NCBI GenBank assembly: GCA_964036295.1
Contig: OZ038467.1
Coordinates: 4,643,001 to 4,707,000 of the forward strand
Direction of reading: 5' to 3'
Length of the DNA stretch: 64,000 nucleotides
Origin: Plumapathes pennacea
Taxonomy: Eukaryota > Cnidaria > Anthozoa > Antipatharia > Myriopathidae
The notes under the pieces are model-generated. The model made no database searches. It had not been told where the DNA came from and was given only the letters and a program-made list of their open reading frames with translations. The position numbers were made by a program, and so were the translations under genes. Numbering within the stretch: position 1 is the first letter of the stretch; each line of letters begins with the position of its first letter. Positions 1 to 64,000 of the stretch are shown here, piece after piece.

Positions 1-3000
1 GTCTTGAATCTCGCAAAATATTCCTGCATTTTCACATTCTCGCATCACAAATTTGACAGCGTCTGCTAGATTCTCCATGTCAGATGGAGAAAGAGCCATT
101 CCTTTTTTCTTCGTGCACAAACTTCCAGAGGTGTAGGGATACCCGCGCCTGCATCCGTACCAGCGGACTCTACCATTAGCCTCCACCATTTTGTGTATGC
201 TGTGCTTGTTGGCAAACTCCACGTATTCTTCGTCTTTTACGTCACGAGTGTTGACGTTAAACATGACATCTGGGCAGGAAGCCGTGATTTTCCCAACTTT
301 GGTTTTCTTTAAGCGCCAAAAGAGGTCGTGAAACGCTCCATACTTCAAGCTGAGGAAAGACGTGTACAAAGTTACCAAGGGTACAGTTTTGAAGAAAAAC
401 CCCCACGCATGCATGGACATACCATAATAAGCCACTATCACAGTCGTGCGCCAGCAATGTGACGTTTCCGGATTATACAGCTGCCGGAACTGATCGAGAA
501 GCCAAAGGAATACTTTTCTGACGATTGTGCGTATTGATACTCCGCACAAAGCGTCTCTACAAGTCAGTCTTGTCTTTGGTCAGTATGATTATAGGTGTCC
601 TCCATCCAAGGATAGTCTTAGTCGCAACCCAGGGGTGGGGCACTCTTTTCAAGCCTTAAGTATAAAAATGGTATAGCAAAACGCAGCTTTTTGGTATTCT
701 AAAAGGTGGGTAAGAACAGCTGACCAAATGTAAATCGTATTGGTTTTAGTGGGTTTCTAAAACTCCTCCCTCAATTCAGACTTTGTGTTGAAAGAGTTTT
801 CTTGCGGCCTTTGTGATTCGAGGTGTAATTACTGTGGTAACCGCTCCGTATCACATATGTTTACTTAAACCAAATAGTTACTTACCTGCGGTCAAAGTCT
901 AAATCTTTCAGTGTACTTGTTTTTGCCATCCAGGGTCCCGTCAAAAAGTCACACACAATACATTCGTTGAACGAGTGGTAATATCCTCCCTTGTAAGTCG
1001 CCGTCCAATTTCTGAATGAAACCTGCTGACAGCCGATGTCCCAATGGCCTGTGAGATTGCGGTAACTCCCTCCAGCGATCGCCACTTGAGGATCATAACT
1101 CAACACTCGTACTAACCGCTCCAGATTGATATCGTCATCAAAATGAGTGAGGTGAGGTGCTATTAACACATACGGGGTTTCCACTTTCTCGACAAGTCTT
1201 TTCCACAGAGTTGACTGATAAACGCCATCTATAATTTCGTTCTCAAAGGTTATGTTCAAGTTAGATATGGAAGACTTCGTTGACTCTTCAATGGTTTTAT
1301 CCGTCGCTAAGATAACTCGAATTTGCGGGTAATACTTTGCCACGCCTTTCATAATTCCCACATAATTTTCCGCAGGTTTGGGAAGTTCTTGAGGCATACT
1401 TATCAAAACTGTGACAAGTTGGTGTATTGGAACAAAATGTACGCACTTTACACTCTCAAAACCTTTGCGAAAAAATGGATAGCCATAATTTAGCCGACCT
1501 CCAGCGTATTTTTCGGGACAAACTTCTTGTTTTTGCGCATCATCTGTTGCGTGAATGTTGCTCTTCGAGTGTGCAGTGGTGTCGTCCAACGTCTTCAATA
1601 CGCCAAGAATGTCTTGAATGTGCTGCCCAAGCTTGTGGTAAACTCCCGCCGAACCAGGGGCTAGGCTTCGCTGAGTTTCTATCAACTTTTGGGCATGTCG
1701 TCTCAAGCGTTGAACAAGACCTGGGTCAATTTTTGCTTTAGCGCACTGCAGTGATCTATAAAGATAAGAAAACGTTCCTGTGCCACACGCAGTTGATTTG
1801 CATACTGCCAACGCGGAGTATGTAAAATTATATGTGTAAAGAGAATAAAAATGCAAAGAGTAATATCTTTTAACAGTAAACAGCACATATTAGTTGGTAA
1901 CTATCTACTTGTATCACGAAACCCAATTTGTGACTTGAGATAAGCTCTTTGCATGGGAACTGGTACCAGCTTGAAAGGGAAGCTCTCCTGTCATAATTGA
2001 AAACCTTGGGAATTTTGTGCTGGCATGTAGCTACCCAAGAAAAACAAATGCATCTTCTCTGAAGACACACTGGTTGCTATAGAGCGACAAGAAACTGTCT
2101 TTTCAGGTTTGCGTATCCACTTCGAAAATTTAGGAGGAGGGGTGGTCAAGCATACTTCAAAAACGTAGGGGGAGGGGTGGTCTAACTCCAATGTATTCCT
2201 CGTTCTACTGAAAATGGTGGTCCAGCTTGACGCGTATCCGCGTTTCCACCGTTTTCTATGGGTACCCAAAAAACTGCGGGGTATCCTGTAGTTACTCCTC
2301 AGTTTTTTTTTTTTTTTTTTTTTTTTTTCATTTGGCTTTTGACGGCATTCCTCGGGGTTTAAACCATAGCATAAAGTCGAAATATGTGGCTTCGCGAAAA
2401 AGTTTGTGAGCTGTTGGAAACTATGCGAGGTTATAATTAGCCAGACTTGTGATTGACAGTATTATCTAATTAACATGACTATGAATAGGGGTGTGTAATC
2501 ATATCGTATTACAACTTTTACAGCGTGGCTTGCCCCGAGAGTTTTTGTGTGTGAGTTTGTAGTGAAATATCAATCGGAGAATAAATTAGGAAGCGTGTTC
2601 TATCACGTTTTCGAAAGAGCTCAAAAGACTTCCGGTTGGTTCCAGCTTTCAACTGGTATTTTGCGAATCGGTTTCGTTCATTTGCGAAGGTAAACATTTT
2701 ATTCTGCAAAGAAAGCTTTCAGTTTCTTTTGTTCGGCTACCGAACTGCTGCCCTGGGGTACCCCCCGCTTGAGGTGTATTGTACCAAACATGGCAGCCAA
2801 ATCCAAAATCGTTTCCACATATTTCAGATTCAGATTTCAGAATTCTTTATTGACAAAAGCTATGATACAGTTTTACAATAAATTATTACATAGCATAGAA
2901 CGTAACCTCGTCGAAATCAAAAGATATACAGGACAAGCTCATTTTAATTAAATAAATATTCCCGGCCCGCCAAACGGCCAAAAACGTGCAAAGCCACATC

Positions 3001-3892
3001 AAGTCATCCAGAAATAAAAACCGAAACCGTCGGTAACTTTCTGCCGTGCTGCAGATCGCATCGAACTCCGCCGATTGAATACCCTGGTTCCAGAGATTTT
3101 CTAATCCTCCGGATTCCGCTCGTCGCTTTGTGACTCGCTTTTCGCCGCTGCGCGGCTCAATGTTTCGCTCGGAGGAAAATCAGGGTATCGATCGAAATAT
3201 CGCACGTGAAAGTGCGTCGTTAATCCAGGTTGGCCTTTAGCTAAGAGAATATTTATTTTTCAATTCTTTTCTGATGAATATTTTCAGTTTTGAGGCGGTT
3301 ACATTGATTCAGCTTTCAAACTGGTATTTCGTTCATTTGCGGAACGGTTTCATTTCTCGCAAAATATCGTAAGCCTTGTACGACTTTTCATGTACTAAAT
3401 TGTTTGTTATACGACAAACGAAGCAGGGCCAAACGTTTCTAGGGCTTGTATGAAAGGTTGTCCAGCCGTTCGGGTCAAGCATCAGAGCACGCGAAATCGT
3501 GGCAGTTTGAAGGAACATGTCGTTTGATTGAGAGCCTGTGGGTAGCGCGAATCTGCCGAAACAGCGATATCGACTCGAACAACCTGCCAGAACTTCAGCC
3601 ATACCATAAAGAGGAAAGAGATCTAAGGAAACGGGCTAAGTTCCTCAAGGAGACGAAGGACGCGATGTGGCGTCGCTGGACGACCGAGTGTGTGAGAGCA
3701 CTGCGAGAATCAGACTCAAAAATGTGTAGTCTTGTAATAAATAACAGCATTTACTTACGAGTCTCTAGTTTGCGGGAGCTCCTCGCGTCTCTTTGTATTT
3801 CCCAGCCACAAAATTGTGAAGATGATGATAAGAGCCAAGGCAAAAGTCGTACCAATTAGCAAATACCTCACGAGGAAACGAAAGCTCAACAT
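1..3892 (-). CDS. Fukutin-related protein (FKRP)-like transferase, copy 1 (3' end outside the window)
   Basis: Three exons are readable: 3759-3892, 886-1755 and <1-349, with GT-AG junctions and matching phases. Exon 1 starts at the ATG at 3890-3892 and encodes a short basic N-terminus, then a hydrophobic stretch of about 20 residues and an RR/EE-rich stem: a type II signal anchor, as in Golgi glycosyltransferases. Exon 2 holds a GT-A-like stem domain, including a region around THFDDDIN. Exon 3 holds the RxxWYGC-type segment seen before the catalytic domain of FKRP; the part with the LicD-like metal-binding motif lies off the left edge. FKRP is known as a CDP-ribitol transferase acting on alpha-dystroglycan. 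The substrate here is not known, because several paralogues exist and the acceptor site may differ. The first intron (1756-3758) contains a poly-T run near 2,300 and no gene. The copy at 27.5-32.0 kb aligns across exons and introns. Confidence 0.8.
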
Positions 3893-3990
3893 GATGAGTT
3901 ATCCCTGGCGTGAACTGTCCAACTTTCTTTGTTTGCTCAGACTGGAAAAAATAGAAGAACTGTTTTGAATTACAGCCAAAATATAACATA

Positions 3991-4195
3991 TGTATGAGAT
4001 TTGGCTGAAATTTGAGTCTCTTTTAATTGCTCACTAAATTCACATGGAGTGGGAACCTACATATGATTGGCTGATCGCAGAAATAAGGCCGCTGAGATGT
4101 CAAAACAATTTACATTTCTGGTCCTCTAATGGTAGTGGATAAGGCCGCTGAGATGTCAAAAAAATTTGCATTTCTGGTCCTCTAATGGATAGTGA
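3991..4195. repeat. Dispersed repeat fragment, inverted partner near 22.8-22.97 kb
   Basis: The stretch reading ATATGATTGGCTGATCGCAG and its surroundings recurs in opposite orientation at about 22,820-22,970. A short internal duplication (GGCCGCTGAGATGTC at about 4,088 and again at about 4,142) follows. The FKRP-like duplication stops about here, so this marks the edge between gene and transposon field. A second shared block (about 4,330-4,430) also has an inverted partner, at 23,040-23,130. The order of the two blocks is not reversed there, so simple inversion does not explain the pair. Confidence 0.6.
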
Positions 4196-4207
4196 CTAAA
4201 ACAACAC

Positions 4208-4287
4208 ACGAATGACCACGAGTGACAACGAATGACCACGAGTGACCACGAATGACCACGAGTGACTACGAGTGACCACGAGTGACC
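4208..4287. repeat. Tandem 10-bp repeat (GARTGACCAC)
   Basis: Eight imperfect copies of a decamer alternating GAATGACCAC and GAGTGACCAC. No coding content is seen. The flanks 4,288-4,560 are AT-rich with no recognised gene. Confidence 0.85.
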
Positions 4288-4589
4288 ATATAAGCTCTTC
4301 ATGTGACTTGACGTCATTTTAATATAATCATTTAAATATAAAATGTAAAATCACCCGCTCATAAAGTGTAAAAATTTCACTAGCGTCATTTAAAAAACAA
4401 ACACTTTGAAGAAAAGGCCGACCACAAGGTGTAAAAGTAGTCATAGCATAACAGTGACGTCATTACCAACTCACTGCAGAACAGGCTACAAAAACGACCA
4501 TCCACCGGAGAAATTCTTATCCAGTTGAGACTATAAGGCTAAATTTTAACACCTATCCACTATGGCTATGTTTAAAACCCTGAACCTGG

Positions 4590-4697
4590 AACCCGGGAAC
4601 CGGGAACGGGGAACGGGGAACGGGGAACGGGGAACGGGGAACTTGGAACCGGGAACCGGGAATCGCGAACGGGGAACTGGGAACCGGAATCCGGAAA
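4590..4697. repeat. GGGAACC/GGGGAAC minisatellite
   Basis: Tandem 6- to 7-bp units (GGGAACC, GGGGAAC) at the outer end of the left inverted-repeat arm. The right arm carries a longer array of the same family. Confidence 0.85.
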
Positions 4698-5018
4698 GGG
4701 GAACGCAAAAATTGGGAATTTAATCAGAACAAAACCAAATTACTGGATTTTTGAAGAATTTTTCTCGGTTTTCGCCTGATAAAGAAACCTATAATTTGTC
4801 TGATTTATCCGCTAGTTACAGATGTTAATGGGTAAAATGTTTAAAAACCCGCCCCCACACGAAAAGAGAATATCTGTTGGCCAGCGTCATTGTTGCCAGC
4901 TGGCCAATCAGGTTAGATTTTCGCCTACTGACGGCCAAATCACGTGATTAATGGGTGCATTAGAAGCCCGTGACCGCTCATTACGCCTGTCTTTCGTTTC
5001 ATCATCGCATGGTGCACG

Positions 5019-5156
5019 ATGTCGGAGCAAACTGAAGGGTAAGCTAAGAAATATTCATCCTTTTGAGTAGTCCACAGTATACTTTTACTCACTGAAGATA
5101 TTTTTAATCCTTAGAGACAATGAAGTGGATCACGAAAGGGGGACGACATCTTCAAG
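5019..5156 (+). other. Possible two mini-exons starting a transposon gene inside the left arm
   Basis: An ATG at 5019 opens a 20-nt exon (to 5038) followed by a GTAAGC donor. A TTAG acceptor precedes 5115-5156, which keeps the frame and ends before GTGAGG. The predicted start is acidic and Ser/Thr-rich (MSEQTEGDNE...). The same structure is preserved in the opposite arm (15,891-16,028, minus strand), where the one difference noticed in the reading frame is synonymous. That favours coding, but no downstream exon was identified and the peptide is too short to assign. Confidence 0.25.
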
Positions 5157-5436
5157 GTGAGGAGATCAGGTTTTTATGTATGATTCAAACTCCGTGCGCG
5201 AGAAACAAAGCAGCCTATAATTGTATTATTTGCTAAACAAGCGTGCTTCTTGGACCTTTAGATGCATTTGTTTTCTTTATCGGAGCCCAACTTTGAAGTC
5301 AATAGGCTACAGAAAGACGGATTAACTACATTACACTTTTGGAAAGAAAAATCGCTACGCGGTTCTCAGATTTTCCATATCACACAACATACGTAACTTT
5401 TATGGAAAATGAGGAGTCTTATGTAATTCTTATGGA

Positions 5437-5656
5437 AAGTGCGGAGTGTTGAAAAATCTCGTCATCACTTATTTCTCATCTTAAATCTCATCATCACTTA
5501 TCCTTTTAAAAACAGCTTCGCTTTGTTGCGGACTTTGTTTAAGTCTTAGATTCTTGGATTGATTGGGTAACTGCCGGTGTCTCAAACTGAAACGTCCCTC
5601 ATATTTCTGTCCGGCCGGACATTCCAGTCTTAAGGCCTAAGTTTTCTCGCTGGTCT
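5437..5656. other. Spacer between inverted-repeat arm and foldback element
   Basis: About 220 bp of AT-rich sequence with no recognised gene. It ends with CTGGTCT at 5650-5656, which is the left target duplication of the next element. Confidence 0.5.
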
Positions 5657-7659
5657 ATGGTGGCCTATGACTGCCACTTGAATTTTCCTGATAATTCAAT
5701 AAAAAAGATAATTTATGTCGAAGTGAAATGAAAATAAATGCTGTTTTCAAAGTAAAATGAAAACCGATTTCGAAAATGAAAATGAAAGCCGATTTCAAAG
5801 TAAAAGTAAAATGAAAATGAAAACCGATTGCAAGGTAAAAGTAAAATTAAAAACCGATTCCAAAGTTAAAGTAAAGTGAAAACCGATTTCAAAGTAAAGT
5901 AAAATAAAAATCTATTTCAAGGTAAAAGTAAAATCAAAAACCGATTTCGAAGTTAAAGTAAAGTGAAAACCGATTTTAAAGTAAAGTAAAATAAAAACAT
6001 ATTTTAAGGTAAAAGTAAAATGAAAACCGATTTCAAATTAAAAGTAAAATGAAAATTTGCTTAGCCTATGACTGCCACAGTATACCAGCATGCCTTGCAC
6101 TTCTCGTGGATTTCCCCTGTGACCTCTGCGCAACATGATCATCAGCTGTCAACACTTAAGTCGCTCCCGCGATGTGTTCATCACTCGCGTATAGTACTAT
6201 CAGAGCGCAACAGAGTGTAAATGTAGTCGATCTAAACTTGAAAACTCGCTTGCAATAAAACCATTGCTTCTTTGTAACGCTGCGCCAGGAGGCTCGCAAG
6301 CAGGCGGTTTTGATTAAAGCTTTCACAAAAAATCTTTGGCATACAAACATTGCTCAATTGTTCGGTGAGTTATTTTTACGAGTGAGTGTAATACTGATTG
6401 TGCAAGGCTTGAAGATAATGAGGCAACAGTTGTCAGAGTTGACAGCTGTGATTTCAGCTCTTCAGTAGCGACTGATAAATCCTCAACGCTAAAAACCTCG
6501 ATTTTTTTTTATGAAACATGGCTGCTGCCTGGAGAAACTTTCAGGCTAACATGAAAGACAAGAGAGCAGGTAAAAAGAAAAGAAGCTCGAACACTATCTT
6601 GGAGAAGGAGGTGGTGACAGTGCAGCGCCTGAGTTCCGAAGTCTCAGGCAAAGCACAAAAATTCTTTCTGTCTGGCTTTCTTCGTCCCAACTGCGCGAGC
6701 TTCCAATCCTTCTGGATCCAGATCGTACATCACAGCGCGTACTAAATCTCTCGGCACATTAAAATTGTGTTCCTGTCGAACTTTCTTGTGCATCGCCCGG
6801 TACCCGAGGAGTTTACCTGGTCCATCTAACTCTTTCGCTACGGCCTCCTTTACTTCATCCACCGATACATTCTGATCGGTATAAAATATGTTGAAACTAC
6901 GAAGCCGTCTGTCAAGGGTGCGGAACACTCCATGGGTACTATGGGAAATCTCGTTTTAAAAAGCTCAACATTTCCTCGCGTTTCAAACTTTGTTTTACGT
7001 ATCAAGTCATATCGTCTTTTAGCACTAAGTCATGCTTCCAAGCATCATTTCGTAAATTGGCTGCCATGAGGATAAACATATCACGGGAGCGCTATAAGTG
7101 TTGACAACTGATGATCATGCTGCGCAGAGGTCACAGGGGAAATCCACGAGAAGTGCAAGGCATGCTGGTATACTGTGGCAGTCATAGGCTAAGCAAATTT
7201 TCATTTTACTTTTAATTTGAAATCGGTTTTCATTTTACTTTTACCTTAAAATATGTTTTTATTTTACTTTACTTTAAAATCGGTTTTCACTTTACTTTAA
7301 CTTTGAAATCGGTTTTTGATTTTACTTTTACTTTAAAATCGGTTTTCGTTTTACTTTGAAATCGGTTTTTAATTTACTTTACTTTGAAATCGGTTTTCAC
7401 TTTACTTTAACTTTGGAATCGGTTTTTGATTTTACTTTACTTTGCAATCGGTTTTCATTTTCATTTTACTTTTACTTTGCAATCGGTTTTCATTTTCATT
7501 TTACTTTTACTTTGAAATCGGCTTTCATTTTCATTTTCGAAATCGGTTTTCGTTTCATTTTACTTTGAAAACAGCATTTATTTTCATTTCACTTCGACAT
7601 AAATTATCTTTTTTATTGAATTATCAGGAAAATTCAAGTGGCAGTCATAGGCCACCATA
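5657..7659. mobile_element. Foldback-type DNA transposon with long TIRs and 7-bp target duplication
   Basis: The ends read ATGGTGGCCTATGACTGCCA... and its reverse complement. Inverted arms cover about 5,657-6,182 and 7,073-7,659. Each arm contains a subterminal tandem array of an AAAGTAAAATGAAAACCGAT-like unit of about 22-30 bp (about 5,725-6,055 and 7,200-7,600). CTGGTCT flanks both ends (5650-5656 and 7660-7666). Long arms built of tandem repeats plus a 7-bp duplication recall foldback elements such as Galileo of the P superfamily. The internal remnant, however, resembles an integrase-type protein, so the superfamily stays open. Confidence 0.8.
6644..6955 (-). pseudogene. Truncated N-terminal HTH segment of an integrase-core-type transposase
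   Basis: An open minus-strand frame of about 100 codons reads RTLDRRLRSF, then EVKEAVAKELDGPGKLLGYR, MHKKVRQEHNFNVPRDLV and MYDLDPEGLEAR. In animal 'integrase core domain' proteins a segment of this pattern (helix-turn-helix, PRDLV, DPEGLEAR) comes directly before the DDE catalytic core. Here the frame ends soon after DPEGLEAR and no DDE core follows, so the copy is dead and non-autonomous. Assignment rests on motif memory, not on a search. Confidence 0.55.
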
Positions 7660-7666
7660 CTGGTCT

Positions 7667-8038
7667 AACATGTAAGGATACTCATAACGATCCCATAACC
7701 TTTTATGATCACTGGAGAAACGGTAACTCCCTCTAAGTCAGACTATTTGCAGTAGTTCACGTATGAGACAGCTATTACACAACAGGCGCCTGCCTGTCGG
7801 CTATTATCTGATCCAGATGTTTGGTGAGTCATGTTTCACCAGTACCTGAGTTTGAAGTACTAATCTTCCATTCCGAAGTTAAACACACAGAATAGTTAAT
7901 TACCGTGTTCATGATCAAACGAACTACTGTGTCGGATTTGTAGGCGGGCTTCCGAAATCTAAAATAAATATGGTGACAACAGAGATGTGTAATTACATCC
8001 AGCTGGGACTCTTTAGTGTTACCACCCAAGTACATAAT
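7667..8038. other. Non-coding spacer
   Basis: About 370 bp between the foldback element and the first Helitron-like 5' end. No gene or repeat structure was recognised. Confidence 0.4.
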
Positions 8039-8329
8039 TGCTCGTGGCGAAGCCGACGAGCTTAGGATTGGAAAGCGTGTCTTCATCATCGTCATATTTT
8101 TATTGCTCGCGGGCGTGGCCCGTCGAGCTTAAAATCACACGGCGTGTCTTTATCGTCATGTTAGTTTTTTTGTGGGTTACGAATCTGCACACCATGATTG
8201 GTTCAGATTATCACGTGATATGCAATGACGTAATTGACTTCGTTAAACAACTCGATTGTGGCCAGTGAATTGCTCGGTACTTGTGTGTAAAAGTTAACTG
8301 CATTTAATCCAAACTCCACCGTTTGGGTT

Positions 8330-8965
8330 TGTGGAACACGCACTGATAAACTGGATGTTAGGGAACGATTTTGGCTTGCGTTCTTTAGTTCACCGCGGAA
8401 GCTTCGAGAATAGCCGTAAACAGATGTTTGATCAGATACCGCTGGGGAATTGCAAATATCTCTGTCGCCGCTAAATATTTAGTCCCGACGAAACTTTCAG
8501 TGGCGACACGAAATAGTTCTGGGAAGAAAACAGGCCGAAAACGGAAACCAAAGCTACGATGAGCTTTGGCCGCAAAACATCTGTACATGACATCTGTTGC
8601 CTCATAAAATTCTTCTGCTTATCGTACATTGCCTGTTGAAATGTTTCTTTCATTCGATCATGTAGCCTTTGTTTCGCAATGGTCATTGTATACCAGAAAT
8701 GAAAAATACACCGAAATAGTCCTGAGTATTAAGTTTGCAGTCGCAAATGGACTGAATACACTGTGAACAAAACCGCAATAATATTTTTAACATGTCTCGC
8801 GTTACATTCCTCGCTTTCAATTTTATATTTGTTACAAAGCACGAATACTCGAAAGCCTAATAGAAGTGAAACGCATTCAGTTAAAAAACAAGACAGACTA
8901 GTATTGAAACGAAGGCTGGATTAATCGTGGCCTCTGATTAGAATTAAGTGTTCGAGGTCAAACTG
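8330..8965. repeat. Shared internal block B, copy 1
   Basis: About 630 bp found again at 9,744-10,205 (partial), 10,266-10,945 and 25,066-25,720 in the same orientation. The minus strand contains a small open frame starting at 8686 (MTIAKQRLHDRMKET...) that all four copies keep for about 36 codons, one of them without the initiating ATG. Function unknown. Confidence 0.7.
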
Positions 8966-9743
8966 TCAAAGACAAGTCACGCATTACTCAGATTTACTCG
9001 GTGCGTCACCGTTTCGCTTCTAAGCTCAAAATACAGAGTCGCTCAACCTTTAAGAACCAAGTGTATGAGTGTTGTAATAATAAATTTATAGTTTAATCAT
9101 AAATATTACAATTTCCTCGAATGTGATTGGTTCATAAACCCCCCCGATTAATCATTAATTGGACACCTATTGTTCTGTAATCGGATACTTCTTTGTTCTG
9201 TAATCGGACAGTTGGCTTGACCAATCATAAGCAAGAGTGAAATTTAAATGCACCAATCAGCGTTACACTGATTTTCAGTGGAAAACTCGATTGCCGGTGT
9301 GAGTTTGTGGCTTCTCGAAAGGCGAATTTTATTAATTCTTGGACAACTTAACATGCAAGGAACAGTTTGTGGTCAATCAAAGAACGTGAACAGTCACTAG
9401 GTAACGAAAGAAGACAGGAAATTTTCGCCGGTCGGGCGCGTTTGTTTAGTTCACGACATCGCCAGCATGCTGTGCTATAGACACTCCGAAACTTACGGCT
9501 CGGCCAATGTCAATGAACGTCGTTAATTGCTCGTGGCGAAGCCGACGAGCTTAGGATTGGAAAGCGTGTCTTTATCATCGTCATATTTTTATTTGTATTT
9601 TTATTTTTTTTCTGGGTTACGAATCAGCACACGGTGATTGGTTCATATTTTCACGTGATTTATGATGACGTTTTGTCATCACATGACTTGCCGGGTGAGC
9701 AGTTTCGCCATTTTGAAGGAGATATGTGGGCGATAGAATTGTG

Positions 9744-10205
9744 CTTTGAGAATAGCCGTAAACAAATATTTGATGGTACCGCTGTCGCCGATAAATATTT
9801 AGTCCCGACGAAATTTTCTGTGGCGACACGAAATACTTTTGGGAAGATAACAGGGCGAAAGCAGAAACCAAAGCTACGGTGAGCTTTAGCCGTAAAACAA
9901 TGACGCTTTATGCTTTAGTCTGTACATGACATCTGTTGCCTCATAAAATTCTTCTGCGTATCGTACATTGCCTGTTGAAGTGTTTCTTTCATTCGATCAT
10001 GTAGCCTTTGTTTCGCAATGGTCAGTGAATACCAGAAATGAAAAATGCACCGAAATAATTCTGAGGATTGAGTTTGCAGTCACAAATGGACTGAACACAC
10101 TGTGAACAAAAGCGCAATAATATTGTAAACATCTCTCGTGTGACATTCCTCGCTGTCAATTTTATATTTGTTACAGAACACGAATACTCGAAAGCCTGAT
10201 AGAAA
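9744..10205. repeat. Shared internal block B, partial copy 2
   Basis: Partial copy inside H2. The small minus-strand frame is present, but its start codon has changed (the CAT seen in the other copies is lost). Confidence 0.6.
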
Positions 10206-10265
10206 AAACGTATTGAGTTAATAAAAGAAAACACATAAGTAGTGAAGCGAAAAAGTAGACTGCAT

Positions 10266-10945
10266 CCCATTCAAATTCAACGCCATTTGGCTCTGTGGAA
10301 TGCGCACGGATAAACTGGATTTTAGGAAAAGATTTTGGCTCGCGTTCACCGCACAAGCTTTGAGAATAGCCGTAAACAAATGTTTGATGGTACTTCTGGG
10401 GTATTGCAAATATCTCTGTCGCCGATAAGTATTTAGTCCCGACGAAACTTTCTGTGGCGACACGAAATACTTTTGGGAGGATAACAGGGCGAAAACAGAA
10501 ACCAAAGCTACGGTGAGCTTTAGCCGTAAAACAATGACGCTTTATGCTTTACTCTGTACATGACATCTGTTGCCTCATAAAATTCTTCTGCGTATCGTAC
10601 ATTGCCTGTTGAAGTGTTTCTTTCATTCGATCATGTAGTCTTTGTTTCGCAATGTTCATTAAATACCAGAAATGAAAAATACACCTAAATAATTCTGAGG
10701 ATTGAGTTTGCAGTCACAAATGGACTGAACACACTGTGAACAAAAGCGCAATAATATTGTAAACATCTCTCGTGTGACATTCCTCGCTTTCAATTTTATA
10801 TTTGTTACAGGGCACGAATACTCGAAAGCCTGATAGAAGAAACGTATTGAGTTAACAAAAGAAAACACATAAGTAGTGAAGCGAAGGCTGGATTAATCGT
10901 GGCCTCTGATTAGAAATATGAGTCAAGGTCAAACTGTCATAATCG
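10266..10945. repeat. Shared internal block B, copy 3
   Basis: Full-length copy inside H2, tandem to copy 2. It is very close to the copy at 25,066-25,720, including the ATTTAGTCCCGACGAAAC stretch. The small minus-strand ORF starts at 10,659. Confidence 0.65.
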
Positions 10946-11837
10946 ATTGTGCATAAAAAGATATGTCACGCATTCTCAAGATGCAGGGTCGCTCAACCTT
11001 TAAGAAGCAAGTGTACGAGTGTTGTAATAATAATTTTTAGTTTAATCAAGGTGTCAAAAGAGCAAGGTGTCAAAAGCCAAGTTCTCTATACTGTGTGATA
11101 TTTTTATGGTGAGAAATTGGAAGTCTCTCTTGGGAGTTCCGCTCTTGTCCCCTACTTTCCATTTTATATTCTGGTCTCGACCCAACTCACGCCGCGAGCT
11201 CACTGGCAAGGCCAGTCTAGTTCATTTCAAAATCATGGAAGAAACTTAACTTTGTTGTGATGGACTGTGATGGACAAACGCTCCTAGAAAATTAAGCCGT
11301 CAAGAAATCGGTAAGTTTGTAATTGCTGTGCCGACCCGCTAAGATACAGATTTTTTCAGTCTTGAGTATTTCCTTTGAATGCTTTGGAGTAAACTTCTGT
11401 GAAAAAAATAAACTAGTATTCTGAGTTTCAAAGTACCTGTTATGTTAAAAAATGTAAACCTGAAAAGTCGAAATAAACTGTCTTTCAATTTGTGAGTTCG
11501 TGATGGGTTTACTGATTTTTACTGAGTGTAAAGAACTTACACATTTTTTACTTTTACTTCAAAAATCCGCATTCAATTCAAATCATTGGGTAAATTAGCT
11601 TCTTCTTTCTCTCAAGTATTTTAAGTTGATATAACTGAGAGCTAGATAACTACGAACAAGCGGCGTGTTTACAAACGCCGAACCGTGTGTACGCGCGTGT
11701 TAGAATAGATCGGCGATGAAGTACTTCTTGATGCTTTGTTTTTATGTATAGTACAGGAGAAGACGCTGAAGCTATATGATCATTTCATTCTCATAAATTG
11801 TAATATTTATGATTAATTGGTAAGAGGACTTCGTGTC

Positions 11838-11943
11838 GTCCGATGTCGGTCTGTAATCATACTCGTGATTACGAAATCAGACTCCCGCGAAGCGCGGTCG
11901 TCCGATTTCGTAATCACTCGTATGATTACAGACCGAATCGGAC
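11838..11943. repeat. Short palindromic (foldback) insertion
   Basis: About 50-bp arms: GTCCGATGTCGGTCTGTAAT... pairs with ...ATTACAGACCGAATCGGAC, around a GC-rich centre. It lies in the 3' part of H1, immediately right of the TTAA element. It is probably a small MITE or a cruciform-forming repeat. Confidence 0.75.
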
Positions 11944-12179
11944 TCCACTCAGTCCTATTACCATTATTAATCAGGTTTCATTTAAGCAAGGTGTCAAAAG
12001 CCAAGTTCTCCGCGAGCTCACTGGCAACGCCAGTCTAGTTTTTATTATTTTTATTTTTATTTTTTTTCTGGGTTACGAATCAGCACACGGTGATTGGTTC
12101 ATATTTTCACGTGATTTATGATGACGTTTTGTCATCACATGACTTGCCGGGCGAGCAGTTTCGCCATTTTGAAGGAGAT

Positions 12180-14384
12180 ATGTGGGCGATGGAATTGTGC
12201 GTTGCTTGCCTTGGTTGGCTCTGTGGATTCTTTTATGGACCGCTCATCCTACTTACAAACGAATACGCCGGCTGCGGTAGACCCACACTAAATTTCATTG
12301 AGTGGTTTTGGCTTGGGTCGGTCCGTTCAGCCTCGAAAGCTTTGAAAAAAGCCGCAAATGAAGCAATGAATATATTAGTGAACATATCAAAGGACATATT
12401 AATGTTCTTATCAATGAACTGCATAGCTATGCACAACTGTACAGAAATGTACGAAGATCCTGACGTCCAGAACGTTGAGAACTTGAAGGAACAAGCTGAA
12501 CGAAGGGGTTCCAAATGCAAAGATCAGAACCCGAATGATATTAACGGCGAAGCAACTTCGATTCTTGGCCATCGCTTGATAGTGTATATGGAACTGTTTA
12601 GTATGAAGGTGAACTTAAAGGTACTTTGTATTCTTTTACTTTGTATTATTCTTGCTGATACAAGTAAAGCGTCAGAAAATCTGACTTTTCTTTGGAATCA
12701 ACGTTTCACTCTGTTGTGCATTTGTGTTGTTGTTGCGACATTTTGGCTCAGTGCCATGAAGATCAAACAGGCAGCAGATAACGTGGCATTATTATTTGAA
12801 AATTGGAACATGATTGAAGAAGAAGTGGTCGTTGGTAGATCTCGCTTTGAGCAGTTCTATTGTATTCCCAGTAATGTTTATGTGAAAGAAAATCGAACTC
12901 GTCCAAGACGAAGTCGTGAGCCAAGCCGAGTGCCTTTGAATGAACTTTCGCGCGTTCTGAACAAGGACAGGAAAAGCAGGCGACTATTACGAGAATACAT
13001 TTCAAAGAATGTCCCAAAGTCGTCAAAAGTTCATGATTATACCAGAGCTTACGTACTTCACAATGCTAATGCATTCCGTGAACGTGCGCGTAAACAACAT
13101 GGAAACAATAGAAAGCCACAGAAATGCAAAGAGAAAATTAGGATCAATAAACCATCGCTGCGAGAAAGCTATAAGTTCAAAAAGAAGTTTGTCAAAAGTA
13201 AACGAGGTGCTAAGGTACGTTTGTATTTTAGAATGACTTCAAGGACAAGCATTTCGAGACCAGCTGTGTTCAGAGATAGAAATCACAAAATCAATTACTA
13301 CGCGTTTTCTCTGTCAAGGGACATAGAAAAAAATCCCGGTCCTTCAGTAGTCGATCCAAACAAAACGATCATTGCACCGTACAGTCAAGGTAATGCTGCA
13401 ATATTTGGAGATAATGCTGGACGACAATGTGTAGCTATGTCTCTAGCAGCTGTCATATTTAACCACACGAATTTTATTTCTTTATCAGAGGATTTGAGCG
13501 AAATTATGAATGCTGGGAACAATCTGTATTCCACTCTTTCGCAATTATCTAAGGACTATTTTTTGCTGCTGACAGATCTACCTGGAATGGTCACAATATA
13601 TGAAACTCAGTATGAGCTGCAATACAGTGAAAGTTACGTGGGTAATTTGTTTGGAACTTGCTTTCCCATCGAAGGCTTTGCTTACTGTACAACACTGACT
13701 GGGGCTTTTAATTTATTGCTCAGACAGGATTTCAGCTGCTTTATTCTGACAATAGGCTGTAGTACTGTAGCTGTATTTTGTTTGTCAGGTGGCAGGTTCA
13801 AAGTATTTGATTCTCATAGTAGAGATAGTTTTGGCATGGAACATCCTGAAGGAAAATGTGTATTAATTGAACTTCGTTCAGTTGCCAATTTATTGGAATA
13901 TTTCCAGACTTTATATGTACACTTGCCTGCCATTACATTTGAAATTAAAGGAGTAAACATTTGTCTAACAGAAGACAGACACAACAGGCACAGATGTGAA
14001 GAACCTACAACTGTTCAGCAAAGAAGTAAAGCAATTATTTGCAAATGTAAGCAGTGCTGTGCAATTTCTTTCTATAGCATTTGTTTCTCTGTAATTAAAT
14101 CTTGCAGCTATTGGAATTCTGATACATTAAGTGCTGTAATTGAAAAAGGTAACACATTTTACAGGAAAATGAATGTTGACAAACACCTTGTGATAAGTGA
14201 TTTACCAAATAAACTAGAGATATGTGCAGGCACTGATGTTAATGTTGTCTTTACTGCTAAAAGACAAGGAGTTCTGTCTAAGGACAAAAGTTTAAGCAAG
14301 CAGAATCTTCATGAACTTATTACACAAAACAATAGGAATAATACTGGCTTTCTGTTGCCAGCTGACAAAATAACATGTGTATAA
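12180..14384 (+). CDS. Transposon-borne polyprotein: membrane/basic half, 2A stop-go peptide, cysteine-protease-like half
   Basis: The open frame extends upstream to 12,090 without an ATG. The first in-frame ATG is 12,180, giving 734 codons. Residues about 8-26, 145-160 and 175-193 are hydrophobic. Residues about 235-370 are very rich in Arg/Lys. A DIEKNPGP motif occupies residues 381-388; in known 2A peptides the ribosome skips the Gly-Pro bond, so two products of about 387 and 347 residues are expected. The second product begins PSVVDPNK and soon shows GRQCVAMSLAA (Cys417) and, 127 residues on, FKVFDSHSRD (Asp544, His546). That order and spacing suit a papain-fold protease or deubiquitinase of the C76/OTU-like kind. 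Helitron-type elements of animals are known to carry OTU-like proteases. The catalytic triad is inferred from motifs only; a late Cys-rich patch (about 618-650) is of unknown role. Confidence 0.7.
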   Translation: MWAMELCVACLGWLCGFFYGPLILLTNEYAGCGRPTLNFIEWFWLGSVRSASKALKKAANEAMNILVNISKDILMFLSMNCIAMHNCTEMYEDPDVQNVENLKEQAERRGSKCKDQNPNDINGEATSILGHRLIVYMELFSMKVNLKVLCILLLCIILADTSKASENLTFLWNQRFTLLCICVVVATFWLSAMKIKQAADNVALLFENWNMIEEEVVVGRSRFEQFYCIPSNVYVKENRTRPRRSREPSRVPLNELSRVLNKDRKSRRLLREYISKNVPKSSKVHDYTRAYVLHNANAFRERARKQHGNNRKPQKCKEKIRINKPSLRESYKFKKKFVKSKRGAKVRLYFRMTSRTSISRPAVFRDRNHKINYYAFSLSRDIEKNPGPSVVDPNKTIIAPYSQGNAAIFGDNAGRQCVAMSLAAVIFNHTNFISLSEDLSEIMNAGNNLYSTLSQLSKDYFLLLTDLPGMVTIYETQYELQYSESYVGNLFGTCFPIEGFAYCTTLTGAFNLLLRQDFSCFILTIGCSTVAVFCLSGGRFKVFDSHSRDSFGMEHPEGKCVLIELRSVANLLEYFQTLYVHLPAITFEIKGVNICLTEDRHNRHRCEEPTTVQQRSKAIICKCKQCCAISFYSICFSVIKSCSYWNSDTLSAVIEKGNTFYRKMNVDKHLVISDLPNKLEICAGTDVNVVFTAKRQGVLSKDKSLSKQNLHELITQNNRNNTGFLLPADKITCV
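13320..13343 (+). other. 2A ribosome-skipping motif (DIEKNPGP)
   Basis: The codons spell D-I-E-K-N-P-G-P, a full match to the D[V/I]ExNPGP consensus. They follow YYAFSLSR, a hydrophobic then basic stretch as usual upstream of active 2A sequences. The motif is in frame within the 734-codon ORF and sits at the border between its two dissimilar halves. Confidence 0.85.
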
Positions 14385-15157
14385 TTTATTGTTTCTTGAT
14401 ACAGTGTCTGATGAATAAATACAGACTGTACTGTGCTTGCACACCTCTATGGTTCTATCATTTCCATGCAGAAACTCTTGCATGAGGCAGAGTTCACTTC
14501 TTACATTCCTCACCTTCAATTTTATTTTTGTTACAAAGCACGAATACTTGAAAGCCTAATAAAAGAAACTCATTCAGTAAAAAGAAAACAGATTATTATT
14601 GGAGCAAAGGCTGGATTAATCGTGGCCTCTGATTAGAAATAAGTGCTCGAAGTCAAACTGTCAAAATCAGCTGTGCATAAATACAGTAAGTGTCGCAAGT
14701 CACTCTTCTCTTGCTGGCTGACCTATCACCCCTAAGCTCAAAATGCATCTCTTAAAATGAGTCTCTTAAACTTGAAGCAAATGTATGAGTGTTCTATGAA
14801 AATTTATAATTTTATTAGGTTTCCTTTGAGCAAGGTCTCAAAAACCAAGTTCTCTATGCTGTATAATATTTTTCTGGTGAGACTGAAACCCGATGGGGTA
14901 CTCCGCTATATCAGCCACATTAGGTATGTGCCGTATACATTTTTAAAGTTAGGTTATAGAAAATCAGATATCTTGGTCTGAAATAGGCTAAGCGTTTTCA
15001 GGACTGGGCAGCACCCACCCAAAATTATGATGAGTACCCCCCTCCCACCCCCCCCCCCCCCCTCCTGGGAGTCTCGCTCTTGTCCCTACTTTTAATGTTA
15101 GTTTATTCTCGTCTCGACCCAACTCACGCCACGAGCTCACTGGCAATACCAGTCTTG

Positions 15158-15616
15158 TTGCAGTAAAGTCTCTAATCAGATGAAGAATACTCTTTTGGAT
15201 AGTAATATGATGAGTTCGTTTGCTAAACAATGGCAGATTATCATCTGGACTGCAAATTTGATAAATTTGGGAATACGGACATTTCTAAAATGTGAATATA
15301 AACAATTTTGGCAGAGCGTACCCGTCAACACGTTTGATAATCGGTACATGTTAGTATAAGTAGCTAATTAGATCAATCTGTTCCTGTTTTCACTGATAGC
15401 TGCGACTCAGAGTTTTGCTTCATTTCATTTCTCTTCTTTTGTCGGGAAAAAAAAATTAAAGGATCTCTTTTCAACCATCGACATGTTACTCTCAACTTTC
15501 GACATAGACCCTCGACCAAAAGGTAAACTCTCCATTACATGCTAAATGGTTTGTTGATAAGATTTCGAGTTAAAAGCTTTGACTGTCAATTGAAAGAAAG
15601 AATTACATAAATTGAA
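15158..15616. other. Non-coding spacer
   Basis: AT-rich stretch between H3 and the right inverted-repeat arm. No gene or repeat recognised. Confidence 0.4.
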
Positions 15617-16607
15617 AGAATTACCTAAGACTCCTCATTTTCCATAAAAGTTACGTATGTTGTGTGATATGGAAAATCTGAGAACCGCGTAGCGATTTCT
15701 CTTTCCAAAAGTGTAATGTAGTTAATCCGTCTTTCTGTAGCCTATTGACTTCAAAGTTGGGCTCCGATAAAGAAAACAAATGCATCTAAAGGTCCAAGAA
15801 GCACGCTTGTTTAGCAAATAATACAATTATAGGCTGCTTTGTTTCTCGCGCACGGAGTTTGAATCATACATAAAAAGCTGATCTCTTCACCTTGAAGATG
15901 TCGTCCCCCTTTCGTGATCCACCTCATTGTCTCTAAGGATTAAAAATATCTTCAGTGAGTAAAAGTATACTGTGGACTACTCAAAAGGATGAATATTTCT
16001 TAGCTTACCCTTCAGTTTGCTCCGACATCGTGCACCATGCGATGATGAAACGAAAGACAGGCGTAATGAGCGGTCACGGGCTTCTAATGCACCCATTAAT
16101 CACGTGATTTGGCCGTCAGTAGGCGAAAATCTAACCTGATTGGCCAGCTGGCAACAATGACGCTGGCCAACAGATATTCTCTTTTCGTGTGGGGGCGGGT
16201 TTTTAAACATTTTACCCATTAACATCTGTAACTAGCGGATAAATCAGACAAATTATAGGTTTCTTTATCAGGCGAAAACCGAGAAAAAAATCTTCAAAAA
16301 TCCAGTAATTTGGTTTTGTTCTGATTAACTTCCCAATTTTTGCGTTCCCCTTTCCAGATTCCGGTTCCCAGTTCCCCGTTCGCGATTCGCGATTCCCGGT
16401 TCCCGGTTTCCCGGTTCCCAGGTTTCCGATTCCCGATTCCCGATTCCCGATTCCCGATTCCCGATTCCCGATTCCCGATTCCCGATTCCCGATTCCCGAT
16501 TCCCGGTTCCCGGTTCCCGGTTCCCGGTTCCCAGATTCCCGGTTCCCCGTTCCCGGTTCCCGGTTCCACGTTCCCGGTTCCCGGGTCCAGGTTTTAAACA
16601 TAGCCTA
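15617..16607 (-). repeat. Right arm of the very large inverted repeat
   Basis: Reverse complement of 4,565-5,436, with the same putative mini-exons (exon 1 at 16009-16028, exon 2 at 15891-15932, minus strand). It is longer than the left arm because its minisatellite is expanded. Confidence 0.8.
16345..16597. repeat. GATTCCC/GGTTCCC minisatellite
   Basis: About 35 tandem 6- to 8-bp units, switching from GATTCCC in the middle to GGTTCCC at the edges. Apparent proteins read from it are periodic translations of the repeat, not genes. Confidence 0.9.
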
Positions 16608-16990
16608 GCCACTATTCACGCTTTGAACAACTGGCCCCAAGAGTCAAAATAAGTCCCTCGCGTGACTGTGACATCAATTTTATTTATATACTGTTTTAAA
16701 CATAAGCTGTAATATGGCTTATCGGGTGTCCCCGAGTCTGAAATATTTTACTAAATACATACGACTGCCGGGACTGCCGGGACTTTGCTGTGCAGCATTT
16801 GGTAGTAGCCGTGGTCACACTACACACTTTTCCCCAGGGAAATACGATTTACCGAGGGTGAAATGTGAAAAAAAATTCCCAAGGGAAAGTATCTCGGGTT
16901 TCATTTTCCTCAGGTAATCACCGGTCACACCGGTCACACCGTAATCAGGTTGACCTCGGGGTGTTCTTTCCCGCGAGTATATGCAATAAC

Positions 16991-17318
16991 ATGTCCGATA
17001 ATCAACGTGAAGAGTTTACTCTTATTCGCTCACTTTTTGTCACTTTATTTCAACGAGCAAGGCGATCAAGAGCACTGCTATTACACTGTTTGATTGCTCG
17101 GAGACGTCAACGAAGACAACAAGCGGGATTATTTCGATTTAAGACCAGTTTGGCTTGGCAAGCAGGGCACCGGTCCACGCGAAACGCTTGGGTTCTTCCC
17201 AGGCTGCTCTGGAGTTGCAAACATGCTGCAGTCAGATATTTTGAATACGTGGTGGAAGGAGAACTTTCGTGTTTCAAGACATACTTTTGACTTTTGTGCG
17301 CCATCTCAGCGCGGCAAA
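16991..17318 (+). pseudogene. PIF/Harbinger-like transposase N-terminal fragment
   Basis: One frame from 16,991 gives an Arg-rich start (MSDNQREEFT..., RRRQRRQQ). A second frame then gives WWKENFRVSRHTFDF, a pattern typical of the N-terminal part of Harbinger-type nucleases. The frame change and the Ty3/gypsy insertion at 17,320 show that it is broken. The family call rests on a single short motif. Confidence 0.35.
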
Positions 17319-17320
17319 TG

Positions 17321-17438
17321 TGTATAATCACCAGACCCATGACAGATAAAGACTATTTTAATTGGTTACTGACATCACGTGATCATTGGGCATATAAATA
17401 GACATGACGTAACATTATAGTTGGTTGTGGATACTACA
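17321..17438 (-). repeat. 3' LTR (118 bp)
   Basis: Begins TGTATAATCACC and ends GGATACTACA on the plus strand, so TG...CA termini. Identical to the other LTR except for one G/A difference near TATAAATA. Confidence 0.95.
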
Positions 17439-17452
17439 TTCCTCCCAAGCTT
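17439..17452 (-). other. Polypurine tract of the Ty3/gypsy element
   Basis: On the minus strand GCTTGGGAGGAA lies directly before the 3' LTR, the expected position of the plus-strand primer. Confidence 0.7.
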
Positions 17453-17585
17453 AACAAAAGAGCATTACTGTGATGTTGTTCAATGTGGATCAATGATTGA
17501 TTATTAAACTTGTAACTCAACAATGTTCCTATTGTCTATAACATCAACAATGTTCTGTAGTGAATAAGTGACTTCAGTTCTTCAC

Positions 17586-20500
17586 TTATTTTTCAACGTA
17601 GTCTTTCAGGTAGTCTGGTCTTCGTCTCTCCCGTCTTGGTCGGTTTGGGTTTGTTCTGTCTTGGTCTCCAGTCCCTGGTTCGCCTGTTGGTTCGGCTTGG
17701 TTCATCTCGGTGTCTGCCTTCATGTTTTCCAGTTCTTTCACAGGTGCATGTTCCTTTCCTGTGTCTCTGCATTCCTCCTGGGGTAGCTTATCAGGTTCGT
17801 CAGCGAGTGGTATGTCGGTTAAGGTTGCATCTCTGCGTTTGTCCTCCTCGGCAATTGTTGTTCGGTGCGGTTCCACTCTGGTCTCCTGTTCGTCTGTGGT
17901 GTTGATCACTGCATTTGCCAGTTTGAAGTGGCTTGCGTCCCGGCAAACTGTTCTCCCATCCGTGATTCGCCTGGCTGTTATCTGGGAACCTCGAATGTTG
18001 CTCACAGTGTAGAACACTGGTTCATATGGGGTGCTCCACTTGTTCTTCTTGGGCTGCTTGACGAGTACGTAGTCGCCTAGCACTAGGTTTCCTTCCTTTG
18101 TCTGTCTGCCTTCTCTGTTGTGTTTCATTTTGTCCTTGTACGCTGCATCTTTCTTGTTGATTCTCTCATCTTCTTCTGTGTTGTGCGTTTCCGGGTGGAT
18201 ATGGTCCAGTTTGGTCCTGATTGTTGCTCCTCTCATGCCTTCATATGGTGTGACTCCTGTGGCTGGGTGTGGTGTTGATCTGTATGCTATCAGCATGTCT
18301 TGAACAGCGTTTCGTCTCTCATGGCGGTCTTTGCCTTGTAGGTTGGCTATTTGCTCTGTCTTGTTCAGTGTCTGCATGAATCTCTCAGCTTCACCGTTTG
18401 CTCTGGGGTGCAGTGGTGTTATGCGGTGGTGTTGAAACCCTTCTTGGTTTGCGAATTCTTCAAATTCTTTCGAGTTGAATGGTGGTCCATTGTCACTTTC
18501 TAGTCTTCTGGGTGTGCCATAGGTAGCAAATGTGTGCTTCAGCTTCTCCTTGTTTATCTGGAAGCTGGTTGATGGTACAGTTTCTACCACTGGGTAGCGG
18601 GTACGCTTGTCGATTACAACTAGGTTGTAGTGGTTGTCTGGGTATGGTCCACCATGGTCAACGGCCACTGTGTCCCAAGGTCGGCTGGGGATGCTTGTCA
18701 CCTTGATGGGTTCTTCTCTTCTCTCTTTTGTGGCTACTTTGCATTCATAGCATTGGTCGATTGCTGTGTCGATCATGCTGTTCATGAATGGGAACCAGTA
18801 CTTCTCTCTCAGCATCTGCTTTGTCTTTGTTTTCCCAAGGTGTCCCAGGCTGTGTCCTAGTTTGACAACTTTCCTCTGAAGCGCTTCGGGTAGGACTATC
18901 CTTTGCTCTCGGAAGATCAGTCCTTCTGCTACTGACAGTTCTTGCTTCACATGCTGGTATGGTTCCATGTCTCGGTCTCGTTTGTGCTTCTCCCAGTCGC
19001 CTTTAGCAATCCTTCTTGCCAGCTTCTGCATCGTGCTGTCCTTCTGTGTTTCCTCTCTGATGCGCTCGATCACTACAGCATGTTCCGCATCCATTGTCCA
19101 TCTGACCATCTTCTCTGTGTTGTCATTCCCTGTTTCAGGTAGAGGGTGCCTGGAGAGATAGTCGAGAGGGTCTGCTTCATCCTTCCCTGGCTCATAGATT
19201 AATTCGTAGTCCACGTCCTGCATTTGCATTACCCATTTCTCTATTCTGGGTGGCATCTTGGTCTTTGCCTTATTGAAGAGGGGTAGTAGTGGTTTGTGAG
19301 CTGTCACTATCCTGAATCTTGGTGCTCCGAGGAGGTACCCTCTGAGTCTCTCTTTTGCCCACTTGATGGCCAGTGCATCCTTCTCTGTTTGGCTGTATCT
19401 CCTTTCTGTTTCAGTCATAGTTCGGCTGATGAAGTGCACTGGTTGTATCCCCTTCTCAGTCTGTTGCATCAGTGCCGCGGATAGGCCCTCGTTGAAGCTT
19501 GCTTCGGTGCGCAGAATGATTGGTTTCCCGGGGTCAAAGTAGGCCATGGTTCTGGAGTCTGAGAGGCTTTCCTTGATCTTCTCAAATGCCTGTTCCTCAC
19601 TTGTTCCCCATTGAAATTTAGTCTCTTTCCGGGTCAGCCTGTGGAGTGGTGCTGCTAGGGTTGCATAGTTGGGTATGAAGTTGTCCAGGTATCCGGCCAT
19701 CCCGAGGAAGCTACGGACGGCTTCCTTGCTCTCAGGGGCTCCACATTCTTTCACTGCTCGGACCTTGTCTGGCGATGGTTTCAGACCATCTTTGGTGAAG
19801 ATGTGCCCGAAGAATTCTATCTCTGTTCTTCCAAATTGACATTTCTCTCTGTTGAATGTGACGCCATAGTCCTTTGCTCGTTGGAGCACAGTTCTCAGCA
19901 CTTCCTTATGCTCTGCGTCATCTCTCCCTCCTAAGAGGATGTCGTCTCTCTGGTTCAGGCAATGGTGTATGTCTCCAAATACTCTAAACATTGCCTCATC
20001 AAAGACGTCCTGGGATGATTTTGCTCCAAATACCAGTCTTCTGGGTCTGTAGTTCCCCCATGGTGTGCTGAATGTTGCGACCTGTCTTGTCTCAGGGTCT
20101 AGGGTGAGTTGGTGGTATCCTTGTCTGAGGTCCAGCTTCGTGAATACTTTGCAATCATGTAAGTGGTATACAAAGTCCTCCACTTTCGGTGACTGGACGC
20201 ACCGGCTGCGCTTCATTGCTTTGTTTGGAATCCTCATGTCTATGATTGCCCTAATCATTTGTGGTTCAAGCTTCCCCTTCTCCACGTCGGTGAACTTGGG
20301 TTTGGGCTGCACGACTAGTGGTGAACACCATGTAATTGGTTCCCCGTCTGGGACTTTCTCAAAAATCTTCTGCTCAACTCCTTGCTCAAGCCATTGCTTC
20401 AGTGGTTTCTGTAGATGGTATGCCACGTGTCGCGGTTTCTGTGCTATGGGTAAGGCTTCTGGGTCCATTTCTAGCTTGACCTCTATTTCTTCCCCTGTGT

Positions 20501-22013
20501 TTTTGTCTCGGAGGCATCCAATGCCTTCAAACACTTCACTGAATTCGTTCAGGAGAGCTTCCAGGTTGTCATCTGCTGGCTTCACTGTTTTTATGCAAAG
20601 CTCATTGGTTTCTTTCAGTGTTCCCTCAGGTTCAATTTTGAGCATTCCAAGTTCAAGTAGTGTCTTCTTGCACAGGAGGGGTGGCGAATCCATTTTGCCT
20701 TGGATTACGAGAAACTTGCTCTTTGTTCCTCTGTTCCTGTTGCGAAGTGTCACTGGGAATTCTCCTTTCACAACCAAGTTGGATTGTAGTGTCTTTAGAG
20801 TGTCTGTACTTGGTTGGAGTTCTGTTATCTCATGTGATCGGTGCTTGAGAGCTTTGAATTGGTACTCATCCATGATGTTTGCGCTTGCTCCACTGTCTGG
20901 TTCCACATTTGCATCAATGTCCCCTATCCTGACCAGTACAGTGTCTTGGTTCGCACCTGATCTAACTTTCCTGGCGCGGTGTGTCATATGTTCCGCTGTC
21001 CGCTGGAGGTAGTCGTTGTCTGACTCACTGCTTGTCTCCTCTGCGTCCACGGTTCTCCTCACATGTCTCTTGTGCGTTCCTGTCGGTTGTCGATAGTCGG
21101 TTCTCTGCTTCTCCTGCGGTTTCTGTCCTCCCTTGCAGCATACAGCGAAATGGTTGTGTTTCCCGCATTTCAGACATTGTTTACCGTATGCTGGACAGTA
21201 CTGACCAGGTTTGTGGGCATCTGTCTTCCCACAGTAGTCACAGCTTTTCTCGTCTCGCCTTGCTTCTTGTCTGTTGTCGTATCTTCTGTGTTGTTTATCT
21301 TGTGGTCTCTTAGGTTGCCCCATGTGTCTTCCACTATTTCTTCTGCTGCCTCTTTGGTTTCGGTGTGGTTGTTGGTGTATTCGAGCAACCCTGTGCTCAT
21401 CTTTCATGTCCTTCACCTGCTGGCTGATATCCTCCTTTTGGCTGGCTTCCTCAATGAATTGGTCCAGATTCCACCTCTTTTGGATGCATTTCTTTATCAA
21501 GTCATTATCATGGATTGTTTGGATCAAGTGTTCCAGGATCCTATCGTTGATCTGGCCTCCGAATTCACAGTCTTTTGCTCTCTCTCTCATTCGGGCTGTA
21601 TATGCTACGATGCTTTCGTTGGTTTCCAGTCTCTGCTTGCTGAAGGTGAATCGTGCGTGATGTTTGTTTTTCTTCGGTAGAAAATGGTTTCCCAGTTTCC
21701 GTTTTAATTTCTCGTATTCATCTTCGTTTTCCACGGCCGCCGGATCTGGTAGATTGCGAGCCAGTTTCTTTACCTCTTGTCCTCCGTAGATCTTAAGGGC
21801 GCTTATCTTGTCCCGTACTTTGTCGATCTCAAAATATGTTGTTTCCTCTTCAAAGTCTTCCAGCCATTCCTGCCACGCTCTGCCGATTTCCAGGTGGTTG
21901 TCCGGGATTTTGAACGGTTCTATCTTCAGTGCTTTCCCGGTAGTTAATACTCGAATCTCTTTGAATTCTGCTGCTGCTTCTGCCTGTTCACCGTCGGCCA
22001 TGCTGCTGACCAC
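17586..22013 (-). CDS. Ty3/gypsy gag-pol polyprotein (1,475 aa)
   Basis: Domains in order: a gag-like region (1-250); a Cys/His zinc-knuckle region, including CxxC pairs at about 258-261 and CLKCGKHNHFAVCC at 280-293; an aspartic protease with DSGA near 373; and a reverse transcriptase (about 540-740) with FTKLDLRQGYHQ and NQRDDILLGG, in which the usual YxDD is replaced by QRDD. RNase H follows, then an integrase with an HHCC finger (GHSLGHLG ... CYEC), VAVDHGGPYP, LESDNGPPF and ANGEAERF, and a basic C-terminal tail. No frameshift or stop separates gag from pol. Overlapping plus-strand frames inside it are shadows. Confidence 0.95.
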   Translation of the reverse strand: MVSSMADGEQAEAAAEFKEIRVLTTGKALKIEPFKIPDNHLEIGRAWQEWLEDFEEETTYFEIDKVRDKISALKIYGGQEVKKLARNLPDPAAVENEDEYEKLKRKLGNHFLPKKNKHHARFTFSKQRLETNESIVAYTARMRERAKDCEFGGQINDRILEHLIQTIHDNDLIKKCIQKRWNLDQFIEEASQKEDISQQVKDMKDEHRVARIHQQPHRNQRGSRRNSGRHMGQPKRPQDKQHRRYDNRQEARRDEKSCDYCGKTDAHKPGQYCPAYGKQCLKCGKHNHFAVCCKGGQKPQEKQRTDYRQPTGTHKRHVRRTVDAEETSSESDNDYLQRTAEHMTHRARKVRSGANQDTVLVRIGDIDANVEPDSGASANIMDEYQFKALKHRSHEITELQPSTDTLKTLQSNLVVKGEFPVTLRNRNRGTKSKFLVIQGKMDSPPLLCKKTLLELGMLKIEPEGTLKETNELCIKTVKPADDNLEALLNEFSEVFEGIGCLRDKNTGEEIEVKLEMDPEALPIAQKPRHVAYHLQKPLKQWLEQGVEQKIFEKVPDGEPITWCSPLVVQPKPKFTDVEKGKLEPQMIRAIIDMRIPNKAMKRSRCVQSPKVEDFVYHLHDCKVFTKLDLRQGYHQLTLDPETRQVATFSTPWGNYRPRRLVFGAKSSQDVFDEAMFRVFGDIHHCLNQRDDILLGGRDDAEHKEVLRTVLQRAKDYGVTFNREKCQFGRTEIEFFGHIFTKDGLKPSPDKVRAVKECGAPESKEAVRSFLGMAGYLDNFIPNYATLAAPLHRLTRKETKFQWGTSEEQAFEKIKESLSDSRTMAYFDPGKPIILRTEASFNEGLSAALMQQTEKGIQPVHFISRTMTETERRYSQTEKDALAIKWAKERLRGYLLGAPRFRIVTAHKPLLPLFNKAKTKMPPRIEKWVMQMQDVDYELIYEPGKDEADPLDYLSRHPLPETGNDNTEKMVRWTMDAEHAVVIERIREETQKDSTMQKLARRIAKGDWEKHKRDRDMEPYQHVKQELSVAEGLIFREQRIVLPEALQRKVVKLGHSLGHLGKTKTKQMLREKYWFPFMNSMIDTAIDQCYECKVATKERREEPIKVTSIPSRPWDTVAVDHGGPYPDNHYNLVVIDKRTRYPVVETVPSTSFQINKEKLKHTFATYGTPRRLESDNGPPFNSKEFEEFANQEGFQHHRITPLHPRANGEAERFMQTLNKTEQIANLQGKDRHERRNAVQDMLIAYRSTPHPATGVTPYEGMRGATIRTKLDHIHPETHNTEEDERINKKDAAYKDKMKHNREGRQTKEGNLVLGDYVLVKQPKKNKWSTPYEPVFYTVSNIRGSQITARRITDGRTVCRDASHFKLANAVINTTDEQETRVEPHRTTIAEEDKRRDATLTDIPLADEPDKLPQEECRDTGKEHAPVKELENMKADTEMNQAEPTGEPGTGDQDRTNPNRPRRERRRPDYLKDYVEK

Positions 22014-22164
22014 GTGCGTGCGAGTCGAGTGCTTTTCCGTTAATTATTCGTGTGACTGGTGATTGCTGTTCGTCTGGAATACGCGGAATGGTTCCAGGCG
22101 AGTGTCCGCTTGCTTTTCCGAGGTAAATCCAACCTTGGTTTGCTGTTTTGTCGCTGCTTTAGGT

Positions 22165-22188
22165 CGATTTTTGCTCCTCGTCGCCAAA
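22165..22188 (-). other. Primer-binding-site region of the Ty3/gypsy element
   Basis: Directly inside the 5' LTR the minus strand reads TTTGGCGACGAGGAGC, where a tRNA primer site is expected. The tRNA was not identified. Confidence 0.5.
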
Positions 22189-22306
22189 TGTATAATCACC
22201 AGACCCATGACAGATAAAGACTATTTTAATTGGTTACTGACATCACGTGATCATTGGGCATATAAATAAACATGACGTAACATTATAGTTGGTTGTGGAT
22301 ACTACA
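22189..22306 (-). repeat. 5' LTR (118 bp)
   Basis: Partner of 17321-17438. On the minus strand it contains TTTATATGCC, a plausible TATA element for the genomic RNA. Confidence 0.95.
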
Positions 22307-22590
22307 AAATGTATCCCACATGCTTAGTCTTCACTTCATGATCTGTCACTAGCGCATTAAGCGACGAGCCCCTATTGGTTAACATGCTGGGGAAATGAAT
22401 TTACCCTTGCTGTTTCTTATGGGTAGCTGTCAGGGGAAACTATTGTTCGCATGACATATTCAAGGCCCAGAGGGTGCAATTTCCCCGAGGTAATTTAGCT
22501 GGGGTAAACTCGGTCACACTTAAAAATTTTAGTTACCCTTGGTAAAGTGAGGTTTCCCTAGGGTAAAAGTCTCTAGTGTGACCACGACTA

Positions 22591-22911
22591 GTGATTCAGA
22601 ATCATCACTTTCGGCGTCTGACTGCAGCACTTTTCGCACGTGGCTACCAGTCTCTGTTCCTTACTGAAAATCTGTTCTTCCGCCGGTTCCCTATTACTTT
22701 CCGCGTCGCCGATAGTAATAACCTCCACGTCCTTCACTCCAGTGTTGGGTCTTTTCGTTGTCTTACGTTGGTCGTACTTTTTCGGAGTAAAATCTTTCCG
22801 TTCTTTTATCCGGACTTCCATGGCATTAGAGGACCAGAAATGCAAATTTTTTTGACATCTCAGCGGCCTTATCTCTGCAATCAGCCAATCATATGTAGGT
22901 TCCCACGCCAT
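22591..22911 (-). pseudogene. Interrupted ORF of unknown type in an older repeat
   Basis: The minus-strand frame from 22,911 (MAWEPTYDWL..., MEVRIKERKD, EVITIGDAESN, CEKCCSQTPK) runs into the TA-flanked transposon. Its reading frame continues at 16,805 for about 17 codons if the insertion is removed. Its first 30 codons match the repeat at about 4,045-4,130. Composition looks protein-like (charged, a CxxCC motif) but no family was recognised. Confidence 0.35.
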
Positions 22912-22969
22912 GTGAATTTAGTGAGCAATTAAAAGAGACTCAAATTTCTCTGATGAAGCCAAATCTGTC

Positions 22970-24066
22970 CGGTTGTGTCACGTTGTCTACAGCTGACGCT
23001 GACACGTGATTCGTCACGCAAGGGACATATTTGTGTGTACTTTACGCTTTGTGGTCGGCGTTTTCTTCAAAGTGTTTGTTTTTTTAAAATGACGCTAGTA
23101 AAAATTTTTACACATTATCATGGGCGCATGATATTACGTTTTAAATTTAAACATCAAATTTATACAGATAGTCTGTCAAACGTGAGGTCAATTTTCACGT
23201 TCGGGACAAGGCTGGGGTTTGAATATTGAATATTGAATATCGTGCTTGAAAACTGAGGAATACTGAATATTTGTCTGAGAAATATACTGAATACGGAATA
23301 TTTCAATAAAGCGCATGACAAATAGAGAATAGGGAATATCCAAAAAAAAATAGTAGGGAATGCCGAATATTTACCTCTGGGGAGCAGAGGTATATGGAAT
23401 TTTTAGAGTGAAAATATGCCGCTTCGACCCCCCGATAAACGGGGCCTGAAATACTTCTATTTTGGTGTCCCAAAACATAACGTGGCTATAGAACGTGATG
23501 AATTGATCGCAGATGATTGTATTGTGTTACCCACCTTGGAATTAGATTTTTGAAACAAGGCTTCAGAACAAAAATGGAAACTGCCAACTTGAACGTGGCC
23601 GATTTACGTCAGTTAAAAGTGGATAACCTTCCACATTACCAATAGGAACAAAATCTAGCTTCAAGGTAACATTAGCTGTGGTTACACGCAGCCCTTACAC
23701 GTGGTTACACGCAGTTACCGTGGGTTTAGGCACTTTTACCAAGGGAAACACTATCCGGTAGGCTTGGATAAATTATGCTCGTAAAATGGCGAATTATGCC
23801 TGCCGGCAGTGCTCGTAAAAACCGTGAATTATGCTCAAAATTATGCTCGGGGAATAAAATGATGCTCGAATTATTCTCGGTACGAGCCTCGCCCCAGTCC
23901 CTTTCCGCTCATGGTTCCCCTCCAGCCCTACGCGGCCGCGTATCCCGAGCTTCCAAGAGCGAGGCTAGCCGAGGCTGCGGGCCCGTTATAGCGAATGTTG
24001 GACGAATCACAAGATATTTTCGATTTGTTTTGAATTTGTTTTATTTATTTTTCTTTCAATTGTAAT
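22970..24066. other. Repeat-rich non-genic stretch
   Basis: It contains the inverted partner of the 4,330-4,430 block (23,040-23,130), GAATATT-rich sequence at 23,220-23,380, and a dispersed block at 23,435-23,672 also found at 32,500-32,735. The block includes a mini-ORF starting at 23,574 (METANLNVADLRQL...). At 23,675-23,760, paired GTGGTTACACGCAG motifs resemble a degraded end of the TA-flanked family. Confidence 0.5.
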
Positions 24067-24298
24067 TGCTCGCGGGGGCCTGGGCCCCAAGCGAGTTCAA
24101 AAACGCAAATTTTTCTTTTTCTTTTTATTGTCGGTCGAGAATCAGCACACGATGATTGGTTCATATTATCACGTGCTAAGTGATGACGTAATTGACTTCG
24201 CTAAACAACTCGAGATGTGGCCAGTGAATTGCTCGTTATTTGTGTGTAAAAGTTAACTGCATCCCATCCAAACTAAACACCATTTGGCTCTGTGGAAT

Positions 24299-24845
24299 AT
24301 TTTTGCGAAAACCGTGACACGCAAGCTCTTTTCACGGTAAATTCCTGTGTGGTAGTGGGGTGGGTAGTTGAGAGACTGCGTCACGTTTTCTGTGGGGGGA
24401 GGAGGGGGGCGAGAAGCGTCACAGAAGAAGACGTGGTCTGGGTTCTGATTGACAAGGCTTGGTTTCCCGCTTTTTTTGCTTGTCTTGAGTCGAGATCAGA
24501 ACAGAAAAGATGGCAGATCTAAGCGGCGTGGACCAAACTTTTTTTATCAAATGGAAAAGAAATATCACTTCGAAGAACGGCAGTGTCAGCGGATGTTTGG
24601 ATGCTGCCGTTTTAGCTCCTTGCTAATTTTCTTGTGTGACCACTTTCGCTTGAAAACAAGATGTGTGATGAACTCCGGAGTAACCACCTCGTCCATGTCC
24701 AGTCCCACGTGACCTCCCCTGCACTCAACTTTCCCTCTCCCCCCCCCCCCCCCCCCCCACAGAAAACGTGACGCAGTCTCTCAACTACCCACCCCACTAC
24801 CACACAGGAATTTACCGAGCTTGCGTGTCACGGTTTTCGAAAAAT
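24299..24845. mobile_element. Inverted-repeat insertion inside H4
   Basis: Arms of about 110 bp (AAAACCGTGACACGCAAGCT and AGCTTGCGTGTCACGGTTTT and further inward) enclose about 300 bp. G- and C-homopolymers border the inner arm edges. Inside, an ATG at 24,510 opens about 37 codons of unknown meaning. It is probably a non-autonomous DNA transposon; the target duplication was not resolved. Confidence 0.6.
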
Positions 24846-25065
24846 GGCATGACAAATGTTTTAGTGCATTTATATTTAGGATATGTGGGGTTTTTTAACC
24901 TAACGACGGGTGAATTCAATTTTTTGAAAATTGAATTTAGCCCTGTGAAATCAATTTACGGACGTGACGCTAATGTTCAAGGTACTTCATCCACACTTGA
25001 AATCAACCAGGGGAGAATTCAAATCTCAATATTTTTGATTTTTGAATGCGAAACGCCCACGGACC

Positions 25066-25720
25066 CCCTAAACACCATTTGGCTCTGTGGAATATGCATG
25101 GATAAACTGGATTTTAGGAAAAGATTTTGGCTCGCGTTCACCGCGGAAGCTTTGAGAAAGCCGTAAACAAATGTTTGAGGGATACCGTTGGGGGATTGCA
25201 AATATCTCTGTCGCCGATAAGTATTTAGTCCCGACGAAACTTTCTGTGGCGACACGAAATACTTTTGGGAAGATAACAGGGCGAAAACAGAAACCAAAGC
25301 TACGGTGAGCTTTAGCCGTAAAACAATGACGCTTTATGTTTTACTCTGTACATGACATCTGTTGCCTCATAAAATTCTTCTGCTTATCGTACATTGCCTG
25401 TTGAAGTGTTTCTTTCATTCGATCATGTAGCCTTTGTTTCGCAATGGTCATTAAATACCAGAAATGAAAAATACACCGAAATAATTCTGAGGATTGAGTT
25501 TGCAGTCACAAATGGACTGAACACTGTGAACAAAACCGCAACAATATTGTAAACATCTTTTCAGCTTTCAATTTTATATTTGTTACAGAGCACGAATACT
25601 CGAAAGCCTGATAGAAGAAACGTATTGAGTTAATAAAAGAAAACACATAAGTAGTGAAGCGAAGGCTGGATTAATCGTGGCCTCTGATTCGAAATAAGAG
25701 TCAAAGTCAAACTGTCATAA
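25066..25720. repeat. Shared internal block B, copy 4
   Basis: Fourth copy of the block seen at 8.33, 9.74 and 10.27 kb. The small minus-strand ORF (MTIAKQRLHDRMKETLQQAM...) is intact here. Confidence 0.65.
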
Positions 25721-25998
25721 TCGATTGTGCATATAAAGATATGTCACGCATTCTCAAAATGCAGGGTCGCTCAACCTTTAAGAAGCAAGTGTATGAGTGT
25801 TGTAATGATAATTTTTAGTTTAATCAAGGTGTCAAAAGAGCAAGGTGTCAAAGCCAAGTTCTCTATAATGTGTGATATTTTTATGGTGAGAAACTGGAAG
25901 TCTCTCTTGGGAGTTCCGCTCTTGTCCCCTACTTTCATTTTATATTCTGGTCTCGACCCAACTCACGCCGCGAGTTCACTGGCAACGCCAGTGTCTAG

Positions 25999-27480
25999 TT
26001 CATGTCTTTGTCTTACTGATTTCTTTAAATTACGCTGAAATTATGCTCAAAAATGCGGAATTATGCCGGCAAAATGCCCGATACTCGAAGTAGTGAATTA
26101 TGCTCGAAATTGTGTAACCGCAGTTTCCGAAGCTAAATTTCCCGAGGGTAATCTCCATGGATACATCAAAAAGAACAAAAGAAAAGCCCAAGCTAAGGTT
26201 TTCTGATTCCCACGGCAAATAGACTCAGCAAGGTTTCTGTTTACATGAGACTGGTTTGAAAACTCATTTCAGACCGGTTTGACTCATTCCAAGAGCTGAA
26301 CCGACACGTTCACAATGCGCGCACGGAAAACTAAACCGGTTTAAAACCCGTCCAACTAAACAACCTGTGCGAGGTGGTGTAAAATGTTGTGTAATTAACA
26401 TAAAATCAGAACAGAAAACGCAGTCTAGTAAACTTGATTTAATTAAACAGGTTTAGTTGGTGTAAATAGGACCGTTAGCCAAGAAACTCAATATTAGGAT
26501 TCAGTAGATGAAATTTTACCTCAAGTTAGACAATTGTCATGGCGACAAACGCTGACCAACAAAAGTGTTGTCAAGAACGTATACTTTTGATGTCATTAAT
26601 CGACGAAACTCCAAAACCAAATTGGCATTTCGTTACCAATTATGAAAGGGACCACATGCAAAAAAAAAAAAAACAAACAAAATAAAAAAAAGCAAAAAAA
26701 AAACACCAAAGACAAAACAAAACAAAACAAAAATACTAAAAACAAAACAGAAGGTAAGTAAGTTTGTAAAGACTTCATTTAACGAGAGTATCACAAATAG
26801 TACAGAGTACTAACAAGTGACCCTCAACCTATAGTACAATATATAAACCTATGCTAAGATTAAAATACAATGTAGGTATAATAAAAGCAATTAACAACTA
26901 ACGTATGAAAAATTAAAACTATGGATTAAAATGTGCTAAATCCTGTTGATTGTTTAAGATATTCGACTTAAGTGCGTTTTTATAAAAGAATTAACGGTTG
27001 GCAATTTACGAAAGTTTAAATCAATAGCCTCCATAGCTGTGTAGTGGTAAAACAGTGAAAGTCTTACCACCTTCAGTCTCAATTTGGACATAAAAGATTT
27101 AAATTAGAATACTGGGTAGAGCGTTTGTGCAAGTCACTGTTTAGCTTAATTGTGTCCATTAAATAATTCGGAACTGAATTTCTGGTCCTTTTATAGGACA
27201 GATTGTTTAATCTTAGCTTCCTCATAAAAGGGGATTTATTTCTTTTTATTGAAAAGTTCGACTGAGGGGGGCTTGGTGGGGGGGGGAGCATCAAGAATGA
27301 CTCGGGCTGCCCTGTTTTTGAGATGTAATACCCTTTCAAGGTCACCTTTTCGTGATTGTGTCACAAAATGTTAGTCAACTTGTATGCTGCTAAGTCAGCA
27401 TGTTTTGCGTATAATGACTTGTGCCTTGGCAAATTTACAAGTTTTCCAATGTGCTTCAAGCATAAGCAAAAATCGTTGTG
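25999..27480. other. Non-coding region downstream of FKRP-like copy 2
   Basis: AT-rich, with an A-rich run of short CAAAA units at 26,659-26,755. No gene recognised. Confidence 0.5.
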
Positions 27481-30400
27481 TCAAGCACAATAGTCACTGA
27501 ACTGCATGTTGCCATCGGCTGGGTACTGGTCGAGACAGGCCGAGTGTGTCGGATTTTGGCATGTACTAAACTTTCCAGGGGAATAAAAGGCCCATCCTGA
27601 GCCGCGTCTTAAGGTTGACCAATGTTCCTGATGCTGATAGATCCCAGGCCCGTAACGGTTTCGAGCAAAGAGGCCTGGGTTTCGAGGATGGTTCACCCAT
27701 TCCCCTGCGAACAGTACTTTAGTTGGCCGTTGTCCGATGGCAGTGAGGATTAATGTGTCGAAAACGCTGTAGCCCCATAACTCAAGTCTCCAATTCGTGG
27801 TACGAAGGGCGAAATATCCTCCATGTGGAAGCCCATTGATTGTTTTGAAACTTCTCTTAGGATTAAGTCGATAGCCTGCTTGCGTGAATCTGCTCCGGAG
27901 TTTCTCGAGAGCTGAAAAGTCAGACGTTTGAAAAACTATGTCGGCGTCTCGCTCCCAAGGAAGGACGCCATTGAACTTCACCGCACCTGCAAAAACGAAG
28001 GAAGTGCTTAACTTTAATTCTTAATAATTTTAACAGGTAGAATACATATGAAGTTTGCTCTCTGCGGCCGAGTTTTGGTTTCCGTTGTCCTTAATATGAG
28101 GGTTCGTGTTATAGAGGTTCCTTTTAAATAGAATATCTATGGGTATTTTTCCTGGTCAAAAAGACTGTCCGTAATATAGGATGTGTCAGTATTATAGAGT
28201 TAGAGGTTTGACTGTACATTGCAGAAAAACCGCTTGCAATAAAGTTGTGAAGACTTCAACCGAATCACAAGTTTGACTTTCCTCACTCCAGCCTTCCTTA
28301 CTGATCCTTTGAAAACCAAAACCCATGATTTTTCTATACCCTCTGATACCTGAGATCCCTTCAGGCTGAACATCCCCATATAGCCAATCATAGGTAGTGC
28401 AACCCTCCCCCCTCCCATACTTCGAACAAATGGAGTCTGTCAAGGCTAAAAGTAGTACTGACTTCACTACGTACCCATCATAGTGCCGTCTTGAATCTCG
28501 CAAAATATTCCTGCATTTTCACATTCTCGCATGACAAATTTGACAGCGTCTGCTAGATTTTCCATGGCAGATGGTGAAAGACCAATTCCTTTTTTCTTCT
28601 GGCACAAACCTCCAGAGGTGTAGGGATACCCGCGCCTGCATCCGTACCAGCGGACTCTACCATTAGCCTCCACCATTTTGTGTATGCTGTGTTTGTTGGC
28701 AAACTCCACGTATTCTTCGTCTTTTACGTCACGAGTGTTGACGTTAAACATGACATCAGGACAGGAAGCGGTGATTTTCCCAACTTTGGTTTTCTTTAAG
28801 CGCCAAAAGAGGTCGTGAAACGCGCCGTACCTTAAGCTGAGGAAATACGTGTACAAAATTACCAAGGGTACAGTTTTGAAGAAAAAAACCCACGCATGCA
28901 TGGACATACCATAATAAGCCACTATCACCACAGGCGGCCCAAGCTGATGGACTATGTGACGTCACGGTTGGGTTTTATAAGCAAATGTATGGGAGATTTT
29001 AGTCGATCGATAACTCAAAAAGTATTGCGAGAATAAAGCTTAGACTTGCTAACCTTGTTGTGGTGGTGATTTTGTTGCTATAGCGATTTCAGCGTGCTCC
29101 GCTGATTTTTTCCTCTCTAACAGAAAGAATTTGAGAAACTTTTCTTGAGACAATCTGGATGCCAGATCGACCGAGTTGCCAGCATTAATTTTTTTTCCGT
29201 CTAAGCTTTATGCTCGCAATATTTTTCGAGTTATCGATCGACTAAAATCTCCCATACATTTGCTTATGAAACCCAACGTGACGTCACATAGTCCATCAGC
29301 TTGGGCCGCCTGTGCCATCACAGTCGTGCGCCAACACTCTGGCGCTTCCGGGTTATACAGCTGCTAGAACTGATCGAGAAGCCAAAGGAATACTTTTCTG
29401 ACGGTTGTGCGTATTGGTACTCCGCCTCTACAAGTCAGTCTTGTCCTTGATCAGTATGATTATAGGTATCCTCCATCCAAGGATAGTCTTAGTCGCAACC
29501 CAGTGGTGGGGGCACTCCATATAGTCCGATATAAAGGCTGAATCCGTCTGAAAGGGGCCCCTTTTCAAGCCTCAAGTATAAAAATGGTACAGCAAAACGA
29601 ACCAAAGTTTTATGGTATCCTAAAAGGTCAGTAAGAATGGTTGTTCAAATATAAATCGTATTGGCTTCATAGGGCTTCTAAAACTCCTCCTTCAATTGAG
29701 ACTTTGTGTTGAAAGAGTTTTCTTGCGGCCTTTGTGATCCGAGGTGTAATTACTGTGGTAGCCGCTTTGTATCACGTATGTTTAATTAAACCAAATAGTT
29801 ACTTACCTGCGGTCAAAGTCTAAATCTTTCAGTGTACTTGTTTTTGCCATCCAGGGTCCCGTCAAAAAGTCACACACAATACATTCGTTGAACGAGTGGT
29901 AATATCCTCCCTTGTAAGTCGCCGTCCAATTTCTGAATAAAACCTGCTGACAGCCGATGTCCCAGTGGCCTGTGAGATTGCGGTAACTCCCTCCAGCGAT
30001 CGCCACTTGAGGATCATAACTCAACACTCGTACTAACCGCTCCAGATTGATATCGTCATCAAAATGAGTGAGGTGAGGTGCTATTAGCACATACGGAGTT
30101 TTCACTTTCTCAACGAGTCTTTTCCACAGAGCTGACTGATTAGCGCTATCTATAATTTCGTTCTCAAAGGTTATTTTTAAGTTAGATATAGAAGACTTCG
30201 TCGACTCTTCAATGGTTTTATCCGTCGCCAAGATAACTCGAATTTGCGGGTAATACTTTGCCACGCCTTTCATAATTCCCACATAATTTTCCGCAGGTTT
30301 GGGAAGTTCTTGAGGCATACTTATCAAAACAGTGACAAGTTGGTGTATTGGAACAAAATTTACGCACTTTACACTCTCAAAACCTTTACGAAAAAATGGA

Positions 30401-32027
30401 TAGCCATAATTTAGCCGACCTCCAACGTATTTTTCGGGACAAACTTCTTGTTTTTGCGCATCATCTGTTGCGTGAATGTTGCTCTTCGAGTGTGCAGACT
30501 CGTTTTCAACGGTGGTGTCGTCCAACGTCTTTAACACGCCAAGGACGTCTTGAATGTGCTGCCCAAACTCGTGGTAAACTCCCGCCGAACCAGGGGCCAG
30601 GCTTCGCTGAGTTTCTATCAACTTTTGGGCATGTCGTCTCAAGCGTTGAACCAGATCAGGGTCAATTTTTGCTTTAGCGCACTGCAGTGATCTAAAAAGA
30701 TAAGCAAACAATCCTGTACCACAGTTTGAAGGGGTGGTCTAACTCGTTCTACTGAAGAGGGTGGTCTAGCTTGACTGCGTATCCGCGTATCCACCGTTTC
30801 CTAGGGGTAGTCCAAAAAACTGCGGGGTATTCTGTAGTTACTCCTCAAGTTTTTTTTTTTCTTTTTTTTTTTTTTGGCATTCCTCGGGGTTTAAACCATA
30901 GCATAAAGTCGACTTATGAGGGTTCGCGAAAAAGTTAGTGAGCTTAAAAGCCTCCCGGTTGGTTCCAGCTTTCAAATTGGTATTTTGCGAAAGGGTTTCG
31001 TTCATTTGCCAAAATAAAAATTTTATTCTGCAAAGAAAGCTTTCAGTTTCTTTTCGATTCGGCTACCGAACGGCTGCCCTGGGGTATCCCCCACGTGCGA
31101 TGTATTGTTCCAAACACGGCAGCCAAATCCGAAATCGTTTCCACATTATTTCAGATTGAGATTTCAGAATTCTTTATTGACACTATATTGACAAAAGCTA
31201 TAATACGATTTTACAATAAATATTATGTACATAGTATAGAACGTAAACTGAATACATATATGGTAATTGTGTGAGTGGTCGAGAGGAGAGCTTTCGTGTC
31301 GACCGCTCATATTCAAAAGATATACAGGACAAGCTCATTCAAATAAATCAAATAAATATTCCACGGCCTAAAACGTACAAAGCCACATCAAGTAATCCAG
31401 AAATAGCCACGAAACCGTCGCGGTAGCTTTCACCCGTGTTGCAGATCGCATCGAACTCCGCCGATCGAAATATCGCGCGTGAAAGTGCGTCGAAAATCCA
31501 GGTTGGCCTTAGCTAAGAGAATATTTATTTTTTACTTCTTTTCTGACGAGTATTTTCAGTTTTGAGGAGGTTCCGTTGGTTCAGATTTCAAATTGGTATT
31601 TCGTTCATTTGCTAAACGGTTTCGTTTCGTTTCGCAAAATACCATAAGCCTTGCACGACTTTTCACGTACTAAATTGTTTGTTATACGACAAATGAAGCA
31701 GCCAAACGTTTCTATCCGAGCGCAAAATGGATAAAAAGATGACGCGTTCGTAAACATAAACCAGGTGATCTGGTTTCTGACGAGTGCAATACCCTCCCAT
31801 CTTTGCACTCGTTTTGGCCTTTATTTGCTCTCGAAAATGTGAAGTCGTGTAAACAAATAAGAATACTGTTTGGTCAGTGCATTAGTCGTTACTTACGGGT
31901 CTCTAGTTTGCGGGAGCTCCTCGCGTCTCTTTATAGTTCTCGGCCACACCATTGTGAAGATAACGACTGTCAGGGTAAAAGTCGTACCAATTAACAAATA
32001 CTTCCAGAGAAAACGCAGGGTAAACAT
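27481..32027 (-). CDS. FKRP-like transferase, copy 2 (complete, 627 aa)
   Basis: Exons 31897-32027, 29807-30691, 28475-28836 and 27481-27986 join in frame with GT-AG introns and end at TGA (27481-27483). The N-terminus is a type II signal anchor (about residues 8-30) with a basic start, pointing to the Golgi or ER. Residues about 45-340 form a GT-A-like stem region. Residues 341-459 include VRWYGC, as in the region before the FKRP catalytic domain. A LicD/FKRP nucleotidyltransferase-like core follows, with GAVKFNGVLPWERDADIVF (Asp473 and Asp475 as likely metal ligands; the first acidic position of the usual DxDxD is Glu471). FKRP transfers ribitol phosphate onto dystroglycan glycans; the acceptor here cannot be told from sequence. 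Versus copy 1, exon 2 has five extra codons (VENES) and exon 1 lacks one. A MITE sits in intron 2. Confidence 0.85.
28929..29314. mobile_element. MITE with ~115-bp TIRs in intron 2 of FKRP-like copy 2
   Basis: Ends CACAGGCGGCCCAAGCTGAT and reverse complement; the arms match over about 115 bp, including GACGTCAC and TCGATCGA. The corresponding intron of copy 1 (about 432-450) reads straight through CCACTATCACAGTCGTGCG. Copy 2 has ATCAC on both sides of the insertion (28924-28928 and 29317-29321). So the insertion postdates the gene duplication, or one copy lost it precisely. Confidence 0.9.
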
Positions 32028-32220
32028 GACGAGTTATCCCTCGTGGACTGTCTAACTTTGTCTGTTCAGACTGGAAAAAATAAAAGAACTATTTTGAATT
32101 ACAGCGCAAGATTGATGAAAGAGTCTCAATTAGCATATATATTGCGTAAATGTTTTGAGAAGTAAATAGTTAGTATGCTAAAAATAGCTTTGGTCGTGCC
32201 AGAAGAGCTTCAGAAATTGA

Positions 32221-32507
32221 GGCCCCGTTTACACTTGAAAACTATTTCGGATACAAAGTCCCACTTTCGATTCCGGACTCGTTTTATCTCCGGATTCACA
32301 AAAGCTAGTGTAAACGCATTTAATGAATCCGTAAACAAATGAGCTGAATTACAGAATACCCCGCACCTTATCTTAACATCAATGAGACCTATTGTCTTTT
32401 CCGCCTCGTTCAACAAAGCGTGCCAAAAACTGTGCGAGGTATTCTGTAGGTGTTCCAACAAATGTCACGAATCCGGATAAATTCGCTTTGGTGTAAAAAA
32501 CGGGGCC
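32221..32507. mobile_element. MITE with GGCCCCGTTT TIRs
   Basis: GGCCCCGTTTACAC at the left is mirrored by GTGTAAAAAACGGGGCC at the right. TGA occurs on both flanks (32218-32220 and 32508-32510). No ORF. Confidence 0.65.
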
Positions 32508-32735
32508 TGAAATACTTCTCCTTTGGTGTCCCTAAACATAACGTGGCTTTTGAACGTGATAAACTGATCACAGATGATTGTATTGTGTTATCATGAAAGT
32601 TAGATTTTTGAAACAAGGCTTCACAACAAAAATGGAAACCGTTAACTTGAACGTGGCCCATTTACGTCAGTTAAAAGTGGATAATCTCCCACAGTACCAA
32701 TACGAACAAAATCTAGCTTCAAGGTAACATTATAC
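32500..32735 (+). repeat. Dispersed block with a conserved mini-exon
   Basis: Matches 23,435-23,672 and, more weakly, about 34,520-34,605. An open frame 32632-32723 (METVNLNVAHLRQLKVDN...) ends at a GTAACA donor-like site. In the 23.6-kb copy the same frame carries a stop. It is probably the first exon of a transposon gene; the LRxLKV pattern hints at a SAP-like helix but is too short to assign. Confidence 0.45.
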
Positions 32736-35700
32736 TAAACGATTTAGTGAAAAGAGGAACCAGCCAAATCAAATACTCAGACCATGTTTTAGGACACCAA
32801 TTATTTCTGTTTTACAGAATATTTTTTAGTGGTATATACAATGGAAATATAGTAAGATCTGCTCATATATAAGCAATGGTGATATAATTCTACAGTCTGA
32901 AAACGGTAAAAAATGTTTAAACGCTTCTGGAACTAAGGGAAAAAGAGCTACAACCACTAAACTCGGGCATGTTTATGAGTGCTCTATAGAGAAGACAACT
33001 GTGATTTCAGAATTGATTAATTGAAGTCAATTCACAAACGTGTATAATATTTGACCGTTAAGTGCCGATTGCGCTACTTAAAGCCGTTTTGTCACATTGT
33101 GTGCTTAGGAACTGTATTCTGCCTGATATCAGAGCATCATGCAGTGCAACAAACATGCGATACGTGTTTCAGACCTCGAAGATAACAGTTTCATTCTCTT
33201 TATTAGCCGGTACCATATTCTCGAGTGAAATTTGATTCTTTGTTTGACCTCGTCTGGCCCAGTTTGCCATTACTCCCATCAATATTCCACAGTAAAATGC
33301 TGAATAAAAAAAATTCAAGACATTTTCAACAAAACTAAAAACTCGATATGTTTGACAAACGTTAGGTAAATCTTTCAATGCATTTTTTACTAATTTCACG
33401 ACAGAATTTTTTGTGTTTAGAACATTACTCCCTTGTAGTCAAACAAATAAGTTGAATCTAATTATCTCTTTTGTTGTCGTTCAGCGGAGTATTGCTGTTT
33501 TTCCTTCTATACGAGGGAAACATTAAGCGGATTATGCACCAATATGGGCTTTAGATATAACTATTCACGGTAATACACTTTTCCAGTTTTTAACTGTTTC
33601 AAAACGGCCGAATTTGAACCACAAACTACGGAATATTGTCTGGTGTAATGTTGAGCAATCTCTTCTGACGTCACATGAACAGTTGTCGCCGCCATAACAC
33701 GGCTATTTGCAAGCTGTATAAATTATTATTCGATTCGTCAAAATATCAGGTGTTATAAGCAAGTCCTATAACAACAATCCGTGAATGAAACTTGCCGTTA
33801 CGGTGAATTTCCGCCGCTAAACAGCTGCATCCCGGTACCAGACTCGGCATACGTGAATACTGCATTCCCTTTCAAGTGGGAAATTCAACGAGGATCCATT
33901 TTCCTTCACATTAAATATGTTTAACATCTTTTCAATACAGTCAATCGTCTTACTGTAAAATGTAGCTACTTAAAAATATATAAATTTCCTGTCACCAGAC
34001 CTTTTAACATTTAGAAGCCTAATGTGGGCCCTATTTTCTGCTAGCGGACAGTTTCTCGTTTCTATTTTTTATAAAATAGACGTAAAATGATTTCTTGAGA
34101 CAATATCTGCCAAGGTGTATCAAAATATTTCCCGTCCCTTCAGTCCAAGAACCTTAAACGGCGATTTTATTTCTGCGGAACAAACACAATCATGGTCAAA
34201 ATTGTTGGGACGATTTCAAGTTTACCCCCTACCCCCCCATTCAATGTTGGGTAGTTGAGCATGGTTCGGCTTATAGCTGCATCACGGGCCAACATTGAGT
34301 GGAGGGGAGGGGGAGGGACTTGAAAACAAGAAATATGAGACCCCCATAGGTTGTACGGATTTACATTGTGCTCCGGATGTGCGTAAGAGGAGCGTCCCAA
34401 CGACTTTTGACCACGATTGTAGCATAGGGCAATACTCTTGCGAGGTTTTTACACAATTGACTCGGAAACGTTGGAGATTTCATGCCTTAAAAATGCTTTG
34501 TTTAATTTTGGCCTCGTTAAATATGCACGACCTTGTGTCCAGCGGAACCTTAAAAGTGGATAACTTCTCATTTTGTCATACGAACAAAATCTAGCTCGAA
34601 GGTAACAGAAAAACTTCTATTATACCACATTCCCTTAGAAATACCTCATAGTAACGTGCAAATAACCCCATAGACTCGTAAAAAAGACACAGCCCTATTA
34701 CCTGTCTTCTTGATTTGCTGCCGTTCAAATGTTTTTTCTATCGCTTTTCGTATAATAGTCCCCTGTACACAGCTGGCACTGCGGAAATAGGTTCTTGACG
34801 TCACTTCCGTTGGTCGACGTTGAACGATTAGGACCGCTGACTGGATAAGGTGATACATGAAATATGAATCAAGAGAGCATAAATAAGTGCAAGAGATAAG
34901 TGCTTCCAACGTCACCACAATTATAGCAAAGAACCTTTAACTGGTACAAGTAAGTTGTGGATTAAACTTCTAGAACTTGAGGAATTAGGAAAGTATCCGT
35001 AGTTTCACGTGAATAGCCGCCTTAATCTGAACTGTGAATTTGTGCCGTACATGATAATGAAGCTTACTAACTGCGTATGTCGAGAATGCTGGTAAGACGG
35101 ACCCTAGCAGTTTTAAAGCAACTCGCATGCAGTTGTACATAACTACTAATAGCCCTTGGGATGTTTCAATTCCATATAATGAATGTACCACGGGCAAAAT
35201 TCAACAAAAACATTACAAGTACATTTTACAAATTGGATCAATTTTCCAACACCTTAAAACACACTTTAATCCAATATCCTAACCAAGCACTGTTTCAGTT
35301 ATGTATATCTGTAACGCTTTGCAAGTTTTTGTGACATAAGTTCCATCCGTTTGGTGGTGTTTGAATGATGGGCCAACTCGTAAATTACACTTGCAAAATA
35401 TTGCCTATTTAATTGCCCACAGATCTACTTTTTCAATAGCAGTCTGTCATGCTCATTGCTAGAGTACTAAAACATCGTCAACTTCATTTCAAAAAGTTGT
35501 TACGTGAGTTAAATCAGGTAAACTAACTCGGACTCAGTTCTGGAGAGTTCTTTGAGAACATCCCGAATATAAAACTGTCTGAATCTATCAGGACTGAGAT
35601 AAGGCATTGATGTAGCATTTGTGTACTTTCCTGCTCGGCATAGTTCGTACAGCACGTAAGTCTCCGTACACTAAGTTGTTTGTTGTACGGCACCAACTTG

Positions 35701-36309
35701 ATTCACTAGACAAGGAAAAGCGAAGCAGGGGGTATTGTTAGAAAAGAGCCATAATATTCAAGTAGTTAAGGTAATGGTGAATGTCGCCAAATATTTCCGA
35801 ACCACATTACAAAAATTAGCATAAGGCGGAATACTAATGATGAAGGGTAAAGTTAAACAAAACGCAGTAAAATAAAAAATGTTAAATATTTAACTTTGAC
35901 AACTCAGGGATCAGTAAAACTATACGTCAGACTTGTCGTGCAACCTAGTGAAGCATATGATGATCACTGTTTTATACTATTTGACTGGAAATCAAGCTTG
36001 CTCATCGTAAAGGAGAAAGGAAATTAGCTGTTCCTGTCAATCACAATGTCACGCTATGGTCGCATCACACGTCACTGTGTCACGCTATCGTCACATCGCA
36101 CGCTACTCTGTCACGCTATCGTCGCATCACACGTAAGCATCATGCTAAAGCTCGATTTATTCTCGTCACACGGATATGAATGAATAGACCATATGAATAA
36201 AGCTCGTAAAACTGCGGATGTATTTTGATTAATTACTTTTTCTTTTTCCCGATTTTCCACGTTTTCAGGCTTGCATTTATATTGAAGTATTACCATTCAT
36301 AAAGACAAG
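32736..36309. other. Gene-poor AT-rich interval
   Basis: No gene could be supported. Two weak minus-strand hints were seen. An ATG at about 33,690 is followed by about 40 codons (MAATTVHVTS...). An ORF at 33,176-33,400 encodes a hydrophobic stretch ending in a tail (...NETVIFEV) before a stop. Their splice phases do not join. A short tandem GTCACGCTATCGTC array lies at 36,040-36,130. Confidence 0.35.
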
Positions 36310-38754
36310 ATGTTCGTTTGGATAATGGGAACTCTATTGCTTGTACAGCACATTTTATCAGTATCTTCATGGGACCCGGATGCAGGAGTGATTCCCTCGT
36401 GGACCGGATATCCGGGAGCGAAAGTCCGAGTGACGTCAAATCCTACCAAAGCTTCAAACGTTGTAGATGGAGAGGAAAAAACCAGTTGGCAATCGGGCGC
36501 ATGTATGCCGATTGGATTTCTGAACCGCGCCGATCTTAACACGCTGCTTGGAGTCTGCACCACGCAATTAAATCGTTGCACCACATCCGGGAACTCTGAC
36601 CCAGGGCGCGCGACCGATGGCAGTTTTTACACAAGTGTTTCTGTGGAAACCACCCACGGAGAAGCGTCTTTTAGTACTCAAATGACGAACCCCACGCCCC
36701 TTTACAAGATCGCGGTAAGAGGCGTTTTTCAAGCAACAGCAAAGCTGTGGGCTTTGAACTCGGCTGGCTGGCGACTTCTCCGTGTACTCAACAGCACTGA
36801 TAACTACAAATTTCTCGTCTTTGCTGCTCACTCAGAACCAGTGGCAGCATTAAAACTGAACTCCAGCCAAAAATTCTCGCTGACGGAAATAGCGGTTCTA
36901 GAACAGCCCTGTTTTGAAATGGCCACCGTGGATCTGGGCGCCATACGAGAAGTGCACGTGATCAAGACACGTCACTGGTCACGTGAAGCAACGAAAACCA
37001 CTCTCCTTACCTCCATAAATGGGCAGGACTGGACTGAGCAAGCGCAGTTGAACCCGGCTGCCATTAAAGCAGTTGATACCAGACTCCCACGGACAGCCAT
37101 GGCCAAGTTCGTGGCCGTCAGACATGAAGTGGAAGAAGGAAACTATAAGAAAGTGTACGTGTGGGAAATAGAGGTCTGGGACCAATATGGCCAATGGGGA
37201 CCCCCCGCAGTGTCCAAAAGGCAGGCCCACTCCTTGGAGGAACTTCTCGGTGTCAATGGAATATGGGGCTGGGGCACAAACAAGTACAGCGATAGTATCC
37301 CGCCTGGAGAGGGCCCTGAGTTGTACGCGGACGTAGCAACTCACGGTCGAAACTACCACAACATGAACTGGGACGTAACTGATCCAGATAACGTCCCTGA
37401 TTACCAAAAAATGGCCCAGGGCGGGGGTACGGAGGCATTGTGGTGGCTCAACTGGGATCGCGAATATAGTGCCTGGCAAAAGAAGGGCCTGACTGTTCAC
37501 GCCTCCATCCAGTTCCTCTCGAGCAACTTTCCCGCCTCTGTGTGGGACAACCCTCAGTCTGCGGGGGAGGGGTACGGGCAAGCTTTTGCTCGTCATTTCG
37601 GCCCAAGTAATGGGAATGGTCTTGTTTCTGCAATGGAGGTCAGTAAAGCTAGTCTAAATTTAACACATGCATGCGTTCAGTATGCTTTTTGCTGTCCTTA
37701 GAACAAATGGTACTTTTAGGTTCCTTTGAATACAGAGCGTACACTGGATATCACATAGGCTGTAAAAAGCACTTGCCCACTCGATGAACTGTAAATCATT
37801 TCTACTCTTGACCTCTGTTATCTTGTTGTTACTGCTCCTTAGGTTGGCAACGAACCCTGGAAATATCAGGCTGACTTCTATAAACAAGTTCTGCGGGGAA
37901 TGGCCCGGGCCGCGAAGTCAGCGGACCCAAACATGACCGTCTTGCCATGCGCACTTCAAGCTCACGATCCCAGCGCTGAAAGCCCATCATTCGGCAATTA
38001 CATCGGAGCCAGAATCGACGAGTCGGCAGCGAGCAGCATAGACGTTCTAAATTTGCATATGTACAGCTTTCTTGTCAATAAGGAGGGCCGTCGTGTGGCG
38101 GTACATCCGGAGCACGTGAACAGTGAGTTCAATTCGATTCGTAACATGCTGCGCTGGCGTGACGTCAACATGCCTGGCAAGCCCGTGTGGGTGACCGAGT
38201 GGGGCTGGGACTCAGACGGGGCTTCTGAGAGCTGCAGCTCCAGCGAGTGCGTCACTGAGAGTGCGCAAGCCATTTACGGCGTCCGTGGTCTGCTGATTTT
38301 GGCGCGCACCGGGACGGAGCGAGCAACGTGGTACTTCTTCGCCAATACTGAAGACTGTGACTCTCTGTTCTGTCGCAGCGGGCTTACAGGCTCCAGGAAA
38401 GTCGGCTTTGCGGAAAAAAAGGTGTTTAAGGCTTTTCGCAGTCTGCGCCTTTTAATGGGCAGGAAGTATTACTCAGAAGTATTACGAGAAGATGAAAGCG
38501 CCTTCGTTTATGTGTTTGGCGAGAGTGATGGATCTGCCACACATCTGGTGGCCTGGAGACCAGTGTCAGCAGAAGATGTAGATGTGGCGTGTGTCTCGTT
38601 TGATTTGAAGTTCTCAGCTTCGCCCAAAGCGGCATGGCGCGTGAGTGGTGAATCTGACAGCGGCGAGCCAACTCCAGTTCCCGAGGTACAGCACCGAACC
38701 TGGATGATGTCGGTTTCTACTGTTCCTACAGTTGTGGAACTGAAGCACTTTTGA
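36310..38754 (+). CDS. Secreted clan GH-A-like glycosidase with N-terminal beta-sandwich region (746 aa)
   Basis: Exon 1 (36310-37638) and exon 2 (37843-38754) join in phase 0 across a GT-AG intron, forming ATGGAG|GTTGGC. Residues 1-20 are a signal peptide (MFVWIMGTLLLVQHILSVSS). Residues about 25-320 are a beta-rich region with two weakly similar halves that resemble F5/8-type C (discoidin) or carbohydrate-binding domains. From about 340 a TIM-barrel-like domain follows. MEVGNEPW provides the Asn-Glu pair of clan GH-A (Glu447, probable acid/base), and VWVTEWGWDSDG the second carboxylate (Glu562, probable nucleophile). The exact GH family and substrate were not recognised. One intron and this architecture are unusual enough among the neighbours to raise bacterial ancestry as a possibility; this is inference only. 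Confidence 0.75.
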
Positions 38755-38794
38755 AAAGTCACAAGAAACGTAATATGTAAAACATTACGGACGT

Positions 38795-38985
38795 TACCGA
38801 GCACATACCGAGCACATACCGAGCACCTACCGAGAACATACCAAGCACTTACCGAGCACATACTGACCATTTACTGACCACGCACCGACCATTTACCAAC
38901 TACATACCAACCAATTACCGACCATATACCAACCAATTACCGACCATATACCGACTACCTACCAACCACATACCAGTACTGACCA
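38795..38985. repeat. Minisatellite of ACCGAGCACAT/ACCGACCATAT units
   Basis: About 16 degenerate 11- to 12-bp units downstream of the glycosidase gene. It is followed by a unique-looking flank GTGCAGCTTGTTCACAATT, which recurs next to similar arrays in two CENPJ introns. Confidence 0.8.
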
Positions 38986-39671
38986 ATGGAATGTGCAGCT
39001 TGTTCACAATTCGCATAGAAAATGGCCACTGCAAACTAGTAGCATAGATTTAATGTCATAAAAAGTGACATTCCTCGCAAGAGTGTGCAGAATAAAATAC
39101 TGAATAGATTGCTGGTGTCTATGAGAAATATAATGGTAGTTTTAAACCCAGCTTCCATGTAACCGCTATGATCACTGCAGTTCTATCTCTGTGATTAATT
39201 TTTTATAAATGAAAGTGCCCTCTCATGCAAATGTATCGATCCAAACCAGAGAGTGCAGCAAAATAATAACGTTTCTGGAAGAAGCCAAAAAAGTTACTGT
39301 ATGAAAACAACAGAAACATCACTGACTGTATCATAACTTCAACAAGACTACAAAAACAAGTTTAAGAAATGAACTTAACAGAAAAGTTCCATGCGTTCTA
39401 TTATCTATGTGCTTGCACTTATGTTTGCATCATGTACATTTGTCTTGGCTATTGATAAGTGGCTTAGTTGAAAGTTGATTGATCTTTCAATAATTGTTAT
39501 CACCACTGTACATACACTTTCACTCAGTTGGGATAATCTAGCTTGGAAGCACTTGCTGTTGTCATTCTTGTTGGTCTTTGCTAATATTCCTTGCATTAGA
39601 GTTCAAGTTTATAATGCTTTACTGTACATACTGTAGTTCAAATTTGATCCACCAGATTCTTGCCACTCTTC

Positions 39672-41165
39672 CTAGCTGTGTTCCGTGACTGCTCCAGGCT
39701 GCACTACCCCAAGGCAAACATCCACAAATTCTGTAAATATAGGAACTTGCATACTTTCCTGTAAGCTCTTCTCTGGCTGCTGTGAGTTATCTATGTTGCT
39801 GATCATCTCTTTTAAATGCTTGTTTTGTAACATAGCCCTGAGAGTGGCAGATTTTTCTGGAAAAGGAAAAGGCTTGTTTAAGAAGATGTGCAGTATATAT
39901 GCAATGTACTAGATGGCCTTGAAGCTATGGCTTATAAAACATTTTCATGAATTTCTTATTACACAGAAATACAATTTTCACTTCTGTTAGATCAAGATAT
40001 TTTCTGCCAACAACCTTTTTGGTGGATAAGCAGAGTTATCATCGCAAGTTTGGTTGAGATTATAATACATTGCAGTTCAGCTATTCCTTTTAGAGTGTGA
40101 AAAAAATATATAGCTGAGGTATTCTTGCTTAGAACATACAGTTTTATGCTGTTCCTCTCACCAAGTTCTTCCAGAACTTCTGGCTTGACCCTATCCTCAT
40201 TGTCTGATTCACTTCCAGATCCACTTTCTGTTTCTCCATCTTCTTGTTCTAAGTGTGAACCATAAAAAAGTAGATCATGGATTTACAAAGACCAAAAGTA
40301 CCGTAGATACAATATTAAACTCTTCTAATGTCACCAAAACGCTTTAAATATTTCAGACTTTAAACCTTTAGCAATTTGCATGTCCAGGAACCCTTGCTTC
40401 TTTTGTTCTCCTTCATTCTTCTGTTTGGTTAAACGTTCACATGATTGGTCTCCTACAAGTAGAAGGTATGTTCAGTGATTGTATAGAACTTTTATAAGAT
40501 CATAAAAACATTGAAATTCATGGCATTTTCACAAAACTGCAGCACACCGCATGCAGCACATACATACCTTTATGTACTTTAAAACAAACAACGGAACAAC
40601 TGTTGGGAAAATGAAGAAAAACAAAACAAGATTTCTATTTATTTCACTGGCAAACCATATCACATACAGCATATTAATCAGAACTTTCATTCCTAAAGGG
40701 AATAAATAAAGGTGCGATGCTTGGAGGGGAAGGAAGGTCCGGGGACATATTAAGATCATCTTGACGGGATATAGTGTGGGAACGAAGAAGAATGCTGCAT
40801 GAGCCAACGCGAAAGTTCACAGAAAGGAAACTAATTGCATGTCCATTACCTAGTACGATATTCGATAATGTGATGAAAACATTCAGCCACTGAATCAGGC
40901 GGTAATTCTTAACTCTAGATTTCTGACTAAAGAGCGAAGGCCACCGCAACTAACTTAAAAACTTAAAAAGGTTCGAAAACATGGCAGCACAAATTGCGTG
41001 AATTCTCGGTTGGAGACAAAGAGAACAGAGCCATTTCCACGCCAAACACACATTAAGAAATGTTATTTGTACTTACTACTTTAGATGACACGATGGACAT
41101 TTGTATTTCGAAGGCGCACTGCTACAAATCTCGCAAACCACAACAGCTGCCACACTGGACTTCAT
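39672..41165 (-). CDS. ZNHIT3: Zinc finger HIT domain-containing protein 3
   Basis: Five exons: 41077-41165, 40568-40599, 40366-40452, 40162-40248 and 39672-39856. All have GT-AG introns and consistent phase, giving 159 codons (human protein about 155). The zf-HIT finger is split across exons 1-3: CEICSSAPSKYKCPSC, then YCSVVCFKVHK, then the final Cys in GDQSCERL. The middle is acidic (ETESGSGSESDNED). The C-terminus (SATLRAMLQNKHLKEMI ... VPIFTEFVDVCLGVV) matches the conserved tail of animal ZNHIT3. The family works with NUFIP1 in box C/D snoRNP assembly and binds nuclear receptors in vertebrates. The second exon is only 32 nt but restores the finger exactly. The gene ends 0.9 kb after the converging glycosidase gene. 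Confidence 0.92.
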
Positions 41166-42076
41166 GCTCAAACTGTTCGTTAGCTACTTCATGTACGACG
41201 ACATTGGTTCCCAGTCTCCTTTCGAGACTCACGCGAATGGCCCTTGGGGTGCGGGCGAAACTGAAGAAGGAGTGTTTTCAAGTATCACTGAATCGAAGGC
41301 AAAAACAAGAAATAATTGTAAAAATGTTTAGTTTACAGTACTGTTATTTTTTCCGCCGCTTTGTTGAACTCTAAAGCTTTTAGGCCCTTTCAGAATTGCA
41401 TTGTTTCAACTGAACTCGGTTCACAGAACGTCTATCTCACAGTGCTTCACAGGAAAGTTGCTTTTGTTACTGATAAACACTAGGAAAGATTATGCGTTTA
41501 AAATGGTCAAATTTTGACCAAGATATCGTCATGATTAGTTCACGACAAATAAGAAGTCATTTTTGCTCAGATGTAAATGAGCCGTTCATTTGTTAAATTA
41601 GTAATTTGTTAAAGTCAGTGTTTTTACCATTTTGTAACGGCGTCCAGATGAATGCTCAAGAGCTCAGGAATAAAGACCACCAAGATGCTTATTGAACGTC
41701 AAAAATTTTACGCTCTATGCTACTGTACAAGAAAGAGACAGTACAGGAAGAGACAATTAGTTCTAACATAAAATCTGCCGTAAGCGACCACCCTTCGTTC
41801 GGCTTTGAGTGGTCGATCGTTTACAGGAGGTTCTACTGTAGTATTTATAGCCAAGTTATAAGAAAACAGTACGGGGAGTAAGCTGCAATTTAAGCTCTCA
41901 ATCTCAGTGAGTAATCCGCAGTGATTTTCAGACAAGTTTCTTATTACTGTTGTCGAAGCCAGAGAAGGCTTTAGCGGCAATACCTGATCATTTCTTTCTA
42001 TAAGTATTCCACCAGTCGAACATTTGAAACACTAGCCTCTGGTTCAGGAGAATGAACAACCACCTTTAAATGAAGC

Positions 42077-42104
42077 TATTTATTTATTTATTTATTTATT
42101 TATA
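42077..42104. repeat. (TTTA)n microsatellite
   Basis: Seven TTTA units, close to the broken end of the third FKRP-like copy. Confidence 0.9.
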
Positions 42105-42137
42105 ACTTCTCAATTTTGTAACCCAGTAACTCAGTAA

Positions 42138-42966
42138 ATCCAGTAACTCCCTCCAGCGATCGCCACTTGAGGATCATAACTCAACACTCGTACTAACCGC
42201 TCCACATTGATATCTTCATCAAAATGAGTGAGGCGAGGTGCTATTAACACATACGGGGTTTTCACTTTCTCGACGTCTTTTCCACAGAGCTGCTTGACTA
42301 TAAATATCATTGATAACTTCATTCTCGAAAGTAATGTCAAAGTTTGATATGGAAGACATCGTTGACTCTTCGATAGCCTTTCCCGTTGCTAGAATCACTC
42401 GGGAATTAGGATAGTATTTTGCAAGACCTCTGGCAATTTCTACACAGCTTTCCGCAGGTTTGGGAAGTTCTTCGGGTATGTGTATCAAGACTGTTACAAG
42501 CTCGTGCATTGGTACAAAATCTGTGCACTTCACAGATTGAAATCCATTTCTATAGAACGGCCAACCATACAAAGTGGATTTCCCCATATACTTTTCAGGG
42601 CACACTTCTTGCCTTCGTGGAATATCCTTCGAAATGTTCATTCGCTTTCCAGCGGAAAACGAGTTATTATTTTGGATCTGACCCTCTTCTATCCACTTCA
42701 AAATCTGATTGAGGGCCTTTAAGTGTTGACCCAGCTGATGGTAATACTGTGCAGAAAATGCCAGGCCTCGCTGAGTATCCAATAACTCTAATTAACGCAT
42801 GTTGCTTCAAGGTTAAAGACAGGACCCTGAAGGCCGTTTTCTGATCCCTTATACAAAACATTGAAGACGATCTAGTCAGCGCGATATCTTTCACAATGGC
42901 TGTAAAAAACATTGTTACAGCAAATACGAAGCTTGCCAGCACACATTTCTTCAAGAATCTTATCAT
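42138..42966 (-). pseudogene. FKRP-like copy 3, truncated and frameshifted
   Basis: The frame starts at 42,966 with a signal anchor (MIRFLKKCVLASFVFAVTMF). It continues without an intron into stem-domain sequence, so the exon 1/exon 2 intron of the other copies is absent. A frameshift near 42,785 separates LKQHALI from the in-frame DTQRGLAFSA. A 2-bp loss near 42,274 (after ALWKR) shifts it again. Homology stops at about 42,138 after GGSY; the rest of the stem and the whole catalytic domain are missing. The first part is clearly diverged from copies 1 and 2, while 42,138-42,290 is nearly identical to them. Confidence 0.85.
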
Positions 42967-44682
42967 GGTGACGCCTCTATGTGCCCGTTAACAGCCTTCA
43001 AACACCTGAAAATTGTCCAGAAATCCCACTCATTATTTTCTGATAGAGTAGTGACTGTCGACAGTATGAAAATCGTTATCATACTTTTGCCCAAGAAGTT
43101 AATATTATTATACTATTAAGTTTGTCAATAAAAAAAAAAATTGGCCAATAAAAATATTCCCACAAGTTATAACCCTTTCACTCCCAAGAGTGACCAATTT
43201 CAAGTTTCTCCTTCAGTTTCCCACAAGAGATATATCATACAGTAAGATTAAGAAGTCTGACTCAAAATTTTGAAAGCCGTAAGTACCTATTGTACCGTAA
43301 ATAGATATGCACTTATTCACAGCTCTAAATTAACTTAAGAATATTTAGGTTCGTAGTGGGGATTGGTCATTATTTATGGTTGGGTTGGGGGGGGGGGGGG
43401 GGGGAGGGGGGAGGGGGGGTGCAAATTAAACATAAACTTTTTGTGCACCCTTTCAACAAGCTCAAAGAAGTGCCTCGTGAGTCCACAACACTTTGACCAT
43501 GTGATGACGTAAACCGTGGTAAATAAGAGTCCACACCACGGAAAACCAGTGGAAATTTATTAAATTTTCAATATTATGTATACTTCATATTTGTGCATTG
43601 TCATATGCATTTAGTAATAGTACATCTGTGTAGAAACTTTTGTGCATCAAATTTTTGATTTTATCATTTCGTGTAGTTATAAACCTGCTCCTGTTTTTGG
43701 CTCTCTCAGCATTAAGTTAGATACCCAATTCTTTTGCATGTATCTGTATTTGCTGTTAAGTTGTAAGGGCCTGTCGTCATTTATATGATCAAATTGTGAA
43801 TGCTAGTTGATTTTTACTAAAAACAATATCTGCTCTCAATTTCAATATTTTCTGTCAATATCGCTCTCAATTTCTATTACGAGGTAATGGTTAATTCGGA
43901 CTACGCCTTCATCAACTATCACCTCATCTGCACGTACAGAGTTATAATAGAAAAGAAATACAAAGAAACTCAAGCTCATAAGCCATTAAAAATATTTATA
44001 AACTGCACATACATGTGCAGTACCAAATAGGTTCGTACCTGTTATCTTGGCTTGAGCATATTATTCCCGAACAACGCGTGATCGTTATTCAGCAGCAACG
44101 TGTTTATATTCGTCCGTGATTCATCCGCCATATTATTACCGAGCCATTATTACCTTCGTGTGCCGGTCGCTGGTTCCCAGGCTCCCCCACAAAAAAATCC
44201 AAGATGGCTCCGCGGCCACCGGGAGCGAAAGAAAAATCTGTCCCCTACCCCCTTCTTTTTGCTGTACGAGGATGTGCCGCTGGATAGGGTAAGGGTTTTT
44301 TTAGGGTCCTCTGTGTTAAACAGGGTACACAGTAATGGGACATCACAGAAATCCAGACACGAAGACAATCGCTTCAATTTTAAAGGCAATTTATTTTTGT
44401 TATATAGATTTCGTCATGGAATACCAAGGGATCAAGATACGGCTATGAGGAAACCGGGTGAGGAAACTGCGAGACTGAATGACAGAATGGAGTAAGTCCC
44501 GTTCGCACTTTTGAGAGAAAAAAAAAAAAAAAACGACAATAATGCCGAGGATACAATTTACAACTTTTCAAGTCCAAACAGCACTTTGTATGGCCGAGGG
44601 GTATTTAAAAATAGATGCTTTCGTCCCGCTCTGGAGGCTGCTGAAGTGCTGATAAAATTACCAGTGCGGACGGGGCCTTACT
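42967..44682. other. Intergenic, no gene recognised
   Basis: Contains a G-homopolymer tract at 43,387-43,419. ORFs here are short and lack splice or family support. Confidence 0.4.
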
Positions 44683-44770
44683 TAGTCTCCTCGCAGCCAT
44701 TATTTGGCTTGTCACGCAACGAGGGGCCGTTATTTGACTCGTCACGCAACGTACATCTGCGAGGAGACTA
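44683..44770. mobile_element. Short hairpin MITE (TAGTCTCCTCGCAG ends)
   Basis: TAGTCTCCTCGCAG at the left and CTGCGAGGAGACTA at the right, with an internal direct repeat TCACGCAACG. 88 bp. Confidence 0.75.
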
Positions 44771-45186
44771 GGCCTTACTAACCTTTACATTAAAAGCGAC
44801 TGGAAACGAAACAAAGTAAACTGATATCAATCACATCGTAACTTGGCTCTAAATAAAACTATCGTCTAAGGCTGCGTTAACACCGATGCGTTTTCCCCTC
44901 TTACTTTTGCTGTTTGCACGAAAACAGAAACGGAGCGTTTTGAAAACGACCCACTTTGGACTGCGTTTTCGAATCAATGCGTTTTACTGCCGAATTTGAT
45001 AGTTTTCGTGTAAACGGGAGATGAAAACGCATCAGTGTAAAACGCGTCCTAAGAGAAGGGATGTAACAAAAATATCTTGCTCTACATTGATCCCAAAACA
45101 TCGGGATTAGAGGATGAAGCCAACTTGAATGTTTCGTCTTGGTTAGTTACTTTTTTTAAAAAGCACAAATTTTCGGAAACAGTTAA

Positions 45187-45445
45187 GAAGACCTTCTCAT
45201 CGTAGATGCTTTGCGCGCCCAGTGACTGACGGCGGCCATTTTCGTATCATACGAAAATGGCGGATTTTCACGTTTTTCTTCGTTTTATCGCGAAATAAAT
45301 CAGCACAAACTCAGAAAGTGTATTGAATACGGCAAAGCAGCGAGAGTCAGATCAATCAGTCATAACGTGGGCGCCTCAGTAAAGTCGAGCTTCAGATGTA
45401 AATATACATATGGGCGCGCAAAGCATCTACGGTGAGAGGGTCTCT
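45187..45445. mobile_element. TTAA-flanked MITE
   Basis: Left end GAAGACCTTCTCATCGTAGA; the right end is its imperfect reverse complement, and the match continues through TGCTTTGCGCGCCCA. TTAA flanks both sides (45183-45186 and 45446-45449). An internal palindrome (CCATTTTCGTATCATACGAAAATGG) marks the centre-left. Confidence 0.75.
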
Positions 45446-46111
45446 TTAAACGTAGTTCATATATATGCGACTAGCAGAAGCGTACGTAAATATGGTTGCA
45501 TCAATTTGTCTGCGCCGGTAGACCTCTCTTGGGATGTGGACCTACAAAGTTAAACGGCCAGCTATTTATTTATCATTACAGCATTCACGCACACACTGAC
45601 AGACAAATGAACACACACGTACGCTTTTCGCTAGTACACTCAGAAATGTTTTAGTAAATTGGTCTTTGGTTTCTCGCAGAAAGAAGTCCAAATGGAGCTC
45701 TGGCCCAGGTTGATGCGAGCGGTGCATGAGACTGAGTAGACAAAGAAAAGAGACAGAGAGAGGAAGACGGATAAACTGAAACAACCTCACCACCCCGGGG
45801 GCCTCAAGACCGAGTTTAATGCCTTCTATCTAATTGTACTCACCCTTTGAGGAAGCATCTGCATAACACTCAATGACGGATCAACGACCAAGCAAGTATG
45901 GCTTAAATGGGTTCTGAGAGAAAACAAACACAACAACAACAACAAGAAAGGAGAGACAGATACCTTAAGTTTCACAGGTGGGCTGTTCTGCAAGTCTCAC
46001 AGGGCTGGGCTTTTCCTCATCTGACAGATCCAAAGAAGTCGTCCCAGTAACGCGTCCATCTTTGTGTTCCCTGACACGGTCCTGGGCGTCACGGGTCCAC
46101 TCGTTCACGGT

Positions 46112-46185
46112 CACGGTTCTATGCCACGGTTCACGGTTCACGGTTCACGGTTCACGGTCACGGTCATGGTCACGGTTCATGCACA
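46112..46185. repeat. (CACGGTT)n short tandem repeat
   Basis: Heptamer and hexamer CACGGTT/CACGGT units. The flanks 45,450-46,690 hold no recognised gene. Confidence 0.8.
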
Positions 46186-46689
46186 TTTCACGGGTCAACA
46201 CATTCATCGTACCGGTCAGGGTCTTGGGGGCAACAGGTGCAGTCATTAACCTAATTTGGACAAGACAACTCGAAGAAGAAGATAAAGAGACTCGTTCATA
46301 TATTTATACTGTATTTGCATCATATTAATAGACAACAAACAAAAATTGAACATAGTCCAAGAGTGAAAAGGATACCAAAAGGATACGACTGCCTGTCGGA
46401 GTGTGCTGTAATCATCTCGAGGACTGGTCCCTCTGAAAGCTGAAGACAAAAAAGAAGAATAAACAAAAACAACAACAACAACAACAAAAATAGTTAGATC
46501 TAAGCAATGCATGCATCAAAACGGTAATGCAGGACGCAAAAACAACTGGAAATACTTTCCTTTTTGTAGTTACGGTCAAACGTAGAAAGCTGGAGGACGA
46601 AAAAATGGTGATTTGAAGAGGCAAAGCAGTGAAGGTGAATCCCTCGATGAAGTCTTGATGAAAACAGAAAGACGACAAAAAAGACGATT

Positions 46690-47490
46690 GACGATCTAAA
46701 AAGGGCCACGAAGAACGTCGAGGTAAAAACTGAAGCAAAGACGACGAAAAAACGACTGAAGATCCAAAAAGGGCCAGGAAAAAAGGTAGAGGTGAATAGA
46801 CGGAAGCAATGACGAGGAAAAATAACGATTGGCGATCCAAAAAGGGCCACGAAGAAACGCTGAAGTGGAAAAAGAAGCAAAGACGACGAAAAAGACGATA
46901 GATGATCCAAAAAGGGCCATGAAGAAACGTCGAGGTGAAAAGACTGAAGCAAAGACGAGGAAAAATAACGATGGACAATCCAAAAAAAGCCATGAAGAAA
47001 CGCTGAGGCAAAAAACTGAAGCAAAGACGACGTTAAAAAAATAGCGATTGACGATCCAAAAAGGGCCATAAAGAAACGCTGAAGTGGAAAAAAGAAGCAA
47101 AGACGACGAAAAAGACGATAGACGATCCAAAAAGGGCCATGAAGAAACGTCGAGGTGAAAAGACTGAAGCAAAGACGAGGAAAAATAACGATGGACAATC
47201 CAAAAAGAGCCATGAAGAAACGCGGAGGTAAAAAAAAACTGAAGCAAAGACGACGTTAAAAAAATAGCGATTGACGATCCAAAAAGGGCCATAAAGAAAC
47301 GCTGAAGTGGAAAAAGAAGCAAAGACGACCAAAGAGATGATTGGCGATCCAAAAAGGGCCACAAAGAAACGTTGTGGTGAAAGATGCGGTTTGATGATCC
47401 AAGAAGGCCAATGAAGAAAAGTTTGTGACGAAAACAGAAGCCGAAACGACGAACCAGACGATCGATAATCCAAAAAGGGCCACCAAGAAA
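46690..47490. repeat. Higher-order minisatellite (three ~74-bp units per ~221-bp period)
   Basis: GATCCAAAAAGGGCCA recurs about twelve times at roughly 54- to 80-bp spacing. Matching variants repeat every 220-222 bp (46,900/47,122; 46,975/47,195; 47,054/47,275), so trimers were duplicated as blocks. Long minus-strand frames through the array are translations of the repeat and overlap in three frames; they are not called as genes. Confidence 0.85.
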
Positions 47491-48222
47491 CGACGCATGA
47501 TGAAAAAAGAAAGAAAGACTGGACCGCGAAAAAGACAACTAAATAAATGACACAAAACGGAATCTTGGTGAAAACGAGGTCTTACTGAAATACTTCTATG
47601 ACACGGTGACGAGTAAAATGATGGCGTGTCAACGGACCAGAAATGAAATAATTATGTCCAATAACATTGATATTAACAATCGCCTAAATACATTATGATA
47701 TATTCAATATGGACTGGTAAAAAGATTATTGTATTCATCGTACAAAACACAAAATATGCAATAACACATTCGCTTTTCGTATGAGGCGAATTCCAAATTT
47801 TATCACAAATCTGACCCACTACAGGAGCCGCTGTTCATATCGCATGTTGTTCGAAACACCAACTAAACCTCTCGTGCTAAAAGGGCTCGACTGCACTCCA
47901 AACAGGTTCTACGGGTTTTTAAAGTACCGCGTCGGAATGCACGAAAACCCCCCGAGAAAACTCGCCGAAGAAACACGCAACGTGAACAATAACGACGGCC
48001 CAGCAAAGTCAACGACGAGGTGTCAAATAAACATCGGATTCGATTGTTTAGCCGAAGAAAAAGTTGAAAACAAAACCCTATTCTAAATGTTCTTTCAAGA
48101 AAAAGGATACTTTACCATCCATCCTGTCGCGATGTCCTGAAGTCGACCAAGTTGTGTTTAGAGTTTTCCCCAGGCCCTAATTTACATCTATATATACACC
48201 ACTACCCTCATCCCTCCCCCCC

Positions 48223-48255
<33 letters not shown>

Positions 48256-49956
48256 TATCAATTCTTACACATAGCCTAATACAGCTGACGTACTCGGAGT
48301 GTCGCGCGAGGACTCCGGGAATCAAATCCGTAGATGCGCTCTGAGTTCCTCCAACGCGAGGACATCCATTATGCACTCGGAGTTTTCGACGCGAGGACTC
48401 GGGGAATTAAATCTGTAGATACGCTCTGAGTTTATCCGGCGCGAGGACATTCGTTATGCAATCGGAGTTTGCGACGCGAGGACTCGAGGAAGTGGATCCA
48501 CGATGCACTCGGAGTTTGCGACGCGAAGACTCAGAGAATGTTGCTAAATGACTAAACTACAACTACCTATAGGGCCTGGAACCTGGCCAGTTTGACATCA
48601 TCACAAGAAAAAAAAATGCCTCGAGAAATTCGTGTATACTGTGTGCCAGAAAAAATATGACTTCTGTATAATGATGAGTCAAACTGACCAGAGAGAAAAA
48701 CTCTTATACAGTACCTGTCTCGTGGATGACTCCCGGACGGGTAGTCGAGATCTTTTTCTGTGGCTTTCGTGTGGCGTTGCTGGGATGGAAGGCTTTCACG
48801 GAGTGACGACAGGATTGGTGTTTTGGTCACGTGTCATTCAGTACATTCCATGGCATCTTTTCGCCAGAATCCTGCCGACGCAGGACACACAAACACAAAT
48901 ATGTATGAGCATTTTTAAGGTTAAGCTATAAAATACTCACAAGAAAAAATCCGAAATATCAAGTATGTGAGCAAGAGCAAGAACGTCAAGGTAGAGGAGG
49001 AGGCGGAGCGATTGATATTAAAAACTAAAATGTTGCTACGACGTGACACTCACCTTGTGCACAAACGTAACCATCACAAAAGCTTGTTATAGGCGGATAA
49101 AGTGAATTTCCTACCGCACTGGTATATATGGCCAGCTGAAAGACAGAGCAACATTCAAAAAATCAATACGTTGGCAGAAAAATTTGAAGCTTTCGGAGCA
49201 TCTTATTGTAGACATTGGTCATGTATTTTGAAACATTTCGTGTTTGGGACTGAGAAACTTCAACAACGTCCAAGTAAAACTAGAGAAACTTACCAGAACT
49301 CTCGGTCGTTCCATGTTTGATGTCAAGTTTGCATCTTGTCTTGACGGAAGCGAAGATACGATAAAATGTTGCCTTTCTTTGCTGGTGTAGCTTTGACTTA
49401 AGCTTCGCTAAAGTTTTGCTAGTGGCTTGAAGCCCCATTGAAGCTGTTGCTGCAGTGACTGTTGCGCGACCTCATGGAATAACTATTTGCACAAGTTGCG
49501 AAACATTTGATTGACAGTTTGACACAAAGTCGTGCGTGCAGTACAAATATGTGCCAATCAGAACTTAGAACGTGCGCTGGAAGCTTCACACGTGCTATTC
49601 ATGGGCTCGCGCAAATGCTACTGTTAACTCATCCTCGTTCCCAGGCTTTCTTCTCCCTAGGGGTATCGTTTTTTAGCCATTGGTCCGAAATGAGGTAGTA
49701 GATTTGGTATTTGGTCGAAAATAGGGTCAAAATATTATACAACATCGTCTCGCTGAAGAAAACGGTCCATTTATTACTCTATTACTATTAGGAGCATATT
49801 TATACGGTCAGTACAAAAACTCAATTTATATACCCGATGGCAATCTTTTGGCATACTTTGTCTTATGTGAGCAAGTCAAGAGGCAATAAATGTTTTTACA
49901 AGCAGTTCGTTTGAAACTAGTGAGCATTTCTTTGCTTGATGTTAAACTGGCGAGTG
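47491..49956. other. Intergenic region 3' of CENPJ
   Basis: No gene recognised. It contains a poly-C tract (48,217-48,253) and the tandem array listed next; 48,600-49,956 looks unique and AT-rich. Confidence 0.45.
48290..48540. repeat. Tandem repeat with ~84-bp unit (GCGCGAGGACTC)
   Basis: Two full and two shortened units, each with CTCGGAGTTT and GACGCGAGGACTC. GC-rich compared with its surroundings and directly next to the poly-C tract. Confidence 0.75.
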
Positions 49957-62368
<12,412 letters not shown>

Positions 62369-62656
62369 TCGTCGCGTCACATGCCATGAAAATTTAATCG
62401 CCGCGCGATCAGTTGATCTTCACGAGGTGTTTGTGGCACCAAATGCTGAGACGCAATGCAGTGTATCACACGGTATCCTTTAGAAGAAGATATTATCACA
62501 GAATGAACATCGGCAAACATATGCTCAAAACTGAATGCCAATACATAAGGCACCAATACATAAATCGCGCCATTTTTTTTCAAAGTAAACATCCCACTTC
62601 AGCGCGCATGTGCAAAGCTGACCAAAAGACAGACGGCTCACACGAAAAAAAACAAC
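62369..62656. promoter_or_regulatory. Shared divergent promoter interval CENPJ / FN3K-like
   Basis: Only 288 bp separate the two opposed start codons. No TATA box is obvious near either start. A bidirectional promoter is inferred from the spacing; transcription starts were not determined. Confidence 0.55.
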
Positions 62657-63622
62657 ATGGCTGTCGACTTGGAGAATTTGATCAAAACAAAACTTAAAAC
62701 GAAGACTCTGAGAAGCCTAGGCAGCTCAGCTGGAGGATGCATCAACGAGGCACAGAGCTATGACACAGACGAAGGAAACATCTTTGTGAAAACAAATACA
62801 AAATCTGAGGTAATGATGTACAGTAAAATATTGGTTCATTAATTTGTTTCTGCCTGTAAGTAATAATTCAGTCTTAGCTGACCATACTTTATGTATCGAA
62901 AGGAGAAGTTCTCATTCTTTTGCCTCCACCACCACCACAGGCAAGACGGATGTTTGACGGAGAATATTGTAGTCTTGAAGCAATTGTACAGACAAAAACT
63001 GTACGAGTTCCCAAACCAATTCAGGTACAGTGTTCACCAGGCCATCAACTACATGTATGTGTACCTCATCCCCATAATTCCAAAAGCTCTGCCCCTCCAC
63101 TAAATGAGGCCTGGACCCTTAGCGTCACTCTCCCACCTGAAAATTTGCGAGTATTCCATAATGTACCTCTGGTCAAGTCCTCAGCAGTCTGCAATTTCTG
63201 TCAGAATACAGTTTTGACTAAACTCATAATCCCTCAAGGTGTTTGATCATCCAGAAGGACAAGGAGCGGTATTTGTCATGGAGCATTTAAACATGCAAGG
63301 ACTCAGAAAATACCAAGCCAAACTTGGAGAGCAGTTAGCAAGGTATGACATGGCTGATGATAGATGTAATGAACATGATTTATTATAATGGAGTATGGTG
63401 CCCCTTAGTTTGCAAGATTCAACATTGCTTTTGTCCAGGATTCAGTAGCTGTGCTGTATGTTTTTTAATGAAGCTCCTGCTGGTCTTCTCTTCAGACTTC
63501 ACCTTCACAACATTGAAAGGGCGGAGGGAGAAAGTGAGGCTGCTGTGAAGAAATTTGGTTTTCACTCAACAACATGTTGTGGTTATATCCCTCAGGACAA
63601 CACTTGGCAGGATGACTGGGTT
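62657..63622 (+). CDS. FN3KRP: Ketosamine/fructosamine-3-kinase family protein, first four exons (3' end outside the window)
   Basis: Exons 62657-62809, 62941-63024, 63239-63342 and 63496-63622 have GT-AG introns and consistent phase; the gene continues past the right edge. The predicted start reads [17 protein letters not shown], then [15 protein letters not shown] and IFVKTN (the ATP-binding beta-strand lysine), [23 protein letters not shown] (kinase hinge), [13 protein letters not shown] and [23 protein letters not shown]. These match the fructosamine-3-kinase family in order and spacing. These enzymes phosphorylate sugar moieties on glycated proteins so that the adducts fall off. Whether this is FN3K or FN3KRP in vertebrate terms cannot be decided from half a protein; invertebrates usually have one FN3KRP-like gene. 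The catalytic HGD motif lies beyond the window. Confidence 0.88.
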
Positions 63623-63672
63623 GTAAGTGAGCTCAATGTCGTTTTATTTTGATTCTAATGTCTACTGTCTAG

Positions 63673-63843
63673 CCAGTGCTAGACATTAAGGTTCTAGGTT
63701 GGTTGCCCCTCAGACTGTAGATTGACTTCAAGCAATAGAAAGTTTCATAATTTCTGGTTGCCCAGCCCAGAATTTACCTGCCTGACCAAAAGTTTTGGTT
63801 GCCCCGGGCAAGCGGGCAACCGTTAATGTCGAGGGCTGCTAGC
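63673..63843. mobile_element. Inverted-repeat element in intron 4 of the FN3K-like gene
   Basis: GTGCTAGACATTAAGGTT ... GGTTGCCC at the left pairs with GGGCAACCGTTAATGTCGAG at the right, with internal GGTTGCCC repeats. It looks like a small non-autonomous repeat; no ORF. Confidence 0.6.
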
Positions 63844-64000
63844 TGACTTCCACTTCTAAGAGAAAACGTGTCTGTGAATTAAAATGCAGTATATTATAGC
63901 TCTACCCTGTATACAGTTTTCATTCATCTTCCTAAAAAAATCAATGAAATTTAAGTTCTTCCTGTGTGCAATCTGTGACAAAAGACACCAGTACTCATAC

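Follow-up and report, generated by a model that had tools for sequence, protein, structure and literature searches.

A predicted 2A (StopGo) site between a basic protein and a viral-tegument-like deubiquitinase in a deleted Helentron of Plumapathes pennacea

What does a single long reading frame encode when a 2A, or StopGo, octapeptide lies between a hydrophobic and basic half and a half resembling cysteine proteases, and is such a frame a gene of its own or a piece of a larger one? The question is raised by a locus of Plumapathes pennacea that we analyzed within a stretch of 64,000 nucleotides (assembly GCA_964036295.1, contig OZ038467.1, positions 4,643,001 to 4,707,000 of the forward strand), hereafter the window; coordinates are those of the window, and features are on the plus strand unless marked (-). 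Positions 12180-14384 form one ORF of 734 amino acids with a stop-free translation. By hydropathy, its upstream half contains hydrophobic stretches starting at about residues 6, 137 and 174, with a further stretch from residue 517 that falls within the protease. The three upstream segments belong to a fast-evolving N-terminal part (residues 1-206, 12180-12797), followed by a basic region (12864-13340), in which residues 229-387 include 47 K/R versus 12 D/E. The octapeptide DIEKNPGP occupies 13320-13343, so that 387 residues precede the predicted break between Gly and Pro. A Pfam search of the upstream half gave no family above the cut-off, and a search of viral contigs with the 734-residue protein gave no relative.

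The downstream half was compared with known families and structures. In the 734-residue protein, only one Pfam family exceeded its cut-off, namely PF04843 (Herpes_teg_N; E 4.5e-7, 30.1 bits compared to a cut-off of 25), which marks a first domain at 13386-13829. The best solved structure was 8ADD (E 3.2e-5 with the single sequence, 9e-8 with a six-sequence profile), followed in the profile search by a herpes large tegument protein (E 0.0065). The motifs GRQC and FDSH correspond in the alignment to NRQC and FDSH of 8ADD, which places the predicted catalytic residues at C417 (13428-13430) and at D544 and H546 (13809-13817). The structure 8ADD is DrT1-VTD2 from a zebrafish Helitron, and deubiquitinases of this viral-tegument-like kind (VTD) have been described in Helentrons of vertebrates, insects, cnidarians and molluscs (PMC9741609). 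Taken together, the PF04843 and 8ADD matches and the aligned motifs identify the protease, at the level of homology, as a VTD deubiquitinase (PF04843, C76-like) of an already known kind, which would be expected to cleave ubiquitin. AlphaFold models (354 and 185 residues, built from 7 and 6 sequences) had mean pLDDT values of 36.4 and 34.9; because both are of low confidence, assignment of the papain-like fold rests on sequence homology. A reading made earlier from the letters of this stretch (the sequence-only reading) had described a 734-residue ORF with a hydrophobic and basic upstream half, a perfect DIEKNPGP and a papain-type deubiquitinase with a Cys...Asp-x-His set. The first description was borne out by translation, hydropathy and charge counts and the second by an exact match, whereas the third can now be narrowed to a putative enzyme of the C76, or herpes tegument, kind.

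The core octapeptide D(V/I)ExNPGP is present in the window ORF. A tolerant 2A pattern allowing up to two mismatches matched the window once, with zero mismatches, compared to 0.09 matches expected from shuffles. Across the genome (290 Mb in 24 contigs), the exact pattern matched 125 times versus once for the reversed-pattern control, and DIEKNPGP accounted for 66 of 100 of these sites, as counted from the 100 listed. It should be noted that the residue before Asp is Arg in the window and Lys or Asn in its relatives, and the usual Gly is absent; in six OTU-linked sites (L039, L040, L044, L046, L048, L058), this position is Gly. Since Arg rather than Gly precedes Asp, skipping may be weak or absent at the window site. 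This opens the possibility that the motif does not function in the VTD families, so that the frame yields a single fused polyprotein or one separated otherwise, for example, by the deubiquitinase itself; some OTU relatives without any 2A also speak for such a state. Conversely, Gly at this position is a preference and not a requirement, and the upstream contexts of active 2A sequences vary widely (PMC12846837). Diverged families also keep the core while the free places change (DVETNPGP in L049, DIELNPGP in L053), although these sites were found by the motif. We consider inactivity unlikely, but it is the alternative that has to be taken most seriously. An alignment of 26 rows, picked from 69 matches for completeness and diversity and not at random, retained DIEKNPGP in 25 rows (DIEKNPSP in the remaining one), which says little about upkeep of the 2A because most of the rows are near-identical copies.

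We fetched 20 of the 125 sites, in 18 of which the octapeptide differs from DIEKNPGP, and read their frames by eye. The 2A precedes a VTD in four (L049, L050, L053, L056) and an OTU or OTU remnants in six (L039, L040, L044, L046, L048, L058), and in the three of the latter that were tested (L040, L048, L058) OTU was above the Pfam cut-off. Four others (L041, L045, L047, L054) are members of a broken family in which LAN precedes the 2A, and the context of two (L051, L052) is ambiguous. At L042, L043, L055 and L057, a 2A appears by eye to stand directly before a non-LTR-type endonuclease, apparently the known use of 2A in non-LTR elements, in this genome too. The common core of these sites is partly circular because the motif was used to find them. 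The VTD of L053 has about 40% identity to the window family and scores 19.1 bits, under the Pfam cut-off of 25. A third 2A-carrying type is represented by L086 (C7:5423701-5425801), apparently an open member of the LAN family, in which DVETNPGP leads into two OTU domains (E 2.3e-29) and Helitron_like_N lies about 2.7 kb further along the same strand (C7:5422151); its upstream 116 residues showed no similarity to the upstream part of the window protein.

The basic protein connects the two kinds of deubiquitinase. The basic region before the window 2A is homologous to that before the OTU in L059 and L060 (BLASTP E 2e-15 and 5e-10). With the octapeptide removed, the scores were 130 and 93 compared to shuffle maxima of 67 and 68, and none of 1000 shuffles reached either score; for L053, the 79 available upstream residues showed no similarity to the window basic region. 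Homology of the basic regions before VTD and before OTU indicates that the basic protein with its 2A occurs with either deubiquitinase. The genome has a 2A directly ahead of the deubiquitinase in its VTD Helentrons as well as in OTU Helentrons of two kinds. On C1-C9, a strict 2A was found just upstream of 59 of the 100 VTD matches that reach the start of the domain, in a census queried with a diverged VTD protein and PF14214 and hence weaker than one with PF04843, and just upstream of 10 of 46 such OTU matches. Many VTD matches without a 2A lie in open frames of about 100-220 residues and appear to form a fragment family. Many VTD fragments were also seen in open frames of 148 residues without a strict 2A upstream (e.g., C3:7926448, C8:8887633, C1:39383847), apparently a separate derivative family.

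A further 20 OTU places were picked by homology after several with a known 2A had been excluded, so that this sample leans away from 2A. A 2A was present in L061-L064 and, as NIETNPGP, in L069; L075 had NPGL, L065 and L066 had only NPGP or KPGP remnants, and L071 had none. Eight places (L067, L068, L070, L072, L073, L076, L078, L079) had open frames from a basic protein of the EPSR type into OTU, with Gly-Gly-Met before the OTU in the contexts RLNGGM, LRGGM, LKGGM and FIGGM. Gly-Gly-Met was found in L074, L077 and L080 too, where the upstream frames are broken, and among five further OTU places in L083-L085, the other two (L081, L082) being unrelated sequence. In an alignment of 16 rows, the Met of all eight Gly-Gly-Met rows falls in the column of the second Pro of NPGP in the eight 2A rows; the linker is gap-rich, so that the alignment is soft there, and by eye the eight rows represent about three families. 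Viral deubiquitinases are noted to cut polyproteins at di-glycine sites (PMC9741609), and the correspondence suggests that Gly-Gly-Met may be a second way of separating the same proteins. The plain alternative is that this Met is an internal start. A more general proposal, which we put forward tentatively and rate as rather improbable, is that Helentrons free the N-terminal basic protein in two interchangeable ways, by StopGo in VTD and some OTU elements, and by a cut of their own deubiquitinase at Gly-Gly-Met in OTU elements without 2A. The break would then fall at the same place, either between NPG and P or between a ubiquitin-tail-like Gly-Gly and Met, and the deubiquitinase would also be the polyprotein protease, as in some viruses. 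If this is the case, the window 2A is one solution to a general need of such elements.

Whether the window ORF stands alone can be decided from its relatives in the genome. A search of the genome gave at least 69 matches (61 of 2104 candidates scored), several of them in long frames. The full-length copy on C2 measures 10,820 bp, has both ends and contains one frame of 2,948 residues, the first quarter of which is the sequence of the window ORF. Residues 644-2948 of this frame match Helitron_like_N (E 2e-26), PIF1 (E 9.6e-25) and DUF6570 (E 1.5e-23) in Pfam and contain lysine-rich repeats matching DUF3106, and the C-terminus is endonuclease-like (Exo_endo_phos, E 0.091, 13.0 bits, below the Pfam cut-off of 24.5). 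The window copy and the full-length copy match at 98.7% up to base 14356 and diverge after it. Because the full-length match stops at this base, the window frame ends inside a second VTD-like domain, the later half of which is found in the parent; this domain, of which the window copy keeps the N-terminal half (13860-14356), is probably inactive and was called by eye, without a tool match, from comparison with the 2,948-residue frame. Beyond it, the window copy has 0.8 kb of other 3' sequence (14357-15159), which supplies residues 727-734 and the stop codon and is unmatched in full-length relatives except for short common pieces, such as the last ~34 bp. Judging from these alignments, the window copy is a non-autonomous Helentron that is truncated on its 5' side and carries an internal deletion. 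The sequence-only reading had proposed a self-standing two-protein module without Rep/helicase. The lack of Rep and helicase holds for the window copy but not for its full-length relatives in the same genome, which have both; the ORF is what the deletion has left of the front of a Rep/helicase ORF and stops within the second VTD-like domain, and a self-standing gene of this kind is ruled out by the full-length copies.

The short form itself is abundant, and this raises the alternative that selection maintains it as a module of two proteins, the basic/membrane protein and the deubiquitinase, aiding Helentrons in trans or acting against host defence. Its 3' part is present at 40 or more scored places, 35 of which are identical over 124 bp (places are counted here by the 3' part and not by the ORF). 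Several short copies have an intact 734-residue frame, and both halves are complete to the end of the first VTD domain (VTD1). The copies are so alike, however, that the intact frames follow from their youth, and short and long copies differ at two sites in their majority sequences. The frame of the short form also ends with half of the second VTD-like domain and eight unrelated residues. We therefore compared the observed substitutions to those expected under the same mutation spectrum: in 14 short copies pooled, there were 24 synonymous, 70 nonsynonymous and 5 stop changes versus 27.4, 67.1 and 4.5 expected, with 3 further stop-codon changes left unclassed. Other groupings of short copies gave N/S values of 1.19 (13 copies) and 1.14 (14 copies, including L037), and the long copies also look neutral, at 0.98 and 0.93 (7 or 8 copies). 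As these counts match the neutral expectation, with stops at the expected number, the copies change neutrally after insertion, which is usual for transposon copies. The open frame of the short copies is inherited, not maintained, and these copies appear to be decaying. The selected short module was rejected on these substitution counts, which makes it very unlikely, and no evidence was found for a counter-defence role of the short copy, which the sequence-only reading had entertained.

Between lineages, the pattern is that of purifying selection on parts of the frame. We compared the window copy to four diverged copies (C1, L033, C10 and C6), which represent only three lineages since C1 and L033 are close to each other. 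In this order, dN/dS was 0.17, 0.18, 0.31 and 0.31 for VTD1 and 0.24, 0.27, 0.37 and 0.26 for the basic region (whole span 0.24-0.37); it was 0.35-0.40 for the half of the second VTD-like domain. For residues 1-206, the values were 0.91, 0.84, 0.66 and 0.43, indicative of weak constraint; indels in this part mostly keep the frame, with two frame-breaking ones in C6, and the part is probably coding but fast-evolving. The C1-L033 pair gave a VTD1 dN/dS of 0.46, on 7 and 4 changes. Thus, the protease is constrained between full-length lineages (dN/dS 0.17-0.31). Neutral dN/dS in other copies, the outcome that would have counted against the sequence-only reading, was observed within the short copies but not between the full-length lineages.

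The ends of the element are of the Helentron type. Alignment with other copies and comparison of terminal sequences place the window copy, a short form of ~3.1 kb, at about 12041 to 15159, with its own 5' terminus (the first ~60 bp of the element) missing. Abutting the truncated 5' side, head-to-tail, is the 3' end of another Helentron (12014-12040), and a copy on C5 has a junction of the same kind. Across copies, the 5' ends read TTGCTCGTGGCGAAGCCGACGAGC and the 3' ends CGCCACGAGCTCACTGGCAATNCCAGTCTTGTT, with small variation; the copies start with TTGC and finish with GTT, and six complete short copies measure 3,159-3,209 bp. In complete short copies, 10-bp subterminal inverted repeats lie inside both ends (GCTCGTGGCG and CGCCACGAGC), the 5' one of which is lost from the window copy. 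At the 3' terminus of the window copy (15133-15159), a short hairpin is preceded by CGCCACGAGC, the inverted repeat of the 5' GCTCGTGGCG. The 5' hairpin folds at -8.5 kcal/mol (z -3.39); the 3' hairpin is weak, at -4.2 kcal/mol (z -1.75), and is reached by 14 of 200 shuffles. These features agree with the Helentron structure described in PMC4067079. The ends, together with Rep/helicase in the full-length kin, support the proposal of a Helitron-like element. That the locus is instead a host gene which has captured a 2A and a protease, as the long single ORF might suggest, has next to no probability given the many copies with shared ends at unrelated places, common termini with inverted repeats and hairpins, and Rep/helicase in full-length kin. 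Upstream, copy alignment and terminal sequences reveal a shorter, related Helentron derivative whose ends are of the same type (9527-11222), and Helentron derivatives are clustered head-to-tail over 8038-15159 (5' ends at 8038 and 9527; 3' ends at 11222, 12040 and 15159). The window also contains a tandem array of about 33 copies of the heptamer CCGGTTC (16361-16593), a frame of 1,475 residues with reverse transcriptase, RNase H and integrase domains, i.e., an LTR-retrotransposon-type polyprotein (17586-22013, (-)), and two frames that each match the FKRP_N stem domain below threshold (882-1886 (-) and 29803-30711 (-)).

The reading that we favor, with a probability of roughly 0.8, is that the window copy is a non-autonomous Helentron derived by internal deletion from a VTD Helentron whose frame is split by a 2A. 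The parental frame would consist of an N-terminal hydrophobic/basic protein, the 2A and one large protein comprising the VTD deubiquitinase, the second VTD-like domain, basic repeats, Rep, PIF1 helicase and an endonuclease-like C-terminus. For this parent we infer skipping activity, deubiquitinase activity and a role in transposition, and for the short copies mobilisation in trans: by StopGo the parent would make two proteins, the second led by the deubiquitinase and carrying Rep and helicase, and the short copies would be moved by products supplied in trans. To our knowledge, deubiquitinases in Helentrons have no settled role. Recurrence of the 2A before the unrelated VTD and OTU suggests a need for the N-terminal protein to be freed and for the deubiquitinase to front the Rep/helicase protein. 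The window copy itself is ordinary. Our literature search found no 2A in Helitrons or Helentrons, but such cases may be in print already, in the survey of 2A sequences across eukaryotes by Rao et al. (2025, Cell Reports); unless they are, the finding would add DNA transposons to the retrotransposons among the mobile elements with 2A.

We regard the element as a VTD or OTU Helentron of known kind and claim the linked 2A as a variant, not as a new kind. The closest known systems are the VTD Helentrons DrT1 and DrT2 of zebrafish (Erven et al. 2022, PMC9741609), which likewise have a VTD with catalytic Cys and Asp-x-His in the Helentron ORF; as here, DrT1 has two VTD domains, some Helentrons have OTU, and cnidarians and molluscs are among the hosts. 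The main text of that paper does not mention skipping, StopGo, self-cleavage or NPGP, whereas the elements described here have a 2A-linked basic protein and an amplified deleted form. Non-autonomous Helentrons (DINE-1, HINE; Thomas et al. 2014, PMC4067079) are alike in the subterminal inverted repeats, the 3' palindrome, the T-rich flanks and the ends common with an autonomous partner; however, DINE-1 encodes no protein, whereas the window derivative keeps a 734-residue frame and has most of its 3' 0.8 kb from elsewhere. In APE-type non-LTR elements (Odon et al. 2013, cited through PMC4981915), a 2A similarly separates an upstream protein from an enzyme-bearing one, but these are retrotransposons, whereas here the 2A belongs to a rolling-circle DNA element and is followed by a deubiquitinase. 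The 2A-like signal sequences of sea urchin NLRs (Roulston et al. 2016, PMC4981915) are another case from an animal genome in which a 2A occurs together with a hydrophobic N-terminal part; these NLRs are host immune genes with an N-terminal 2A-like signal of 26 residues, compared to the 387 residues that precede the predicted break in the window ORF.
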